A stretch of DNA of 64,000 bases from Desulfobacterium sp. (GTDB lineage: Bacteria; Desulfobacterota; Desulfobacteria; Desulfobacterales; Desulfobacteraceae), in the NCBI GenBank assembly GCA_030145245.1, contig JAQYWC010000011.1:1-64000 (forward strand), in the 5' to 3' direction. Of the stretch, positions 1-64,000 are shown one piece after another. The translations under genes were made by a program, and so were the position numbers. How positions within the stretch are numbered: the first letter of the stretch is position 1; each line of letters opens with the position of its first letter. The notes under the pieces are model-generated. The model saw only the letters and a list, made by a program, of their open reading frames with translations, was not told the origin of the DNA and searched no databases.

Positions 1-28
1 CCCCCCCCCCCCCCCCTCTCTCTCTCTC
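1..28. repeat. poly-C tract followed by (TC)6
   Basis: Sixteen C residues run directly into six TC dinucleotides, ending about 40 bases beyond the stop codon of the first minus-strand gene. This is seen directly. It could be a simple-sequence repeat or a contig-edge artefact, because it lies exactly at the window border. Confidence 0.7.
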
Positions 29-67
29 TTTTCTTTGTTGAATGAAAGTATTGTGTTTCCTGAGTAG

Positions 68-442
68 CTATTCAAAGAAACCCAGAGCATTGAGAAGGAC
101 CAGAAAAGCTAAGCTAAGCCCTGACGACATAAATAGCACATAAAAAAATGTTCCCAAAATTTTGTCGAATTTATTGGTGTGCTTTTTTAATAAATCGGAA
201 TTGGCATGAAGTGCCGATAATGGGCTGTCTTTGAATTTGCAAGTCAGGGAATTGGGTAATGAGAGAGCTTGCGCTACATTAAGAATGTCCCAACCGCTAA
301 TAAACTCAACCCCCAGTTCATCCTTGATCTCTGGATTCTTCCTTAGTTTACGTACAGTGATCTGGCCAAACAATACATAGAAAATTAGAGCAACAAGGAT
401 TGCAGCACTGCCAATGGCTAAGAGTGTGGGAAATAAACTCAT
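68..442 (-). CDS. two-helix membrane protein, candidate immunity protein (copy 1)
   Basis: A 124-aa protein with one hydrophobic helix near residues 7-28 and a second near 95-120, separated by a soluble loop containing SGWDILNVAQALSLP and SPLSALHANSDLL. It is nearly identical to the protein encoded at 535-909, so the pair is a recent tandem duplication. The start ATG overlaps the TGA of an 18-codon relic resembling the 3' end of the 326-aa gene upstream. Function is not known from sequence alone. Its small size, two helices, duplication and coupling to the 326-aa gene suggest a membrane immunity protein against a pore-forming effector. That role is inference; that this is a real gene is well supported by the conserved duplicate. 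Confidence 0.7.
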   Translation of the reverse strand: MSLFPTLLAIGSAAILVALIFYVLFGQITVRKLRKNPEIKDELGVEFISGWDILNVAQALSLPNSLTCKFKDSPLSALHANSDLLKKHTNKFDKILGTFFYVLFMSSGLSLAFLVLLNALGFFE

Positions 443-492
443 AATGAACCTACCCCTGAAATGATTTTGTCATACAAATCTCCATTCTTATC
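439..492 (-). pseudogene. relic of the 3' end of a second 326-aa-type effector gene
   Basis: In the gap between the two 124-aa genes the minus strand reads DKNGDLYDKIISGVGSL and then TGA, preceded in frame by a TAG. The 326-aa protein ends NNGRYIYDSIMSSRIGSL and then TGA in the same ATGA overlap with its downstream gene. The match of the last 17 codons and of the overlap geometry shows that an effector C-terminus once stood directly before copy 1 and was lost except for its tip. It is too short for the ORF track. Confidence 0.65.
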
Positions 493-534
493 CTAAAGGT
501 TAAGATAGAAAAGGAGAGAAGCGTCTCGTGATGT

Positions 535-909
535 CTAATCAAATATACCCAGAACATCGAGAAGGGCCAGAAAAGCTAAGGTTAACCCTGAAGACATAAA
601 TAGTACATAGGAAATTGTCCCCAATATCTTGTCGAATTTATTGGTATGCTGTTTCAGTAAATCGGAATTGGCATGAAGTGCTGATAACGGGCTGTCTCTG
701 AATTTGCGGGTCAAGAAACTTGGTAATGAGAGAGCTTGTGCTACATTAAGAATGTCCCAACCGCTTATAAAATCTATGCCCAGTTCATCCTTGGTCTCTG
801 GGTTTTTTCTTAATTTACGGACGGTGATCTGGCCAAACAAAACAAATGTAAATAGAGCAAAAAAACCTATCGCACAAGTAAATCCTACTAATTTTGTAAG
901 TAAACTCAT
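535..909 (-). CDS. two-helix membrane protein, candidate immunity protein (copy 2)
   Basis: A 124-aa paralogue of the protein at 68-442, with the same layout: N-terminal helix, charged QITVRKLRKNPE segment, SGWDILNVAQALSLP motif and C-terminal helix. Its ATG overlaps the TGA of the 326-aa gene by ATGA, so the two are translationally coupled and presumably made together. Most differences from copy 1 are in the N-terminal helix and around residues 60-70. Tight coupling to a protein with a hydrophobic glycine-rich C-terminus, plus duplication, fits an immunity role in the inner membrane. No family name is recognised with certainty. Confidence 0.72.
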   Translation of the reverse strand: MSLLTKLVGFTCAIGFFALFTFVLFGQITVRKLRKNPETKDELGIDFISGWDILNVAQALSLPSFLTRKFRDSPLSALHANSDLLKQHTNKFDKILGTISYVLFMSSGLTLAFLALLDVLGIFD

Positions 910-1886
910 AATGAACCTATCCTTGACGACATGATGCTGTCATATATATATCTACCATTATTTTGGAGATATTGGTTTGCCCATATGGCGGTCCCTGCTA
1001 CTGCGCCTGCAACGACAGCACCGCATATGATTAAGCCAATCCAGGTAATAGGGGTTGCAGTCACAAGTAGGGTGAGTGCGGCAGAACCTGCCTTCGCAAC
1101 AGCACCACCAGCAATAGCGCTGCCGCCAAGGCAAAGGGATTCAATAAATAATTGCCGCTCCCAATTTTCACCGGCCTGGGCACTGTTGTGAATGTTGCCT
1201 GTGCGGCTTCCTAAATCTATGACCGCCATCCCAAAGCCAAAAAATGTCATGTTTTTGCTAAGCATGACAAGGTTGTTGGCCTGAACATGGTTAGTGATAT
1301 TGAGTTTGGTTATTCTACGACTGTCTCTGGCAAGGTGTAGTGCTCTTTTAATGCTGTGAAGAGGGGTGTCTTTGCGGGATCTGGAGTGTTTTGTTACTGA
1401 AGCCAGGGAATGGCGAAAACGGACCTGCAGGTCTTGAAATGCGGTGCGGGCTTTTTCTTCGGCCAGCCTCCTGACTGCGGGACTGGCTCTTGCCGCTTGC
1501 CGATACTCCATGAGGGTTGCCTGGTACTTTTCTACGGCTTTAACAAAGGCGTTGATTCTATCACTGTAAACCGTGGTGGATGATCCTGCCATTCCTGGTC
1601 CGTATTTTTGTAATATTGCAAACATGTCGGCAAGGGCGATAACATTGTCCTCCCCTAAAGAGAGCGACAGATCTGTCAGGTTGCGGGATATGTGTGCCGG
1701 GGTGAGTTGGGTGAGTACGCATCCTCCGATATACGGTGATCTCAGGCCGACCCTGTAAGGGGTATAAGCTTTGAGATAGGAGGGGTTGGTGCAGGAAATC
1801 CCTGTGATGTCTTGGCCGTTTAAGCCCAGGTAATGGTGAAGGCATTCGGTTTTCATGGCTTCCTTGCAGAAAATAATCTCTTCCAT
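906..1886 (-). CDS. putative membrane-active effector with glycine-rich hydrophobic C-terminus
   Basis: A 326-aa protein. Residues 1-110 are a mixed soluble region with no recognised domain. Residues 110-200 are helical and basic. Roughly 210-310 is hydrophobic and glycine/alanine-rich (GGSAIAGGAVAKAGSAAL and CGAVVAGAVAGTAIW), like the helical-hairpin C-termini of type VI-associated or colicin-like pore-forming effectors. The start is supported by AGGGA about 7 bases upstream. A degenerate immunity-like gene ends 17 bases upstream, and a two-helix candidate immunity gene overlaps the 3' end by ATGA. No PAAR, VgrG or secretion marker is visible. Pore formation is inferred from composition and gene order, not demonstrated. 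Confidence 0.6.
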   Translation of the reverse strand: MEEIIFCKEAMKTECLHHYLGLNGQDITGISCTNPSYLKAYTPYRVGLRSPYIGGCVLTQLTPAHISRNLTDLSLSLGEDNVIALADMFAILQKYGPGMAGSSTTVYSDRINAFVKAVEKYQATLMEYRQAARASPAVRRLAEEKARTAFQDLQVRFRHSLASVTKHSRSRKDTPLHSIKRALHLARDSRRITKLNITNHVQANNLVMLSKNMTFFGFGMAVIDLGSRTGNIHNSAQAGENWERQLFIESLCLGGSAIAGGAVAKAGSAALTLLVTATPITWIGLIICGAVVAGAVAGTAIWANQYLQNNGRYIYDSIMSSRIGSL

Positions 1887-1903
1887 TTTGAGTCCCTTTG
1901 GTT

Positions 1904-2152
1904 TTAATTGAGATTAATGGTTCTATTGCTTGAACAATAGGGCTTTCTCAATACGTCGGGATCAACATGAAGTATGGATAACGGGTACTCTTTGGGTTTG
2001 CGGGATGTCGGGAATCGGCAATGCTGAAGCTTGCGCTGAGCTGGAGTCTCCCAACCGCAAACGAACTTGGGATCTTTTGTTACGGTAAACGTTCTGTTTG
2101 GAAATTTCGGTGTGAATCCAAGCATTATAAATAATGGCCTATACTCTGTCAA
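1904..2152 (-). pseudogene. degenerate third copy of the 124-aa immunity-like protein
   Basis: An 82-aa ORF whose core aligns with the two 124-aa proteins: KFVCGWETPAQ against EFISGWDILNVAQ, and YPLSILHVDPDVLRK against SPLSALHANSDLLKK. It has lost both hydrophobic helices, including the whole C-terminal one, and ends abruptly. It therefore looks like a decayed or truncated paralogue rather than a working membrane protein, although a soluble variant cannot be excluded. It lies just upstream of the 326-aa gene in the same direction. Confidence 0.55.
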
Positions 2153-2432
2153 CCAGGCGTGATCTTATATTATAAATAGGTTCAGGATCCAATAATTACC
2201 TGCCATGGGGCTGTGGTGGCACATGGCAGCGTATGTATATTTGCCGTTAATTGAAAATCGTGGTAAAACGGATGGGCCCGGAAGGATAGACGGGTTGGAA
2301 AGCTGTGTGGGGGTGGGAGGGGAGGTGTCATTGGCTGGGGGAAAGCTGGCCAGGGCAGACAATGCAAACCGGCTTGTTGAGCGGTTTGTTGATGGTGATT
2401 AGGGAATTTTTAAAAAAAAGGCTGTGATTTAG

Positions 2433-3926
2433 ATGGTAGACAAACAACTGGATAAGGTTCTCAGGGAACGAACACTTTGCCATCTGGGGTTCAATTGCGA
2501 TGTGCCTGGCTTTCATGTCAGTATTGCCGCCTTTTCATGTATTCTCCTCATTCAGAAACGGGAAAAGGAAATTTCCGGTTCCGGGGATGTTGCCCTTGAA
2601 AGGTATACCAGTGAGACCCTTTTTGATGAACTCATGGATATCGGGGTTGTGGTTGACAGCAATTATGATGAGGTCCTTGGTCAGATACAGGCCGAAGAGT
2701 ATATCTCTGTTGACGATGAGGATAGGTATTATTCAGGGAATTTGTCAAAGATTCTGATCAGGATTTTCAGCCTTGTTTATCCGACCATGAAGGAGTTGTT
2801 GCTGGTCGCATATTTCATTCAGACCTCAGAAGAGGTGAAGTCAGATAGAAAGAGCCTGAAAGAAGCTGTTAAACAGGTGGAGCACATATTGGTAACCCAG
2901 GGGGTCACCCTTGATTTGAACGAAATATCCAATGGATACAGGCTTGGACTGAAACAAATTGCTTTTCATCTCAGTGAAACCATTCAAACCCATGGCGGTG
3001 GCTCTTCATTCAGGGCCATTTTAAAAGAACGGACGATAAAACGAGAGAAAACAATTAACCACATTGGGAATAATATGAGAGAGCTGGGAGAGTTGCCTGT
3101 GCTTCCTCTCAATGGCAAATATCTCAAGCGGCAGATGGGTCAGGCCTTATATGCCACAGCGGATATTTCGGAAATTATTCTGAGTGATGTGGCCATGACC
3201 GTGAATCTTTTGAAAATGGTCAATCAAAAGAAGAAGAGAGGAAAGCCCGTTGCAACCGTATCCCATGCCGTCATGCTTCTTGGCCATGAAGTGCTGAAAA
3301 AAAAGGTCGACGAGTTTGTTACCCTGGATAACGTTGATGATGCCGACCTGAAAAAGGAGCTGGAATATCTCTTTGTTAGTTCATACATGAGCAACAGCAT
3401 TGCCAGGAATTATGCCATTAAGGCGGATGTGAAGGATACGGAAGAGGTGTGTATCAGTTCCATGATTCACAATATGGGGCAGATGCTTGTTCTGTATTAT
3501 TATCCGGAAGCGTACTATGGGGTAAAAAAACTGGCTAAGCAGGGTAATACCAAGAGAAAGGCTGCCAGGGATATCATTGGAACAACCTACGATAACATTG
3601 GGATCCATTTTGCCAGGGAATGGAATTTTCCGTTTATCACCATTGAAAGCCTCAGGGTCTGCTATTTTAACCGGATCGGCACAACCAAGGACAATCTTGT
3701 TGTCAATCTTCCCTTTTGTTCGGCCGAGCTCTGTGCCTTTTCCGGTGGTGTCCTTGATCGCAAGCAGACCGCCAGGCTCAGGGGGCTCATTAACAGTTTG
3801 AACATGTTCTCCAGGGATCTTTCCAATCTTCTTGATAAGGCCTGGATTGATGTTCGCTCTTTTTCAAAGAAGCAGAAGATTCCCATCTCTAAGCGTGAAC
3901 TGTCTGAAATTGCCGCAGCAGGCTGA
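2433..3926 (+). CDS. HDOD domain protein
   Basis: A 497-aa cytoplasmic protein. The region around residues 215-415 carries the HDOD fold signature: ELPVLPLN, a stretch of LSDVAMTVNLLKMVNQ type, an SHAVMLLGHE helix, SMIHNMGQML and HFAREWNFP. HDOD proteins are non-hydrolytic relatives of HD phosphohydrolases that act as signalling or regulatory scaffolds. The N-terminal 200 residues match no recognised domain. There is no good Shine-Dalgarno sequence close to this ATG, only AAGG about 11 bases upstream, so the start is uncertain. It is a single gene, followed by a strong bidirectional terminator shared with tRNA-Phe. Confidence 0.85.
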   Translation: MVDKQLDKVLRERTLCHLGFNCDVPGFHVSIAAFSCILLIQKREKEISGSGDVALERYTSETLFDELMDIGVVVDSNYDEVLGQIQAEEYISVDDEDRYYSGNLSKILIRIFSLVYPTMKELLLVAYFIQTSEEVKSDRKSLKEAVKQVEHILVTQGVTLDLNEISNGYRLGLKQIAFHLSETIQTHGGGSSFRAILKERTIKREKTINHIGNNMRELGELPVLPLNGKYLKRQMGQALYATADISEIILSDVAMTVNLLKMVNQKKKRGKPVATVSHAVMLLGHEVLKKKVDEFVTLDNVDDADLKKELEYLFVSSYMSNSIARNYAIKADVKDTEEVCISSMIHNMGQMLVLYYYPEAYYGVKKLAKQGNTKRKAARDIIGTTYDNIGIHFAREWNFPFITIESLRVCYFNRIGTTKDNLVVNLPFCSAELCAFSGGVLDRKQTARLRGLINSLNMFSRDLSNLLDKAWIDVRSFSKKQKIPISKRELSEIAAAG

Positions 3927-4008
3927 TCATGTGCTTGCTGTAGTGATTGTTTGTTCCTTCTGTGTGAGGAGTTATATATGGTGGGGTGGGGAAGGGGAGT
4001 AAAACTAA

Positions 4009-4045
4009 AAAAGGGTTTATAATCGCATTGATTATAAACCCTTTT
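4009..4045. terminator. bidirectional Rho-independent terminator
   Basis: A perfect 16-bp stem (AAAAGGGTTTATAATC pairing with its complement at 4030-4045) and a 5-base loop. The A/T ends give a U-run in both directions. It separates the HDOD gene on the plus strand from tRNA-Phe on the minus strand and can end both transcripts. Confidence 0.85.
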
Positions 4046-4051
4046 AAAAAA

Positions 4052-4127
4052 TGGTGCCCAGGAACAGAATCGAACTGCTGACACGGGGATTTTCAGTCCC
4101 CTGCTCTACCGACTGAGCTACCTGGGC
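4052..4127 (-). tRNA. tRNA-Phe (GAA)
   Basis: The minus strand folds as a complete 76-base cloverleaf with a GCCCAGG/CCTGGGC acceptor stem. The D arm is AGCTCAGTCGGTAGAGC, the anticodon stem is GGGGA/TCCCC with loop CTGAAAA, giving anticodon GAA, and the T arm contains GTTCGATTC. The 3' CCA is encoded. It has its own strong promoter and a terminator. Confidence 0.97.
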
Positions 4128-4146
4128 TCACTCAAAAAACAAGGCG

Positions 4147-4175
4147 TTTATATGTGAAATCCGGGTTGCTGTCAA
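4147..4175 (-). promoter_or_regulatory. sigma-70-type promoter of tRNA-Phe
   Basis: The minus strand reads TTGACA, a 17-base spacer, then TATAAA, a near-consensus promoter ending about 20 bases before the tRNA. Its -35 box overlaps the last codons and stop of rsmE, so the tRNA promoter lies partly in coding DNA. Confidence 0.8.
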
Positions 4176-4924
4176 GGATTATTATTGCCAAGGTCTCCGA
4201 ACAAGTGCTGGACCAGGGCGGCTGAGGTGATGGAGGCCGTCTCTGCTCTGAGTATGCGCGGGCCCAGGGAATATGATCCAAATCCATTCTTTTTTGCCGT
4301 TTCAATCTCCTCTTCGGAAAAACCGCCTTCCGGCCCGATAAGGACAATGATCCTTTTTACGGATTCCAGGTTTTTGTTCTGAACGCCGCCGATGGGGGTT
4401 GTGGCATTTTCCCAAAAGGCGATTCGTTCATCGAACTCCGCCCCCCGTGCCAGCAGGTCCATGAGCTGGAGCGGTTCTCCAATGACGGGCACCATGCTTC
4501 TGCCGCACTGCTTCAGCGCCTCCCGGGAGATCCTGTTCCAACGCTCCATCCTGGTCTTCAGCCGTTTGGCATCAGGCTTTGGGATGGAACGGCTGGAAAA
4601 GAAGGGCTGCCATTCACAGATGCCAAGTTCCGTAAGGTGGCGGATGAGCATGTCCATTTTCTTGTCCTTGAGCATGCCCTGGGCAATGGTGATGTGGACC
4701 GGGGATTCCGATCTGTCTTCTGACTTTTCTATGATGGCGAGGGATGCGATCTGGGGGGTGACCGTTCGGATCTCTGCCGTGGCCCGGATTCCTTTGCCGT
4801 CCACAAGTTCAACCCTGTCTCCGGTTTTGAGACGTAGCACCGTTGCAAGGTGTTTTGCGTCCTGGCCTGTGATGGTTGCCTCGTTGGCGCTGATGGCTTC
4901 TGTTGTAATGTAAAATCTATGCAT
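4172..4924 (-). CDS. rsmE: 16S rRNA (uracil-1498-N3)-methyltransferase RsmE
   Basis: A 250-aa SPOUT-class methyltransferase that methylates N3 of U1498 in 16S rRNA of the small ribosomal subunit using S-adenosylmethionine. The N-terminus MHRFYI with a following QDAKHLATVLRLKTGD segment is the PUA-like RNA-binding part. The C-terminal half has the trefoil-knot signatures LIGPEGGFSEEE and SLGPRILRAETA, where the cofactor binds. Length is normal for the family. It is a single gene upstream of tRNA-Phe on the same strand. Confidence 0.95.
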   Translation of the reverse strand: MHRFYITTEAISANEATITGQDAKHLATVLRLKTGDRVELVDGKGIRATAEIRTVTPQIASLAIIEKSEDRSESPVHITIAQGMLKDKKMDMLIRHLTELGICEWQPFFSSRSIPKPDAKRLKTRMERWNRISREALKQCGRSMVPVIGEPLQLMDLLARGAEFDERIAFWENATTPIGGVQNKNLESVKRIIVLIGPEGGFSEEEIETAKKNGFGSYSLGPRILRAETASITSAALVQHLFGDLGNNNP

Positions 4925-5003
4925 GGGGTCTTTATAAAGGAAAGTTTGTGCATTGGCAAATAATTTTCACTGTTTAAGGGGGTGTTCCATGGGCTTAAAG
5001 AAC

Positions 5004-5032
5004 TTGACACAATGCTACCCCTCTGATATTTT
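5004..5032 (+). promoter_or_regulatory. sigma-70-type promoter for the 111-aa gene
   Basis: TTGACA, a 17-base spacer and TATTTT, about 50 bases upstream of the small acidic protein gene. The -35 box is perfect and the -10 box matches 4 of 6 positions. Confidence 0.55.
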
Positions 5033-5084
5033 TTTATCCGGTTTAAAACTACTAATTTTAGAAAATGCCTGAAATCAGGGCATT

Positions 5085-5420
5085 ATGGGAATCTTTGTTA
5101 TGACAGAGACAATCGACCTGGACAAAGGCTTTTCAAATGATGACGAGGATATTATCGAGCTGACCGATCTTATAGAAGAGGGTTTGGACGATGGGTCGAA
5201 TGCTGACGTAATCCTTGAACTGGAAGAATCGGCCGATGCCGTTGAAACAGGCAATACTGCTGCAGTTCCAACGGATGAGGCCATAGAAGCGGCTCTTACC
5301 AGGATTATTGAAAAGAGGTATGCTCAACGGTTGGACGCCCTTTTTGTCGAAACGGTTGAAAGGGTGGTGGAAAGAGAGATAGCGGCGATCAAGCAGAGCC
5401 TGCTCAAAGATCTTTCCTGA
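5085..5420 (+). CDS. small acidic protein of unknown function
   Basis: A 111-aa soluble protein. The first 75 residues are strongly acidic and low in complexity (DDEDIIELTDLIEEGLDDG). The last 45 residues form a predicted amphipathic helix of the form EAIEAALTRIIEKRY...VETVERVVEREI, similar in style to oligomerising tails of bacterial adaptor proteins. AGGG precedes the ATG at 5085, and an internal ATG at 5100 is an alternative start. It has its own promoter and is followed by a terminator, so it is probably transcribed apart from valS. No family is recognised and no function is assigned. Confidence 0.65.
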   Translation: MGIFVMTETIDLDKGFSNDDEDIIELTDLIEEGLDDGSNADVILELEESADAVETGNTAAVPTDEAIEAALTRIIEKRYAQRLDALFVETVERVVEREIAAIKQSLLKDLS

Positions 5421-5477
5421 TCCGGAGCGTAAGCAACCTTGCCTTCCGGTTAAAAATCTGTTTAAGAAAGATAACCA

Positions 5478-5501
5478 GGGGATAATTGATCCCCTTTTTT
5501 T
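5478..5501 (+). terminator. Rho-independent terminator before valS
   Basis: GGGGAT and ATCCCC form a short stem with a 5-base loop, followed by seven T. It ends the transcript of the 111-aa gene, or attenuates entry into valS, whose start lies 27 bases downstream. Confidence 0.75.
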
Positions 5502-5527
5502 ATTAATGTGCTTTTAGGAGTTAATTT

Positions 5528-8176
5528 ATGAGTTCTGATTCTCTTGACAAAGGATATGATCCTGTCGGGATTGAGAAGAAATGGTATGAATATTGGGAAA
5601 AACAGGGTTCTTTTAAGGCTCAGGATACCAGTGAGAAACAAGCCTATTCAATAGTCATACCCCCGCCCAATGTCACCGGGGTCCTTCACATGGGCCACGC
5701 CCTGAATATTACAGTGCAGGATATCATGTGCCGCTTCAGAAGACTCATGGGAGACAATGTCCTGTGGATGCCCGGAACCGATCATGCCGGCATTGCGACC
5801 CAGAACGTTGTTGAGCGCAATCTTGCACAAAAGGGCGTGACACGGGATCAGCTTGGAAGAGAGAAGTTTATCGAAGAGGTGTGGAAGTGGCGTGAGCAGT
5901 CCGGCGGCGCCATTATCAACCAGCTTAAGAGAATCGGAGCCTCCTGCGACTGGGACCGGGAGCGATTCACCATGGACGAGGGCCTGTCAGAGGCCGTGCG
6001 CAAGGTCTTTGTAAGGCTGTACAAGGAAGGTCTTATTTACGAGGGCAAGTACATCACCAACTGGTGCCCCAGGTGCAAGACTGCCCTTGCCGATCTCGAG
6101 GTCGAATATGAAGAGCAGGACAGCTTTCTGTACTACATCCGTTATCCCTTTGAGAACGGAGAGGACGGACTGGTAGTTGCAACAACCCGGCCTGAGACCA
6201 TGTTCGGTGATACCGGGGTTGCCATCAACCCCCATGACGACCGGTACAAGGACCTTACGGAGACCCAGGTGATCCTTCCCCTGACCGGAAGGAAGATCCC
6301 AGTTGTCCGGGATACCTACGTTGATACGGAGTTCGGAACCGGTGCCCTCAAGATCACCCCGGCCCATGATCCCAACGACTTCAACCTCGGCAAGACCCAC
6401 AACCTTGAGAGCATCAAGGTGATCGACGATGACGGCAAAATGACCGAAGGCGCTGGAGATTTTGCCGGTCTTGATCGTTTTGACTGCAGAAAAGCGGCCG
6501 TGGAGGAGCTGGAAAAACAGGGCCTCCTTATTAAAAAAGAGCCGTTAAAGAACAGCGTTGGACAGTGCTACCGTTGCAGGACCGTTGTGGAACCCTGCCT
6601 GTCTAAGCAGTGGTTTGTCAAGGTCGCCCCCCTTGCCAAGGAGGCTGCCGATGCCGTCCGAACCGGAAAAACCAGGATCGTTCCTGAAAACTGGTCAAAG
6701 ACCTATTTTGAGTGGATGGATAACATCAGGGACTGGTGTATCTCCCGGCAGATCTGGTGGGGACACAGGATTCCGGTATGGAAGTGTTCTGCTTGCGGTG
6801 AGGTGATCGTCGAGGAGCATGATCCGGATTGCTGTACCGCCTGCGGTTCCAAGGAGATCATCCAGGAGACCGACGTGCTCGACACATGGTTCAGCAGCGC
6901 TCTCTGGCCATTTTCAACCATGGGATGGCCGGAAAATACTGAACTCTTGAAGACATTCTATCCCACCAATGCCCTGGTCACCGGGTTTGATATCCTCTTT
7001 TTCTGGGTTGCCCGGATGATGATGATGGGTATCCACTTCATGGATGAGGTGCCGTTTAAGGATGTTTACATCCACGCCCTGGTCCGGGATGAGCACGGAA
7101 AGAAGATGAGTAAGTCCAAGGGAAATGTAATTGATCCCTTGAAGGTGATCGACAATTATGGCGCCGATGCGTTCCGGTTCACCCTGGCGGCTTTTGCAGC
7201 CCAGGGCAGGGATGTGAAGATGAGCGAAGATCGTGTCGAAGGCTACCGCCACTTTGTGAACAAGCTGTGGAATGCGGCCCGGTTCGCCATGATGCACCTG
7301 GATGAAACATCCGGATCCAAGGAGGCGTTGACCGATCTCTCCCCCATGGAGAAGTGGATCCTGGCACGGTCGGCTGCAACAGCCCAGGCCGTGAAAGACG
7401 GCATCGAGAACTACAAGTTCAACGAGGCTGCCAGTGCCATCTACCAGTTTGTATGGCATGAGTTCTGCGATTGGTTCCTTGAGGCTGCAAAGCCCGCCCT
7501 GTACGAGAAAGAGGGTGCAGCACGCCGGGACACCGCAAGGGCTGTGCTTGCAAAGGTGCTGGAAGAGAGCATTCTCATGCTTCATCCCTTTATGCCCTTT
7601 GTGACCGAAGAGATCTGGAGCATGCTGCCCACGGTTGAGGGCAGTGTCATGGAAGCAGGCTTCCCAACCGCGGGCGAAGCGGACGCAGGGATCGAAGCGG
7701 ACATGTCCTTTGTCTTCGGGTTGATTTCAGGCATTCGAAACATCCGGGGTGAGATGAACATTCCGCCCTCCATGCAGCTCAGGGTGATGATGCAGACCCA
7801 GGACGAGCAGGAGACAGCCTTGATCGGGGAGAACCACTCCATGATCGAGAATCTCTCCCGCCTGGAGAGCCTCGAGGTTTCCCTGCCAGGGGTGAACAAC
7901 GCCTCGTCTGCCACCGCCGTTGTCGGCTCCACCACCGTTCATGTGTTTCTGGAAGGGGTGATCGATTTCGACAAGGAGGAGCAGCGCCTTCAAAAGGATA
8001 TTGAAAAGGTAACCAAAGAGCTCCTTTCCATATCTAAAAGGCTCAACAACGAGAGTTTCCTTGAAAAGGCTCCCGAGGAGGTTGTTCGAAAGGTGAACGA
8101 GCAGCAAGCCGAACTTAAGACCAAGAACGACAAGCTGAGAAACAATTTAGAACGAATTCAGAAGATGAAGGGCTAA
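5528..8176 (+). CDS. valS: valyl-tRNA synthetase
   Basis: An 882-aa class I aminoacyl-tRNA synthetase that charges tRNA-Val with valine in the cytoplasm. The HIGH-type motif is HMGH at residues 54-57 after PPPNVTGVL, and the KMSKS motif appears as KKMSKSKGN near residue 525. The editing (CP1) region contains TTRPETMFGDT. A zinc-type CysXXCys pair (WCPRC, WKCSACG) is present. The C-terminal 65 residues are the tRNA-binding coiled coil usual for ValRS. GGAG precedes the ATG by 7 bases. Its stop overlaps the stop of the convergent diguanylate cyclase gene. Confidence 0.98.
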   Translation: MSSDSLDKGYDPVGIEKKWYEYWEKQGSFKAQDTSEKQAYSIVIPPPNVTGVLHMGHALNITVQDIMCRFRRLMGDNVLWMPGTDHAGIATQNVVERNLAQKGVTRDQLGREKFIEEVWKWREQSGGAIINQLKRIGASCDWDRERFTMDEGLSEAVRKVFVRLYKEGLIYEGKYITNWCPRCKTALADLEVEYEEQDSFLYYIRYPFENGEDGLVVATTRPETMFGDTGVAINPHDDRYKDLTETQVILPLTGRKIPVVRDTYVDTEFGTGALKITPAHDPNDFNLGKTHNLESIKVIDDDGKMTEGAGDFAGLDRFDCRKAAVEELEKQGLLIKKEPLKNSVGQCYRCRTVVEPCLSKQWFVKVAPLAKEAADAVRTGKTRIVPENWSKTYFEWMDNIRDWCISRQIWWGHRIPVWKCSACGEVIVEEHDPDCCTACGSKEIIQETDVLDTWFSSALWPFSTMGWPENTELLKTFYPTNALVTGFDILFFWVARMMMMGIHFMDEVPFKDVYIHALVRDEHGKKMSKSKGNVIDPLKVIDNYGADAFRFTLAAFAAQGRDVKMSEDRVEGYRHFVNKLWNAARFAMMHLDETSGSKEALTDLSPMEKWILARSAATAQAVKDGIENYKFNEAASAIYQFVWHEFCDWFLEAAKPALYEKEGAARRDTARAVLAKVLEESILMLHPFMPFVTEEIWSMLPTVEGSVMEAGFPTAGEADAGIEADMSFVFGLISGIRNIRGEMNIPPSMQLRVMMQTQDEQETALIGENHSMIENLSRLESLEVSLPGVNNASSATAVVGSTTVHVFLEGVIDFDKEEQRLQKDIEKVTKELLSISKRLNNESFLEKAPEEVVRKVNEQQAELKTKNDKLRNNLERIQKMKG

Positions 8177-9081
8177 ATTGGTAAAGGCAGGCAGGTCAAC
8201 CGATTCCTGCCTGCCTTTTTTGAACAGTACATGGCCTTGTCCGCCCGCTTGATAAAGGATTCCAGGTTATCCTCTTTGGAGAATTCGGTGACGCCGATGC
8301 TGATGGTGACCGTCACGCTCTCATCCGGAACCGGGGTGAACCGTCTTTGAGCCAGGATGCCCATGATCCTTTCGCCAACAAGGCATGCTTCTTCCAAGCG
8401 GGTTTCGGGCAGAATTACGGTGAACTCCTCTCCGCCGTACCGGTAGGCCGTATCATTGGTTCTCAGGCAGCAGGTGATGATCTCGCCCATGGCTATGAGA
8501 ACCTTGTCTCCCTCAAGATGACCCCAGGTGTCGTTGAAGTTTTTGAACAGATCGATGTCCAGGATCAGGAGGGAGAGGGGGTGGAGATAACGGGTGTACC
8601 GCTCCATCTCTGTCTTGACCTGGCTGAAAAAGTGACGGGAGTTGTACAGACGCGTAAGCCCGTCCGTGATGGCCAGCTCCTCTAACTTCTTCATCATCTT
8701 TGCGTGCTCGTTCTGAAGCCGCATCTCCTGTACAACCCGTTTGATGCGAAGATCCAGCTCTTCGAACCGGAAGGGTTTGAAGATAAAGTCGCTGGCACCG
8801 GCATTGACGGCCTCCTCATAGGAGTAGTCCGCGCTGTAGCCTGTCATGACAATGACGGCCGCACCGTAGTTCTTTTTGATATACTCGGTCAGTTCAAGGC
8901 CGTCCATCTCCTGCATCATGATATCCGTGATGACGATATCCGGAGTAAACGTGTCAAGAAGTTCAAGGGCCTCTTCGGCGTTGGAAGCTGAAGTGACATT
9001 ATAACCGGACAGTGCAAGGAATTCTTCGGTGGAGGATTTGACTGCAATATCGTCGTCAACAAGGAGAACTGAAATTGTCAT
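8173..9081 (-). CDS. response regulator with diguanylate cyclase (GGDEF) output
   Basis: A 302-aa protein made of a receiver domain (acidic pair in LLVDDD at residues 9-10, phospho-acceptor in DIVITDIM near 54, then GYSADYS and a KPF-type lysine) joined by a helix to a GGDEF domain. The active site is GGEEF near residue 214. RTND lies five residues before it and matches the RxxD inhibitory I-site, so it should be an active, feedback-controlled c-di-GMP synthase. I start at the internal ATG at 9081 (MTISVLLVDDD, AGGA upstream) rather than 9204, since the extra 41 residues are not receiver sequence. It is convergent with valS, and the valS terminator lies inside its last codons. Confidence 0.92.
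   Translation of the reverse strand: MTISVLLVDDDIAVKSSTEEFLALSGYNVTSASNAEEALELLDTFTPDIVITDIMMQEMDGLELTEYIKKNYGAAVIVMTGYSADYSYEEAVNAGASDFIFKPFRFEELDLRIKRVVQEMRLQNEHAKMMKKLEELAITDGLTRLYNSRHFFSQVKTEMERYTRYLHPLSLLILDIDLFKNFNDTWGHLEGDKVLIAMGEIITCCLRTNDTAYRYGGEEFTVILPETRLEEACLVGERIMGILAQRRFTPVPDESVTVTISIGVTEFSKEDNLESFIKRADKAMYCSKKAGRNRLTCLPLPI
8184..8221 (+). terminator. valS terminator inside the convergent gene
   Basis: GGCAGGCAGG and its complement form a 10-12 bp stem with a 10-base loop and six T. It ends valS transcription but also encodes the last residues (LTCLPLPI) of the minus-strand GGDEF protein. Confidence 0.85.
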
Positions 9082-9236
9082 TGAATGATCCTGAAAACTA
9101 TCGGTTTGAGGTTTGTGGTCTGCGTCATCCTTGACACTTTTGATGCCACCTGATAAAAATGTAAAAAAAATCACAGTATCATAGAAAAGAACTATATATA
9201 TCAATAAAAAATGTCAACTCTTTGTTTGAGGTTAAT

Positions 9237-11042
9237 TTGAATATAAAGCGGAAAAATATTAGAAATTTCAGTATTATTGCCCACATAGATCACGGCAAAT
9301 CAACCCTGTCCGACAGGCTCATTCAGCTTTCCGGAATTGTTGCAGACCGGGATTTTAAGGATCAGATACTGGACTCCATGGACATCGAGCGGGAGAGGGG
9401 AATCACCATCAAGAGTCAGACGGTGTCGCTTCCCTACACAGCCGAAGATGGTGAGGAGTATCTTCTCAACCTCATCGACACTCCCGGGCATGTGGATTTT
9501 TCCTACGAGGTTTCCCGGGCCCTTGCCTCCTGTGAAGGTGCCTTTCTCCTTGTGGATGCAAGCCAGGGGGTGGAAGCCCAGACCCTGGCCAATATCTATC
9601 TTGCCATGGAGCACGATCTTGAGATTGTTCCGGTTGTAAACAAGATTGACCTGCCGTCGGCCGAGATCGACTGGGTCAAGGATCAGATTGACGAGGATCT
9701 GGGCCTTGACAGTGAGACAGCCCTTCTTGTATCTGCAAAGACAGGTGAAGGCGTTGCGAGCGTGTTCGAGGCCGCCGTGGCCATGGTCCCCCCGCCCGAG
9801 GGTGATTCCGATGCACCCCTCAAGGCGTTGGTGTTTGATTCCCACTACGATCCCTACCGGGGCATTATCGTCCATTTCCGGGTGTTTGAGGGAAGCGTTG
9901 CACCCGGTGACAAGATCACCTTTCTCTCCTCCGACGCTGTCTACAAGGTGGAGGAGGTGGGGCTCTTTCAGATCAAGCGCGAACCTGTGAAACGACTCAT
10001 GGCAGGGCAGGTTGGGTACATGGTCGCCGGTATCAAGATGATCAGCGATATCAAGTGCGGTGACACCGTCACCCTTGCAGGGAACCCGTGTGAAGGTCCC
10101 CTGGCCGGTTTCAGGGATCCCAACCCGGTGGTGTTCTCATCCATGTATCCCGTGGCATCCGACGAGTACCCGGAGCTCACCGAAGCTTTGGAAAAACTCA
10201 AGCTCAACGACGCTTCCCTGGTCTATGAAAAGGATTCGTCCGCAGCCCTGGGATTTGGATACAGGTGCGGATTCCTCGGCCTTCTCCATCTTGAGGTGGT
10301 CCAGGAACGGCTGGAGCGGGAGTATGACCTTTCGTTGATCCTGACATCGCCGTCGGTGCGGTATGAGATCACCCGTACAGACGGAACCGTGGAGATCATT
10401 GATAACCCATCCCTCTATCCTGATCCAGGTGAGATCGAGACCACAAGGGAACCCTTTATCACGGCGTCGATCATTGTTCCGGACCGGTACATGGGGGCGG
10501 TGATGCAGGTCTGCCTCGAGCACCGGGGCGTGAGCACCAACTACCAGTACCTGACCAGCAACAGGATTGAGATGAAGTTCACCCTTCCCCTGGCCGAGGT
10601 GGTGTACGAGTTCTATGATCGTCTGAAGAGCGTTACCCAGGGGTATGGCTCCTTTGATTATGAGATCGCTGGTTACCAGGAGACCGATCTTGCGAAACTT
10701 GACTTTCTTGTCAATGGTGAGCGGGTGGATGCCCTTTCCCAGCTGGTACACCGGGACAAGGCCGTTGACCGGGCTAGGAACGCCTGCAAGAAGCTCAGGG
10801 AGGAGATCCCGAGACAGATGTTCAAGATCGCCATCCAGGGCGCCATCGGCGGTAAGATCATCTCCAGGGAGACGGTATCCGCCTACAGAAAGGATGTTAC
10901 CGCAAAATGTTACGGCGGAGATATCTCCAGAAAGCGAAAACTCCTTGAAAAGCAGAAAAAGGGAAAGAAAAGAATGAAGATGGTCGGCTCGGTTGAAATT
11001 CCCCAGTCCGCATTCCTGTCCGTGCTTAAATCGAGTAAATAA
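9237..11042 (+). CDS. lepA: elongation factor 4 (LepA) GTPase
   Basis: A translational GTPase of about 601 aa that acts on stalled ribosomes. G1 is AHIDHGKST and G3 is DTPGHVDF, with NKIDLP as the base-specificity motif. The C-terminal LepA-specific domain ends in KKGKKRMK, as usual. The ORF track starts at TTG 9222. I prefer TTG 9237 because GAGG lies 5 bases before it and the product then begins [16 protein letters not shown], matching known LepA N-termini. A nine-codon ORF starting ATG at 9211 ends in a TGA that overlaps this TTG. Confidence 0.95.
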
Positions 11043-11132
11043 GGTTCGCCAAAAAAAGATGAAATTCCTTGACAAAATGGTTGCCCTTGACAAGTATCTA
11101 ACGATAAGCTAATTTAACAGCTGATTCAATCT

Positions 11133-11160
11133 GCCCCTGAACTTCCTGTTCAGGGGCTTT
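11133..11160 (+). terminator. Rho-independent terminator after lepA
   Basis: GCCCCTGAAC and its complement form a perfect 10-bp stem with a TTCCT loop, followed by only three T before an A-run. It is a probable terminator of lepA, upstream of the TRAP operon. Confidence 0.6.
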
Positions 11161-11264
11161 AAAAGGGCACCCCACGCCCTTCTCGAGCAGTAGCTGAACA
11201 ACAATTAGTCACCAGATGTTAGGTATTCGTATGCAGTCAATCATTTCCTTAAGGAGGTTTCTGA

Positions 11265-12248
11265 ATGAAGCGAACGTTAATTATCGGTCTTTCCCTGGCT
11301 ATATCCGCAGTCTTATCCCTTGGGTTCACCCCCCCTCAAGCTGAGGCCAAAACCACCTTCGTCACCATCGGAACCGGCGGAATCACCGGTGTTTACTACC
11401 CCACAGGCGGAGCGATTTCCAAGATAGTCAATAAAAAGCGAAAAGAGTACGGCATCCGCTGCACGGTGGAGTCCACCGGCGGGTCCGTGTTTAATGTCAA
11501 TGCCGTCATGGCAGGGGATCTTGAATTTGGCGTGGTTCAGTCCGACCGTCAGTACCAGGCCGTTAACGGCTCCAAGGACTCCGAGTGGGACGGACGCCCC
11601 CAGACCGACCTTCGCTCGGTGTTCAGCATCCATCCCGAATCAATTACCCTTTGCGCCTCTGTGGATTCCGGAATTAAATCCATCCAGGATCTCAATGGGA
11701 AAAATGTTAATATCGGCAACCCCGGTTCCGGACAGCGGCAGAATTCAATTGATGCCCTCACAGCCGTGGGCCTGGACCTGACTAAGGATCTCAATGCCGA
11801 AGGAATAAAGGCGGCAGAGGCCCCGGGCCTTCTCCAGGACGAGCGGATCGACGCCTTTTTCTACACAGTGGGTCACCCCTCCGGTGCCATCAAGGAAGCC
11901 ACCGCCGGTAAGGTAAAGGTGAGGATCGTTCCCATCACCGGCATCGACGCCCTGCTTGACAAATATCCCTATTATGCCAAAGCCGTCGTGCCCATCGAAT
12001 TTTACCCCGGTGCAGTCAACAAGGAAGATGTCACCACCTTTGGCGTCAAGGCCACCTTTGTCACCTCGGCCAAGGTTTCCGATGACGTGGTCTACGCCGT
12101 TACTAAGGAGGTCTTTGATAATTTCGAAGATTTCAAGAAACTCCATCCCGCCTACAAAGTCCTGACAAAAAAGAACATGCTCGAAGGACTTTCTGCCAAG
12201 ATCCATCCCGGCGCCATGCGTTACTACAAGGAAGCCGGACTCAAGTAA
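11265..12248 (+). CDS. TAXI-family TRAP transporter solute-binding protein
   Basis: A 327-aa periplasmic binding protein. An N-terminal signal peptide (about residues 1-28, cleavage after QAEA) is followed by the TAXI-type core TIGTGGITGVYYPTGGA and later IGNPGSGQR. TAXI proteins capture small organic acids or amino acids and hand them to a fused TRAP permease driven by an ion gradient; the ligand cannot be told from sequence. AAGGAGG lies 7 bases before the ATG. The gene is separated from its permease by a stable hairpin, a common way of making more binding protein than permease. Confidence 0.93.
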   Translation: MKRTLIIGLSLAISAVLSLGFTPPQAEAKTTFVTIGTGGITGVYYPTGGAISKIVNKKRKEYGIRCTVESTGGSVFNVNAVMAGDLEFGVVQSDRQYQAVNGSKDSEWDGRPQTDLRSVFSIHPESITLCASVDSGIKSIQDLNGKNVNIGNPGSGQRQNSIDALTAVGLDLTKDLNAEGIKAAEAPGLLQDERIDAFFYTVGHPSGAIKEATAGKVKVRIVPITGIDALLDKYPYYAKAVVPIEFYPGAVNKEDVTTFGVKATFVTSAKVSDDVVYAVTKEVFDNFEDFKKLHPAYKVLTKKNMLEGLSAKIHPGAMRYYKEAGLK

Positions 12249-12266
12249 TCCTTTTGTGAACCATAT

Positions 12267-12305
12267 TGAACCGGGCAACAGTAACGGGTGTCTGCTGCCC
12301 GGTTC
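12267..12305 (+). promoter_or_regulatory. intercistronic hairpin between binding protein and permease
   Basis: TGAACCGGGCA pairs with TGCCCGGTTCA across 17 bases. No U-run follows directly, so it is more likely an mRNA-stabilising or partial-termination hairpin than a full terminator. Confidence 0.55.
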
Positions 12306-12388
12306 AACCGCTGTTTTGTTCCATCACCCGTAATATCCATGGGGCCTGACATCCATAGGCTCTGTTTCAAGCATGACAGGTGAATCAT

Positions 12389-14479
12389 ATGAACACTGTC
12401 GAGGAGTACCGCCAGGACGAGGCTGGCCGAAAACTTGCCCAAAAACTTGCGGACGAGGAGGCTGGCATTGGCAGGCGGGTTCAAGGCCCGTTGCGTTTTC
12501 TTATCCCTGGCATTGCCGTGATCTGGAGCCTGTTCCAGCTTTCCATCGCAAGCTGGCTGATTCTGGATACCATATTTGTCCGGGCGATCCATTTAGGATT
12601 TGCCCTGTTGATCGTTTTTCTTAACTACCCGGTTCTCAAGGAGCGCCGATTCGGGCCTGCCTTTTTGTCTGCAAGGAATCGCATCCCGATGATCGATTTC
12701 GTTGTCGCCGCCATTGCCTGTTTATCGGCTCTCTACATCATGATCGACTACGGCGGCATCACCCAGCGCTACGGCCTTCCCATCGGCCGGGATATCCTTT
12801 TTGGCATGACCTTGACCCTCCTTCTCCTGGAAGGGGCAAGAAGGGTGATTGGGCCGGCCCTTCCAATAATAGCCATCGCCTTTATCTGCTATTCGTTCCT
12901 CGGTCCCTACATGCCCGATCTCATCGCCTTTAAGGGAACCTCCATGAGTCGGTTCGTGGGTCAGATGACCATGTCTTCGGAGGGGATCTACGGCATTCCC
13001 CTGGATGTTTCCGCCACCATTGTTTTTCTCTTTGTGCTCTTCGGAGCCATGCTGGACAAGGCCGGAGCCGGTCAATATTTTATCAAGCTTGCCTTGAGCC
13101 TCCTTGGCGGGTTCAAGGGTGGACCTGCAAAGGCTGCCATCATGGGCAGCGGGCTCACCGGCATGGTGTCAGGATCCAGCATTGCCAACATCGTTACCAC
13201 CGGGACCTTTACCATTCCCATGATGAAAAAGGTGGGTTATCCGGCGACCAAGGCCGCTGCCGTGGAGGTTGCCGCCAGTACAGACGGCCAGCTGGCACCG
13301 CCCATCATGGGCGCTGCTGCCTTTATCATTGCAGAGTATGTCAACGTTCCCTATATCGAGGTGGTCAAGGCCGCTGCCGTTCCCGCCTTTGCCTCCTATG
13401 CCGCCCTTTTCTACATCTCCCACATCGAGGCGTCCAAGCTTGGTATCAAGGGGCTTCCCCGGCATGAGCTGCCGCCCTTCTTTGCAACACTTTTAAGCGG
13501 CATTCACTTTTTGGTTCCCCTTTTCATGTTGCTCTACGAACTCATTGTCAAGCGGCACTCCCCGGAACTGTCGGCGTTCAACGCCATCTGGGTGATGGCC
13601 CTGATCATGATTTTCCAGGAGCCATTTAAGGCGTGGAGAAAAAACGAGCAGGTCATGCCCGCCTTTAAGCAGGGCTTTCTCAATATTTTTTCTGCCCTGG
13701 CAGCCGGTGGCCGTAACATGGTATCCGTGGCCCTGGCAACGGCGGCTGCAGGCATCATCGTCGGTGTGGTGGCCCTGGGACTTGGGGGACTCATTACCCA
13801 GGTGATTGATGTGCTCTCCATGGGCAATATCTTTTTGATGCTGGTCATCACGGCCCTGGCAAGCCTTATCATCGGCATGGGACTTCCAACCACGGCCACC
13901 TATATCGTGATGGCCTCCCTGACCGCACCTGCCATCGTCATGATCGGCGGTGCCAACGACTTTATCGTGCCGTTGATGTCCGCCCATCTCTTCTGTTTCT
14001 ACTTCGGCATCCTGGCCGATGACACCCCGCCCGTTGGACTTGCCGCCTATGCTGCTGCGGCCATCGCAAAATCCCCGCCCATAGCAACGGGGATCCAGGG
14101 GTTCATGTACGACATCAGAACGGCGATACTTCCGTTCATGTTCATCTTCAATTCCGACCTGATCCTCCACAACGTCACCTCCTGGCCCCAGGGAATCCTG
14201 ATTTTCCTCATGGCCTGTTTTGGAAACTTTGCTTTTGCCTCGGCCACCCAGGGGTGGTTTGTTGCAAAAAACCGGTTCTATGAGGTGCCCCTTTTCCTTG
14301 GGGTGACCATCATGCTGATGCGGCCCGATGCAGTGGCGTCTCTCCTGGGAATCGCCCACGATCAGCGCTACTGGGTCTACCCCATGGGTATAGCGCTCCT
14401 GGGGATTATCTATCTCATGCAGCGCCCCAGGATTGAGGAGAGGAAGGCCATTACGGCTGATGAGGCATTTGGAGATTAA
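12389..14479 (+). CDS. TRAP transporter fused permease (DctQM type, TAXI-associated)
   Basis: An integral membrane protein of about 696 aa that fuses the small 4-helix and large 12-helix TRAP permease subunits. Many hydrophobic helices are visible, with the permease signatures GSGLTGMVSGSSIANIVTTG, AASTDGQLAPPIMGAAAF and GMGLPTTATYIVMA. It works with the TAXI receptor encoded just upstream. I start at ATG 12389, because AGGTG lies 6 bases upstream; the GTG at 12380 used by the track overlaps that ribosome site. It is followed 18 bases later by a UspA gene. Confidence 0.93.
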   Translation: MNTVEEYRQDEAGRKLAQKLADEEAGIGRRVQGPLRFLIPGIAVIWSLFQLSIASWLILDTIFVRAIHLGFALLIVFLNYPVLKERRFGPAFLSARNRIPMIDFVVAAIACLSALYIMIDYGGITQRYGLPIGRDILFGMTLTLLLLEGARRVIGPALPIIAIAFICYSFLGPYMPDLIAFKGTSMSRFVGQMTMSSEGIYGIPLDVSATIVFLFVLFGAMLDKAGAGQYFIKLALSLLGGFKGGPAKAAIMGSGLTGMVSGSSIANIVTTGTFTIPMMKKVGYPATKAAAVEVAASTDGQLAPPIMGAAAFIIAEYVNVPYIEVVKAAAVPAFASYAALFYISHIEASKLGIKGLPRHELPPFFATLLSGIHFLVPLFMLLYELIVKRHSPELSAFNAIWVMALIMIFQEPFKAWRKNEQVMPAFKQGFLNIFSALAAGGRNMVSVALATAAAGIIVGVVALGLGGLITQVIDVLSMGNIFLMLVITALASLIIGMGLPTTATYIVMASLTAPAIVMIGGANDFIVPLMSAHLFCFYFGILADDTPPVGLAAYAAAAIAKSPPIATGIQGFMYDIRTAILPFMFIFNSDLILHNVTSWPQGILIFLMACFGNFAFASATQGWFVAKNRFYEVPLFLGVTIMLMRPDAVASLLGIAHDQRYWVYPMGIALLGIIYLMQRPRIEERKAITADEAFGD

Positions 14480-14497
14480 TAACCCGGGGAGGGTAAC

Positions 14498-14992
14498 ATG
14501 GAGATCATAAAAAAAGTTCTGGTTCCCCTGGCAATGACGGAGTATTCCCAGGGGGTCTTTGATTGTGCCGCAGGCATTGCCAAAAAGTACGACGCAGAAA
14601 TCCTGGTGATCAGCGTCATTAATTCACGGGATGTTCAATCGGTGGAGAGTGTTGTCTCCATGGGGTATGATGTGGACGGAGATCACTATCTGGCGGAGAT
14701 CAAGAAGGGCAGGAAAGAGATGATGGACACCATCGTTGAAATGAATGGTTTTCCGGAGAAACGGGTAAAAATCCTGTTCAAGATTGGCCATCCCGTGGAT
14801 GAGATTCTGGAAACCATTGCCAGGGAATCACCGGATCTCGTGGTTATGGGAACCCAGGGACGGTCCGGTTTCAGGGACGCTTCCATCGGAGGGGTGGCAA
14901 AGCAAGTGTTTAAACGTTCACCCGTGCCCGTGCTGTCCAACAGGGCTGAGAAATGCCGGGAGCGGCTCATGAAACGGATCCGCCTGGATTAG
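14498..14992 (+). CDS. universal stress protein (UspA family)
   Basis: A 164-aa cytoplasmic nucleotide-binding protein. It begins KKVLVPLAMTEYS and ends with the Usp signature MGTQGRSGFRDASIGGVAKQVFKRSPVPVLS, close to the G-2x-G-9x-G pattern for ATP binding, with GG where many members have GS. It is transcribed with the TRAP permease (18-base gap, GGAGG upstream). UspA genes often sit beside TRAP permeases and may adjust transport; that role is inferred from context. Confidence 0.9.
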   Translation: MEIIKKVLVPLAMTEYSQGVFDCAAGIAKKYDAEILVISVINSRDVQSVESVVSMGYDVDGDHYLAEIKKGRKEMMDTIVEMNGFPEKRVKILFKIGHPVDEILETIARESPDLVVMGTQGRSGFRDASIGGVAKQVFKRSPVPVLSNRAEKCRERLMKRIRLD

Positions 14993-15106
14993 TCGGTCCG
15001 GAGCTAAAAAAAAACACTGGATCTTATATGTAAACAGTGTTATATGGAAATATATAAACGATGTTCAGTCTTTTAAACATTTACCAGTAACGAGAGAGGG
15101 TATGTC

Positions 15107-15679
15107 ATGTTCAGAAAAGCATTGTTGTCTTTGTTAGCATCTCTTTTTGTCCTGTCTTCAGCCATGGTGTCTGCTGTTGAGCTCAAGGGGGTCAACTTTC
15201 CCGAAGCCAAGACCATTGCAGGTAAAGAACTCAAGCTCAACGGGGTTGCCCTGAGAAAGGCCCTCGGGTTCATCAAGATTTTTGCCGGCGGCCTTTATCT
15301 GGAAAATCCGACCACAGATCCCAAGCAGGCCATCGAGACGGAGCAGGTAAAGTATTTTTATCTCCACTACCTGACAGACCTGGCCACGGCCGAAAAACTC
15401 CAGGAAGGGTTCATCGAGACCATGGTCGATACCAATCCGGCTGATCTTGTGGCAAAACACGATGCCAAGATCAAACAATACGCCTCCTGGCTTGACCTGG
15501 ACATGGAAGAAGGGTTCACCTCGGAATCCATCTACGTGCCCGGCAAAGGCCTCACCCTTATCGTCAACGGTGTTGAAAAGGGAACCATCGAAGGCGCCGA
15601 ATTTGCCCAGATGTACTATCGGTACAGCCTGGGTGAGAAAGCGGACAGTAGTTTGAGAGACGGTTACCTCGGCCTGTAA
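15107..15679 (+). CDS. secreted chalcone isomerase-like fold protein
   Basis: A 190-aa protein with an N-terminal signal peptide (residues 1-24, SSAMVSA). The mature part begins with the typical opening ELKGVNFPEAKTIAGKELKLNGVALRKA and continues VKIFAGGLYLE-type sequence, as in periplasmic proteins with the chalcone-isomerase-like fold. In bacteria these mostly lack flavonoid chemistry and may bind fatty acids or other hydrophobic ligands; the exact role is unknown. A GAGAGG ribosome site precedes the ATG. It is a single gene ended by a very strong terminator. Confidence 0.85.
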   Translation: MFRKALLSLLASLFVLSSAMVSAVELKGVNFPEAKTIAGKELKLNGVALRKALGFIKIFAGGLYLENPTTDPKQAIETEQVKYFYLHYLTDLATAEKLQEGFIETMVDTNPADLVAKHDAKIKQYASWLDLDMEEGFTSESIYVPGKGLTLIVNGVEKGTIEGAEFAQMYYRYSLGEKADSSLRDGYLGL

Positions 15680-15695
15680 AAAAAACGTAAAAGCA

Positions 15696-15742
15696 CTAAA
15701 AAGCACGTGCAGGCTTGCATAAAGCCTGCACGTGCTTTTTAG
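15696..15742. terminator. strong 20-bp hairpin terminator
   Basis: CTAAAAAGCACGTGCAGGCT forms a perfect 20-bp stem with its complement around a 7-base loop, with T-runs in both directions. It terminates the chalcone-isomerase-like gene. Confidence 0.88.
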
Positions 15743-16042
15743 TTGGCTTATACTTACGTTCTCATCTGTTGGTTGCCCACTCTCTTGAAAAAAAGCTTTC
15801 CGAGCTTGAACCCCCTCCGAATTATTCATGTTACGCTACCGGCCCTGATCTTCTTCAGCTGATTGTAATTGGTATAGTTTGTTTTTTTTCCATTTCAGGT
15901 GGATAAGTCATCCATGCGATGCTTGATAAACGTAAAGATTGCATTCCATGGTCCTTGCGGATCGTCGACAGGTTTTATTTGTTTTTATTGCTTGATAATT
16001 ATGTCTTTCAGTGACAGTCTGTAAATTTTCAGCAGTGGGTGG
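15743..16042. other. non-coding stretch with no recognised element
   Basis: About 300 bases following the strong terminator. I see no convincing ORF, RNA gene or repeat; the small plus-strand ORF at 15715-15906 has no ribosome site and starts inside the terminator. Confidence 0.5.
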
Positions 16043-16234
16043 TCACTGTGATGTCAACAACAGGATTATAAGGACATGCGGTTGAGGTTTTTCGGATCCT
16101 CCCAGGTACTGCCAGCGCTGCTGGTGATAAGCATTTGGGGCAACATTTGCGACAGGCTGGTTCTGCCCCATCAAAAATAGGCAGGCAAACAGATGGATAA
16201 AAAAAGTAATTATAACCAATAAAAGTATGGACAT
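16043..16234 (-). CDS. possible small membrane protein
   Basis: A 63-aa ORF. Residues 1-23 (MSILLLVIITFFIHLFACLF) form a clear membrane helix or signal, followed by a short polar tail rich in Gln, Asn and Pro. AGGGA lies 4 bases before the ATG. It is divergent from the gene at 16251 with only 16 bases between starts, which leaves little room for two promoters, so one of the two starts may be wrong. No family is recognised. Confidence 0.35.
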   Translation of the reverse strand: MSILLLVIITFFIHLFACLFLMGQNQPVANVAPNAYHQQRWQYLGGSEKPQPHVLIILLLTSQ

Positions 16235-16250
16235 TTTGTCCCTGGAATGA

Positions 16251-16739
16251 ATGATGACGGAAGATAATTACGATTATGAAGTGAAATGCAGCACATGCCG
16301 GAAGGTTTATACGGTTCAGCTGTTTGGCAGCCATGAAAAGAATCTCTTCGTGGTGGACAAAAAGGACTGGTATTGTGAGGAATGCAAGAGGGCTTTTCTC
16401 AGGAAAGAGGCCGATAAGCATTCGAAGGCCAGCCAGGCCATCGGTTTTTCTGAGCTAACAGGCACGGATAAGTCGGTGACCTGGGCAGAAAAAATTCGGG
16501 CCGAGCTCATCAATAAGGTCAAATATTTAAAAGACAGCCTCTCCTTCGGCAATGGGGAGGCCAAGGCTTTGTCCGACCGGGCGTTTGATTTGTTTTTCCA
16601 GGAGTGGTTCGAAAGAGGCGCGGCCAAATGGTGGATCGATAACCGGCGAATGACGGTTCGGGATATCTCCAAAAGGGTTGAGGAAATCAAAAAATCACTG
16701 GAGGAGGACAAGCAATGTGATGGCCGCCCCAGTCACTGA
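16251..16739 (+). CDS. zinc-ribbon-like hypothetical protein
   Basis: A 162-aa soluble protein. The N-terminal 50 residues contain CSTCRKVY and WYCEECKR, two CysXXCys pairs about 28 residues apart that could hold a zinc ion. The rest is charged and mostly helical, with LFFQEWFERGAAKWWIDNRRM and a C-terminal lysine/glutamate-rich helix. Function unknown; a nucleic-acid or protein-binding role would be a guess. GGA lies just upstream, and a second ATG directly follows the first, so the start is uncertain by one codon. Confidence 0.65.
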   Translation: MMTEDNYDYEVKCSTCRKVYTVQLFGSHEKNLFVVDKKDWYCEECKRAFLRKEADKHSKASQAIGFSELTGTDKSVTWAEKIRAELINKVKYLKDSLSFGNGEAKALSDRAFDLFFQEWFERGAAKWWIDNRRMTVRDISKRVEEIKKSLEEDKQCDGRPSH

Positions 16740-16927
16740 TGGTTTTATCCGTGACAGGGGCGTTTTCTAAATACTTAATGGCATTACTCGGTGCTATACT
16801 TATTATCTCATCTGTCGGTTGCCTGAAAACAAGAAATTATAAGGTAACTGATGCATTATGTAACTCGTCCGAATTATATACAGAGTTTCGATTTGCAAAT
16901 GTCATATATAAGAATATATGGTCCTGA
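16739..16927 (+). CDS. possible small membrane-anchored or lipoprotein-like peptide
   Basis: A 62-aa ORF whose ATG overlaps the stop of the zinc-ribbon gene by one base. Residues 12-28 are hydrophobic and end at ISSVGC, which resembles a lipobox poorly because Ser rather than Leu is at -3. No ribosome site is evident and the DNA looks more AT-rich than its neighbours. It may be a real coupled gene, a remnant or chance. Confidence 0.28.
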   Translation: MVLSVTGAFSKYLMALLGAILIISSVGCLKTRNYKVTDALCNSSELYTEFRFANVIYKNIWS

Positions 16928-17005
16928 TAATGAAACGATATATACAATAGATCCTTATGAATGCAAGTTTCTAAATTGAGTAATTGGGGAAGGCCGCAAT
17001 GGGAG

Positions 17006-17042
17006 TCCGGGCCGGTATGGATGATACCGGCCCGGATTTTTT
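17006..17042 (+). terminator. Rho-independent terminator
   Basis: TCCGGGCCGGTAT pairs perfectly with its complement (13 bp, 5-base loop) and six T follow. It ends plus-strand transcription from the zinc-ribbon gene before it can run into the convergent leuA. Confidence 0.88.
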
Positions 17043-17075
17043 AGTCCCGGAAGTTTATTACTTATTTCTGATGGT

Positions 17076-18620
17076 TTACAGGGTCTCCGGCTTGACCACG
17101 GGATTGGTCTTGAGGTACTCGAGCCTGTTGAGCCCGTTGATGTAGGCAAGTGCGCTTGCCGTGATGATATCCGGGTCAGAGCCTTTTCCAAGGGCCACGA
17201 TGCCGTCCTCGGACAGCCGTACCGTTACATCACCCTGGGCGTCGGTGCCCTCGGTCAGGGCGCTGATGGTGAACCGCAGCAGCTCGGACTTGGTGTCGGT
17301 GAGCCGTGAGATGGTGTTGAACACGGCGTCGATGGGACCGTTTCCTTCGGTGGCGCCCTTGACCATGCGGTCGTTGATGGTGAGGTGGACGCTGGCATAG
17401 GGATGCACGGTGGTGCCGCTGGCGATATGGAGGTATTTGAGGCAGAACACCTCGGCGCTCCTCAGGATCCCTTCGTTGATCAGGGCGTCGATATCCTCGT
17501 CAAGGATGCTCTTTTTCCTGTCGGCAAGGTGCTTGAATTTTTCAAACACCGTGCTGAGCTCGTCGTCCGAGAGGTTGTACCCTTTTTCCGCAATATGGGT
17601 GTAGAGGGCATGGCGGCCTGAATGCTTGCCAAGAACCAGGGCGTTTTTGGTCACGCCCACGGTTTCCGGTTTCATGATCTCGTAGGTCATGGGGTTTTTC
17701 AGCACACCGTCCTGGTGGATGCCTGCCTCATGGGCAAAGGCGTTTGCACCCACGATGGCCCGGTTGGGCTGGACCATGATGCCGGTGATGGAGCTGACAA
17801 GGCGGCTTGTGGGGTAGATCTTGGTGGTGTCGATGCCGGTGGATTCCGGAAAGTAATTGGGCCGGGTGCCAAGGGACATTACCACTTCCTCAAGGGAGGT
17901 GTTGCCTGCCCGTTCGCCAATGCCGTTGATGGTCACCTCTGCCTGCCTGGCACCTGCCCGGATGGCGGCAAGGGTGTTTGCCGTGGCAAGGCCCAGATCG
18001 TTGTGGCAGTGAACGCTCAACACGGCCTTGTCCATATTGGGCGTGTTTTTCATCACATATGAGACGAGTTTTTCAAACTCTTCCGGCACGGCATAGCCCA
18101 CGGTGTCAGGAAGGTTGACCGTGGTGGCGCCGGCATCGATCACAGCCTCAAAGACCTTGCACAGGAATGCAGGATCGCTCCTTGAGCCGTCCTCGGCGGA
18201 AAATTCCACGTTGTCGGTGAAGGAGGCGGCATAGGTCACGGCCTTGACCGCGCTTTCCAGCACCTCTTCCCTGGACATCCTGAGCTTGTACTCCAGGTGG
18301 ATGTCGGAGGTTGCGATAAAGGTGTGAATCCTTGGGAAGGCCGCGTCCTTGATGGCCTCCCACGCTTTGGTGATGTCCTGCTCCGAAGCCCGGCACAGGG
18401 CGGCGACCTGGCACTTTTTCATCTTTCCGGCAATCATCTCAACTGCTTTGAAATCCCCTTCAGAGGCTGCCGGAAAGCCCGCCTCGATCACATCCACCCC
18501 CAGCAGCTCAAGCTGGATGGCGATGCGAAGTTTCTCTGCCGCGTTCATGCTTGCTCCGGGTGATTGCTCACCATCCCGGAGGGTGGTGTCGAATATGGTG
18601 ACTCTGTTCTCTTGTTTCAT
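17076..18620 (-). CDS. leuA: 2-isopropylmalate synthase
   Basis: A 514-aa DRE-TIM metallolyase that condenses acetyl-CoA with 2-oxoisovalerate, the first step of leucine synthesis. The catalytic opening is FDTTLRDGEQSPGASM, the metal-binding histidines are in SVHCHNDLGLA, and GIGERAGNTSLEE is the family signature. The C-terminal third is the LeuA regulatory domain for leucine feedback. It is the last gene of the attenuated ilvD-ilvB-ilvN-cimA-leuA run, 18 bases after cimA. leuB, leuC and leuD are not in the window. Confidence 0.96.
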   Translation of the reverse strand: MKQENRVTIFDTTLRDGEQSPGASMNAAEKLRIAIQLELLGVDVIEAGFPAASEGDFKAVEMIAGKMKKCQVAALCRASEQDITKAWEAIKDAAFPRIHTFIATSDIHLEYKLRMSREEVLESAVKAVTYAASFTDNVEFSAEDGSRSDPAFLCKVFEAVIDAGATTVNLPDTVGYAVPEEFEKLVSYVMKNTPNMDKAVLSVHCHNDLGLATANTLAAIRAGARQAEVTINGIGERAGNTSLEEVVMSLGTRPNYFPESTGIDTTKIYPTSRLVSSITGIMVQPNRAIVGANAFAHEAGIHQDGVLKNPMTYEIMKPETVGVTKNALVLGKHSGRHALYTHIAEKGYNLSDDELSTVFEKFKHLADRKKSILDEDIDALINEGILRSAEVFCLKYLHIASGTTVHPYASVHLTINDRMVKGATEGNGPIDAVFNTISRLTDTKSELLRFTISALTEGTDAQGDVTVRLSEDGIVALGKGSDPDIITASALAYINGLNRLEYLKTNPVVKPETL

Positions 18621-18638
18621 AACATCCTCGTTTTGGGT

Positions 18639-20231
18639 TTAAACGTTTTTTTCCCTGTCAAGGGAGAGCTTGTACTGGAAACTGTCTGCAAGTGCATGCC
18701 AGCTTGCTTCGATGATATCTTCACTCACCCCTATGGTGCTGAAGATATTGTTTTCGTCCCTGGATTCGATGATAACCCTTACCTTGGCGTCGGTGCCGTC
18801 GGTTCCTTCGATCACACGAACCTTGAAGTCCACCAGGCGCATGTCGTTGATGGACGGATAGATCTTGCTCAATGCCTTTCTAAGGGCATTATCCAGGGCG
18901 CTTACCGGACCGTCCCCCTCGGCCGCCGTGATCTCATAGTCGTCTCCGACCTTGATCTTGATTGTGGCGTGGGCGTAGCAGGGATGCTCCTTGTTCTTTT
19001 CGATGGTGACCCTGAAGGATTCAAGCTCAAAATTGGGCTGGTACTGTTCCGACAGTCTCTCCATGAGGATTTTGAGGGAGGCTTCGGCCACGTCATACTG
19101 GAATCCTTCCTCCTCAAGCTCCTTGATGTTGGAAACGATGTTTCGTTCGTACCAGTCTTTGCCGCTCAGATTCAGGCCCATCTCCTTGGCTTTGTAGACG
19201 ATGTTGCTCTTGCCCGATTGCTCGGATACAAGCACCCGGCGTTTGTTGCCCACCAGGACCGGATCCATGTGCTCGTAGGCACGGGACTCTTTCATCACCG
19301 CGCTCACATGGATGCCTCCCTTATGGGTAAAGGCGCTTTTTCCGACAAATGGCCTTGAGTTGAGGGGGGTCATGTTGGCGGTTTCGCTGACAAAGCGGGA
19401 CAAGGTCCGGAGCTTTTTCAGGTTGTCGGCATCAATACACGGTATATTCATCTTCAGTGCCAGGACCGGGATGACCGAGGTCAGGTCGGCATTGCCGCAC
19501 CGCTCGCCATAGCCGTTGATGGTGCCCTGGACCATGACAGCTCCAGACTGGACAGCCGCGATGGTGTTGGCAACGGCCATGCTGCAATCGTTGTGGGCGT
19601 GGATGCCGATGTCAACGGTGAAATCGTAGAGCCCGTCAAGGGTTTCCATCACGGTTTGGGTGATGGCTTCGATGTCGTGGGGCAGGGTGCCGCCGTTGGT
19701 ATCGCAGAGCACCAGGGTGCGGCATCCGCCATCCACGGCCGCCTTCAGGGTCTCCATGGCATAGCTTTGGTTTTCCAGGAAAGCGTCGTAGAAATGTTCG
19801 GCATCGTAGAGCACTTCCCGCTCATTGGCAAGAAGATAGGCGATGCTCTCCCGGATCATGGCAAGGTTCTCTTCCAGGGTGTTCATCATGACGGTTTCCA
19901 CATGGAGATCCCAGCTTTTGCCGAAGATGGTCACCACCGGAGCGCCGCTGTCCAGAAGGGCCTTGAGATTTGGGTCTTCCTCCGGCCGTGTGTTGGCCCG
20001 TCTTGTGGAGGCAAATGCAGCGATCTTTGCATTCTTCAGCTCCACATCCTTAATCATGTCGAAAAATCGCAGTGCACTGGGATTGGATCCAGGCCACCCG
20101 CCTTCGATGTAGTGAATGCCCAGGTCGTCCAGTTTCTGGGCTATTTTCACTTTTTCTTCAGGGGAGAAGCAGATATTTTCGCCCTGCATCCCGTCCCTTA
20201 GGGTTGTGTCGTAAAGAAGTGCTTGTTTCAT
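18639..20231 (-). CDS. cimA: (R)-citramalate synthase
   Basis: A 530-aa DRE-TIM enzyme that condenses pyruvate with acetyl-CoA to citramalate, starting threonine-independent isoleucine synthesis. It begins LYDTTLRDGMQGENICFSPEEK and has HAHNDCSMAVANT for metal binding and GYGERCGNADL. The MQGENI variant after TLRDG and the GGWPGSNP segment distinguish the CimA branch from LeuA. The C-terminal regulatory domain is present. GGAGA precedes the ATG. Its place between ilvN and leuA supports the isoleucine role; no threonine deaminase is seen here. Confidence 0.93.
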   Translation of the reverse strand: MKQALLYDTTLRDGMQGENICFSPEEKVKIAQKLDDLGIHYIEGGWPGSNPSALRFFDMIKDVELKNAKIAAFASTRRANTRPEEDPNLKALLDSGAPVVTIFGKSWDLHVETVMMNTLEENLAMIRESIAYLLANEREVLYDAEHFYDAFLENQSYAMETLKAAVDGGCRTLVLCDTNGGTLPHDIEAITQTVMETLDGLYDFTVDIGIHAHNDCSMAVANTIAAVQSGAVMVQGTINGYGERCGNADLTSVIPVLALKMNIPCIDADNLKKLRTLSRFVSETANMTPLNSRPFVGKSAFTHKGGIHVSAVMKESRAYEHMDPVLVGNKRRVLVSEQSGKSNIVYKAKEMGLNLSGKDWYERNIVSNIKELEEEGFQYDVAEASLKILMERLSEQYQPNFELESFRVTIEKNKEHPCYAHATIKIKVGDDYEITAAEGDGPVSALDNALRKALSKIYPSINDMRLVDFKVRVIEGTDGTDAKVRVIIESRDENNIFSTIGVSEDIIEASWHALADSFQYKLSLDREKNV

Positions 20232-20362
20232 CTGAATTTCTCTCCAAAGGAAGTCCGGTGGGGAGGGATTGGCATCCCCGCCGAACGGTTGTTTTTACTA
20301 TATCGTGGAAGGTTCCGGGGAGCGGACGGCCCTGACGGCGGTCCGCATCTCCGGATCTTGGC

Positions 20363-20869
20363 TTATTTGCCGTTGTTTTTGTTTTCTTTTTCCCGGGCAA
20401 GGGCGATGGAACCGGTCCGTGCCGTCTCGATGATGCCCATGGGCTTCAGGAGATTCATGATCGCCCGGAGTTTTTCCTCCTCCCCGGACATCTCAATGGT
20501 GTAGTGCTCGTGGCCCACATCCACCACCCGGCATCTGAAGATATCCACGATCCTCAGGATCTCTGCCCGGTGTTCGGGTTTGGCATGGACCTTGATCAGT
20601 GCAAGCTCCCTTTTTACATGTTGCTTGTCCGTAAGGTCGATAACCGTTATGACGTTGATCAGCTTGTGGAGCTGCTTGATGATCTGCTCGATGATGTGAT
20701 CGTCGCCGCTTGTTTCCATGGTGATCCGGGATGCGTTGGATTCCACGATCTGGGCGACGCTCAAACTGTCGATGTTGTAGCCCCTGCCGCTGAAGAGCCC
20801 GGCGATCCTGGACAGCACACCCGGTTCATTGTCCACAAGGATCGAAAATATGTGTTTTTGGTCTTTCAT
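20363..20869 (-). CDS. ilvN: acetolactate synthase small (regulatory) subunit
   Basis: A 168-aa regulatory subunit of acetohydroxyacid synthase. It starts with an ACT domain (HIFSILVDNEPGVLSRIAGLFSGRGYNIDSLSV), the valine-binding fold that gives feedback control, and a second ACT-like half follows. It activates the large subunit encoded 23 bases upstream. Length matches the usual IlvH/IlvN size. A gap of 131 bases with no clear terminator separates it from cimA. Confidence 0.96.
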   Translation of the reverse strand: MKDQKHIFSILVDNEPGVLSRIAGLFSGRGYNIDSLSVAQIVESNASRITMETSGDDHIIEQIIKQLHKLINVITVIDLTDKQHVKRELALIKVHAKPEHRAEILRIVDIFRCRVVDVGHEHYTIEMSGEEEKLRAIMNLLKPMGIIETARTGSIALAREKENKNNGK

Positions 20870-20892
20870 CCTTAAACCCTTTCTTTAAAGTT

Positions 20893-22587
20893 CTATACGA
20901 GAAGCATCTCAGTTATGGCGCCTCCGGCGGGAACCATGGGATAAACCATCTCTTCGCGTTCCACCAGAAATTCCATGATCACGGTACCCTCGGCTGCAAG
21001 TCCCTTTTCCAGGGTCTCCCTGACCTCAGAGGGCTTTGAGGCCCTCATGCCCGTGGCCCCGTAAGCTTCGGCAAGCTTGACAAAATCGGGGGCGCACTCC
21101 ATGGGAGTGGATGAGTAACGCTTGTTGTAAAAGAGGTCCTGCCACTGGCGCACCATGCCGAGGTAGCGGTTGTTGAGGATAACAACCTTCACCGGAAGCC
21201 CGGCTTCCAGGGAGGTTGTCAGCTCCTGGATGTTCATCTGGATGCTTCCGTCGCCGGCAACGTCTACGACAAGCTTGTCCGGGCAGGCCGCCTTGGCACC
21301 GATGGCGGCGGGCAGGCCGAATCCCATCACCCCGAGACCGCCCGAGGTGATAAAGTGGTTGGGCTTGTCAAAATCGTAGTACTGGGCCGTCCACATCTGG
21401 TTCTGGCCCACCTCGGTGGTGATGATCGCATTGCCCTTGGTCAGTTCATGGAGGGTCTCGATGACAAACTGGGGTTTGATGATCTCGTCGTCCTGGTCGT
21501 ACCTGAGGGGCATGGTGGACTTCCACTCGTCGATCTGGCCGAGCCACTCGCTCCTGTCTCCCCGCACTTCGGAGCTGTCCTCTTTTTCCAGCAGCTCGTT
21601 GAGAAGGGCCAGGGTCTTTTTACAGTCCCCAACGATGGGGCAGTCCACGCTCACGTTCTTGTGGATGGAGGTGGGGTCGATGTCGATCTGGACGATCTTG
21701 GCATTGGGGGCAAACTTTTCAATGCGGCCGGTTACCCGGTCGTCAAACCGGACGCCTGCCGCTATCATGAGATCGCAGCTGCCGATGCTCATGTTGGCCC
21801 GGTAGGTGCCGTGCATGCCTGGCATGCCCAGCCACAGGGGATCGGAGCCGGGAAAGGTGCCAAGGCCCATGAGGGAAGCCGTGACCGGAATGTCGGCCAT
21901 TTTTGCAAGCTTGGTGATTTCGTCGGAGGATTTTGAGAGCACCACGCCGCCGCCGGCAAAGATAAGCGGGCGTTTTGCCTGCTTGATCAGCTCCACCACC
22001 TTGGTCAGCTGCTTCCGGTTTGGGGAGTAAGTGGGGCGGTAGGACTTGATATGGATCTCGCCCGGCTCCTCAAACTCGATGGTTGCCGTCATCACATCCT
22101 TGGGAAGGTCCACAAGGACCGGGCCTGGACGACCCGTCCGGGCGATGTAAAACGCCTCCTTGATGGTTCGGGCCAGATCCTCCACATGCTTGACAAGATA
22201 GTTGTGCTTGGTGCAGGGCCGGGTGATGCCGACGATATCCACCTCCTGAAAGGCGTCGTTGCCGATGAGGGCGGAATTGACCTGGCCTGTGAACACAACG
22301 ATGGGGACCGAGTCCAGGTAGGCGGATGCAATGCCCGTCACTGTGTTGGTGGCACCGGGTCCTGAGGTGACCAGGGATACACCCACGTCTCCCTTTGCCC
22401 TGGCATAGGCATCTGCGGAATGAACCGCGCCCTGCTCGTGGCGGACGAGGATGTGTCTTAAGTCAGGATGGTTGGCAAGTTCATCATAGATATCTATGAC
22501 AGCGCCTCCGGGATAGCCGAAGATGGTATCGACTCCTTCGGACTTGATCATCTTTATCAGGATTTGAGCGCCTGTGAGTTTCATCAC
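20893..22587 (-). CDS. ilvB: acetolactate synthase large (catalytic) subunit
   Basis: A 564-aa thiamine-diphosphate and FAD enzyme that makes 2-acetolactate or 2-aceto-2-hydroxybutyrate for valine, leucine and isoleucine. The catalytic glutamate is in the N-terminal YPGGAVIDIYDEL...HEQGAVHSADAYA region. The TPP-binding motif GDGSIQMNIQELTT is in the C-terminal domain. RFDDRVTG marks the FAD-associated middle domain. It starts with ATGATG, so the start could be one codon later. It is the second structural gene of the operon after ilvD, with a 113-base gap. Confidence 0.97.
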   Translation of the reverse strand: MMKLTGAQILIKMIKSEGVDTIFGYPGGAVIDIYDELANHPDLRHILVRHEQGAVHSADAYARAKGDVGVSLVTSGPGATNTVTGIASAYLDSVPIVVFTGQVNSALIGNDAFQEVDIVGITRPCTKHNYLVKHVEDLARTIKEAFYIARTGRPGPVLVDLPKDVMTATIEFEEPGEIHIKSYRPTYSPNRKQLTKVVELIKQAKRPLIFAGGGVVLSKSSDEITKLAKMADIPVTASLMGLGTFPGSDPLWLGMPGMHGTYRANMSIGSCDLMIAAGVRFDDRVTGRIEKFAPNAKIVQIDIDPTSIHKNVSVDCPIVGDCKKTLALLNELLEKEDSSEVRGDRSEWLGQIDEWKSTMPLRYDQDDEIIKPQFVIETLHELTKGNAIITTEVGQNQMWTAQYYDFDKPNHFITSGGLGVMGFGLPAAIGAKAACPDKLVVDVAGDGSIQMNIQELTTSLEAGLPVKVVILNNRYLGMVRQWQDLFYNKRYSSTPMECAPDFVKLAEAYGATGMRASKPSEVRETLEKGLAAEGTVIMEFLVEREEMVYPMVPAGGAITEMLLV

Positions 22588-22700
22588 TTATCTCCTTGTG
22601 AAATGGGGTTTCTTATATTGCCGGTCAAATGACATGATGCCAACCTTACCCTTATTAATAAGTAGCGTTATCAATCGGTCTGACCAGAGCAATAAGTTCA

Positions 22701-24368
22701 TTATTTAAAAACGGCGCCATTGCCTGCGGAACTTACCTGTTTTGCATACCGTGCGAGATACCCGGTCTTGATCTTGGGTTCGGGCCGTTTCCACACGCTG
22801 AGTCGCTGGTTGATTGTCTCTTCATCCACCATGAGTTCGATGGTCTTTGCCGGGATGTCGATGGAGATGATGTCTCCCTCGGTCAAGGCGGCAAGGAGGC
22901 CTCCCTCCATGGCTTCGGGGGAGATGTGTCCGATGGAGGCACCCTTGGTGCCGCCTGAAAAACGGCCGTCGGTGATGAGAGCCACATCCCCGTCAAGTCC
23001 CATGCCTGCGATGGCTGAGGTGGGGGTGAGCATCTCCCGCATTCCAGGGCCCCCTGCAGGTCCTTCATAGAGGATGGCGATCACGTCGCCCTTGTTGATG
23101 CTGTTTGACATGATGGCTTCGGTGGCAGCCTCTTCCGAGTGAAACACCCTGGCAGGTCCCTTATGCTGCATCATCTCGGGCTTGACTGCAGACTGCTTGA
23201 CTACGCATCCTTCAGGAGCGATGTTGCCGAAAAGAACGGCAAGGCCTCCCTCTTTGTGGTAGGGATCTTCCATGGGCCTGATGACGTCCGGGTCCTTTGT
23301 CTTTGCTGCTGCAAGGTTCTCTTTGAGGGGATTACCCGTGGCTGTGATGCACTCTCCGTTGACAAGTCCTGCATCTAAAAGCTGCTTCATCACGGCTGAA
23401 ATGCCCCCGGCACGGTTGAGGTCCACAATGTGGTCCTTGCCCCCCGGGCTCAAGGAGCAGAGGTGGGGCGTCTTTTTGCTGATCTCGTTGATCAGCTCAA
23501 GATCGATGTCAATGCCCGCTTCATGGGCGATGGCCTTGAGGTGGAGCACGGTGTTGGTGGAGCAGCCAAGGGCCATGTCAACGGCCAGGGAGTTGCGAAA
23601 TGCGGTCTCGGTCAGAATCTTGAGGGGGGTAATGTCCTTATTATAAAGATCCATCACAGCCATGCCGGCCTGTTTTGCAAGTCGGAGTCTTTCTGACATG
23701 GGCCCGGGAATGGTGCCGTTGCCCGGAAGTCCCATGCCAATGGCTTCGGTGAGGCAGTTCATGGAGTTGGCCGTGAACATGCCGGCGCAGGAGCCGCAGG
23801 TGGGGCAGGCCGCATCTTCGATGCTGGTAAGTTCCTCTTCGGTCATGGTGCCGTTGCTGACCGCTCCCACCGCCTCAAATACGGAGATCAGATCGATTTT
23901 CTTTGAGCTGTCCCTGGGATCTATTCCGGGAAGCATGGGGCCGCCGCTCACAACGATGGCCGGTATGTTGAGCCGTGCTGCTGCCATGAGCATGCCCGGG
24001 ACGATCTTATCGCAATTGGGGACCAGGACGATGGCGTCAAAGGGGTGGGCCGTCGCCGTGACCTCGATGGAGTCCGCAATGAGCTCCCGGCTTGCCAGGG
24101 AGTAATGCATGCCGCTGTGGTTCATGGCAATGCCGTCGCACACGCCGATGGTGGAGAACTCCATGGGGGTTCCTCCCGCCATTGTAATACCTGCCTTGAC
24201 CGCTTTTACGATGGTATCAAGGTGCATGTGTCCGGGGATAAGTTCGTTGGCTGAGTTTGCAATGCCCACCAGGGGGCGTCGTATCTCGTCGTCAGTAAAG
24301 CCCACGGCCTTCATAAGGCTTCTGTGGGGCGCACGCGCAATTCCTTTTTTTGCTATCTCACTTCTCAT
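22701..24368 (-). CDS. ilvD: dihydroxy-acid dehydratase
   Basis: A 555-aa iron-sulfur dehydratase that converts dihydroxy acids to 2-oxo acids in valine and isoleucine synthesis. Cluster cysteines are in [10 protein letters not shown] and [19 protein letters not shown], and the C-terminal GRFSGGT and GHISPEA segments are typical. GGAG lies 7 bases before the ATG. It is the first structural gene after the ilv leader peptide and attenuator, so its expression and that of the genes behind it should follow supply of branched-chain aminoacyl-tRNAs. Confidence 0.97.
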
Positions 24369-24400
24369 ATCCCATCTCCGTTATATAAAAAAAGAAAAAA

Positions 24401-24437
24401 AAAAGCCGTTATCAGCTTAGGGCTGATAACGGCTTTT
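24401..24437 (-). terminator. attenuator terminator of the ilv operon
   Basis: On the minus strand, AAAAGCCGTTATCAGC pairs with GCTGATAACGGCTTTT across a 5-base loop, followed by a long U-run broken by one C. It stands between the leader peptide stop and the ilvD ribosome site. Its upstream arm is also complementary to the GGGCTGACTGTGGC segment overlapping the leader stop. Confidence 0.92.
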
Positions 24438-24472
24438 AAAGGTCTTAATCTTATTTATGCCACAGTCAGCCC
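24420..24472 (-). promoter_or_regulatory. antiterminator pairing of the ilv leader
   Basis: The minus strand GGGCTGACTGTGGC (24459-24472) can pair with GCCGTTATCAGCCC (24420-24433) by a 7-bp and a 3-bp helix around a 4-base internal loop. This uses the 5' arm of the terminator and so excludes it. A ribosome stalled in the leader peptide would favour this pairing. Confidence 0.75.
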
Positions 24473-24549
24473 TTTCTCCCGGAGGTGATAATAATCACCT
24501 CCACGATAATGACAGATAGTAGCAAGTTGACAATAAGATTTTTGATCAT
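24466..24549 (-). CDS. ilvL: ilv operon leader peptide
   Basis: A 27-codon ORF, too short for the ORF track. Seven residues are Ile, four Leu and four Val, with runs NLLLSVIIV and VIIIT, and it ends in TGA just before the antiterminator. A perfect 9-bp hairpin (GGAGGTGAT and its complement) lies over the Val-Ile-Ile-Ile codons and can act as the pause hairpin. It closely resembles in design the ilv leader peptides of enteric bacteria: low charged tRNA-Ile, Leu or Val stalls the ribosome and permits read-through into ilvD. The ribosome site (AGGA) is 14 bases upstream, longer than usual. Confidence 0.88.
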   Translation of the reverse strand: MIKNLIVNLLLSVIIVEVIIITSGRKG

Positions 24550-24587
24550 TTTTTTGTAGCAAGTCCTTTTAAATTTTTTAATCTATT

Positions 24588-24617
24588 ATGATTAGCCTTA
24601 GTAAACCCGGATGTCAA
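24588..24617 (-). promoter_or_regulatory. possible promoter of the ilv leader
   Basis: The minus strand has a perfect TTGACA at 24612-24617 and the A/T-rich TAATCATAAT downstream. The best -10 match (CATAAT) sits at a long 21-base spacing, so only the -35 box is persuasive. Confidence 0.35.
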
Positions 24618-24795
24618 GTAAAAAAAAAGAAAGTATGGGATTGTTCCGTAGGCTCCTGTCTGCTGAATGGCAACCTTTGCCTATTGTGCATTCCCCATAG
24701 ACAACGTATGATACAACCGATTTGAATATTGACTTTCCGGACATCACAGGGTCTGGATAAAGGACTCCCCCAAAAAGAAAAACAGGAATTAGATA

Positions 24796-26343
24796 ATGAT
24801 TAAACAGATAACCCTCAGGATTGACCCTGAAAACGGTTCAGACCTTACACTTATAAAAGATATGGCTTCAAAAGCCTTGAAGGTCTCCCTTGAATCCATA
24901 GATGGGGTTCAGGTGCTCCGGCGCTCATTGGACGCCCGGAGCAGAAAACCTGTTTTTCAAATCCAGGTGGCTGTTTATTGCGGTGAGCCTGTACAGGAGA
25001 TTATGCAGCCGGTGGCTTACCAGCCTGTAAAAAAAGGAAAAAAGGTGATTGTCGTGGGGACCGGTCCGGCCGGTCTGTTTGCAGCACTCAGGCTTATTGA
25101 ACATGGTATCCGGCCGATTCTTCTGGAAAGGGGCAAAAATGTGCGGGAGAGACGGTTTGATCTGAAAACCATCAACACCGACGGCATCACCCACCCGGAT
25201 TCCAACTATTGCTTTGGGGAGGGGGGGGCCGGAACTTACAGTGACGGCAAGCTCTTCACCCGGTCAACAAAACGGGGTGATGTGAAAAAAATGCTCTCCA
25301 TCCTTGTTCAGCACGGTGCTGTCCGGGATATCCTTATTAATGCCCATCCCCATGTTGGTTCCAACAAGCTGCCCAAAATCATTGAATCCATCCGGGACAC
25401 CATACTTGAATGCAATGGTGAGATCCATTTCAACTCCAGGGTGACAGACCTGATAATTAAGGATGGCACCATAAAGGGGGTCACCACCCGGGATGCGGAA
25501 TATCTGGCAGATGCCGTCATTCTGGCCACCGGGCACTCTGCCCGGGATATCTATGACCTGCTTGACCAAAAGGGCATACAGCTTGAGGCGAAGCCCTATG
25601 CCATGGGCGTGAGGGTGGAACATCCCCAAAACCTGATTGATTCGATCCGGTACAGAAGCCCAGTGCGCGCCCCCTCCCTTCCCGTGGCAAGCTATTCCCT
25701 TGCCTGCCAGGTGGGTAAAACAGGGGTCTACTCCTTTTGCATGTGCCCGGGAGGCATGCTGGTCCCGGCTGCCACGGCCCCGGGTGAGCTGGTTCTCAAC
25801 GGCATGTCCAACTCACTTCGGAACCTGCCCCTTGCCAATGCCGGCATGGTGGTGACCATTGGGCCGGACCAGTATCAGAAATATTCAAAGTTGAAACATT
25901 TCGCAGGCCTAGAATTCCAGAAGGAGATCGAAAGAAAAGCCTTTGATGCCGGCGGAAAAACCCTGGCAGCACCTGCCCAGCGACTCACCGATTTCCTGGA
26001 AGACCGTGTATCGTCAACCCTGCCCGAAACCTCTTATATCCCGGGCATGGTCTCCTTTACCCTGGCAGACGTGCTGGGCCCCTTTATCAGTGACGCCCTT
26101 AAGCAGGGGTTGAGAATCTTTGACAAGAAGATGAAGGGATACGTCAGCCGGGAGGCCACCCTCCTGGGCGTGGAGAGCCGTACCAGCTCACCTGTGAGAA
26201 TTCCCAGGATGACTGATACACGGATGCACCCCCAGGTACTGGGGCTTTTCCCTGTGGGTGAAGGATCCGGTTATGCCGGGGGGATTATTTCGTCAGCCAT
26301 TGACGGAGATGCAAGTGCGGACGGCGTTTTTGCCTATGTCTAA
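24796..26343 (+). CDS. FAD-dependent dehydrogenase (COG2509 family)
   Basis: A 515-aa flavoprotein. An N-terminal domain of about 80 residues (KQITLRIDPENG...) precedes the dinucleotide-binding motif VIVVGTGPAGLFAALRLIEHG and the family block CFGEGGAGTYSDGKLFTR. The C-terminal part has VSFTLADVLG and GEGSGYAGGIISSAIDG, closing the FAD site. The family is widespread in anaerobes but its substrate is unknown. It is divergent from the ilv leader. A REP palindrome begins immediately after its stop codon. Confidence 0.9.
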   Translation: MIKQITLRIDPENGSDLTLIKDMASKALKVSLESIDGVQVLRRSLDARSRKPVFQIQVAVYCGEPVQEIMQPVAYQPVKKGKKVIVVGTGPAGLFAALRLIEHGIRPILLERGKNVRERRFDLKTINTDGITHPDSNYCFGEGGAGTYSDGKLFTRSTKRGDVKKMLSILVQHGAVRDILINAHPHVGSNKLPKIIESIRDTILECNGEIHFNSRVTDLIIKDGTIKGVTTRDAEYLADAVILATGHSARDIYDLLDQKGIQLEAKPYAMGVRVEHPQNLIDSIRYRSPVRAPSLPVASYSLACQVGKTGVYSFCMCPGGMLVPAATAPGELVLNGMSNSLRNLPLANAGMVVTIGPDQYQKYSKLKHFAGLEFQKEIERKAFDAGGKTLAAPAQRLTDFLEDRVSSTLPETSYIPGMVSFTLADVLGPFISDALKQGLRIFDKKMKGYVSREATLLGVESRTSSPVRIPRMTDTRMHPQVLGLFPVGEGSGYAGGIISSAIDGDASADGVFAYV

Positions 26344-26368
26344 GGGGACAGATTTGAAATCTGTCCCC
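26344..26368. repeat. REP-like 25-bp palindrome, family A, copy 1
   Basis: GGGGACAGATTT followed by G and its inverted complement. It starts at the base after the flavoprotein stop. The same palindrome is at 26429-26453 and, with one or two changes, at 50125-50149 and 50212-50236. Such GGGGACAG palindromes are typical of REP elements moved by REP-associated tyrosine transposases; none is in this window. Confidence 0.88.
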
Positions 26369-26370
26369 AT

Positions 26371-26400
26371 GCTCAGCAGAGATCTGTCCTAATGCTCAGG
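26371..26400. repeat. degraded REP half-copy between copies 1 and 2
   Basis: CAGAGATCTGTCCTAATGCTCAG resembles the right half of the palindrome and repeats the ATGCTCAG that follows copy 1. Confidence 0.45.
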
Positions 26401-26425
26401 GCGGTCAGGTTAAGCTGATTGGTGT

Positions 26426-27211
26426 TTAGGGGACAGATTTGAAATCTGTCCCCATGTTGCTGGGCATCTGGTTGATGGTGGCGGCCATGTAGCCGGCGCC
26501 GAACCCGTTGTCGATGTTGACCACGGCAATGTTGGAACTGCAGGAGTTGAGCATGCCTAGAAGGGCGGTCATGCCGCCGAAGCTGGTGCCGTAGCCAACG
26601 CTTGTGGGAACCGCGATCACAGGCGCCCGTACCATGCCGGCCACAACGCTTGGGAGCGCTCCCTCCATTCCTGCCACAACCACCAGGACCGATGCGTTTT
26701 CGATGATCTCCCTGTGGGCAAACAGCCGATGGATGCCGGCCACGCCCACGTCAAAGATGGAGCGGACCCGGTTCCCCATGGCCTGGGCGGTGATGGCCGC
26801 CTCCTTGGCAACGGGAATATCCGATGTGCCGGCGGATATGATGAGGATTTCACCAAAGGACTTGAGTTCAGGTTCCTGTTCCTTTAACAGGAGTATCCTT
26901 GCCGCCTCGTCATACTCGGCGGCTGGAAATGCCTTTCTCACCTGGTCGGCCTTTTCGCGGTCGATCCGGGTCACCAGGATGATCTCTTCGTTCTTTGCCA
27001 TGGAGCCCATGATGCCGGTGATCTGGTCGGCCGTTTTGCCCTGGCCGAAGATCACCTCCGGAAATCCTTTTCTCAAGGATCTGTGATGGTCGATGTGGGC
27101 ATAGTCGATATCTTCATAGGCCATGGCCTTGAGGGATGCCTGGGCCTCGTCAGGGGAAAGATTGCCTTTTGCGACCCGGTCTAAAATGTCTGCAAGCCGT
27201 TGTTGATTCAT
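26426..27211 (-). CDS. larB: nickel-pincer cofactor biosynthesis protein LarB
   Basis: A 261-aa PurE-like enzyme. LarB carboxylates and hydrolyses nicotinic acid adenine dinucleotide in the first step of nickel-pincer nucleotide synthesis. Visible signatures are DHHRSLRKGFPEVIFGQGKT, the ISAGTSDIPVA PurE-like loop, VVVAGMEGALPSVVAG and NIDNGFGAGYMAA. The native end is near INQMPSN; the final GTDFKSVP is encoded by a REP palindrome and is not part of the family. larC, larE and larA are not nearby. It starts 3 bases after the stop of the ParM-like gene, so the two are co-translated. Confidence 0.9.
   Translation of the reverse strand: MNQQRLADILDRVAKGNLSPDEAQASLKAMAYEDIDYAHIDHHRSLRKGFPEVIFGQGKTADQITGIMGSMAKNEEIILVTRIDREKADQVRKAFPAAEYDEAARILLLKEQEPELKSFGEILIISAGTSDIPVAKEAAITAQAMGNRVRSIFDVGVAGIHRLFAHREIIENASVLVVVAGMEGALPSVVAGMVRAPVIAVPTSVGYGTSFGGMTALLGMLNSCSSNIAVVNIDNGFGAGYMAATINQMPSNMGTDFKSVP
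26429..26453. repeat. REP-like 25-bp palindrome, family A, copy 2, inside larB
   Basis: Identical to copy 1. Read on the minus strand it encodes GTDFKSVP, the last eight residues of LarB, and the TAA just outside it provides the stop codon. Confidence 0.88.
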
Positions 27212-27214
27212 TGT

Positions 27215-28366
27215 TTATACCCTGTTGCCCTTGAGCCAGGCAAGTCCCTTTGAACCCTTGGTTTCATCATTGTTTTCTGTGCCGGTTTCGGCGGCCTGCT
27301 TTTCAGCGGGCTTTTTTTTTTCTGTGTTTTCGGTCTGTCCTGAAGCCGGTGTTTCGGTGTGGCCCCATTTGTATCTTCCGAATTTGAGATAGCCCTGGAC
27401 GTTGTTGAGCCTTGCATCCGTTCCATTTGCAACGGGGATGACGTTGCCCTCAATCTGGGGCTGGAGAAACTGGGCAAGCTCCATGCTGCCACCGCCGGAG
27501 AGGATGATGGAGTCGATATCCCAGTCATCTTCCCAGAGTCGGTTCACGTCGGTTGCAATGGCCGAGGCTGCATGGGTATAGACCCGCTTTTTCAGGTTGG
27601 CGATGTTGTACTCCCGGCCCCTGATCTTTACCATGCCCGATTCGATGAACTTGAACATGCGGTAGAGCTCAATGTTGGCCCCGCTCTCCTGGCGAAGTTT
27701 GTTGGAGATCACGGAAAAGCATTTGGAGATGCCGGTATCCATGGTGGTGGAGCTTCTCTCCACATACTGGAGGCGGTCGAAGATGCTGAAGTCGGTGGTT
27801 CTGAAGCCGATGTCCACGACCCCGAGCTTCTGCATGGAAAGGGCCTTGTCGTTTATTCTGCCCTTGTCGTCCATGATCAGGTTGAAGATGCTGCCCACGG
27901 GCTGGGGGATCATGTGGATCTTGTTGATGTGAATCTTCTTGGTGACATCTTTTCCCCCCTGGTTATGGAAGGTGATTTCGTGGCGGCCCGTGATCTGGTC
28001 GGCGAATCGCTTGTAGTCCCGCTTTAAAAACCCCACGGGAAGTCCGGAAACCACGTTCAGGGAGGTTTTGTTTTCGCAGCACACCCCGGCGGCGGTGATG
28101 GCAAGTATCTTGACAAAGTCGGACAGCAATTTCCCCTGGTCCAGGGTGAACTCCCTGACGTTGGACTGTTGTTCCGCATAGTTGCCAATGAAATAGGTTT
28201 TGTCATCCAGAGTGACGTGGAGGTTTGAGGCACTTTCATCAGCGCCCAGGGAGGAGTTGAACTGGATGTCTGTGGAATCTCCGATTATGGATTTAAAGAT
28301 AACAGAGTTTGTGCCGTTAAATGCTTTTGTGAATCCAAATCCGACATCTATTCCCACAATTTCCAT
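27215..28366 (-). CDS. ParM/StbA-like actin-family ATPase
   Basis: A 383-aa actin-fold protein. The phosphate-1 motif is IVGIDVGFGFTKAF at the N-terminus, phosphate-2 is LGVVDIGFRTTDFSIF near residue 185, and the adenosine motif is IILSGGGSMELAQFL near 290. Residues 335-383 are a low-complexity charged tail rich in Lys, Glu and Thr. Relatives are plasmid-segregation filaments (ParM, Alp7A) and chromosomal or archaeal homologues. No ParR-like partner or iterons are seen in the 189-base upstream region. Its partner here is larB, 3 bases downstream. Filament formation is inferred from family. Confidence 0.85.
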   Translation of the reverse strand: MEIVGIDVGFGFTKAFNGTNSVIFKSIIGDSTDIQFNSSLGADESASNLHVTLDDKTYFIGNYAEQQSNVREFTLDQGKLLSDFVKILAITAAGVCCENKTSLNVVSGLPVGFLKRDYKRFADQITGRHEITFHNQGGKDVTKKIHINKIHMIPQPVGSIFNLIMDDKGRINDKALSMQKLGVVDIGFRTTDFSIFDRLQYVERSSTTMDTGISKCFSVISNKLRQESGANIELYRMFKFIESGMVKIRGREYNIANLKKRVYTHAASAIATDVNRLWEDDWDIDSIILSGGGSMELAQFLQPQIEGNVIPVANGTDARLNNVQGYLKFGRYKWGHTETPASGQTENTEKKKPAEKQAAETGTENNDETKGSKGLAWLKGNRV

Positions 28367-28555
28367 GATCCCTCCTTATTATTTGTATGCAGTTTCTGCG
28401 TGGAGTCATAATAAAATAACTTTGGTAAAATGAAAATTAATACCACTATCGTTCGCCCAGAGTCAAGAACCATCCCCTTCATAAAAAGCTTGCAAATAAA
28501 TTTTATTGGTGTATGTTTCTCTCCACAGAAACAAGAACAAGTAAAAGGAGCACCT

Positions 28556-28861
28556 ATGCCTGTTGAACGAGAGTTGCTGAAAGCTGTTGCCGCCATTGAT
28601 GATCTGGACGAGCTCGAACTGTTATTCCAGGAGATCTTCACGCCGGGGGAGCTTGCCGACCTCTCCTTGAGGTGGAAGCTTCTGACAGACCTTCATGGGG
28701 GCATGACCCAGCGCAAAATAGCTGAAAAATATAGTATCAGCCTCTGCAAGATAACCCGGGGATCAAAAATCCTGAAGCAGGAGAACTCCATGGTTCTCAA
28801 GATCCTGAAACGAGCGACAAACAGTGCTGAAAAAGGAGATACCATTGACACAGATAAATGA
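28556..28861 (+). CDS. TrpR-like (YerC/YecD-type) transcriptional regulator
   Basis: A small regulator of 101 aa. An all-helical TrpR fold is indicated by FTPGELADLSLRWKLLTDLHGGMTQRKIAEKYSISLCKITRGSKIL, in which MTQRKIAEKYSIS is the helix-turn-helix. I start at ATG 28556, which has AAGGAG five bases upstream; the track's start at 28430 adds 42 residues with no TrpR similarity. Its end overlaps the start of iorA by 17 bases, so it is co-translated with the aryl-pyruvate operon and probably controls it in response to an aromatic amino acid. That ligand is inferred. Confidence 0.82.
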   Translation: MPVERELLKAVAAIDDLDELELLFQEIFTPGELADLSLRWKLLTDLHGGMTQRKIAEKYSISLCKITRGSKILKQENSMVLKILKRATNSAEKGDTIDTDK

Positions 28862-30674
28862 CAGACAGCTCATGCTGGGGAACGAAGCCCTGGCAAGGGG
28901 GCTTTGCGAGAGCGGCTGCCAGATGGCCACGGCCTATCCCGGAACCCCTGCATCGGAGATTCTTCCGGCTGTTGCAGCCCTGAAAAAATCGGAAACCCTG
29001 GAATCCCTGCATGTGCAGTGGGCCGTGAACGAGAAGGTGGCCTTTGAGATCGCCTATGCGGCAAGCATTGCAGGACAGAGAAGTGCCGTTGCCATGAAGC
29101 AGGTGGGGCTGAACGTTGCCTCCGACCCCTTCATGAGTGCAGCCTACCTGGGGGTGAAAGGCGGATTCCTTGTGATCAGCGCCGATGATCCCGGTCCCCA
29201 CTCCTCCCAGACCGAACAGGATTCCAGGCTCTATGCCATGTCCGCCAAGATTCCCGTGCTGGACCCGGATTCGCCGGAGCAGGCAAGGGACATGGTGGAT
29301 CTTGGGTTCAGGTTGTCGGAACAGTTCGAGATTCCGGTGATGATACGGCCCACCACACGGGTGTGCCACGCCCGCCAGGACATCCAAATAAATAAGGTCA
29401 TCCCCGGCACTGTTGAGGCAAATTTTGAAAAGAACCCGGGAAGATGGGCCGCCACTCCCAAGTTCCGGTTCAAGCTCCACAACGAACTTGAGGCAAAGCT
29501 TGCCGGGATCGCCAGTTTTGAAGAGACCGCCCCGGTTCGTCTCAACCCGGATACGGGCAAACCGTCAAAGGCCATTGTAGTGGCAGGCGTCAGTGCCGCC
29601 CATGCCCGGGACATCGTCAACGAGCTTGATGTCAGCGACAGGGTTGCCCTCTATCAGGTGATCCAGCCCTATCCCCTGCATACGGCCTTTATGGACGAGA
29701 TCCTGGAGACTCACAGCGATATCCTGGTGCTGGAGGAAACCACCGGCATCATCGAGATGCAGCTGGCAAGACGGGACAAGGTCAAGGGAAAACAGAGCGG
29801 CCATGTACCAAGGACAGGGGAGCTGCTTCCTGAGATCATGGAGGCGATCATTGCTGAGTTCTGCGGGACAGAATCCCGGTCTTCGATTATGGAACCCGTC
29901 CCAGGCCGGCGACCCACCCTGTGTGCCGGCTGTCCCCACCGGGCCAGCTTCTTTGCCATTAAAAGGGCCGCTCCCAAAGGTATCTACACAAGCGACATCG
30001 GCTGCTATACCCTGGGCATGAACCTTGGGGCCGTGGACACCGTGCTCTGCATGGGGGCCGCCATCAGCCAGGCCGCAGGCTTTGCCCATGCTTATAATGA
30101 TGAGAAACGGCCCCCCATCGTGGCCACCATGGGGGATTCCACCTTTTTCCATGCAGGTGTTCCCGCCCTCATCGATGCCGTGGTCCAGAAGGCCCCCATT
30201 CTGCTTGTCATCCTTGACAACAGAACCACGGCCATGACCGGCAACCAGCCCACCCCTGCCACAGGCATTGACGTACTCGGGGAAGAGGTTGCGTCCGTTG
30301 ATATTGCAAAACTGGTTGAAGGCTGCGGCATCACCTATTGCAAGACAGTCGATCCCATGGATACCAAAGGGTTCATTACCCATATCAAGGAGGCTGTGGC
30401 CTATACAAAGGAAAATGGTCCCGGGGTGGTGATCTCCCGGTCTCCCTGTCTCCTGAGCATGTCCAAAGCCCAGCGCATGGAACAGTATCAGAAGGTGGAG
30501 GTCTCAGACGATTGTGACGGCTGCGGTTATTGCGTCTCACACTTCGAGTGTCCGGCCCTTGTCCTTGACAGCGATAACGAGCGGGTGGATATCGACGCCT
30601 CCCTCTGCTCGGGATGCGGAGTGTGCGTCCACGTCTGCCCAAAGGGCTCCATCGTTCCGGGTCTTGTCAATTAA
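28845..30674 (+). CDS. iorA: indolepyruvate:ferredoxin oxidoreductase, alpha subunit
   Basis: The catalytic subunit, 609 aa, which oxidatively decarboxylates aryl pyruvates (from Trp, Phe, Tyr) to aryl-acetyl-CoA, reducing ferredoxin. N-terminal segments include AYPGTPASEILPA. The TPP domain has AGCPHRASFFAIK and MGDSTFFHAGVPAL. The C-terminus carries two 4Fe-4S clusters (CDGCGYC...CSGCGVCVHVCPKG). I choose TTG 28845 as start because AAGGAG lies 6 bases before it; the track's GTG 28824 precedes that ribosome site. It overlaps the trpR-like gene. Confidence 0.96.
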   Translation: MTQINDRQLMLGNEALARGLCESGCQMATAYPGTPASEILPAVAALKKSETLESLHVQWAVNEKVAFEIAYAASIAGQRSAVAMKQVGLNVASDPFMSAAYLGVKGGFLVISADDPGPHSSQTEQDSRLYAMSAKIPVLDPDSPEQARDMVDLGFRLSEQFEIPVMIRPTTRVCHARQDIQINKVIPGTVEANFEKNPGRWAATPKFRFKLHNELEAKLAGIASFEETAPVRLNPDTGKPSKAIVVAGVSAAHARDIVNELDVSDRVALYQVIQPYPLHTAFMDEILETHSDILVLEETTGIIEMQLARRDKVKGKQSGHVPRTGELLPEIMEAIIAEFCGTESRSSIMEPVPGRRPTLCAGCPHRASFFAIKRAAPKGIYTSDIGCYTLGMNLGAVDTVLCMGAAISQAAGFAHAYNDEKRPPIVATMGDSTFFHAGVPALIDAVVQKAPILLVILDNRTTAMTGNQPTPATGIDVLGEEVASVDIAKLVEGCGITYCKTVDPMDTKGFITHIKEAVAYTKENGPGVVISRSPCLLSMSKAQRMEQYQKVEVSDDCDGCGYCVSHFECPALVLDSDNERVDIDASLCSGCGVCVHVCPKGSIVPGLVN

Positions 30675-30690
30675 TTCAATGGGGAATCAA

Positions 30691-31224
30691 ATGAACTATC
30701 AGATCGTAATCAGCGGAGTAGGGGGCCAGGGTGTCCTCTTTGTGACAAGGCTGCTTGCCCAGGCCTGCATGGATGACAATAAAAGGGTGCTCACCTCAGA
30801 GACCCACGGCATGGCCCAGCGGGGAGGAACCGTTATTTCACACCTCAAGGTGGGCACTTTCAGCAGCCCCCTGATCCGGCCGGGGAATGCCGACCTTCTC
30901 GTGGCCCTGAAGGAGGAGAATTATCCCCAGCACAAGGGATTTCTAAGGGATGGGGGCAAGGCCATCGTCAACGCGGGAGAGGAAAGTGTCAAGGGTGCAG
31001 ACCTGACCCCGGTGGATGCGGATGCCATGGCATTACAGGATAATAACCTGCACTCCACCAACCTTTACATGCTGGGGGCGGCATTGGCCTCGGTGGAAGT
31101 CTGCTCCCTTGAAAGGATCAAAGGGCAGATAGAGAAGGTTTTTTCTGCCAAAAGCGATACCGTAAGGGCCAATGCGTTGTTGGCCCTTGAAACAGGATAC
31201 AACCATATTTCTAAGGAGTTGTGA
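30691..31224 (+). CDS. iorB: indolepyruvate:ferredoxin oxidoreductase, beta subunit
   Basis: A 177-aa gamma-domain subunit that pairs with IorA. The opening QIVISGVGGQGVLFVTRLLAQA and the SETHGMAQRGGTVISHLK block are the family hallmarks, contributing to CoA and TPP handling. The track extends this ORF to 30514 inside iorA; I use ATG 30691, where the protein begins MNYQIVISG, as usual. Its stop overlaps the start of the ligase gene by one base, so alpha, beta and ligase are made as a unit. Confidence 0.95.
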   Translation: MNYQIVISGVGGQGVLFVTRLLAQACMDDNKRVLTSETHGMAQRGGTVISHLKVGTFSSPLIRPGNADLLVALKEENYPQHKGFLRDGGKAIVNAGEESVKGADLTPVDADAMALQDNNLHSTNLYMLGAALASVEVCSLERIKGQIEKVFSAKSDTVRANALLALETGYNHISKEL

Positions 31225-32519
31225 TGGGTTTCATCCCCCGGAATTTGACCAGGGAAGCCATTGAGAAGATTCAGCTTGACGGACTGCGTTGGACCGTGAA
31301 CCATGCCCTTGCCAACTCCTCCCTTTACCAGGGAACCTTTGGCAAGGCCGGTGCCACGGCCCAGGACGTCAGAAGCCTTGAAGACCTTCAAAACCTGCCC
31401 TTCCTCGACAAGCACGATCTCCAGGCAGACTACCCCTTGCCCCTGAAGTCGGTTTCCGACGAGGAGGTGGTGAGGATCCACGGCTCATCCGGCACCACCG
31501 GCAAGCGTAAGGTGATGTGCTACACCCAGAACGACATCGATGTGTGGGCCGACATGTTTGCCCGCTGCTACGAGCTTTCCGGCATGACCCGGAGGGACAG
31601 GGTTCACATTGCCGTGGGCTACGGCCTCTGGACCGCAGGAGCTGGGTTCCAGCTCGGGTGCGAACGGTTCGGTGCCATGGCCGTGCCCATGGGCCCGGTG
31701 AACACGGACATGCATGTGGAGATGCTGGTGGATATGCAGAGTACGGTCTTCTGCTCCACCGCCTCCATGGCCCTGCTCATGGCAGAGGAGGTCCGGAAGA
31801 GGGGGCTTTTGTCCAAGATCAAGCTCAACAAGATCATCCTCGGCGCCGAACGCCACAGCGACGCCATGCGCAAGCGCATCGGCGAAATGTTGGGGGTGGA
31901 CGAAATCTATGACATCTACGGACTGACCGAGGTGTACGGGCCCGGCGCCGGCCTTGACTGTACTGCCCACGAAGGGATCCACTTCTGGGACGACCTTTTT
32001 ATCTATGAGATCATCGATCCCGTTTCCCTGAAGCCCGTGCCCGAAGGAGAGGTGGGCGAGCTTGTGATCACCTCGCTTAAAAAGGAGGCCAGCCCCCTTA
32101 TCCGTTACCGGACCCACGACCTGACACGAATCATCCCCGGGGACTGCCCCTGCGGACTCTCGTTTCCCCGGCACGACCGGATCCAGGGCCGGAGCGACGA
32201 CATGTTCATCTACAGGGCCGTCAACATCTATCCCAACCAGATCGATCTCATCCTTGACCCCATGGAGGGGGTGGGCAGCGAGTACCAGATCATCCTGGAT
32301 CACCAGGAGAACGGCCGGGACATGATGACCTTGAAAGTGGAGCGTTCGGGCAAGGGCTCCTCCGACGATGATACAGCCCTTAGCGCCATGATCTCCGACC
32401 GGATGAGAAGAAAGCTTCTTGTGAGGGCCGCAGTTGAGATCCTTGATCCCCAAGCCCTTCCAAGGACCCAGCGGAAAAGCCAACGGGTCTTTGACAACAG
32501 AAACGGCAACAGCAGGTAA
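31224..32519 (+). CDS. phenylacetate-CoA ligase (PaaK family)
   Basis: A 431-aa adenylate-forming enzyme that interconverts aryl acetate and aryl-acetyl-CoA with ATP. The AMP-binding loop is HGSSGTTGKRKVM near residue 90; IYGLTEVYGPG and RYRTHDL are the further core motifs, and RSDDMFIYRAVNIYP leads into the C-terminal lid. ATG 31224 has AAGGAG five bases upstream and overlaps the iorB stop. With IorAB it could make ATP from aryl-acetyl-CoA during aromatic amino acid breakdown, or activate imported aryl acetate; sequence cannot decide the direction. Confidence 0.94.
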   Translation: MGFIPRNLTREAIEKIQLDGLRWTVNHALANSSLYQGTFGKAGATAQDVRSLEDLQNLPFLDKHDLQADYPLPLKSVSDEEVVRIHGSSGTTGKRKVMCYTQNDIDVWADMFARCYELSGMTRRDRVHIAVGYGLWTAGAGFQLGCERFGAMAVPMGPVNTDMHVEMLVDMQSTVFCSTASMALLMAEEVRKRGLLSKIKLNKIILGAERHSDAMRKRIGEMLGVDEIYDIYGLTEVYGPGAGLDCTAHEGIHFWDDLFIYEIIDPVSLKPVPEGEVGELVITSLKKEASPLIRYRTHDLTRIIPGDCPCGLSFPRHDRIQGRSDDMFIYRAVNIYPNQIDLILDPMEGVGSEYQIILDHQENGRDMMTLKVERSGKGSSDDDTALSAMISDRMRRKLLVRAAVEILDPQALPRTQRKSQRVFDNRNGNSR

Positions 32520-32531
32520 AGGAAAGAAAAG

Positions 32532-33557
32532 ATGAAGAGATTCAAGACGTTTGCGACCACGGCAATCATGACCGCCTTTCTGGCAGTTCTCCTTTGCCAG
32601 TCACCGGCAGGGGCAAAATCCATTTCCCTGAACTATGCCAACTTCCCACCGGCCCCCACATTTCCCTGTGTGCAGATGGAGCAGTGGAAGTCGGAAGTTG
32701 AAGCCAAAACCCAGGGCAAGGTGCGCATCAACACCTTTCCCGGAGGCACCCTCCTCGGCGCAAGGGACATGATGGACGGTGTGATCGCAGGCCAGGCCGA
32801 CATCGGGTGCCTGTGCATGGCCTACCAGCCCGGACGGTTCATGGTGACCAATGCCGTGAGCCTGCCCCTTGGCATCCCCGATTCCAGGACCGGAAGCCTG
32901 GTTCTCACGGATCTCTTCAAGAAGGAAAATCCCAGGGCCTTCAATAAGGTCAAGGTGTTGGCCCTCTTTACCACAGCTCCTGCAAACATCATGTCCAGGA
33001 AACGGGTTGCAACCCTCCAGGATCTTAGCGGCATGGATCTCAGGGCCTCTGGCGGGGCTGCCGAGATTCTTAAAACCTGGGGGGCCAACCAGATCGGCAT
33101 GCCCATGTCCGCCACCCCGGAAGCCCTGCAAAAGGGCGTGGTCCAGGGACTCTTCTCCTCCCTTGAGGTGATGAAGGACCTGAAGTTTGCCGAGGAGTGC
33201 TCATATGTGACCGTGACCAACACCGTGGTCTACCCCTTTGCCGTTGTCATGAATCTCGACCGGTGGAATGCCCTCCCTGACGATGTCAAAACCGTGATGG
33301 AGAACCTTTCAAGGGAGCAGGCCCTGTGGACCGGTATTTACATGGACAACCATGTAAAGGAGGCGGTTGAATGGTCCAAAAAGACCCACAATGTCGAGTT
33401 CCTTGAGCTTGATCCTGCAAACTCCCAGGCCTGGAACCAGACCCTTTTACCCATCACGGAAAAGTGGATCGAAAAGGCGTCTGCCAAGGGATTTGACGGT
33501 AAAAACATCGTGGACACCATCAAGACGCTCATCCAAAAGCATGGACAGGATAGCTGA
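32532..33557 (+). CDS. dctP: TRAP transporter solute-binding protein (DctP family)
   Basis: A 341-aa periplasmic receptor. The signal peptide is residues 1-28 (FLAVLLCQSPAGA). The mature part has the DctP fold signatures WKSEVEAKTQGKVRINTFPGGTLLGARDMMDGVIAGQADIG, and the selectivity helix region has MDLRASGG. It starts 12 bases after the CoA ligase gene and is followed by overlapping permease subunits. Given the iorAB-ligase genes in the same operon, the likely cargo is an aromatic acid such as phenylacetate or indoleacetate; this is inferred from context. Confidence 0.94.
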   Translation: MKRFKTFATTAIMTAFLAVLLCQSPAGAKSISLNYANFPPAPTFPCVQMEQWKSEVEAKTQGKVRINTFPGGTLLGARDMMDGVIAGQADIGCLCMAYQPGRFMVTNAVSLPLGIPDSRTGSLVLTDLFKKENPRAFNKVKVLALFTTAPANIMSRKRVATLQDLSGMDLRASGGAAEILKTWGANQIGMPMSATPEALQKGVVQGLFSSLEVMKDLKFAEECSYVTVTNTVVYPFAVVMNLDRWNALPDDVKTVMENLSREQALWTGIYMDNHVKEAVEWSKKTHNVEFLELDPANSQAWNQTLLPITEKWIEKASAKGFDGKNIVDTIKTLIQKHGQDS

Positions 33558-34027
33558 TGCAAAAAATCCTAACCTTGCTAAACAGGCTCCAGACCGGGGT
33601 TGCCGGCGTGCTCCTGGTGATGATGGTGGTTCTGACCACGGCCAACATCCTGGCCCGCCAGGTGGGCCTTCCCATCCGGGGCACCTTTGAACTCATGGGA
33701 TTCCTGGGGGCTGCCGTGTTCGGTTTGAGCCTGTCGTTTTCCCACTGGAAAAAAGAGCACCTCTATGTGAGCATCCTCTTTGACCGGTTTCCCAGAAAGG
33801 TTCAGCAACTGGCACGGGCCATCAACACCCTTGCCTGCATTGGCCTTTTCTCCCTTGTCTCCTGGCAGCTGGTGAAGACAGGGGTGAACCTCAAGAGGGT
33901 GGAGGAGGTGTCCGAAACCCTGGGAATCGCCTATTACCCCGTTGTCCTGGTGGTCGCCTTTGGGGTGGCCGTTCTTGTCTTTCTTTTTGTATATGAGTTG
34001 TTTACCGGTTTTGGAGAAGCGTCGTGA
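33557..34027 (+). CDS. dctQ: TRAP transporter small permease subunit (DctQ family)
   Basis: A 156-aa inner-membrane protein with four hydrophobic helices (around residues 13-33, 44-64, 84-105 and 126-150). The conserved feature is a helix containing ANILARQVGLPIRGTFELMGFLG followed by HWKKEHLYVSILFDRFP. Its ATG overlaps the dctP stop by one base and its stop overlaps the GTG of dctM, a classic coupled dctPQM arrangement. Confidence 0.93.
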   Translation: MQKILTLLNRLQTGVAGVLLVMMVVLTTANILARQVGLPIRGTFELMGFLGAAVFGLSLSFSHWKKEHLYVSILFDRFPRKVQQLARAINTLACIGLFSLVSWQLVKTGVNLKRVEEVSETLGIAYYPVVLVVAFGVAVLVFLFVYELFTGFGEAS

Positions 34028-35328
34028 GTCTTACCCTTGTTGGAATCGTGGGGATCGTTTCCCTGCTGGTGATCCTTTTTTTTCTCGGCATGCCCGTGGG
34101 GTTTTCCATGGCCCTGGTGGGATTCCTCGGATTTTCCCATGTGATCAACCTTAATGCAGGCATGAATATGTCAGGATCGGTCTTCTGGTCGGTGTGCTCC
34201 AAATACGGGCTCACCGTGATCCCGCTGTTCATCTTCATGGGCCAGATCGCCTTTTACTCCGGGGTGAACCAGCGCCTCTACCGGGCCGCCCATGCCTGGA
34301 CCGGGCATATCCGGGGCGGGCTTGCCATGGCCACGGTCATGGCCTGCAGCGCCTTTGCCGCCATCTGCGGTTCCAACACGGCAACCGCCGCCACCATGAG
34401 CACCGTGGCCCTGCCTGAGATGAGGAAATACGGCTATTCAACCATCCTCAGCACCGGCGCCATTGCCTGCGGTTCCACCCTGGGGGTGGTCATTCCGCCA
34501 AGCGTTGTGCTCATCATCATCGGGCTTGCCACGGAGCAGTCCATTGCCAGACTTTTTTACGGAGGCATTGGCGCCGGCATCGTCCTGACCCTGCTCCTCA
34601 CCGCCACCGTCAGCTTCGTCTGCTATCTGCGTCCCCAGTGGGGGCCGGTTACCGACAAACCCTCCCTCAAAGCCCGGATCGCGTCCCTTTCAGGCGCAGG
34701 AGAGATGCTCCTTTTGTTCGGCCTTGTGATGGCTGGGCTCTGGGCCGGTGTCTTCACCCCGTCCGAGGCCGGGGCCGCAGGCGCGTTTTTTGCCCTGGTG
34801 ATCGCGGTCCTTGGCAAGACCCTCTCCTGGGACAATTTCAAAAAAGCGATCCTTGACACCCTGCGAATCTCCTGCATGGTGATCATGCTCATCGCAGGTG
34901 CCATGATCTTCGGCCGGTTTCTTGCCGTCACCAGGATTCCCTTTGACCTTGCCTCGGGTGTTGCAGCCCTGGAGCTTCCCTCCTGGGCCATCATGGGCAC
35001 CATCTGCCTGATCTATATCCTTGGCGGGGCCATCATGGATGCCCTGGCCCTTCTGTTGATCACCATTCCCATCTTTTTTCCCCTGGCCCTTCAGATGGGG
35101 TACGATCCTGTCTGGTTTGCCGTCACCATCACCGTGGTCACCACCCTCGGGGCCGTCACCCCGCCTGTTGGGGCAACCACCTATGTGGTGGCAGGGGTTG
35201 CCGGGGACATCCCCCTGAAGGATGTATTCAAAGGTGTGGCCCTGTTCCTGCCGGCCTACACCCTCACCATCCTGCTCCTGATTCTCTTCCCCGCCCTCGT
35301 AACCTTTCTCCCAGGCTTTCTGGGATAG
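34024..35328 (+). CDS. dctM: TRAP transporter large permease subunit (DctM family)
   Basis: A 434-aa inner-membrane protein with about 12 helices that forms the translocation path. Typical segments are GMPVGFSMALVGFLG, SAFAAICGSNTATAATMSTVALPEMRKYGY, GSTLGVVIPPSVVLIIIG and ITVVTTLGAVTPPVGATTYV. It starts at GTG overlapping the dctQ stop. It ends the operon, 26 bases from the convergent thioesterase gene, and no clear terminator is visible between them. Confidence 0.95.
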   Translation: MSLTLVGIVGIVSLLVILFFLGMPVGFSMALVGFLGFSHVINLNAGMNMSGSVFWSVCSKYGLTVIPLFIFMGQIAFYSGVNQRLYRAAHAWTGHIRGGLAMATVMACSAFAAICGSNTATAATMSTVALPEMRKYGYSTILSTGAIACGSTLGVVIPPSVVLIIIGLATEQSIARLFYGGIGAGIVLTLLLTATVSFVCYLRPQWGPVTDKPSLKARIASLSGAGEMLLLFGLVMAGLWAGVFTPSEAGAAGAFFALVIAVLGKTLSWDNFKKAILDTLRISCMVIMLIAGAMIFGRFLAVTRIPFDLASGVAALELPSWAIMGTICLIYILGGAIMDALALLLITIPIFFPLALQMGYDPVWFAVTITVVTTLGAVTPPVGATTYVVAGVAGDIPLKDVFKGVALFLPAYTLTILLLILFPALVTFLPGFLG

Positions 35329-35354
35329 GTATTTTCGGCAACACTACCCCGGAC

Positions 35355-35810
35355 TTACTCAATAAATTTGGCAGCTGAAAGTCGTAAACCTTTTTTCGGC
35401 AGGGCCATGAGCGTGGAGGTGCCATGGGTAATGATTTTTCCCGATTCATCCTCTACCCTTGCCTCGGCATAGGAAATGGACTTGCCGGCCTTCAGGCAGT
35501 TGCCAAAAGCGGTGAGCCGCCCCTCACTGGCCTGTTCCAGGTAATTTAGCTTCAGGTCCACATTAACCAGGCCCGCATCCTCGGGAAGGCGCAAAAATGC
35601 GGCCCAGAAGGTTGCCGTGTCGATGAGGGTGGCCAGAACGCCTCCGTGAACAATACCAAAGGGCTGCATGTGGCAAGTCCCCAGGTCCAGGGACACAACC
35701 GAGCTGTCCAGTTCAATCCGGCTCAAGGCCATGGACATATGGCTGGGGTAGGGGCTTTCTTTTACGAGGGAGATCAATTCTTTGATGTAATCGGGATTGG
35801 GGCTTAACAT
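35355..35810 (-). CDS. PaaI-type hotdog-fold thioesterase
   Basis: A 151-aa acyl-CoA thioesterase of the hotdog fold. The core GTCHMQPFGIVHGGVLATLIDTATFWAAF carries the HGG loop and the acidic residue used by PaaI-like enzymes, and LNYLEQASEGRLTAFGNCLKAGKS is the second strand-helix unit. I start at ATG 35810, which has AAGGA 7 bases upstream, not 35846. It faces the aryl-CoA operon and follows a MarR gene with which it shares a candidate operator, suggesting release of CoA from aryl-CoA under MarR control. Confidence 0.87.
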   Translation of the reverse strand: MLSPNPDYIKELISLVKESPYPSHMSMALSRIELDSSVVSLDLGTCHMQPFGIVHGGVLATLIDTATFWAAFLRLPEDAGLVNVDLKLNYLEQASEGRLTAFGNCLKAGKSISYAEARVEDESGKIITHGTSTLMALPKKGLRLSAAKFIE

Positions 35811-35869
35811 GATGACGTCCTTTCTGTAATGTCGGATGTTTGTCACATTATATGTCTTGCATTCATGTA

Positions 35870-35883
35870 TCTTGCACGCAAGC
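35870..35883. promoter_or_regulatory. candidate MarR operator before the thioesterase gene
   Basis: TCTTGCACGCAAGC, an inverted repeat (CTTGC and GCAAG around a short centre), differs by two bases from TCTTGTATGCAAGC upstream of the marR gene. A further CTTGCAT half-site lies about 15 bases away. Confidence 0.55.
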
Positions 35884-35914
35884 TGATTAAGCCGTTTTTT
35901 TTGCAGCTCCAGTT

Positions 35915-36316
35915 TTATTTTGCCTTGGAGACCAGTTTCTTGAGCAGGGTCCGGAAGATCATCTCTTCTTCAGGGGTCAGCGGTGATAAAAAGGCCTGGT
36001 TCTGTTCCGGCAGCATGACCAGCACTTTTTGACAGATCTCTTTTCCAGCCGGCGTCAGACAAACGAGAATGGCCCGCCTGTCACCGGGGTTGGGTTTGCG
36101 CTCGATAAGACCGGTTTTTGCAAGACGGTCCAGAATTACCGTAAGGGTTGCGCTGTCCAGCTGAACCTGCAGTCCCAGGTCTTTTTCAGACAGAAACGAG
36201 AGCACCATGGCTTGTACCGCGGTCAACCCAAGTCGGGAGACCTGTTTGTTCCAGAACCGGGTACCGGACTGGCTTGCCTTGGCCAGCTGAAAAAAGATAC
36301 ACTGATTCGTATCCAT
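35915..36316 (-). CDS. MarR-family transcriptional regulator
   Basis: A 133-aa winged-helix dimeric repressor. The DNA-recognition region LQVQLDSATLTVILDRLAKTGLIERKPNPGDRRAILVCLTPAG has the MarR wing with the DxR signature (GDRR). The N-terminal helix WNKQVSRLGLTAVQAMVLSFL gives the dimer and ligand part. MarR proteins near aromatic degradation genes often bind aryl-CoA or phenolic ligands. An almost identical palindrome lies upstream of both this gene and the thioesterase gene, implying autoregulation. Confidence 0.93.
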   Translation of the reverse strand: MDTNQCIFFQLAKASQSGTRFWNKQVSRLGLTAVQAMVLSFLSEKDLGLQVQLDSATLTVILDRLAKTGLIERKPNPGDRRAILVCLTPAGKEICQKVLVMLPEQNQAFLSPLTPEEEMIFRTLLKKLVSKAK

Positions 36317-36343
36317 ATTACGCCTCTTTCATTTAAATATGTT

Positions 36344-36357
36344 TCTTGTATGCAAGC
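36344..36357. promoter_or_regulatory. candidate MarR operator before its own gene
   Basis: TCTTGTATGCAAGC, an inverted repeat 28 bases upstream of the marR ATG, followed by another GCAAGC at 36365-36370. It matches the site at 35870-35883. Confidence 0.55.
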
Positions 36358-36399
36358 TAAAATTGCAAGCAAAAAAAGGAATTCCATAAAATGAGAGGG

Positions 36400-37794
36400 T
36401 TACATCCGGATATGGGATGTGAAAAAGCTACGAAATTCGTCCCCACGGTGGCTGACATAGAGGATGGTGCTGAGTCCTTCCCCGGCCACCTGTTCGAGAA
36501 AGTCAAGCACGGCCTGGCGGTTTGGTTCGTCCAGGCCCTGGGTGGCTTCATCCAGTATGAGCAACTTTGGAATCTTGATCAGGGCCCTGGCAATGAGGAC
36601 CAGTCGCTGGTCGGCATAGGAAAGCCGGCGGAAAGGGGTATGGGCTTCATGGGCAAGACCTGTGCGCTCCAGCCATTCCATGGCTTTTTTTTCATCTTCG
36701 GGGGTGTATGGCTGGTAAAGACCTATGGAATCAAAAAGACCGGAAATAATACAGTGCAGGGTCGTCCCCGGCACGTGGTAACTTCTGTGCAGCTCCGGGC
36801 TGACAATACCCATGTGCTGCTTTAATTCCCATATGGATTCCCCGGTTCCCCGCTGGATGCCGAATATGCGCAGGTCGTTTTGGTAGCAGGCCGGGTGATC
36901 CCCGATGATCATCTGGAGCAGGGTGGATTTTCCGCATCCGTTGGGTCCTGTTACCAGGGTGTGGTCATGGGTGCGGATAGAAAGGTCAAGGCCGGAAAAA
37001 ACCGGCTTGCCGCCATATCCGGCTGAACCCTTTTGAAGCCGGACCAGTTCTGCTCCAGGTTCCCTGCTGGTACCGACCCGGCCCGACGGGTTGCCAGTCT
37101 GAACCAGCTCTTTTACCGAGGCCTTGAAATCCGGGGCGTCTGTCCGGAGAATTGCTTCAATCTGATCCAAATTTTCCGTCCGGGGACCGGCATGGGCAAT
37201 CCGGCCCTGGGCAATTCCCCCCACATGGGTGCACCAATTTGGGATATCCCCCTGGTTGTGTACCGTAATAAAAAGCTGGATCCCCCATTGGTGGCAAACG
37301 GCCAGGGCTTTGTCAAGCTCGTCACAGCTTGCCCGGTCCAGCCCTTCATAGGGGGCCTGAACCACCAGGCTTTCAATCCCCCGGGTGATCTGGGCCAGGA
37401 GCATGAGTTTTCTGGACTGGCCGGTACTCAGCTGGCGGTATCCCTTGTCCATGGAATCCGCCATGGCAAATGCTTTGATCAGATCGCCATGGTCATCCGG
37501 GTTATTAAGAAAAGAGGCGGCCCGGGTACCTGGGTCGATTCTGTCCAGATAATCGGTATCATCTTTTCTCAACTCTTCCTCAAACAGCGCCTGCTGACGT
37601 TTGAAAGAGACAACTCCGGTGTTTTCAGGCAGTTCCAGGTACTCCGCTGTTACATCCGGGAGCTCTCCTGAAAGCAGCTTAAAGAACGTATCAATTCCGG
37701 ACCGGTTGGTTCCCACCAGACACCAGGCCTCCCCGGGTCCGGCCTCAAACCGGTCAACAAAAAGATCATGGGCATTGGCATTTATAATTTTCAT
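36400..37794 (-). CDS. ModF-like double ABC ATPase
   Basis: A 464-aa protein with two ABC nucleotide-binding domains in tandem, matching the ModF layout. The C-terminal domain is intact: Walker A GPNGCGKST, signature LSYADQRLVL, Walker B KLLILDEATQGLD and a switch histidine in YVSHR. The N-terminal domain is degenerate: its Walker A reads GTNRSGIDT, with Ile for the catalytic Lys, and its Walker B reads SLVVQAPYEGLD, lacking Asp-Glu. ModF is linked to molybdate transport in E. coli, but no modABC lies here, so the substrate is unknown. Confidence 0.83.
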   Translation of the reverse strand: MKIINANAHDLFVDRFEAGPGEAWCLVGTNRSGIDTFFKLLSGELPDVTAEYLELPENTGVVSFKRQQALFEEELRKDDTDYLDRIDPGTRAASFLNNPDDHGDLIKAFAMADSMDKGYRQLSTGQSRKLMLLAQITRGIESLVVQAPYEGLDRASCDELDKALAVCHQWGIQLFITVHNQGDIPNWCTHVGGIAQGRIAHAGPRTENLDQIEAILRTDAPDFKASVKELVQTGNPSGRVGTSREPGAELVRLQKGSAGYGGKPVFSGLDLSIRTHDHTLVTGPNGCGKSTLLQMIIGDHPACYQNDLRIFGIQRGTGESIWELKQHMGIVSPELHRSYHVPGTTLHCIISGLFDSIGLYQPYTPEDEKKAMEWLERTGLAHEAHTPFRRLSYADQRLVLIARALIKIPKLLILDEATQGLDEPNRQAVLDFLEQVAGEGLSTILYVSHRGDEFRSFFTSHIRM

Positions 37795-37856
37795 GGGGCG
37801 TATTCAACTTATTTTCATAGGGTTCGGCAAGGGGAAATTTCTGCCGGGAGACGAAT

Positions 37857-37885
37857 CGCCGCCGGCCCCAGGGGAGCCGGCGGCG
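37857..37885 (-). terminator. strong GC hairpin after ilvC
   Basis: CGCCGCCGGC and its complement form a 10-bp GC stem downstream of ilvC. On the minus strand only ATTCGTCT follows, not a good U-run, so it may stabilise the mRNA rather than terminate it. Confidence 0.45.
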
Positions 37886-37904
37886 GTTCAAGGGGGGAGA
37901 GAGC

Positions 37905-39377
37905 TTACATAATCGGTTTCATGGCGCTCATATAAGACCTTAAGATTCTGCCCACCTCTTCCACGGAGGTTGAGCGGATGGCCTCATTGACCTGAATCAG
38001 GCGGACATTGTCCACGCTGTTGTCGGTGGTCTCAAGGCCCTTGCCAATGGCTTCCGTATCAATGGTTTTCATGAACTCCTCGAGCATTGGCACGGCTTGA
38101 TGTGCAAACAGGTAACAGCCATACTCAGCGGTATCGGAAATAACCACATTCATTTCATAGAGTCTTTTCCGGGCAATGAGGTTGGCAATGAGCGGCACCT
38201 CGTGGAGGGACTCGTAGTAGGCCGATTCTTCGATGATGCCGGATGCAACCATGGTGTCATAGGCCAGTTCAACACCGGCTTTAACCATGGCGATCATCAG
38301 AATTCCCTTGTCGAAAAATTCCTGCTCAGGGATCTCAGCGTCGGTGCAGGTGGATTTCTCAAAGGCGGTCTCAGCTGTCTCTGCCCGCCATTTGAGCAGG
38401 TTGACATCGTCATTGGCCCAGTCTTCCATCATGGTTTTGGAAAAATGGCCGCTGATGATGTCGTCCATGTGCTTGTTGAACAGGGGCGCCAGGATCTCCT
38501 TGAGTTGCTCACTCAGGTCAAAGGCTTTTATTTTGGCCGGGTTGGAGAGGCGGTCCATCATATTGGTGATGCCGCCGTGTTTCAGGGCTTCGGTAATTGT
38601 TTCCCAGCCGTACTGGATAAGTTTAGAGGCATAGCCCGCTTCCACACCCTGTTCAATCATCTTGTCGTAACAGAGGATGGAGCCCATCTGGAGAACACCG
38701 CAAAGGATGGTCTGCTCGCCCATGAGGTCGGATTTCACCTCTGCCACAAATGAGGAGTCAAGAACTCCTGCCCGGTGTCCGCCGGTGCCTGCGGCATAGG
38801 CCTTGGCCAGTTCAAATCCCTCTCCACGGGGATCGTTTTCCCGGTGCACGGCAATCAGTGTGGGCACGCCAAAGCCGCGTTTGTATTCTTCCCTTACTTC
38901 GGTGCCGGGGGATTTGGGGGCAACCATGATGACGGTAAGATCTTCCCGGATCTGCATGCCTTCTTCAACGATGTTAAATCCATGGGAATAGGACAGGCAG
39001 GCATCTTTTTTCATGAGGGGCATGACCGCCTCAATCACGTTGGTGTGCTGTTTGTCAGGGGTCAGGTTGATGACCAGGTCGGCACCGGGCAACATGGTTT
39101 CATAGGTACCCACGCTGAATCCGTTTTCAGTGGCATTTTTCCAGGACTGTCTTTTCTCACTGATGGCGGCTTCCCGCAGGGTATAGGAGACATCCAGGCC
39201 GCTGTCCCTCAGGTTGAGACCCTGGTGAAGTCCCTGGGCTCCGCATCCTACGATTACGATTTTTTTCCCCTTCAGGGCTTCCACGCCATTGAATTCAGAA
39301 GCGTCCATGAACCGGCACTGGGATAATTCTTCAAGCTGCAGCCGCAGTGGTAATCCGTTAAAATAATTTTCACCCAT
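37905..39377 (-). CDS. ilvC: ketol-acid reductoisomerase (class II)
   Basis: A 490-aa NADPH- and magnesium-dependent enzyme that isomerises and reduces acetohydroxy acids in valine and isoleucine synthesis. The Rossmann motif is [22 protein letters not shown]. The duplicated C-terminal knotted domain makes it the long class II form, as in E. coli, not the 330-aa class I. It is divergent from ilvY, with a palindrome between them, so it is regulated apart from the attenuated ilvD-leuA operon and probably induced by its substrates through IlvY. Confidence 0.97.
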
Positions 39378-39476
39378 TTCCCTGCTCCTTATTTATATCG
39401 TTTTATCAAATAATGATTATTAAACTCTTGTGTACCTTAAATGGCGTATTTTTCACATTGCGTCAAATGAATTATT

Positions 39477-39493
39477 TGCAACGTCGTGTTGCA
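39477..39493. promoter_or_regulatory. candidate IlvY operator
   Basis: TGCAACGTCGTGTTGCA, a perfect 6-bp inverted repeat with a 5-base centre, in the 252-base gap between divergent ilvC and ilvY. LysR regulators bind such interrupted palindromes; assignment to IlvY is inferred from position. Confidence 0.6.
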
Positions 39494-39629
39494 CAAGATG
39501 AAACACAATGATATACACACAGGAAACATTAACAGGATCATCGTTTTTCGCATATGACTTGAGTGTTTTTTTTACCATCGGTAAAACAGGTCTCAACCCG
39601 GGAACTATCATTTATAAAAGAGCCCCCAT

Positions 39630-40514
39630 ATGGATATTCGGACATTACAGCTTTTCAGACATCTTTCCGGCTCCCTTCATTTTGCCCGGACAAGCATGGC
39701 CTGCAATATTACCCCTTCTGCCCTGACCCGGATGATCCAGCGTCTGGAGGCCGAGGTGGGCCAGCCCCTTTTTATCCGGGACAACCGGTCCGTGGAATTG
39801 ACCTTTGCCGGTCAGGCCTTTAAAAAATATGCCGAGGATGTCATCCGGCGTTGGGACCGCCTGCAAATGGAATTGTCCGAAGATGACGTTCTTCAGGGAG
39901 AACTTTCCCTCTATTGCTCGGTCACGGCGGCTTATAGCATCCTGCCCGATATCATTGCCCGCTACCGGGTGATTCACCCCAAGGTGCAGATTAAACTTGA
40001 AACCGGTGATCCTGCCAAATCCATCGCCCTGATTGTCAACCGGGATGTGGATGTGGTCATTGCGGCCCTGCCGGAGAAGATACACCATAATCTGGCCTTT
40101 TTAAAAATGATCACAAGCCCCCTGGTGTTTATCGCCTCCAGGCGCTTCCCCGGTATTATTCAATACCGGGATGGCAAGATTGACTGGAAAAAAACCCCCA
40201 TGATTCTTCCCGATGTCGGCTTAAGCCGGGAACGCATGGACCTGTGGTTTGCCAGGCACCAGCAGGTGCCCCGCATCTATTCCCGGGTGGCGGGCCATGA
40301 GGCGATCATTGCCCTGGTTAATCTGGGATGCGGCATTGGTCTGGTGCCTGAACTGGTCCTGGAAAAAAGCCCGCTCATGGAAGATATCATGATCCTGAAG
40401 GACCTGCCGGAACTGCCGCCCTATGAGATCGGGCTTTGCACCATTGAAAAGAATCTCTCCATCCCAAAGATCCGGGCTCTCTGGGATCTGGCGGCCGGGA
40501 CAAAGGATTCCTGA
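39630..40514 (+). CDS. ilvY: LysR-type regulator IlvY
   Basis: A 294-aa LysR-type activator. The N-terminal helix-turn-helix (LQLFRHLSGSLHFARTSMACNITPSALTRMIQRLEAEVGQPLFIRDNRSVELT) closely resembles E. coli IlvY. A substrate-binding domain for acetolactate or acetohydroxybutyrate follows (LSLYCSVTAAYSILPDII...). It is divergent from ilvC, the arrangement known for ilvY-ilvC, where it activates ilvC and represses itself. Confidence 0.93.
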   Translation: MDIRTLQLFRHLSGSLHFARTSMACNITPSALTRMIQRLEAEVGQPLFIRDNRSVELTFAGQAFKKYAEDVIRRWDRLQMELSEDDVLQGELSLYCSVTAAYSILPDIIARYRVIHPKVQIKLETGDPAKSIALIVNRDVDVVIAALPEKIHHNLAFLKMITSPLVFIASRRFPGIIQYRDGKIDWKKTPMILPDVGLSRERMDLWFARHQQVPRIYSRVAGHEAIIALVNLGCGIGLVPELVLEKSPLMEDIMILKDLPELPPYEIGLCTIEKNLSIPKIRALWDLAAGTKDS

Positions 40515-40804
40515 CCCGGGTGAAAATTTTCCATGTGCAAAAGAGACCCTATAAGGGTGAAAAAATAAACATAGATGTGAGAGTATGATGTAACATGCGG
40601 TTGACTTAAATAATCGCATCATTTCTCCAACAGGGAAAATATCCGTATTATCATTCTTTGTACCAATGTTGAATCCATTTTCGATTGATCCCATTAATAC
40701 CCCCTCTAAATATGATAGTATCGCGAATATATATCGCCTGGACTGTTTTTACATGCATGAAAAAAGATCCTTTTAGTAAATTGTGTTTTGATTGTAAGAG
40801 AGAC
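40515..40804. other. AT-rich non-coding stretch
   Basis: About 290 bases after ilvY with no supported ORF, RNA gene or clear terminator. It probably holds the upstream activator region for the sigma-54 promoter that follows; no obvious enhancer palindrome is recognised. Confidence 0.5.
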
Positions 40805-40821
40805 TTGGCACATTTGTTGCT
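40805..40821 (+). promoter_or_regulatory. sigma-54 (RpoN) promoter
   Basis: TTGGCACATTTGTTGCT matches the -24/-12 consensus, with GG and GC separated by exactly 10 bases. The predicted start of transcription is near 40832, at the very beginning of the GEMM-like leader. Confidence 0.82.
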
Positions 40822-40830
40822 AAATTACCC

Positions 40831-40909
40831 GGAACAGAAATTACGGTTTTTAAAGAAAAAGGCGCTGGGACGGAAAACCACGGGTCCCGTTGGGGGATAG
40901 CCGGTTGCC
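40831..40909 (+). promoter_or_regulatory. GEMM-like (c-di-GMP-I type) riboswitch candidate
   Basis: The leader contains GGGACGGAAAACCACGGGTC and GATAGCCGGTTGCC, close to the conserved core GGGACGCAAAGCCACGGGTC and GATAGCCGGGTTGCC of GEMM aptamers. A small hairpin TTTTTAAAGAAAAA takes the place of the tetraloop arm, and TCCC pairs with GGGA in the other arm. The 5' side reads ACAGAAATTACGG where ACAGGCAAACC is expected, so helix P1 is poorly supported. It is either a divergent aptamer or a decayed one. Confidence 0.5.
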
Positions 40910-40930
40910 TTGGAAAACATGGAGGATGTT

Positions 40931-41110
40931 ATGAAAAAGCTGTTCGGCTTTTTAGTGGGGGTGTTTTTAGTTTTTGCGGTTGCGGGGAGTGCCAGTGCTA
41001 GTCCGTATACCGACACCTATAAACCGGAAACCATGATTCTTTTAGGTCTTGGCCTTGTGGGGCTTGCCGGGTTCGGCCGGAAGAGATTACGGAAGAAGTT
41101 ACGGAAGTAA
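40931..41110 (+). CDS. mini PEP-CTERM-type surface protein
   Basis: A 59-aa protein: signal peptide (residues 1-23, MKKLFGFLVGVFLVFAVAGSASA), a mature part of about ten residues, then KPETMILLGLGLVGLAGFGRKRLRKK, which is a PEP-CTERM sorting tail (PEP-like box, hydrophobic helix, basic end). Exosortase would cut at the PET box, leaving almost nothing but the tag. GGAGG lies just before ATG 40931; the track start at 40910 lies in the leader RNA. It is transcribed from a sigma-54 promoter, as known for PEP-CTERM genes under PrsK/PrsR. Confidence 0.8.
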   Translation: MKKLFGFLVGVFLVFAVAGSASASPYTDTYKPETMILLGLGLVGLAGFGRKRLRKKLRK

Positions 41111-41150
41111 AAAGTACTTGCGCTCTTATTAAAAGGTGGGCAATGGAGGA

Positions 41151-41182
41151 AAGGGGCTTCAATTTGTTGAACCCCCTTTTTT
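41151..41182 (+). terminator. terminator of the PEP-CTERM mini-gene
   Basis: AAGGGGCTTCAA pairs with TTGAACCCCCTT with one mismatch and a 4-base loop, followed by a T-run. Confidence 0.75.
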
Positions 41183-41209
41183 GTTTGCCGGGCTTCAGGG
41201 GATGAACGT

Positions 41210-42268
41210 TCAGTGGTAGAGGAGCCTTGCCCGGATCATCTGGATGCTCTCGAGGATGGAGCCGGCCCTTTTTTCGCCGATGCCCTGGACCCGGCTTAAG
41301 CTTGCGGCGTTGGCCGTTCGAATCCGGGAGATGCTGGAGAACTCCTTGACCACGTTCCTTGCAACGGGCATGGGGATCTTGGCAAGGCAGGTGAGCAGCC
41401 GGTATCCCCTGGGAACAAGGGCGGTTTCCTGGAGTTCGGCCTCGGTTGACACCTTCCATCCCAGCAGCTTAGCGATCACCATGAGGTCCGTGGGTTTCCG
41501 GGTCAACAGGTTCTTGATGGTGGCGGCCACTCCGGTATCATGGGGCTCCTGTTTTGAATAATCCATGATGATGGCGGTCAGGAGGGTACAGATATCCTGG
41601 GACACGCTCTTGAACTGCATGGCGCTGAGCTTTCCCTCGATTCCGGCCTCCACCACAAAGGGCTCGATCTCCTGGGGAATGGTGAGGATCTCCCGGGCCC
41701 GGTTGATGACGCTCACCACGTCCAGGAGCTGGACCTCGTATTCCAGCTCTTCGATGTTCATGCCGTGGATCTGCCGGTCCAAAGCTTCCCTGAGTCTTTC
41801 CAGGGAGTTGAGGGTCAGGTTGAACCGGGTCATGAGCATGTTGAGGTTGTGGAGCCGGTGCTTGAAATTCTTGTAAAATATCGTGATGCCGCCTTTCTTC
41901 TGGGACACGGCAATGACAAGCCTGCCGGTTTGCTTTGCCACCCGCTCGGCGGTCCTGTGGCGCATGCCGGTTTCATCGGTGGGGATGGTGGCGTCCGGGA
42001 TCAGGTGAACGTTGGCAGCAAAGATCCGGGTGATGGCCTTGTCAACGATGATGGCGCCGTCCATCTTGGAGAGTTCGTAGAGCTTTTGGACGGAAAAGGC
42101 CGACCCGATGTAAAAACCGCCCTGGAGCATGGCTTCCCTGGCCTTGAGGTCATCGAGAAAGACGATCAGGGAGCCGATGTTTGCGTCGACGATTTCATTC
42201 AGGGCCCGCCGGAGCTGGGTGCCCGGGGCGACCTTTCGTATCTTTGGAAGAAGCGCTGCATCGATCAT
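41210..42268 (-). CDS. disA: diadenylate cyclase DisA (DNA integrity scanning protein)
   Basis: A 352-aa octameric enzyme that makes c-di-AMP from ATP and senses branched DNA. The DAC domain has the catalytic DGA motif in KMDGAIIVD (residues 70-72) and the RHR motif in GMRHRTAERVAKQT (103-105). A helical linker follows, and the C-terminal helix-hairpin-helix DNA-binding region ends with SLSRVQGIGEKRAGSILESI. It lies 20 bases downstream of a TPR gene on the same strand, so the two form an operon. Confidence 0.96.
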   Translation of the reverse strand: MIDAALLPKIRKVAPGTQLRRALNEIVDANIGSLIVFLDDLKAREAMLQGGFYIGSAFSVQKLYELSKMDGAIIVDKAITRIFAANVHLIPDATIPTDETGMRHRTAERVAKQTGRLVIAVSQKKGGITIFYKNFKHRLHNLNMLMTRFNLTLNSLERLREALDRQIHGMNIEELEYEVQLLDVVSVINRAREILTIPQEIEPFVVEAGIEGKLSAMQFKSVSQDICTLLTAIIMDYSKQEPHDTGVAATIKNLLTRKPTDLMVIAKLLGWKVSTEAELQETALVPRGYRLLTCLAKIPMPVARNVVKEFSSISRIRTANAASLSRVQGIGEKRAGSILESIQMIRARLLYH

Positions 42269-42288
42269 GGCAACCGTCCATGGTTATA

Positions 42289-43518
42289 TCAATTCTTCTC
42301 TTCCCTGCCTGCTGCAAATTGCCTGAACCGCTCGGCCTGGGTTTCGTTTCCAAGCTTTGAGTAGATCTCGCTGACCCTGGTAAAGTAATAACCTTGGTTG
42401 CTGGGATCCTGGGTCGCAAGGTCAAGGTAGATATCCAGCACCTTGTCAGTTGCCTCTCCCAGGGCCATGCATGTTTCCGCATACCTGAGGCTTAGGTTGG
42501 GATCCGGTCTTGATCCGCAGCTTGTGCACCGGTTCATCAGTTCGGTGTAAAGGTCGTTTGCCTCTTGGGGCTTTTCCAGCAGTTCGCAGGTCTTGGCAAG
42601 GCTTCTCACAATGGTAACGTCCCGGTTGCCCGAATCGATCACACCTTGGTAAAGGGCTTCCGCTTTCCGGATCTGGTTTGACTGTATCAGGGTTTCTCCC
42701 CTCAGGATCTCGATCTCGGCGCTTTTAGTGATCGCTTTGGGACAGGCAACAAGGTGTTCCAGGGCTTGATCAAACTCATCAAGGCTCCATAGCGCCTCGC
42801 AAAGGATCTGCCATCCCCGGGTCGATGTGGGTAAATGTTCAAGAAATTCAAGGGCCAGGGCTTTTGCTCCCTGGGGGTCGTCCTGGTTGAGACGGCAGGT
42901 GGCCAGTTCCAGATGGATAAAGCTTGTTTCCGGGCCATGCGCTTCAAGGGCTGTCTCAAAACAGTCCGATGCCAGGTCAAACTCCCCCTGGTTCATGGCA
43001 ATGAATCCTTTGGCAAAATCTGACCCGTAACCGGGATAAGCCTCCTGTTCCTCAGGGGGCAGGGCGTTCAACAGGGCCGTGAAATATTCGTTTTCATCCA
43101 TGTCCAGGTCGCTTGGACCGGCGTCTTCAGCAACCGTGTCAATGGGTTCTTCCGGATCCACCTGGTGGGAGTCATTGGCCTGGTTCACCAGTGTCTGGAT
43201 CTCAGCCCTGAGGCCTTGGTCTTCAGTCAGGCTCATGGCAAGATTGAGGCGGTCGCTCGCATCGGCAAAGCAACCGGCTTCCATGAGCTCCCCGGCCTTT
43301 TGGGTGTGCTGGAGGGCGAGTTCGTGTTTTGACAGGTTTATTTTTTCAAGGATGCGTTGCTTGAAACCAGGGTCGTTACAGGGGGTTGAGTCGTTTTTTG
43401 CAGCCGCCTTTTCATATTCAAGTTTTGCAGGGCCAAAGGATCCCTGGTCAAAGTGTCGGTCCCCATTTTTTTCGATGGTTTCGGGTTTTTTCCCCGATAA
43501 AAAGCTGAACAGCCCCAT
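42289..43518 (-). CDS. TPR-repeat protein upstream of disA
   Basis: A 409-aa soluble protein. The N-terminus MGLFSFLSGKKPETIEKNGDRHFDQG leads into tetratricopeptide-like helices. An acidic linker (DTVAEDAGPSDLDMDENE) sits near residue 130, then a long TPR array runs to the end (FIAMNQGEFDLASDCFETALEAHG and similar repeats). TPR arrays mediate protein contacts; no catalytic motif is seen. Transcription into disA suggests, but does not prove, a link with c-di-AMP signalling. Confidence 0.82.
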   Translation of the reverse strand: MGLFSFLSGKKPETIEKNGDRHFDQGSFGPAKLEYEKAAAKNDSTPCNDPGFKQRILEKINLSKHELALQHTQKAGELMEAGCFADASDRLNLAMSLTEDQGLRAEIQTLVNQANDSHQVDPEEPIDTVAEDAGPSDLDMDENEYFTALLNALPPEEQEAYPGYGSDFAKGFIAMNQGEFDLASDCFETALEAHGPETSFIHLELATCRLNQDDPQGAKALALEFLEHLPTSTRGWQILCEALWSLDEFDQALEHLVACPKAITKSAEIEILRGETLIQSNQIRKAEALYQGVIDSGNRDVTIVRSLAKTCELLEKPQEANDLYTELMNRCTSCGSRPDPNLSLRYAETCMALGEATDKVLDIYLDLATQDPSNQGYYFTRVSEIYSKLGNETQAERFRQFAAGREEKN

Positions 43519-43767
43519 GTGTATCTCCCGGTTAGATTAACAGTCTCGTTGTGTGGTGTGGATCGGTCCAGCAACAGCCTGACCTGATAATTTAGATAAC
43601 ATTGATCAAGGGGGAAAGTCCATTTTTTATTGTTTTCAGCCTGGATTGATTGGTTGACACAAAAGCGGTTTCTTTATAGGTTGGGCCCGTGCCGGGGCAA
43701 GGTCCCGGCCTTGATGCTCAAACCGCGACCGGCCGTTCAACCGGCATAACTAATTCAGGAGAGATCC

Positions 43768-46700
43768 ATGGAGACCCAGAGGACAAACAGCGGGCAGGGG
43801 TTGCCCCCCGGCCTTTCCATTATTCATTCCAACCATCTGGAAGCTTTGAGACAGGTGGCTGTGGGCTGGATAAAGGCCCACCCCCTCAAGGTGCTCGAGA
43901 CCGAGCAGTTCATTGTTCAGAGCAACGGCATGGCCCAGTGGCTCAAGCTTGCCCTGGCTGCGGACGACGGGTGCGGCATCAGTGCGGGTCTCGAGGTTCA
44001 GCTGCCCGGGCGCTACATCTGGACCGCCTACCGTTCCGTGCTGGGGGACGATACCATCCCCGTGGATTCTCCCTATGATAAAGAGCGGCTGATTTGGCGG
44101 CTGTTTCGCATCCTGCCGTCCCTTTCCGGGGACAGCACGTTTCTGCCCCTCAACCGGTTTCTGGAACAGGACGAAGACCAGCGCAAACGCCATCAGCTCT
44201 CCTGCCACCTGGCAGACCTCTATGACCAGTACCAGGTGTACCGGGCCGACTGGCTGGAGGACTGGGCCGACGGCAGGGACCAGCTCAGGAAGGGCGGGGG
44301 CGAAGCGGTTGAGCTGCCCCAGGAACAGAAATGGCAGGCGGAACTGTGGAGACGGCTCAGGGCCGATGTCCCGGACGCATTTCGGAAGATCGGCCGTGCA
44401 GACCTGCACCAGCGTTTTCTCAAGCAGATGGCAGAACTTGAAGAGCGGCCCCATGCCTTGCCTCCAAGGGTCATCGTGTTCGGTATTTCATCTTTGCCCA
44501 AACAGGTGCTCGAGGCCCTGCACGGTGTTTCCCGCCAATGCCAGGTGCTGCTCTTTGTCCACAATCCCTGCCGCCACTTCTGGGCCGACATCATAGAAGA
44601 CCGGGAACTTTTGCGCATCGAGCATGCCCGTCACAATGCCAAGGCTTCCATGCCCGATCCCCTTGACCGGGAGCTTCTCCACCAGCACGCCAACCCTCTT
44701 CTTGCGGCCTGGGGCAAGCAGGGCAGGGACTACATCGGGTTGCTCTACGGCTATGACGAGCCTGAAAACTATGAAAAGGATTTTGCGGAGATCGACCTGT
44801 TTGATGATTTTCTATCGCCGGGAACAGGGGGGACGCTGCTCCAGCAGGTCCAGCAGGCGATCCTTGACCTTGAACCCCTTCCCACTGACAGGGAAGAGAG
44901 GCAATTGGTTGAGTTTGACGACCGATCCATCAGCTTTCAGATTGCCCACAGTCGCCAGCGGGAGGTGGAGGTTCTCCAGGATCAGCTCCTCCACTGTTTT
45001 GAGACCATCGAAGACCTGAATCCCAGGGATGTCATCGTGATGACACCGGATATCGAGGCCTATGCTCCCCACATCGAGGCCGTGTTCGGCAACCTCTCCC
45101 CCAGGGATCCAAGGTTTATCCCCTTTACCATTGCGGACAAGCCCAACAGGGAGAGCGTGCCCATGCTCAAGGCCCTTGAGAAGCTTTTGCACCTGCCCGA
45201 CTCCCGCATGGCCGTCAGCGACCTCATGGATCTTCTGGAGGTGCCGGCCTTCAGGGAACGGTTCGGCATGGATGAAGCGGACCTGCCAAGGCTCCACCAG
45301 TGGATCGAGGGTGCCGGCATCTCCTGGGGACTGAGCCCCGACCAGCGCACAACTTTTGGGCTGCCCCCGGGGCTTGGCCAGAACACCTGGGATTTCGGTC
45401 TTAAACGAATGCTCCTCGGCTATGCCGTGGGCAAGGGGGAGGAGTGGAACGGCATCGAACCCTATGACGAGGTGGGGGGGCTTGAAGCTGCCCTGGTGGG
45501 TCCGCTTTCAGCCGTGCTCGACCAGATGGAGACCCTTTGGCGGTCGTTGAGCCAACCGGGCACTCCAGGGGAATGGTGCCTTCGCATCAGGAACCTTGCA
45601 AGGGACTGCTTCCTGCCCACAGAGAACCAGGACCGCCTGACCGTCAACCGTTTGGAGCAGGTGCTGGACGACTGGCTGGAAGCCTGTAACGAGGCCGAAC
45701 TTGAAGATAAGCTGACCCTGGCCGTGGTGCGGGAATTTTTCCTTGGAATGATGGTTGAATCCAGTATTTCCCAGCGCTTTCTGGCCGGCATGGTCAACTT
45801 CGGCACCCTCATGCCCATGCGTGCCATCCCCTTTAAAGTGGTGTGCCTTCTGGGTATCAACGACGGGGATTTCCCAAGGAGCCATCCTCCCCTTGATTTC
45901 GACCTTATGGCCGGAAAAGGGCTCTACCGGCCCGGGGACCGTTCCCGCCGGGAGGATGACCGCTACCTCTTTCTGGAAGCCCTGCTTTCGGCCCGGGAAA
46001 AGTTCTACATCTCCCATGTGGGAAGGGATGTCCGGGACAACAGCGAGCGCATGCCGTCGGTGCTGGTGGGCCAGCTCAGGGACTATTTGGACGCAGGCTG
46101 GCAGCTGGACCCAGGCGGGCAACTCGACAATAACGGTCAGCTCCTCAATAACCTCACCTGCATTCATCCGCTGCAGCCCTTTGGCAGCGCCTATTTTCTC
46201 AATGAACGGCCTGACCTGTTCACCTATGCCCATGAGTGGCGAAGTTCCCTTGGGTTTAAGGACCCCGGGGTGGTTGAAGGGCCGTTGGAGCCGTCCCCGT
46301 TTGACGGTGCCCTCCAGCTCGCTTCCCTGATCCGGTTTTTGAAAAATCCGGTGCAATACTTTTTTAACCAGCGCCTTGCCATCCGTTTTGACGATGTCTC
46401 TGTGGTGAGCCAGGACCAGGAGCCCTTTGCCCTGGATTTTCTTGCCCCCTTCGGCCTTGGCAGCCAGCTTCTGGAGGCAGGGCTTTCAGCAGAACCCGGA
46501 GCGGTGGAAATCACAATCGCAAGGGAGGCCGAGCGCCTTACCCGCACAGGGGAGCTGCCCATGGCCGGATTTGGCAAGCTTGCTGCAAAAGAGCTAAAGC
46601 AACCGGTCCTTTCCATGGTCAACCAGCACCATGAACTTTGTTCCCAATGGCCCCTTGCCTGCGATCCAATGGAGATCTCCATTCCCCTTGACCCGGATCA

Positions 46701-47280
46701 ATCCCAGGTCTCCACCCTGGACGACTGGCTGGACCGGCTCCATGAAACCGGTTCCCCGGACGCTTCGAATGCCTTGGCCCGGTATGGGCGGTGGGAGTTC
46801 TATCCAAGGCCCATCATGGACAAGGGGGGGAAGTTATTTCGGCTCTACAGCCTGGTTCCCCTCTGGGTAAAACATCTTTCCGGCTGCGCCCAGGGGATGG
46901 ACCTTGCAAGTTCTCTGGTGGCCCCGGACGGTGTGGCAACCCTTAAGCCCCTGGAGAAAACAAGGGCCAAAAAGATTCTCATGACCCTGATCGGGCATTG
47001 GTGGGAAGGCCGCAATTACCCCCTGCCCGTGACCGCAAAAACCGGAATTGCCTATGTGGATATCTTGAAAGCAAAGGATGGGGAAAAGGCAAAGGCTGAA
47101 GCGTTAAAGACCTATGAGGGTGACGGCTTCAGGTCCCATGGCGAGCTTGGGTATGATCGCTATCTCCAACGGGAGTACCCGGAATTTGATGCCCTGTGGC
47201 AGGCCCATGACAACAGCTTTACCACCCTTTGTGAAACATTGTATGAACCCCTTGTGTGTGCCCTGAGAGAGGAGGCGTAA
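43768..47280 (+). CDS. recC: exodeoxyribonuclease V gamma subunit RecC
   Basis: A 1170-aa subunit of the RecBCD helicase-nuclease that processes double-strand breaks and recognises Chi. The N-terminus LSIIHSNHLEALRQVAVGWIKAHP and the segment VQSNGMAQWLKLALA are the RecC signatures. PMRAIPFKVVCLLGINDGDFPR is conserved in the middle. The protein is a dead helicase fold and no Walker A is expected or seen. GGAGA precedes the ATG. recB starts 2 bases after its stop, giving a recC-recB-recD operon. Confidence 0.96.
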   Translation: METQRTNSGQGLPPGLSIIHSNHLEALRQVAVGWIKAHPLKVLETEQFIVQSNGMAQWLKLALAADDGCGISAGLEVQLPGRYIWTAYRSVLGDDTIPVDSPYDKERLIWRLFRILPSLSGDSTFLPLNRFLEQDEDQRKRHQLSCHLADLYDQYQVYRADWLEDWADGRDQLRKGGGEAVELPQEQKWQAELWRRLRADVPDAFRKIGRADLHQRFLKQMAELEERPHALPPRVIVFGISSLPKQVLEALHGVSRQCQVLLFVHNPCRHFWADIIEDRELLRIEHARHNAKASMPDPLDRELLHQHANPLLAAWGKQGRDYIGLLYGYDEPENYEKDFAEIDLFDDFLSPGTGGTLLQQVQQAILDLEPLPTDREERQLVEFDDRSISFQIAHSRQREVEVLQDQLLHCFETIEDLNPRDVIVMTPDIEAYAPHIEAVFGNLSPRDPRFIPFTIADKPNRESVPMLKALEKLLHLPDSRMAVSDLMDLLEVPAFRERFGMDEADLPRLHQWIEGAGISWGLSPDQRTTFGLPPGLGQNTWDFGLKRMLLGYAVGKGEEWNGIEPYDEVGGLEAALVGPLSAVLDQMETLWRSLSQPGTPGEWCLRIRNLARDCFLPTENQDRLTVNRLEQVLDDWLEACNEAELEDKLTLAVVREFFLGMMVESSISQRFLAGMVNFGTLMPMRAIPFKVVCLLGINDGDFPRSHPPLDFDLMAGKGLYRPGDRSRREDDRYLFLEALLSAREKFYISHVGRDVRDNSERMPSVLVGQLRDYLDAGWQLDPGGQLDNNGQLLNNLTCIHPLQPFGSAYFLNERPDLFTYAHEWRSSLGFKDPGVVEGPLEPSPFDGALQLASLIRFLKNPVQYFFNQRLAIRFDDVSVVSQDQEPFALDFLAPFGLGSQLLEAGLSAEPGAVEITIAREAERLTRTGELPMAGFGKLAAKELKQPVLSMVNQHHELCSQWPLACDPMEISIPLDPDQSQVSTLDDWLDRLHETGSPDASNALARYGRWEFYPRPIMDKGGKLFRLYSLVPLWVKHLSGCAQGMDLASSLVAPDGVATLKPLEKTRAKKILMTLIGHWWEGRNYPLPVTAKTGIAYVDILKAKDGEKAKAEALKTYEGDGFRSHGELGYDRYLQREYPEFDALWQAHDNSFTTLCETLYEPLVCALREEA

Positions 47281-47282
47281 CC

Positions 47283-50200
47283 ATGGCAGAAAAATTAGAT
47301 TCACTGACCTTTCCCCTCCACGGCACCCGGTTGATCGAGGCCAGTGCCGGAACGGGCAAGACCTACACCATTGCGGCCCTCTATCTGCGCCTGGTGCTGG
47401 GCCATGGTGGCGAGAACGGCTTCTCAAGGGCGTTGACCCCGCCGGAGATCCTGGTGGTCACCTTTACCAATGCGGCCACCGAAGAACTCAGGGAGCGGAT
47501 CAGGAGTCGGCTTACCGAGGCGGCGGCCTTTTTCCGGGAGATTGGGGAGGGGGATGATCTCCTTGAAGGCCTTAGGGCCGACCATGATTCTGATTCCTGG
47601 CCGGCCAAGGCCATGCAGCTTGACCAGGCAGCCCAGTGGATGGATGAATCCGCCATCCACACCATCCATGCCTGGTGCCAGCGCATGCTTCGTCAGCACG
47701 CCTTTGACAGCCTCTCCCTCTTTGATCTGGAGCTGGCCCCCAGTGACCAGGATCTGCTGGAGGAGGCGGCCTGCGACTTCTGGCGCGCCGGTTTCTATCC
47801 CCGGACCGAGGCGGTGCTGTCCGAGTTTAAGGCCGTGGCCAAAATCACCACCCCCCAGGAACTTTTGAAGCAGGCCATGCCCCTGATCAATGCCGGGAAA
47901 AAGAATGGGGTCAACCCCTTTGAGATGCTTGAGCAGCGCAGACAGGCTGTTGAGGAGGCCCGCAAGGTCTGGGCGTCGGACTATAAACAGGCCGTGGACC
48001 TTGTTGTCAGCGCCCAGGCAGACAAGAGCCTGAACAACAACAAGTATCGAAAAACCTCCCTGGCCAACTGGATGGCCCAGCTGGACGCCTGGGTCAACAG
48101 CCAGGGCCCCCTGCCGGATACCCAGGTGCTGGAGAAATTTTCGACCCAGGGCCTTGCCGCCGGGGTGTCAAAGAAGAAGAGTCCCCCTGTTCATGCAGCC
48201 TATGACGCCTTTGACCAATTGAACGGGCTGTTGGAATCCCTTGATGTCAAGGAGGCCCTTGTATCCCATGCCGCATCGGAGATCAACCGCCGGGTGATGG
48301 CGGCAAAGGCCCGGCTCTCCCGCATGGGCTTCAACGATCTGCTCACCCGCCTGGGGGAGGCCCTGTCCCGGCCGGAGAGCAACCGTCTTGCCGAGGTGAT
48401 CCGTCACCAGTTTCCCGTGGCCATGATCGATGAGTTCCAGGACACTGATCCCGTTCAGTATGCCTCCTTTGGCAGCATCTATCTGGGCCAGGAGAATGCC
48501 GGCCTGTTCATGATCGGGGATCCCAAGCAGGCGATCTACGCCTTTCGCGGGGCCGACATCCACACCTATCTTACTGCCCGGCACGATACCCAGGGACGCC
48601 ACTACACCCTGGAGAAAAATTACCGCTCCACCCAGGGCATGGTGGATGCCGTGAACCAGATGTTTGACCGGGCTGCTAAATTCAGCGACGGCGCTTTTCT
48701 GTTCAAGGACGATATTCCCTTTGACAGGGTCGATGCCCAGGGACGATCCGAGGGATTCATGGTGGACGGTGATGAAGCACCCCCTGTGACCCTGTGGCAG
48801 ATGGACCAGGATGAACCCGTTGCCAAGACCGGCCCGGACGGCTATGTCGCCAGGATGGCAGAGGCCGGGGCCGGCGAGATCGTCCGGCTCCTGAACCTAG
48901 GACAGGCATCGCCTTGTGGGGCAGGATTTAAGGATCAGCAGCAGGAGAACGGTGAAATTGTCCCCCTCCGGCCGTCGGACATTGCCGTCCTGGTTCGGGA
49001 CGGCATGGAAGCCAGGGCCATTCGAAACGCCCTTGAAAAACGGCGGGTGAGGTCGGTCTACCTGTCGGACCGGGAATCGGTGTTTGACAGCCAGGAGGCG
49101 GTTTCTTTGCTCTATCTTCTCCAGGCCTGCTCCGACCCCACAAACGACCAGGTGTTGCGGACAGCCCTGGCCACCCAGGTGCTGGATCTTTCCCTTACCA
49201 CCCTTGATGGGTTGAACCGGGACGAGCTTGCCTGGGAGGCGGAACTTGAGCGGTTTAAGAAATTCCGGAATATCTGGCGCAGCCAGGGCGTGCTCCCCAT
49301 GGTGCGCACCCTGCTTGCCGACTTCAATGTGGGGGCACGGCTTTTGGCAAAGCCCTTTGGCGAACGCCAGCTGACCAATCTTCTCCACCTTGCCGAAATG
49401 ATCCAGGCCGCCGCCGCAACCCTTGACGGAGAGCAGGGGGTGATCCGGTGGCTGGCAGGCCAGATCGAGAATCCCGGCAACGGTGTTGACGACGAGATCC
49501 TGCGCCTTGAAAGCGACGAGGAACTCGTCCGGGTGGTTACAATCCATAAATCAAAAGGTTTGGAGTATCCCCTGGTGTTCCTTCCTTTTATATGCAGCTT
49601 CCGCAAGCTCACTGCCCGGAACTCTCCCATGGTCAAGTACCATGACGCCCAGGGTGAGGTCCGAATGGTGGTGAACCCGGGGGAGGAGGCGCTTGAACAG
49701 GCCGACCACGAGCGCCTGGCTGAGGATCTTCGGATGCTCTATGTTGCCCTGACCCGGCCCCGTTATGCCTGCTGGCTCGGCATCGGGGTGATGGGCAAGA
49801 CCACCAAGAAATCCGGGGAGACCACCACCCTGCACGAGTCGGGTCTGGGTTACCTGCTTTCAGGGGGTGAGATGATCGGCACGGCTGAACTCTCCCCCAT
49901 CCTCGACGATTTCAAAGGGGATTGCGGGGGCATGGCCATCAAGTCCCTTCCCGAACCGTCAACCGAGGAAGTTGCTCCTGGGGAGAAAGAGATGGAACTC
50001 TCCCAGGCCCGGGCCTTTACCGGCAAGGTTCCCCGGAACTGGCGGATCACGAGTTACTCCGGTATTCTTACCGGCGCTGCCATGCCCGAACATCAGCTTG
50101 GGACGCAGATTTCAAGTCAGCTTGGGGGACAGATTCCAAATCTGTCCCCTGTGGTTGACTCCCCGGACACCGCATCCCAGGACCAGCTCCAGGAGGCGGA

Positions 50201-51011
50201 AACCCAGCTTGGGGGACAGATTTCAAATCTGTCCCCAGTTGTTAAGGTCAATGCGCGTTCCATCCATACCTTTGCGAGGGGGCCTGAGCCCGGAACTTTT
50301 CTCCACGATATCCTGGAACGGGCGGCAACCCAGGGGTTTGACCAGACTTCATCGGACCGGGACGCCACACTTAAGCAAGTTACCCAGCTCTGCCAGCGCA
50401 GGGGATGGGAGGAGTGGACAGAGGTCCTCACCGACTGGCTCATGGACCTTGTCCGGGTGGGGCTGACCCTGCCCGGCCAGACCATGGACAATATGCAATC
50501 CATGGAACTGTCGGAACTTGACCGGGACCTGTGCCGGGCCGAGATGGAGTTCATGTTTGCGGCCCACGGGGTGTATATCCCTGTGCTGGACCGACTGGTG
50601 GGGGAGTCTGTCCTGCCCGGCCATGTCCGGCCGGTGTTAAGGGAAGACCGGGTGAACGGCATGCTCAAGGGGTTCATCGACCTTGTCTTCTGTTTTGAAG
50701 GACGCTATTTTGTCCTGGATTACAAATCCAACCACCTGGGGGATACCCAAGCCGCCTACGGCACCGAGGCCATGGCCTACGCCATGCTGGAGCATCGGTA
50801 CGATCTTCAATATGTGCTCTACACCCTGGCACTCCATCGGCTGCTCAAGGCAAGGATCCCGGACTATGATTACGACCGTGATGTGGGCGGGGTGGTCTAT
50901 CTGTTTTTGAGGGGTGTCAATGATTCGGGCCAGGGCGTTTATACCGACAAACCCTCAAAAGAGCTGATCATTTCCCTGGACCACCTGTTTCAACGAGGAG
51001 AAAATTCATGA
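47283..51011 (+). CDS. recB: exodeoxyribonuclease V beta subunit RecB, with REP-derived insert
   Basis: A 1242-aa subunit: 3'-5' superfamily 1 helicase plus nuclease. Walker A is EASAGTGKTYTI (residues 19-30), Walker B is MIDEFQDTDPVQY, motif VI is YVALTRPRY, and the C-terminal nuclease has GFIDLVF...FVLDYKSNH. Between helicase and nuclease, about residues 937-986, the sequence carries LGGQIPNLSPVV and LGGQISNLSPVV, in-frame translations of two REP palindromes plus a decayed third. I start at ATG 47283, not the upstream GTG. The stop overlaps the start of recD. Confidence 0.95.
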   Translation: MAEKLDSLTFPLHGTRLIEASAGTGKTYTIAALYLRLVLGHGGENGFSRALTPPEILVVTFTNAATEELRERIRSRLTEAAAFFREIGEGDDLLEGLRADHDSDSWPAKAMQLDQAAQWMDESAIHTIHAWCQRMLRQHAFDSLSLFDLELAPSDQDLLEEAACDFWRAGFYPRTEAVLSEFKAVAKITTPQELLKQAMPLINAGKKNGVNPFEMLEQRRQAVEEARKVWASDYKQAVDLVVSAQADKSLNNNKYRKTSLANWMAQLDAWVNSQGPLPDTQVLEKFSTQGLAAGVSKKKSPPVHAAYDAFDQLNGLLESLDVKEALVSHAASEINRRVMAAKARLSRMGFNDLLTRLGEALSRPESNRLAEVIRHQFPVAMIDEFQDTDPVQYASFGSIYLGQENAGLFMIGDPKQAIYAFRGADIHTYLTARHDTQGRHYTLEKNYRSTQGMVDAVNQMFDRAAKFSDGAFLFKDDIPFDRVDAQGRSEGFMVDGDEAPPVTLWQMDQDEPVAKTGPDGYVARMAEAGAGEIVRLLNLGQASPCGAGFKDQQQENGEIVPLRPSDIAVLVRDGMEARAIRNALEKRRVRSVYLSDRESVFDSQEAVSLLYLLQACSDPTNDQVLRTALATQVLDLSLTTLDGLNRDELAWEAELERFKKFRNIWRSQGVLPMVRTLLADFNVGARLLAKPFGERQLTNLLHLAEMIQAAAATLDGEQGVIRWLAGQIENPGNGVDDEILRLESDEELVRVVTIHKSKGLEYPLVFLPFICSFRKLTARNSPMVKYHDAQGEVRMVVNPGEEALEQADHERLAEDLRMLYVALTRPRYACWLGIGVMGKTTKKSGETTTLHESGLGYLLSGGEMIGTAELSPILDDFKGDCGGMAIKSLPEPSTEEVAPGEKEMELSQARAFTGKVPRNWRITSYSGILTGAAMPEHQLGTQISSQLGGQIPNLSPVVDSPDTASQDQLQEAETQLGGQISNLSPVVKVNARSIHTFARGPEPGTFLHDILERAATQGFDQTSSDRDATLKQVTQLCQRRGWEEWTEVLTDWLMDLVRVGLTLPGQTMDNMQSMELSELDRDLCRAEMEFMFAAHGVYIPVLDRLVGESVLPGHVRPVLREDRVNGMLKGFIDLVFCFEGRYFVLDYKSNHLGDTQAAYGTEAMAYAMLEHRYDLQYVLYTLALHRLLKARIPDYDYDRDVGGVVYLFLRGVNDSGQGVYTDKPSKELIISLDHLFQRGENS
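50094..50119. repeat. decayed REP copy inside recB
   Basis: CAGCTTGGGACGCAGATTTC followed by AAGTC resembles the left part of the two intact palindromes downstream, including the CAGCTTGGG that precedes each of them. Confidence 0.5.
50125..50149. repeat. REP-like palindrome, family A, inside recB (first intact copy)
   Basis: The GGGGACAGATT palindrome with CC at the centre, in frame in recB and preceded by CAGCTTG. It matches the copies at 26344 and 26429. Confidence 0.85.
50212..50236. repeat. REP-like palindrome, family A, inside recB (second intact copy)
   Basis: The GGGGACAGATTT palindrome, again preceded by CAGCTTG and read in the same frame as the first recB copy. Confidence 0.87.
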
Positions 51012-53005
51012 TGACCACCGCTGATTTTTTTGACCTGGTTCAGACCTGGACGGCCCGGGGGTGGTTGCGGCCCCTTGACGGTGCCTTTGTGATGTTTTTA
51101 AGCCGGCAGGAACCCACCGCCGCTCCCCTGGTGCTGCTGGGGGCGGCCCTTGCCAGCCATCAGCTTGGCCGTGGACATATCTGCCTGGATCTTGCCGGGG
51201 CCCTGAAAGATCCAGATGCCACCCTTTCCCTTCCCCCCGAAGGCGAGACTGGGGAGGAGTTGCCCTTGAAACCCTCGGAGGTGCTTTGCAACATTTCGGA
51301 GGAACAATGGGCCCACAGCCTTGGGGAGTCTTCCCTTGTGGGGGCGGATGCGGGCAATTCTCCCCTGGTGATGAACCAGGGCCGCCTTTACCTTCGCCGT
51401 TACTGGCACTATACCCAACGGGTGGCCGAAGAGATCCTCGGCCGGGTGGGTGGGGAACTGCCCGTGCCCGGCAACCTGGAAGCGCGCCTTGACGAACTTT
51501 TTGCCGGGTTGAGGGGGCCGGAAGAAAAGGATAAGCGCGTGATCCATTGGCAGAGCGTTGCCGCCGCCGTTGCCGCAACCAGTGCCTTCAGCGTGATTTC
51601 CGGTGGGCCCGGCACCGGAAAAACCACCACTGTGGTGCAGCTTCTGGGGCTCCTCCAGGGACTTGCCATGGAAGAGGGCAAGCCATTGCGGATTCGCCTT
51701 GCAGCACCCACGGGCAAAGCTGCGGCAAGGCTTACGGAATCCATCAGCACGGCCATTGGCAGGCTACCGGAAGCGATCCAGGCAAAGATCTCCACGGATG
51801 TTTCAACCCTCCACCGGTTGCTGGGCACCCGTCCCGATTCCCGTGGGTTTAAGCACAACCGGAACAACCCCCTCCATGTGGACCTTCTGGTGGTGGACGA
51901 GGCCTCCATGATCGACCTTGAGATGATGGACGCCCTGCTGGGGGCCCTGCCGTCAAAGGCCCGGCTCATCCTCCTTGGGGACAAGGACCAGCTCGCCTCG
52001 GTGGAGGCGGGGTCTGTGCTTGGAGACCTGTGCGCCAATGCCATGAATCCCTGCTACCGGCCTGAAACCGTTGCCTGGCTGCAGCAAGCCACCGGCTATG
52101 GGTTGTCGTCCTATTCAGGGCCGGGCAGTGATCTTGACCAGCAGATCGTTGTCTTGAGAAAGAGCCATAGGTTCGGTGAAAAGAGCGGCATCGGCGCCCT
52201 TGCCCGGTCTGTAAATATGGGGGACAGGGAGCAGGTGAACGATGTGTGGAACCAAGGCTTTTCCGATATCTCCCGCCTTGGGATAAATTCCTGTGAAGAC
52301 AGCGGGTTCCGGCGGCTGGTGCTGGACGGTAACCCAAAGGCGTTTGCCAAAAGTAAGGTCAAACCGGTGGGGTACCGGGCCTATCTCGAGATAATTGCCA
52401 AGGGACCCGGAGAGTGGGAGTCGGAGACCGCCTGGCTCAGGGAGGTTCTTTCCAGCTTTAACCGCTTCCAGCTGTTGACCCCCCTTCGAAAGGGGGACTG
52501 GGGTGTTGAGGGACTCAATACAACCACCGCCCGCATCCTTTATAAAGCCGGACTGATCCGGGCCACCCAGGGGTGGTATCCGGGCCGCCCGGTCCTTGTC
52601 ACCCGCAACGATTACAGCCTGGGGCTGATGAACGGGGATATCGGCATCGTCCTTGAAGTGACGGATGAGCGGAATCCGGAAAACCGGGGACTGAGGGTGG
52701 TCTTTCCCATGGCCGACGGTTCGTTGAAACGGGTGCTGCCCTCCCGGCTTGGGGAGGTGGAAACCGTCTATGCCATGACCGTGCATAAATCCCAGGGGTC
52801 TGAGTTTGATCACACGGCCCTGGTGCTGCCGGACACCATGAGTCCGGTGCTGACCCGGGAGCTGGTTTACACCGGGATCACCCGTGCCCGCTCCTGGTTT
52901 ACCCTGGCAAGCCCGTCCGTCGGTCTTCTGGCCGCAGCGGTTGAGCAGCGTACCCACAGGGCCTCGGGCCTTGGTGCAAAATTGGGGTCAGGCCCGGCTT
53001 ATTAG
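51008..53005 (+). CDS. recD: exodeoxyribonuclease V alpha subunit RecD
   Basis: A 665-aa 5'-3' superfamily 1 helicase of RecBCD. Walker A is VISGGPGTGKTTTVVQLLGL near residue 200, Walker B is VVDEASMIDL, and motif V/VI is YAMTVHKSQGSEFDH...TGITRARSW. Its ATG overlaps the recB stop. The family normally ends shortly after the RASGL-type segment; here AKLGSGPAY follows, encoded by GGGGTCAGGCCC, which belongs to the second REP-like family that fills the next 170 bases. The C-terminus appears to have been rewritten by repeat insertion. Confidence 0.95.
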   Translation: MMTTADFFDLVQTWTARGWLRPLDGAFVMFLSRQEPTAAPLVLLGAALASHQLGRGHICLDLAGALKDPDATLSLPPEGETGEELPLKPSEVLCNISEEQWAHSLGESSLVGADAGNSPLVMNQGRLYLRRYWHYTQRVAEEILGRVGGELPVPGNLEARLDELFAGLRGPEEKDKRVIHWQSVAAAVAATSAFSVISGGPGTGKTTTVVQLLGLLQGLAMEEGKPLRIRLAAPTGKAAARLTESISTAIGRLPEAIQAKISTDVSTLHRLLGTRPDSRGFKHNRNNPLHVDLLVVDEASMIDLEMMDALLGALPSKARLILLGDKDQLASVEAGSVLGDLCANAMNPCYRPETVAWLQQATGYGLSSYSGPGSDLDQQIVVLRKSHRFGEKSGIGALARSVNMGDREQVNDVWNQGFSDISRLGINSCEDSGFRRLVLDGNPKAFAKSKVKPVGYRAYLEIIAKGPGEWESETAWLREVLSSFNRFQLLTPLRKGDWGVEGLNTTTARILYKAGLIRATQGWYPGRPVLVTRNDYSLGLMNGDIGIVLEVTDERNPENRGLRVVFPMADGSLKRVLPSRLGEVETVYAMTVHKSQGSEFDHTALVLPDTMSPVLTRELVYTGITRARSWFTLASPSVGLLAAAVEQRTHRASGLGAKLGSGPAY

Positions 53006-53145
53006 CTTATTTATAGTTGGAGTTAGACTTAGCTTATATAATGGTCTGACCCCGTATGATATGTTTAACCCACATATGGTTCGTATGATGTAAGCTAAGA
53101 GCTAAGTCTGACCCCGTCTGGTTCGTCTGCCCCCGTATGGTGGTA
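52984..53145. repeat. REP-like repeats, family B (GTCTGACCCCGT units)
   Basis: GTCTGACCCCGT occurs at 53044 and 53106 and GTCTGCCCCCGTATGG at 53125. The inverse GGGGTCAGG lies at the end of recD (52986). AGACTTAGCTTA at 53026 is inverted as TAAGCTAAG and GCTAAGTCT near 53091-53109. The arrangement is that of a mosaic of palindromic repeat units between recD and the next gene. Confidence 0.7.
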
Positions 53146-53177
53146 TAAGTTTGACGCCGTAATACATAATAAATGAA

Positions 53178-54884
53178 ATGAAAGTTACCATGGATACTAA
53201 CCACAACTCCGTACAGGAACGTTACCTTTCGCTCTTCCAGGAGGTGACCCACACCCTCACCTCCACCTTTGATGTTGAGACCGTGCTCAACCTCATCGTT
53301 GAAAAAATCCCAACGGTCCTGGGGCTGGATGCTGCCACGGTGAGACTTCTCGATCCCCATGACAACAGGCTTCAGCTGGTTGCCGCCCACGGCCTGGGCC
53401 GGGAATATTTAAACCGGGGACCCATTGATGCCGAAAAGAGCGTGATCACTGCCCTGACCGGAAAGCCCGTGGCTGTTCTGGATGCAACAACGGATCCTTG
53501 CAACCTCTACTCCAGGTACGCCCGCAAGGAAGGGGTCAAAAGCATTCTTGTCACCCCCATCGTGTTCCAGGAGCAGGTACGTGGGGTGCTCCGCTTGATC
53601 TCAAGAACTCCCCGCAGGTTTAAAAAGAGCGAGATCGCCTTTGTCAAAGCATTGGCCGAACAGTGCGGCATTGCCATTGAAAACGCAAGGATCCATGGCG
53701 ACAATATGCGTCAGCTCAGCTATTTCAAGACCCTTAACGAGATCGGCAAGGCTATCAATTCAACCCTCCAGCTCGATGAGGTCCTGGACATGATCGTTAA
53801 AGAGCTTCCCCGGGTCATGGAGCTGAAAGGGTGCTCCATACGCCTGCTCGATCCTGTCTCCGGCCGTCTGCAACTGATGGCTTCCTCCGGGCTGAGCCAA
53901 TGCTACCTTGAGCGGGGCAGCATTGATGACGACATCTCCACCCGGCATACCCTCAGGGGAGAGTCGGTGTTTATCTTCGATGCCGCCCGGGATCCGAGGA
54001 TCAGGTACCCTGAAGAGACACGGCTTGAAGGGGTGGGAAGTATCCTTGCCATTCCCATTGTGGTGGAAAAGAAGATCATTGGCATCCTGAGGCTACTGAC
54101 CTCCCAGCAACGAAGGTTTACCGATGCCGAAGTCAGCTTTGCCAGGGCCATTGGTGAGCAGGGGGGGATTGCCATCCGCAACTCCATTAACTTTGAGAAA
54201 AAAATGGCTTTGGTGGCCCAGCTGGAGCGCCACGAGCAGTTTCTCCAGAACATTTTTGACGGGCTCAAGGCCGACCTCTTTGTGCTGGACAGTGACTACA
54301 GGATCGTTATGGTCAACAAGGTGTTTTTAAAAAACCATGCCATGGAGGAGTCCCAGGTGATCGGCAGGCATTTTGACAAGATTCTCAGGATCGGTGAATC
54401 CAGGGAGAAGCTGTTGAGACGATTGCAGCGGGGAGTCAAAACCGTCTCCTTTACCCGAAAGGTGGTGGATGATACGGGCGAGTTCTACCTGGAGGTGATG
54501 GCCACCCCCATGTACCGGCATCATGACGACGCCCAGATCGACTTTATCATCGGAACCATCCGGGACATCACCGACCATGTGCGGTTGAGAAAGGAGCTGC
54601 GCAACAGGGAAAGGCTCCAGGGTGTCGTGGAGATGGCCGGCACCGTGGCCCATGAATTGAACAATCCCCTGGCCATTGTTCTTTCGGCGGCAAGGCTCAT
54701 GAAAAAGGATCTCCAGGTATCGGGACAGAGCCTGGATGATCTTGAGATCATCACCCGGAATCTCGACAGGCTGTCTGTTCTGATAGGCAGGATGACCCGT
54801 ATCACTGAGTACAAGTCTAAACGCTATCTCCCCGGCGTGGACATCATCGACATGGACACGGCCTGCGGCACCAAAAAAGCCTGA
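53178..54884 (+). CDS. GAF-GAF-PAS protein with phospho-acceptor domain but no ATPase
   Basis: A 568-aa cytoplasmic protein. Two GAF domains (residues 20-170 and 190-340; both contain SIRLLDP- or TVRLLDP-type strands) are followed by a PAS domain (about 355-475) and a histidine-kinase dimerisation helix with the H-box VAHELNNPLAIVLSA near 495. The protein ends about 70 residues later, with no HATPase domain. It may be a phosphate acceptor for another kinase or a regulator. The ribosome site is weak; ATG 53190 is an alternative start. It sits just after the family B repeats. Confidence 0.85.
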   Translation: MKVTMDTNHNSVQERYLSLFQEVTHTLTSTFDVETVLNLIVEKIPTVLGLDAATVRLLDPHDNRLQLVAAHGLGREYLNRGPIDAEKSVITALTGKPVAVLDATTDPCNLYSRYARKEGVKSILVTPIVFQEQVRGVLRLISRTPRRFKKSEIAFVKALAEQCGIAIENARIHGDNMRQLSYFKTLNEIGKAINSTLQLDEVLDMIVKELPRVMELKGCSIRLLDPVSGRLQLMASSGLSQCYLERGSIDDDISTRHTLRGESVFIFDAARDPRIRYPEETRLEGVGSILAIPIVVEKKIIGILRLLTSQQRRFTDAEVSFARAIGEQGGIAIRNSINFEKKMALVAQLERHEQFLQNIFDGLKADLFVLDSDYRIVMVNKVFLKNHAMEESQVIGRHFDKILRIGESREKLLRRLQRGVKTVSFTRKVVDDTGEFYLEVMATPMYRHHDDAQIDFIIGTIRDITDHVRLRKELRNRERLQGVVEMAGTVAHELNNPLAIVLSAARLMKKDLQVSGQSLDDLEIITRNLDRLSVLIGRMTRITEYKSKRYLPGVDIIDMDTACGTKKA

Positions 54885-54908
54885 CCCATCCTTATCCATT
54901 GCCGGGAG

Positions 54909-55514
54909 TTATTTTTTGACCGGGGGCTCAGGTTTTTTCTTAAGGGATAGTAAACCTGTTTTCAGGTTTGCCATGGTTTCTCCGATTTCAGGAATCAGCA
55001 GGGATGTGTATTCAAAACAGCTGGAAAAGATGACCAGGGTGGGTAAAAGCGCCAGAAAATATCCCTGCCTGAACGATATTGCCAGTTGGGCCTGGTAAAG
55101 GTTCCATCCTGCCAGGGCCGCCAGGGGAAGACCGAACAGGGCTATTTTTACGATTCGGCCCCTGGGTTCGTACAGGTAGGATGTGATATGGAAGAGCCGC
55201 AGCACCCCACAGGCGATACAGCATGAGCTGAACGGCACCCAGGTCAGGCCAAGGCACAGGCGGACAATGTCCTGGGAGAGAAAATCAGAGATCATCCGTG
55301 AACGTTCCCCGTAAACCTGAAAATAGTGCTCACCGACCGGCGTGTGCTGATAATTGGTCCAGAACATCTTGGTCAGAATCAAAATTCCGAAAATCCCGGC
55401 AGCAACAAAAAGAAGCAGGAAAAACGCCCTCATGGCAACATCCGTCAGGGTTGATCCATAGCTGTACAGAGGTGTTCTTTTAATAAACTGAAGTTTTTTG
55501 ATCCATGACAACAT
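54909..55514 (-). CDS. four-helix membrane protein of unknown function
   Basis: A 201-aa inner-membrane protein with hydrophobic segments near residues 27-50, 85-108, 122-142 and 150-175, and a short basic C-terminal tail (SLKKKPEPPVKK). No domain is recognised. It lies between two plus-strand sensor genes, convergent with the first and divergent from the second, so it is transcribed alone. Confidence 0.65.
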   Translation of the reverse strand: MLSWIKKLQFIKRTPLYSYGSTLTDVAMRAFFLLLFVAAGIFGILILTKMFWTNYQHTPVGEHYFQVYGERSRMISDFLSQDIVRLCLGLTWVPFSSCCIACGVLRLFHITSYLYEPRGRIVKIALFGLPLAALAGWNLYQAQLAISFRQGYFLALLPTLVIFSSCFEYTSLLIPEIGETMANLKTGLLSLKKKPEPPVKK

Positions 55515-55748
55515 GGTGATTATTCCCCTTTGGTTACAGGTTAATTTCCCTTGTTGATTTTACGACCAGTGATTTGGAAGGTAGCATTTTCAGAAAGTCC
55601 CGAAAAGAATAAAATCTCCGTGTAATTTTCTCTTTTCATGCCGGGTGTTTTATGCTTTAAAGACTGTCATGGAAAAAAAAGCTTTTCTATTTTGTTCCGG
55701 CTGCACCCCTTCTGACATATCTGCATTTAAATATTCCTGGAGCATGGG

Positions 55749-58562
55749 ATGAAGAAACCAAAGAGCCTGATTAATGTTTATATCTATAGTATCGCCCTGT
55801 TTGCACTGCTCTTTGTTGTCTTTTTCGGTTCCCTTGAGGTGGTTGAAAAACTTCACCACCTTAAGACGGAATCCGTTGCGATCAGGAACGATTATCTGGC
55901 ATCGAAAAAACAGACCCTCCGGTCGGAGGTGGAATCGGCGCTCTCCTACATTGAGCATAAAAAATCCCAGGCCCACGAGCGCCTTAAAAGGGAGGTTAAG
56001 TCCAGGACCCTGGAGGCCCATGCCGTGGCTTCCCATATCTATGAAGCCAACAAGCACTCAGCCCCTTTGGAAACCATAAAAACCCAGATCCATGACGCGT
56101 TGTTTGCCGCCACCTGGGACCGGGGACGGGGCTATTATTTTGCCGAGGACATGGCCGGATTTGAACGGATAAACCGCAACAACCCTGAACTTGAGGGGGT
56201 GAATATCATCGGTTTAAAGGACGGCCGGGGGAATTTTCTTGTTGCGGATATCCTTGAGACCGCACGATCCAAAACCGGGGAAGGGTTTGTCTCCTATGAT
56301 TGGAACAAGCCTGCAAACCCTGGGGAAGAAGCTCACAAGATCTCCTATGTTAAATATTTCAAGCCCCTTGGCTGGGTCATCGGCAACGGTAAATACCTGG
56401 TTGACGAAGAGGCTGAGATCAAGGAGGAGATCCTTGCCCGGATCAGAAAAATAAAGGGCAAAGACGGTAACTACATCTTTGCCGCCACCTGGAAGGGATT
56501 CGTTCTGGCGGGTCCGAGTGCCGGGGATAACCTGATCCACCTTAAAGATCCCAATGGCGTACCCATTGTCCGGGAGTTGATCCGGGTGTCAAAATCCGGG
56601 GGTGGGTTTGTCTCCTATGAGGTCCCGCCCGGGGATGGACAACCCTGGTCCCAGAAGCTCTCCTATGCCGTGGGCATTCCGGAATGGGAGTGGTATGTGG
56701 GAACCGGCCTTTTTGTGGACGACATGGAAAAAGCCATTGTTCAACTGCAGAAAAAGACCCGGACCAACATCAAGGTATTTTTTATTCATCTCTTTATCGT
56801 TCTTGGCGTCATCTGTGTTCTCATCTGCCTGTTTGTTCACTTTTTCGCCGTCCGGCTCAAGAACAACCTCGACATGTTCACGGGTTTTTTTGAGAAAGCC
56901 GCGACCCAGGGGTTAAGCATCGATCCGGACACGGTCCATTTCAGCGAGTTTCGCTCCCTTGCAAGGTCGGCCAACACAATGGTGGAGCAACGTCAGATCG
57001 CCTGGAACTCCCTTGAAAAGAGCGAGGCGGCTTCCAGGGCCAGTGAAGAGAAATCCCGCGCCCTGTTTGAACTGGAATCAGATGCCATCTTCCTGATTGA
57101 TAAAGAAAAGGGAAATATCCTTGAAATGAACGGTGCTGCCGCCTGTCTTTACGGATACAGCAGGCAGGAGCTCGTGGGGATGAGAAACACCGACCTTTCG
57201 ACAGAACCGGAAAAGACCCGGCAGGCCACCCTTGACCAAGAGGTGGCGATTCCCATTCGATACCATCGGAAAAAGGATGGAACCGTCTTCCCCGTGGAGA
57301 TCACAGCGAGTCACATCATCTGGAACGGCAGGGAGGCCCTTATCTCAGCGGTACGGGATATCAGTTTTCGAATGGAGAGCGAGAAACACCGGGCACGGCT
57401 GGAGGAGCAGCTGCACCAGGCCCAGCGAATGGAGGCCCTTGGCACCCTGGCCGGAGGCATCGCCCACGATTTCAACAACCTTTTGATGGGGATACAGGGG
57501 TGTGCCTGTCTGGTGCAGAACCAAATGGGTGACGCCAACCCCTACGGTAAAAAGCTCAAGGCGATCCAGGACCATGTCCGGGACGGCGCAGGTCTTACCA
57601 AGCAACTCCTTGGTTTTGCCCGGGAGGGAAATTATGAGGTCAAGCCCGTTGACCTGAACGAATTGATCGGCCATAGCGTCCATCTGTTCGGAAGCGCCAG
57701 AAAAGAGATCCCCATTGTTGAACTCTATGGAGACGATCTCTGGGCTGTGGAGACGGACACAGGCCAGATGAAGCAGGTGCTGCTGAACCTTTTCGTCAAT
57801 GCATGGCAGGCCATGGAAGGGGGCGGGGTATTGAGCCTCAGGACCGACAACCTGATCCTTGAAGAGGAACCCGCCGATACTTTGGGTCTGAAGCCCGGTC
57901 CCCATGTGCTTATTACGATTTCAGACTCGGGTTGCGGCATGGATGAGGCCACAAGACAGAGAATATTCGAGCCGTTTTTTACCACCAAAACCATGGGCAG
58001 GGGAACCGGATTGGGCCTTGCCTCAGTATATGGAATCATCAGAAGCCACAAGGGAATGATCACGGTCCAAAGCGAAAAGGGCAGGGGAACCACCTTTTTT
58101 ATCCACCTTCCCGCCTCAGAATCCAAGCCTCCAACAGAGATCCAGGCGCCTCCGGAATTGTTGAAGGGGACAGGGACCGTTCTTTTTGTCGATGATGAAG
58201 AGATGGTTCTGGAAATCGGGGAGGAGATGCTGGAGAGTCTCGGTTACCGGACTTTGACGGCCAGGAACGGTAAAGAGGCCGTGGCTCTTTTTGAAGCCGA
58301 CAGCCCTGGGATAGATCTTGTGATTCTGGATATGGTGATGCCCGGAATGAACTCAAAAGAGGTGTTTAAACGCCTGAGAACCTTGGACCCCAAGGCCAAG
58401 GTGCTGCTTTCCAGCGGTTACAGCATCAAGGGGCAGGCCAGCGATATCATGGATCAAGGCTGCAATGGCTTTTTGCAAAAACCGTTCACCCTGGAGATCC
58501 TGTCCGGAAAAATCCGGGAGATACTGGATGACGCGGAAACGCCTACGGGAACAAAAGCGTAG
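55749..58562 (+). CDS. hybrid sensor histidine kinase with Cache input and receiver
   Basis: A 937-aa membrane sensor. TM1 (residues 10-30) and TM2 (338-362) enclose a periplasmic region with two similar Cache units; [21 protein letters not shown] and [20 protein letters not shown] mark their ends. A PAS domain (440-540), a HisKA domain with H in [11 protein letters not shown] near 573 and an HATPase with [19 protein letters not shown] and GRGTGLGLA follow. A C-terminal receiver has its phospho-Asp in [10 protein letters not shown] near 857. The Cache pair suggests small-molecule sensing. GGAG lies 6 bases upstream of the ATG. Confidence 0.94.
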
Positions 58563-58665
58563 AACCATTCCTTTTGAAATTCAATTGTCAATTGCCGGGC
58601 TGCTTACATAGGGTGTGTTTTTTCGGTGGGGTTGGTTAAACTTGTTTTGAATTCATAGGGTCTGG

Positions 58666-58851
58666 TCAGAACATGAATTCATCATCTTTTCTCCTGGTTT
58701 TTTCCCTGCGGCAGATCCAGCCAACCGTGCTGATGTAGGCAAAACCTGCACTCTCTTCCCTTCTTCGCTGCTCTTCCCTTCTATGGCGTTCGTCGTATTT
58801 TTCACTGGAGTCGTTGTTTTCCCTTGGGAATGTTTCTTCATTATTTTGCAT
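58666..58851 (-). CDS. small charged protein of unknown function
   Basis: A 61-aa protein, chosen over the overlapping 62-aa ORF because AAGGAGG lies 5 bases before this ATG. The N-terminal 35 residues are extremely charged (YDERHRREEQRRREE), then comes a short aromatic segment GFAYISTVGWICRREKTRRKDDEF. The perfect ribosome site argues for real translation. No family is recognised. Confidence 0.55.
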   Translation of the reverse strand: MQNNEETFPRENNDSSEKYDERHRREEQRRREESAGFAYISTVGWICRREKTRRKDDEFMF

Positions 58852-59012
58852 ATTTGCCTCCTTGCAATGAAAAAATGGTAAACTGAGTCACTTGCCGACG
58901 TAGCGATAGCCGTAGTGGATACTATTAATGTTTAATCATTATTTCGGATTTGTAAAGGCTAAAATGTCAACTTGTAAAAAAAATAATCAAAACCGAATCA
59001 TTCGGGCCTTTT

Positions 59013-61301
59013 TTAAGAATCGTCCCATTTTTTTAACAGCTCTTTTGCCTTGCCGGAACCCTCAAATTCGTTGTTCAATTTCAACGCGTGTTTTAATGCA
59101 TTTTGTGCAAGTTCCTTTTCCCCTTTTCCATTGTATGCAAGGCCCAGGTGAAAATGAATGATGGGGTTTTCCGGGATCAGTTCGATGCTGTCGAGAAATT
59201 CACTGATCGCATTGCCATAGAGACCTTTTTTGTAATAAACAAGTCCCAGCGTGTCCATTATTCCCGGATCATTTGGAAGTTTGGTTTTTGCAATTCTTGC
59301 GTATTTCAGCGCTTCATCAAATTGATCTGTCCTCTCTGCCAGGTGATAGGCAAGGTTGTTTGCGGCAGGAGCAAAATCAGGATTGATGGCCAGGGCTTTT
59401 CTGTAATGGGCGGCAGCTTTGTCGTATTGTTTCCTGCTGTCAAAAATGGTTCCCAGCATGATATGGGGAATCTCCATATCCGGGTGCTTATCAATAAGGG
59501 TCTGGTAAATGCCAATGGCTTTATCCTGATTGTTTTCAGAAATGTAGATTCGGGCCAGGGAGAGGTAGGGTTGGGTAAATTCGGGGTAGGCCTCAATGGC
59601 TTTTTGGTAAGACGCCGTTGCTTTCTCCGTATCCTTCTCAGCCATAAAAACACTGGCTTCAAGGTTGTGGACCGCGCATATAAGGTTTGGCTTGTCTGCT
59701 GTCAGTTCAAGTTGTTTTTTACAGAGCTTATGGGCAACGCTGTATCTCTTCAGGGCAATATTGTTGCTGAGGGTAAGGGTAAAAACGTCCATGAGCAGGG
59801 GATTTATTTCAAGTGCTTTCTTGAGAACCTGTTCTGACTGTTCATATTTCTTCTGATAGGATTTTACAAGGCCCATTCGGTAGTAGCCCACCGGATTTTT
59901 CGGATCTATTTCGATCAATGTCCGGAATCCTTTTTCAGCCTGCTCGACCTGGCCCATACCCATGTGGGCGTTGCCACTGACAAGGATTGCCCTGTAGTCG
60001 GATGGAACCGACTTTAAAACAGCTTCCGCCTGTTGAATTGCTAACTCATAGGAGCTATCCCGGTAGTGTATGTCAGCAAGAAGAAGACGGGCCTGGATAT
60101 AGTTTGGATTAAGTTCCACAGCTTTTAGCGCTGAAGCTTTTCCCTGTTCGTTACGGTCGAGTCGTGTCTGGCACAAAGCCATAAAATAGTGGATTCTTGG
60201 CGCTTTAGGCTCCTCTTTTTTAAGCGCGACAAGAATTTCCAGGGCCTGGTCATATTTTTCATTATAGGTGAGGATTTCGCTTTTCAGCATGCGTGCCGGG
60301 CCAAATTTTGGCCTTGCCTCCAACAGCTCTGCGATGACAGCTTCCGCAGCTTCTATATTTTTGTTCTTGTATTGAAATCTTGCCAGGGCCGTTTTAACGG
60401 AGAGGTTTTCCGGGGCAATTGCCAAAGCCTTTTTGTACATCTCAAGGGCTTTATCCTTTTTTCCTGTGATATCATAAAAATTTGCTGCGGTCATACAGGG
60501 TTTTACGGAGTCCCGGGCAAGTTGAACCGCCTTGAGATAAGCCTCTTCAGCAGCCTTTTCTTTTCTCATCCTGAAGAAAAAATTACCAAGAATGATCTGC
60601 AGATCAGAGTTGTCAGGGTTTTCTTTGGTGGCTGTGAGCAGTTGGGTTTCGGCTTCATTGTATTTTTTCTTGCTGATGTAATAGCTGACAAGGGCAAGTC
60701 TTGGCTGAACGGCATTTTCGGCTGAATCTATCGCCTTTAGCAGGAGGGCCTCGGCCTCATTGAACTTTTTATGAAAGTTCTTTATCCTGGCGAGTCCGTG
60801 GAGGGCCTTTACATTGCCAGGTTCAAGGGCCAGAATTCTTTCGTACAGGGGTTCGGAGTGTTCAAGATCTTTTTTCTGGGTGAACATCTGTGCCCTTAAA
60901 AAAAGGGCGTCCAGATTATCAGGGTTCTTTTTAATAAGGATCTCAAGCCTTTCTTCGGCTTTGTCTGGTTTTTTGGCCAAAAGAAAAAAACCTGCGAGTT
61001 TTAACAATGCTTCGGTGTTTCCCGGATCCAGTTGTTCAACCTTTAAATAGGCCTGGAACGCTTCCCTTGGGTCGCCAAGCTTCATCATTGTTTCGCTGAG
61101 CCGCGACCACGCTTCTAAATGTTCAGGCTTAATCTGGAGAACATTTCTATATTCAATTTCAGCTTCTTTATACTGTTCAGCAGCAAAATAGTTATCGCCT
61201 TTATTAAGGTGCGATATCATTTTTTCGTCGTCTGTTTTGCATCCTTGGAAAAATGTTAGGACTATAACGATAAAAAGAATAGATCTGATTTTGGAATGCA
61301 T
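59013..61301 (-). CDS. PrsT-like TPR-repeat lipoprotein
   Basis: A 762-aa protein. A short signal ends in the lipobox-like FFQGC (lipidated Cys at about 21), then about 20 TPR units fill the rest. The order and motifs (GDNYFAAEQYKEAEIEYRNVLQIKPEHLEA, MLKSEILTYNEKYDQALEIL, NLAYHLAERTDQFDEALKYARIAKT) resemble the large TPR lipoprotein PrsT of PEP-CTERM/exosortase systems. It probably acts at the cell envelope in polysaccharide or surface-protein assembly. GGAGG lies 4 bases before the ATG. It is divergent from a second TPR-containing operon. Confidence 0.85.
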   Translation of the reverse strand: MHSKIRSILFIVIVLTFFQGCKTDDEKMISHLNKGDNYFAAEQYKEAEIEYRNVLQIKPEHLEAWSRLSETMMKLGDPREAFQAYLKVEQLDPGNTEALLKLAGFFLLAKKPDKAEERLEILIKKNPDNLDALFLRAQMFTQKKDLEHSEPLYERILALEPGNVKALHGLARIKNFHKKFNEAEALLLKAIDSAENAVQPRLALVSYYISKKKYNEAETQLLTATKENPDNSDLQIILGNFFFRMRKEKAAEEAYLKAVQLARDSVKPCMTAANFYDITGKKDKALEMYKKALAIAPENLSVKTALARFQYKNKNIEAAEAVIAELLEARPKFGPARMLKSEILTYNEKYDQALEILVALKKEEPKAPRIHYFMALCQTRLDRNEQGKASALKAVELNPNYIQARLLLADIHYRDSSYELAIQQAEAVLKSVPSDYRAILVSGNAHMGMGQVEQAEKGFRTLIEIDPKNPVGYYRMGLVKSYQKKYEQSEQVLKKALEINPLLMDVFTLTLSNNIALKRYSVAHKLCKKQLELTADKPNLICAVHNLEASVFMAEKDTEKATASYQKAIEAYPEFTQPYLSLARIYISENNQDKAIGIYQTLIDKHPDMEIPHIMLGTIFDSRKQYDKAAAHYRKALAINPDFAPAANNLAYHLAERTDQFDEALKYARIAKTKLPNDPGIMDTLGLVYYKKGLYGNAISEFLDSIELIPENPIIHFHLGLAYNGKGEKELAQNALKHALKLNNEFEGSGKAKELLKKWDDS

Positions 61302-61393
61302 GCATCCTCCGCCTGAGTCGATGGTTGAAACGCCATGTCCTTCTGCCCGTCTGAAATGAGCTTGTATACTCTATTATTATGTGATACTCATTT

Positions 61394-62293
61394 TTGTCAA
61401 ACAAAAAATATATAAATCGGGAATTGACTCCTGTGAAAATAAAAATGGTTTCTACGATATTTTCTTTACTAATTTTTTTGTTGCCGACAGTTGCCGCTGC
61501 CTGGTTTGTACAGCCTTATGTACCCGATTGTCCAACGGTGTCTTCAACTCTCCGGTCTTGTGAAACACCATACAATCTTTCGGTTTATGACGATCTGTTT
61601 GCGAAAGCAGACGACGGAGATGGCACGGTGTATATTCGGCCATCCAATCCATTTTTTGTCCCGGCAAATGAGATAGAGCTGGATCTCCCCATAACTGTCC
61701 TTACTAAACAGTCCTTGTCAACCATGGAATACCTCGACAGGCTACTGCTTGCAAATCTGAGAATCCATCTGCTCATTCAAGAGTACAAAGCACTTCAGAA
61801 GCGTACCGAAAAAGTGTTGAAAAACCTTGATCTTCCATTTTTTGACAGTCCTGCTGTCAAGTCCATGCCCGGTTACGGGGGAAAAAACATTACACACCAT
61901 AGAAAACACCTGGAAAATAAGCTGGCAGGCATTCTTCACAACGGTCGTACCGTCCCTACAAACGCCCTCTCTTCTGCCAGCTCTTCCCTGCCGGATTTGA
62001 AAAGACTTTCGATACTGTCCGGTGGTGAACATATGTCGGGGACAACCAGTGTGCCTTCTTTGCGTAAGGCCCCGGGGCTAAGGCGGGGATCATCAACTGC
62101 GCAAACCGGCTTCATTGCCGGGGGGGGGGATGACTACAGTCTTACCAGATCATATGAAACCCAAGTGCCATGGATCTTCCGGGTCGCCCAAGGTTTTTTT
62201 TCCTATATGGTTTCCCACAAGGTTGAGGTAGGGTTTTACGGCATGCTCATCTTTCTGGTTTGCTGTTTTATTTCGCTCCAGGCAAAGATATGA
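61394..62293 (+). CDS. secreted or membrane-anchored protein of unknown function
   Basis: A protein of up to 299 aa. A hydrophobic signal FSLLIFLLPTVAAA is near residues 23-36 of the track version; the true start may be the internal ATG at about 61445, since no ribosome site supports the TTG at 61394. The middle is helical (LLLANLRIHLLIQEYKALQKRTEKVL), then Ser- and Gly-rich. The C-terminus is a membrane helix (VEVGFYGMLIFLVCCFISL). Its stop overlaps the next ATG (ATGA), so it is coupled to the TPR gene. No family is recognised. Confidence 0.65.
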   Translation: MSNKKYINRELTPVKIKMVSTIFSLLIFLLPTVAAAWFVQPYVPDCPTVSSTLRSCETPYNLSVYDDLFAKADDGDGTVYIRPSNPFFVPANEIELDLPITVLTKQSLSTMEYLDRLLLANLRIHLLIQEYKALQKRTEKVLKNLDLPFFDSPAVKSMPGYGGKNITHHRKHLENKLAGILHNGRTVPTNALSSASSSLPDLKRLSILSGGEHMSGTTSVPSLRKAPGLRRGSSTAQTGFIAGGGDDYSLTRSYETQVPWIFRVAQGFFSYMVSHKVEVGFYGMLIFLVCCFISLQAKI

Positions 62294-64000
62294 AGCGAAA
62301 ACGATTTATCATCGGCACCTGCATCTGTATCTGTATGTTTGTCTGCTCTGTCCGGGTTGCCGTTAATATGGATTACAATAATTGTCCCCTGGAAGAACAG
62401 GGGGATCTTCTTTATGGACAAAGGGATTATGGCCAGTCCGTCAGCTGCTGGAACAGAGCGTTAACTGCTGATCCTGACAATATTCAATTAATGAAAAAAA
62501 TCGGTCAGGGTCTTTTGCGCCTTGGCAAGATCCGACAGGCTGAGGCGATGTTTGAAAAAGCCCTGTTGGTCTGTTCCAATGATGTTGCCTTGCATATTGA
62601 ACTCCTTCGCATTTGTCTTCTGAAGAATGATCTTGCAGGTGCTGAGAAACGATGCGCTGTCCTGAAAGCAATGGCCGTTTTCCATCCGGAGGTTGATACC
62701 CTCCAGGGGGATCTTCTAATCCTCAGGGATCAGCCGGAAAAGGCGGAGGCGTATTACCGCAAAGCGCTTGATTTCACCAAGGGGTCCGGACGAAATTTTT
62801 TAAAACTTGCCACCTGCCTTATGGTCCTTGGGAAAGAGATTGAGGCATATGAGTTGTTCGCCGTTGCAGATAAAATGGAAGACAGGTCCCCCTCCCTTCT
62901 TCTTCAGATGTCGGATTTTTTTCTTGTTGCAGATGAGCCGGGAAAGGCAGAGGCGTATCTGCTTGAGGCCGTGGGACTCGAACCCGGGGCTCCTGATTTG
63001 AAAAACCGTCTGGCACAGTTTTACCTTTCAACCGGTAAGCCTGAAAAAGCCGAACCCATCTTGAAAGCCCTGGTTGATGCTGATCCGCAAAATGTTGAGT
63101 TTAACATTCTGCTTGCCGATCTTTATATCTCTTTGAACAGGATGGAACCGGCCGGGAAGATCATCTCAGATCTGGGCGAATTTATCCGGGAACCGATTGC
63201 AGAATATGAACTTCTCCAGGGCAAATACTGGCTATACAAGGGGCATTCGGTTTATGCTGCCACCTATTTAAAGACAGCTGTCACGTTAGTGCCGGAACTC
63301 GCTTCGGGCTACTATCTTCTTGGCGTTGCCTATCTTCTAGGCGGTCAGAACCGGCTAGCAGAAAAAAGCTTTGAACAGGCGCTTTTCATAGAGCCCCGGC
63401 AATCCAGGGCAACGCTTTTAATGGCAGTGGTTACTCATAAAAATGAAAATTACCGGCTGAGCCTTGAATACTTGAACAGCTTACTTGCGGAAGAACCTGA
63501 AAATTCCAGGGCCCACATGATGAAAGGGCTCAACCTCATGGCCGGGAAAGAGTTTGAAAAGGCGATTCTGTCATTGGGTGCTGCATACGCCCTGAATCCT
63601 GAAAAGGTTTTTCCCCTCTATTTTATCGGCATGGCATGGGAGCTGTCAGGGAAGGAGGACAATGCCAGGGAGTTCTATCGGCGCGTTCTTGGCAAGGAGC
63701 CGGAACTTGCGGATGCATTATACCGGTATACCATGTTGCTGATTAAAAACCACGAACCGGAACGGGCTGAAAAGTTTTTGGAAGAGAGCCTGGAGGCGTT
63801 TCCTGAAAACCCTTTCATCAATTATGTCGCGGCACAGGTTGCCTCAGGCATAGGGAACCATGCCGGGGCTGAGCATTATTTTAAGAAAGCCGTATCCCTG
63901 AATTCCACCATGGGGTATGCCTATATCAAGCTTGCGGAACTGTATGGGAAGCAGGGAAAGATGGAAAAAATGTCTGAAATTCTTCACCAGTGTATCCATA
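62290..64000 (+). CDS. large TPR-repeat protein, 3' end outside the window
   Basis: An open frame of 570 codons from the ATG overlapping the previous stop; it has no stop before the window ends, which is why the ORF track omits it. The N-terminus MKRKRFIIGTCICICMFVCSV is a signal or anchor helix. The rest is a TPR array (GDLLYGQRDYGQSVSCWNRALTADP near residue 38; YLLGVAYLLGGQNRLAEKSFEQALFIEP later). It resembles the divergent PrsT-like protein in style and probably belongs to the same envelope system. Confidence 0.85.
   Translation, partial: MKRKRFIIGTCICICMFVCSVRVAVNMDYNNCPLEEQGDLLYGQRDYGQSVSCWNRALTADPDNIQLMKKIGQGLLRLGKIRQAEAMFEKALLVCSNDVALHIELLRICLLKNDLAGAEKRCAVLKAMAVFHPEVDTLQGDLLILRDQPEKAEAYYRKALDFTKGSGRNFLKLATCLMVLGKEIEAYELFAVADKMEDRSPSLLLQMSDFFLVADEPGKAEAYLLEAVGLEPGAPDLKNRLAQFYLSTGKPEKAEPILKALVDADPQNVEFNILLADLYISLNRMEPAGKIISDLGEFIREPIAEYELLQGKYWLYKGHSVYAATYLKTAVTLVPELASGYYLLGVAYLLGGQNRLAEKSFEQALFIEPRQSRATLLMAVVTHKNENYRLSLEYLNSLLAEEPENSRAHMMKGLNLMAGKEFEKAILSLGAAYALNPEKVFPLYFIGMAWELSGKEDNAREFYRRVLGKEPELADALYRYTMLLIKNHEPERAEKFLEESLEAFPENPFINYVAAQVASGIGNHAGAEHYFKKAVSLNSTMGYAYIKLAELYGKQGKMEKMSEILHQCIH

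Follow-up and report, generated by a model that had tools for sequence, protein, structure and literature searches.

A predicted ribosome-mediated transcription attenuator before the ilvD operon of a Desulfobacterium and its relatives

The leader before the ilvD operon of Desulfobacterium sp. (contig JAQYWC010000011.1) is, with a probability of roughly 0.92 by our estimate, a classical ribosome-mediated transcription attenuator. This reading is based on the parts found in the sequence, their conservation, the competing pairings of the RNA and a modelled switch between them. It is most likely, as the folding model predicts, that a stalled ribosome decides whether the ilvD operon is transcribed. 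We infer that a ribosome coupled to the polymerase translates the leader, and that transcription changes in response to isoleucine, leucine and valine (ILV). Positions below refer to the whole stretch of 64,000 nucleotides that was analyzed, called the window.

The leader, its RNA elements and the operon

The elements of the leader, in the order of transcription, are as follows:

24617-24588, minus strand: probable leader promoter, with -35 TTGACA at 24617-24612, a spacer of 18 nt and a -10-like AATCAT at 24593-24588
24567-24564, minus strand: AGGA, possible ribosome-binding site of the leader, at a long spacing of 14 nt from the ATG
24549-24466, minus strand: leader peptide ORF, MIKNLIVNLLLSVIIVEVIIITSGRKG, 27 codons and TGA
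24526-24511, minus strand: region 1 (protector), CUUGCUACUAUCUGUC, inside the leader and able to pair with region 2
24502-24481, minus strand: pause-type hairpin, GGAGGUGAU-UAUU-AUCACCUCC, perfect 9 bp over Glu-Val-Ile-Ile-Ile-Thr codons
24472-24459, minus strand: region 2, 5' half of the antiterminator, GGGCUGACUGUGGC, including the leader stop UGA (24468-24466)
24433-24420, minus strand: region 3, GCCGUUAUCAGCCC, shared by the antiterminator (its 3' half) and the terminator (its 5' arm)
24437-24401, minus strand: intrinsic terminator hairpin (regions 3 and 4), 16 pairs and a loop of 5
24404-24395, minus strand: U-run of the terminator, a T-run after the stem

The peptide contains seven Ile, four Leu and four Val residues (15/27), exactly the 27 codons and 15 ILV codons counted in the earlier note, and when the region was dinucleotide-shuffled 3000 times, an equally ILV-rich ORF appeared 4 times. 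The -10 of the promoter is a poor match; 41 of 47 relatives have a -35-like TTGAC between -85 and -28, counted from the leader start. This upstream signal makes unlikely a transcription start downstream of 24549, the event that the earlier note had set against its own reading. The promoter -35 (24617-24612) and the end of the T-run (24395) fall slightly beyond the interval 24401-24549 given there. Leader initiation is of uncertain strength because the AGGA-ATG spacing (14 nt) is atypical. It should be noted that the Shine-Dalgarno sequence is weak or distant in the window (24549-24570), and many relatives have no clear one.

The 191-nt leader RNA folds at -66.9 kcal/mol, compared to -34.8 ± 4.0 kcal/mol in shuffles (z = -8.0). 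Regions 2 and 3 are complementary at 12 of 14 positions, and their duplex, the antiterminator, has an energy of -20.6 kcal/mol, which is equalled by 2 of 200 shuffles. The duplex of regions 1 and 2 has -13.5 kcal/mol (equalled by 3/200 shuffles) and is contained in a fold closed by the outer helix AAUCUUAUU/AAUAAGAUU. On its own, the terminator is strong (-23.4 kcal/mol). Thus, the pause hairpin over Val-Ile-Ile-Ile, the antiterminator pairing and the terminator with a long U-run before ilvD, all predicted earlier, were located at 24502-24481, in regions 2:3 and at 24437-24395 (16 bp), respectively. The terminator palindrome (24401-24437) is almost symmetrical and also gives a score on the plus strand.

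Downstream, each gene of the operon was named by a curated NCBIfam model:

24368-22701, minus strand: ilvD, dihydroxy-acid dehydratase, first gene of the operon (TIGR00110, 774 bits)
22587-20893, minus strand: ilvB, acetolactate synthase large subunit (TIGR00118, 837 bits)
20869-20363, minus strand: ilvN (ilvH), acetolactate synthase small subunit (TIGR00119, 208 bits)
20231-18639, minus strand: cimA, citramalate synthase, of the threonine-independent isoleucine route (TIGR00977, 710 bits)
18620-17076, minus strand: leuA, 2-isopropylmalate synthase (TIGR00973, 709 bits)

Apart from a weak match inside leuA, no minus-strand terminator was found between ilvD and leuA. The earlier suggestion that the controlled operon includes cimA and leuA agrees with the gene assignments (TIGR00977 and TIGR00973, all on the minus strand), and their control by the leader is predicted from the model. 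The upstream neighbour (24796-26343, plus strand) is divergent from the leader, and the leader terminator therefore has no upstream gene to end.

The ilvD start (24368) is 26 nt beyond the terminator, and the leader stop is approximately 98 nt from the ilvD ATG. This geometry bears on the alternative that the leader acts mainly on translation, through re-initiation of the ribosome or shielding of the ilvD start. Such roles have been proposed for many short leader genes, and a structural gene can be translated more strongly when a translated ORF lies close upstream (PMC4833913). However, the proposal concerns peaks of leader-gene distance at 10-14 bp (PMC4833913), whereas in the window the distance is approximately 98 nt and a terminator lies between, and we consider a mainly translational role very improbable.

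Conservation, competing pairings and the modelled switch

Using 58 related genomes, we obtained 54 ilvD matches and read the upstream regions of 50. Of these 50 ilvD genes, 47 are preceded by a leader ORF rich in ILV and by a terminator built around CCGUUAUCAGCC, and the leaders are approximately 51% ILV overall. The three loci that lack this architecture are L032, L048 and L049; at L048, ilvD lies directly behind another gene, and the genome of L032 carries the leader before ilvB and cimA instead (L119 and L120). The lineage had been described as sulfate-reducer-like, correctly so: the nearest named record is Desulfobacterium sp., with an ilvD 97% identical.

Every alignment gap in the coding part of the leader (columns 46-114) is a multiple of three. 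Five leaders (L031, L036, L039, L041 and L047) have a one-base insertion (column 115 or 127) that shifts the reading frame at the leader's end, moving the stop downstream; most of these shifted stops are still at region 2 or a few bases from it. In these five leaders, the new stop is often just 3' of region 2, and the peptide ends in LIMA or similar. The ILV-codon hairpin is conserved as well: the stretch folds better than approximately 95 of 100 shuffles in 42 of the 47 relatives, and the pairing of regions 1 and 2 is beyond chance (at most 10/200 shuffles) in 28 of 47.

In the alignment, 94.8% of the terminator cells are paired, and 19 cells are changed on both sides, compared to 3.1 in shuffles (0/500). 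The antiterminator is paired in 85.6% of cells, against 18-59% for slid controls, and, taken sequence by sequence, 44 of 47 leaders have an antiterminator that outdoes at least 95% of shuffles. Within the 47 ilvD leaders alone, covariation between regions 2 and 3 was not above that of shuffles (covariation score, 165/500), and therefore a swap test across more loci was needed. We used 78 loci, including leaders of ilvB, cimA and leuA, and 5000 permutations. Paired with its own region 3, region 2 has a mean energy of -17.3 kcal/mol, compared to -15.5 kcal/mol with those of other loci, a difference found in 0/5000 permutations for all loci, 105/5000 for ilvD alone and 0/5000 for the other loci alone, with relatedness ignored throughout. 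For example, the pair is GGGUUGAUAAUGG/CCGUUAUCAGCC in the order, and GCCUGAUGAUGA/CCGUUAUCAGG or GCCUGGCGGUGG/CCGCUGUCAGG before cimA elsewhere. RNAalifold returned the terminator as the only structure of the order-wide alignment, because the ILV hairpin shifts in position and the alternatives are mutually exclusive.

The switch was modelled thermodynamically, with a transcript that ends just after region 3 and a ribosome mask placed on each codon in turn. For the window, the probability of the 2:3 pairing, P(2:3), is 0.65-0.78 with the ribosome at codons 2-22, 0.00 from codon 23 to the stop, and 0.01 when no ribosome is present. In the model, every one of the 47 leaders switches, i.e., at least one ILV stall codon gives a value over 0.5 and the stop codon a value below 0.3. 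Folding with competing structures, the check proposed in the earlier note, thus reproduced the predicted switch in 47/47 leaders, the 2:3 pairing forming with the ribosome on ILV codons and not with it at the stop codon. The permissive zone has 65% ILV codons, compared to 17% beyond it (medians of the 47 leaders), so the ILV-rich stretch ends at the boundary that is predicted from the RNA. With no ribosome, P(2:3) is below 0.5 in 30 of the 47 leaders; in the remaining 17, termination is not favoured. At equilibrium, the terminator wins in the full-length RNA of the window in every ribosome state (P34 = 0.92), and the switch would consequently rest on kinetics, with the choice made during transcription. 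For enteric attenuators, a choice during transcription is the accepted view.

The proposed mechanism can be put as follows. RNA polymerase would start approximately 30 nt before the leader ATG, with a ribosome following along the leader. With an ample supply of charged Ile-, Leu- and Val-tRNA, the ribosome would reach the stop codon inside region 2 and cover this region; regions 3 and 4 would then pair, and transcription would stop before ilvD. Conversely, when any of the three amino acids is scarce, the ribosome would stall on ILV codons and disrupt region 1 and the hairpin; region 2, being freed, would pair with region 3 while region 4 is still to be synthesized, no terminator would form, and ilvD-ilvB-ilvN-cimA-leuA would be transcribed. 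With no translation, region 1 would hold region 2 and the terminator would form.

The strength of the terminator, which at equilibrium works whatever the state of the ribosome, could also be explained by a constitutive, housekeeping terminator that damps transcription, the short ORF being there by chance or being non-regulatory and its peptide having no role. The chance level of the ILV content given above (4/3000 shuffles) argues against this explanation. Furthermore, ILV content, frame and the position of the stop at region 2 are kept in 47/50 loci (with five stops shifted), and the complementarity of regions 2 and 3 is kept in other classes, before other genes; we give a housekeeping terminator very little chance.

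Distribution in the phylum and a second, aromatic leader

We built a covariance model of the element (R1) and used it to search 194 genomes from the order and 297 sampled from the phylum. The element was found in 175 of the 194, and in 118 of the 123 that reach 90% completeness with no more than 5% contamination. With the 47/50 ilvD genes, this is a strongly positive outcome of the search in other Desulfobacterota that had been proposed as a check. The phylum sample gave matches at E <= 0.001 in 26 genomes from outside the order; in other classes, the element precedes ilvB, cimA and leuA. In 40 loci that were inspected, the first gene downstream is mostly ilvB, cimA, leuA, a leuA-like paralogue or ilvD; the leader precedes whichever gene of branched-chain amino acid (BCAA) synthesis leads the operon, be it ilvD, ilvB, cimA or leuA. 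Some weak phylum matches before unrelated genes (L143, L144 and L149) were taken as chance. Among named ilvD relatives of Spirochaetes, Clostridia and Eggerthellaceae, the R1 matches were weak (at most 24 bits, on AT-rich contigs) and none was convincing. No second BCAA attenuator was found in the genome of the window, where the other R1 match is solely the antisense of the same terminator. Two genomes carry a second copy of the ILV attenuator (L111 and L112, on G009:C40 and G017:C1) before a leuA-like paralogue approximately 30% identical to leuA of the window; consequently, the paralogue may be BCAA-controlled.

The genome of the window also has a Phe/Tyr/Trp-rich leader ORF, VITFNADNFYFYFRYYFNTGLPVVH, with a strong terminator (L158, on G000:C57, upstream of 6943-7728, minus strand). 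Similar aromatic leaders, usually ending in (T/R)GLP, are present at L152-L157, L159, L160, L168, L122 and L123. The gene behind them was named from its sequence as archaeal-type ADH synthase-like, of the aromatic precursor route. Within the aromatic leader, GGTCTGCC is complementary to GGCAGACC/GCAGACC in its terminator, and at L158, L159, L152 and L154 two strong terminators stand in tandem between the leader and the ADH synthase-like gene. Judging by these sequences, the Phe/Tyr-rich leader looks like a second, aromatic attenuator of similar design.

We tentatively propose, at slightly less than even odds, that the leaders form a homologous, undescribed attenuator family with the core GGGUUGAUAAUGG/CCGUUAUCAGCCC, which would be the main regulator of BCAA synthesis across Desulfobacterota and would travel with the leading gene (ilvD, ilvB, cimA or leuA); together with the Phe/Tyr-rich leaders before the aromatic-precursor gene, ribosome stalling would then serve these anaerobes as their general amino acid sensor. 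The system would tie cimA, and with it the threonine-independent isoleucine route, to attenuation, and it offers a form of regulation open to experiment in lineages whose amino acid control is little known. The alignment can serve directly for building an RNA family, with which annotators could mark the missing leader genes.

Comparison with known systems

No Rfam family, T-box included, reached its gathering threshold on the window, and relaxed thresholds gave sub-threshold matches over hairpins only (Thr_leader, 18.1 bits versus 55). A metabolite riboswitch or T-box, with the terminator as its expression platform and an incidental ORF, would account for a structured leader with a conserved sequence core and a terminator before an amino acid operon, but, apart from these Rfam results, conservation falls on codons and on the four regions that pair, and the RNA ahead of region 2 is coding sequence, which leaves no separate aptamer and makes this the least probable of the alternatives. 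The search of the leader peptides against Pfam and NCBIfam matched no family. The ilvD leader under study, an attenuator in our reading, is thus without a family in Rfam, Pfam and NCBIfam, and the mechanism itself is already known. Attenuators of this same prediction class were reportedly predicted in Proteobacteria by Vitreschak (2004) and Lopatovskaya (2010), and may include some of former Deltaproteobacteria.

The Corynebacterium ilvB-II/ilvBNC leader is similar in its BCAA-rich upstream ORF, its terminator and the attenuation proposed before acetolactate synthase genes; compared by its description, it differs in phylum and in having ilvB as the first gene (PMC10272879, PMC11857589). RNA elements before ilvB or ilvD are also known as the ilvB-OMG, Leptospira ilvB and Veillonella ilvD motifs; the first two have been reinterpreted as BCAA-rich upstream ORFs, and the third was published as a weak riboswitch candidate (PMC10272879, PMC8632094). 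Those of the three that are in Rfam, to which the comparison is limited, scored below threshold on the window. According to a survey of Rfam families from 2013, Ile/Val attenuators were absent from Rfam, and an origin of amino acid attenuators in Gammaproteobacteria was suggested as a possibility (PMC3766115). In a survey of metal-reducing deltaproteobacteria, leader peptides and ilv genes are unmentioned (PMC545781).

The leader had been called enteric-type, which is apt for the predicted mechanism and does not extend to family membership: the leader peptide of the window gave no match at E up to 10 to the models of the enteric IlvGEDA leader, PF08046 (Pfam) or NF007744 (NCBIfam), whereas E. 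coli IlvL, used as a control, scored 61.5 and 81.9 bits, respectively. The R1 score of the E. coli ilvL region (1.6 kb) is 16.7 bits, which comes from the Val-Ile codons and is not significant at genome scale. Terminator sequences are unrelated between the window and E. coli ilvXGMEDA, and the operon of the window has ilvB-ilvN, cimA and leuA. Conversely, both systems combine an ILV-rich leader peptide, competing structures, a terminator with a U-run and BCAA genes including ilvD. Both also have a V-x-V-I-I-I run, encoded as GTG...GTG ATT ATT ATC, within a hairpin, and GTGGAGGTGATTATTATC of the window and GTGGTGGTGATTATTATC of E. coli are alike in 17 of 18 bases. Since the shared amino acid demand and the Ile-codon hairpin loop could yield this likeness independently, we do not claim common descent. 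Attenuation is best known from enteric bacteria, and the leader described here would extend the textbook mechanism to sulfate reducers and their relatives as a conserved, order-wide system, the value of which lies in the breadth of its conservation rather than in the mechanism.

Follow-up and report, generated by a model that had tools for sequence, protein, structure and literature searches.

A probable deletion derivative of a sigma-54/GEMM-I/PEP-CTERM gene behind a 59-residue open reading frame in Desulfobacterium sp.

On the forward strand of a 64,000-nucleotide stretch of a Desulfobacterium sp. genome (in the following the window), a sigma-54 promoter is followed by a leader resembling a c-di-GMP-I (GEMM-I) aptamer and by an open reading frame for a protein of only 59 amino acids that ends in a PEP-CTERM-like tail. 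The locus raises the question whether it is a c-di-GMP-controlled gene for a tiny exported peptide or decoy substrate, as a first, sequence-only reading had proposed, or what is left of a larger gene. The combination of parts is in itself ordinary, since sigma-54 sites ahead of PEP-CTERM genes were described in 2006 (Haft et al.; PMC1569441), RpoN dependence of PEP-CTERM genes was shown in Aquincola (PMC9850573), and a c-di-GMP-I riboswitch before PEP-CTERM genes is known from Methylophaga GP59 (PMC12530212). We consider it likely that the locus arose by internal deletion from a duplicate of a surface-protein gene of this sigma-54/GEMM-I/PEP-CTERM type and is now RpoN-driven, decoupled from its riboswitch and without a selected function; homology, missing segments, intact promoter and open frame can be read directly from the sequence.

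The sigma-54 promoter and the full-length paralogue

The -24/-12 promoter TTGGCACATTTGTTGCT (positions 40805-40821, forward strand) agrees with the consensus TGGCACN5TTGCW at 11 of 11 positions and is the sole exact match found by a pattern scan of the window. In the whole genome the pattern is enriched (31 sites versus 4 for the reversed control), so the proposal of a consensus RpoN promoter was borne out. Control by PrsR, which had been proposed together with RpoN control, is not established, because no protein of the genome passes the curated cut-off for PrsR (TIGR02915), the best one reaching 419 of the 502.6 bits needed. A possible activator-binding motif 1 (40737-40753, forward strand) has its 3' end TTTACA at 40748-40753, 51 nt upstream of the sigma-54 site; this is a weak candidate, with a chance of about 5% in base-shuffled sequence. 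The distance lies within the published spacing of 32-92 nt between motif 1, which ends in TTTACA, and motif 2 (PMC1569441). From the promoter spacing and the position of the -12 element, the transcribed leader is predicted to extend from 40832 to 40930 on the forward strand. A relaxed Rfam search also returned narK RNA (RF03032; 21.2 bits, 40807-40868), which was rejected because the match consists mainly of the sigma-54 promoter. The RF03032 consensus itself opens with GGCaCAgcucUUGCUaaa, a sigma-54 -24/-12 promoter, and this family may therefore in part represent promoter DNA instead of RNA.

The same genome contains a full-length paralogue (G000:C69:24653-25456, in the following C69), which is composed of a sigma-54 site (TTGGCACATTAGTTGCT at C69:24653) with a motif 1 candidate at -69, an intact GEMM-I aptamer (24729-24804, 57.6 bits) and a gene for a PEP-CTERM preprotein of about 207 amino acids (MNKFFSFLMGLFLVFAVAEGAGAYSFDMG...IPEPATMVLFGLGLVGLAGVTRKNFRK). 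A DNA search with the window element matched C69:24757-24891 (84% identity over 134 nt, E 2.5e-35), spanning the 3' half of the aptamer, the ribosome site and the signal peptide, and, in a second segment, 25380-25428 (86% identity over 49 nt of the tail). Both matches are parts of one gene and occur in the same order and behind the same promoter as in the window copy. The two copies have the promoter, the aptamer 3' half, the ribosome site, the signal-peptide region and the hydrophobic/basic tail in common (84-86% DNA identity), whereas only C69 has a complete aptamer, a strand that can act as anti-Shine-Dalgarno, a mature domain (about 150 residues) and the unbroken IPEPAT motif.

The surroundings of the window copy bear on whether it might be an assembly artefact joining pieces of several PEP-CTERM paralogues. 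Compared with the congener G001, the window carries at about 35340-41208 an ilvC-LysR-containing block plus the mini-gene between a TRAP-transporter gene and disA, whereas ilvC-LysR and disA are found apart from each other in G001; a second congener (G002) has an acyl-CoA ligase-like gene after LysR. The different placement relative to G001 puts the mini-gene at the edge of a rearrangement, and its location between a LysR and a disA block, which are not neighbours in G001, would fit an artefact. However, with a divergence of about 15% from C69 in the parts that remain, the locus is no collapsed copy of the C69 gene, and it lies among ordinary genes on a contig of 175 kb, which makes an artefact extremely improbable. 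The neighbouring DisA, a c-di-AMP synthase (41210-42268, reverse strand), is 93% identical to DisA of Desulfobacterium sp. MAG9, which places the genome with this genus; its nearest relatives found outside the genus belong to the Thermotogae and Firmicutes (about 44% identity), and the disA end has no DNA match in G002; the gene was possibly gained horizontally.

A leader derived from a GEMM-I aptamer

Homology to C69, the RF01051 score and alignment identify positions 40865-40912 (forward strand) as a remnant of a c-di-GMP-I aptamer consisting of the 3' arm of P2, J2/3, P3 and the 3' end. In an alignment with ten other aptamers of the same genome, the conserved J2/3, P3 and the 3' AGCCGG-type segment are well kept, and one alignment retains a J1/2-like AAAAAG. 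The 5' arm of P2 and the GNRA loop, the tetraloop that in an intact aptamer docks into P3, are missing both in the pairwise alignment with C69 and in the multiple alignment, the deletion measuring 39 nt against C69 (pairwise, with nearly free gap extension) or about 14 nt in the MAFFT multiple alignment; against C69 it also takes the anti-Shine-Dalgarno strand. In the relaxed Rfam search the leader scored 21.7 bits for c-di-GMP-I (RF01051; gathering cut-off 35) and 21.6 bits for c-di-GMP-I-GGC (gathering cut-off 59), and at gathering level the window yielded only a tRNA and no riboswitch match at the leader. The claim of a GEMM-like leader therefore holds for its descent, and the covariance search with the GEMM-I model speaks against an intact aptamer.

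Could the remnant still be the working c-di-GMP or cGAMP riboswitch of the sequence-only reading, controlling the mini-gene in a minimal, P2-less form? The good preservation of P3, J2/3 and the 3' end and the AAAAAG segment would fit such a device, which we regard as highly improbable in view of the sub-threshold score, a predicted fold no better than that of shuffled sequences (z 0.03), and the presence of the P2 5' arm and tetraloop in every one of the 25 further aptamers that were recognised in the fetched loci (in seven of them the sequence reads gccaaacc), which also led us to reject a recurrent class of P2-less aptamers. In addition, a change in the P2 loop (A24-26U) or at C81 rendered the Cd1 GEMM-I aptamer binding-incompetent (PMC9262584). 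A working c-di-GMP or cGAMP aptamer was accordingly rejected on the sub-cut-off score and the missing P2, and the leader is probably not a working switch. Precedents for truncated or pseudogene c-di-GMP-I riboswitches were not found in the literature.

The predicted accessibility of the ribosome-binding site points in the same direction. In the C69 leader, the strand UUUUAACAUCCAUGAU is able to cover the Shine-Dalgarno and start-codon region by pairing, at an opening cost of 3.37 kcal/mol; alternatively, some of this strand can form P1. This alternative pairing would make the C69 leader an ON switch, a mechanism that we only infer, since a fold constrained to contain P1 and P2 exposes the start codon but leaves the Shine-Dalgarno sequence largely paired. 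The ribosome-binding site GGAGG of the window copy (40920-40924, forward strand) is predicted to be open without ligand, requiring only 0.13 kcal/mol, and its translation should thus escape such control. Downstream of the gene lies a terminator-like hairpin followed by a T run (41147-41182, forward strand; z -3.08); a CsrC match from the relaxed Rfam search falls on this hairpin and was rejected as a weak chance match.

The genome of 6.4 Mb contains 15 c-di-GMP-I aptamers above the cut-off, many of them directly upstream of PEP-CTERM genes, along with 22 PEP-CTERM matches that exceed the Pfam cut-off and further ones that do not. The window copy resembles riboswitch-PEP-CTERM genes such as these and those known from Methylophaga in having an aptamer-derived leader directly before a PEP-CTERM-type reading frame, but differs from them in the deleted P2 5' arm and GNRA loop and in its score under the cut-off. 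Degraded GEMM-I leaders below the Rfam cut-off occur on other PEP-CTERM genes of the genome (C38 near 6900, L213 / L240; C38 near 36600, L238; C39:113298, L011), which fits repeated duplication and loss. Arrays of four to five GEMM-I-like aptamers within about 450 bases were seen at L074 (G102:C75) and L081 (G094:C109).

The mini-protein and its possible function

The reading frame at 40931-41110 (forward strand) is open and encodes MKKLFGFLVGVFLVFAVAGSASASPYTDTYKPETMILLGLGLVGLAGFGRKRLRKKLRK, in which, according to the ORF list, homology and profiles, a signal-peptide-like start (judged by eye and by homology to C69) and about eight residues precede a degenerate PEP-CTERM tail. The C-terminus MILLGLGLVGLAGFGRKRLRKKLRK consists of a hydrophobic stretch and a basic end. 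For PF07589 the tail lies just at the cut-off of 20.7, scoring 20.7 in one search, with the match beginning at profile position 5, and 21.6 in another; for TIGR02595 it stays below the threshold with 15.5 (cut-off 16). Relative to C69, the coding deletion has taken nearly the entire mature domain, and since its junction lies within the sorting motif, IPEPATM has become YKPETM. The near-invariant Pro-Glu-Pro is thereby absent, whereas P-x-P is preserved in every other PEP-CTERM tail of the genome that could be read. Of the earlier description as a PEP-CTERM protein composed almost only of sorting signals, the open frame, the signal-peptide-like start and the PEP-CTERM-like tail stand, but the PEP tripeptide is broken. 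The hydrophobic signal peptide also explains a match to AgrD-type peptides (TIGR04223; 18.1, cut-off 19), which was rejected. Like the PEP-CTERM genes preceded by motifs 1 and 2 (PMC1569441), the window copy is a single-gene unit with a long upstream region and a sigma-54 site, and its product has a signal-peptide-like start, a C-terminal hydrophobic stretch and a basic end; unlike them, it has no intact tripeptide, no PrsR above the cut-off in its genome and almost no mature protein.

An exosortase would be required for sorting, and three PF09721 genes (149-238 bits) are present in the genome, one of them on the contig of the window. The broken PEP motif suggests that the mini-protein is probably non-sortable. 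In the intact C69 copy, sigma-54 polymerase would initiate transcription, c-di-GMP bound to the aptamer would probably free the ribosome site, and the preprotein would be exported and then sorted by exosortase. In the window copy, the leader deletion and the coding deletion would leave a transcript that is still RpoN-dependent and unresponsive to c-di-GMP, and the product would be a small membrane-inserted protein, unprocessed by exosortase and without a selected function.

Several observations do not sit easily with a mere relic. No damage is seen in the promoter, the ribosome site, the frame or the terminator-like hairpin, although a random relic would not need to retain all of them. The dN/dS values against C69 (about 0.39 for the signal peptide and about 0.27 for the tail) indicate some constraint, but do not allow a clear reading, since both lineages and the period preceding the deletion contribute to them. 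The absence of the mini-gene from the two congeners examined, G001 and G002, fits the relic reading in turn, on a sample of two. Similar mini-genes, for which the sequence-only reading had suggested a search in relatives, do exist in another genus (g10) of the same family, where a conserved mini-PEP-CTERM family occurs in four genomes (L196 827-1003, G034; L194 420-629, G039; L203, G024; L195, G029). Its proteins of 58-70 amino acids carry a mature part of about ten residues (ADTILSPxITI) before the PEP, the genes have sigma-54-like promoters (TGGCATN5TTGCT), and dN/dS values of 0.05-0.32 point to purifying selection. The mini-genes are overlapped by a second, 56-aa reading frame with RRSxYDRR / ERRSGGDRR motifs, for which no Pfam match was obtained. 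The g10 family resembles the window copy in its arrangement of signal peptide, about ten residues and PEP-CTERM tail behind a sigma-54-like promoter, but differs from it by an intact PEP in three of four members, the absence of a GEMM element, a conserved mature peptide and the overlapping second frame, and there is no homology past the sorting signals.

On these grounds the locus might encode a functional mini-substrate, i.e. a small peptide, exported or held in the membrane, that is expressed from the sigma-54 promoter, serves to load exosortase or competes for it, and has lost c-di-GMP control together with P2 and the anti-Shine-Dalgarno strand. The intact expression signals and the independent g10 family under purifying selection would favour this explanation, but the broken tripeptide, the missing orthologue in the two congeners and a mature remainder common to no family found argue against it, and we consider it unlikely. 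Mini PEP-CTERM proteins could also be a real functional class in the bacterial family, with this locus as a young member in which deletion removed the mature domain along with c-di-GMP control, leaving a small peptide at work in the exosortase pathway or the membrane; this appears likewise unlikely. A selected function of the mini-peptide at this locus is possible but not supported by the present data. As to the initial proposal, RpoN control and an evolutionary relation to both c-di-GMP-I riboswitches and the PEP-CTERM/exosortase system stand, whereas a c-di-GMP-controlled tiny peptide or decoy is unlikely here, since the riboswitch segment on which the tertiary fold depends has been lost, nothing is predicted to cover the ribosome site, the PEP recognition motif is disrupted and neither of the two congeners has an orthologue.

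If the mini-gene works, it would represent a cargo-less surface-sorting substrate; the gene pair of the conserved mini-PEP-CTERM family in g10 is the better place to test the idea of mini-substrates. For the internally deleted paralogue that we favour, the value lies in the comparison: one genome shows side by side a sigma-54/GEMM/PEP-CTERM cassette that duplicates, loses its riboswitch and shrinks, and this guards against taking a deletion relic for a new c-di-GMP peptide system.
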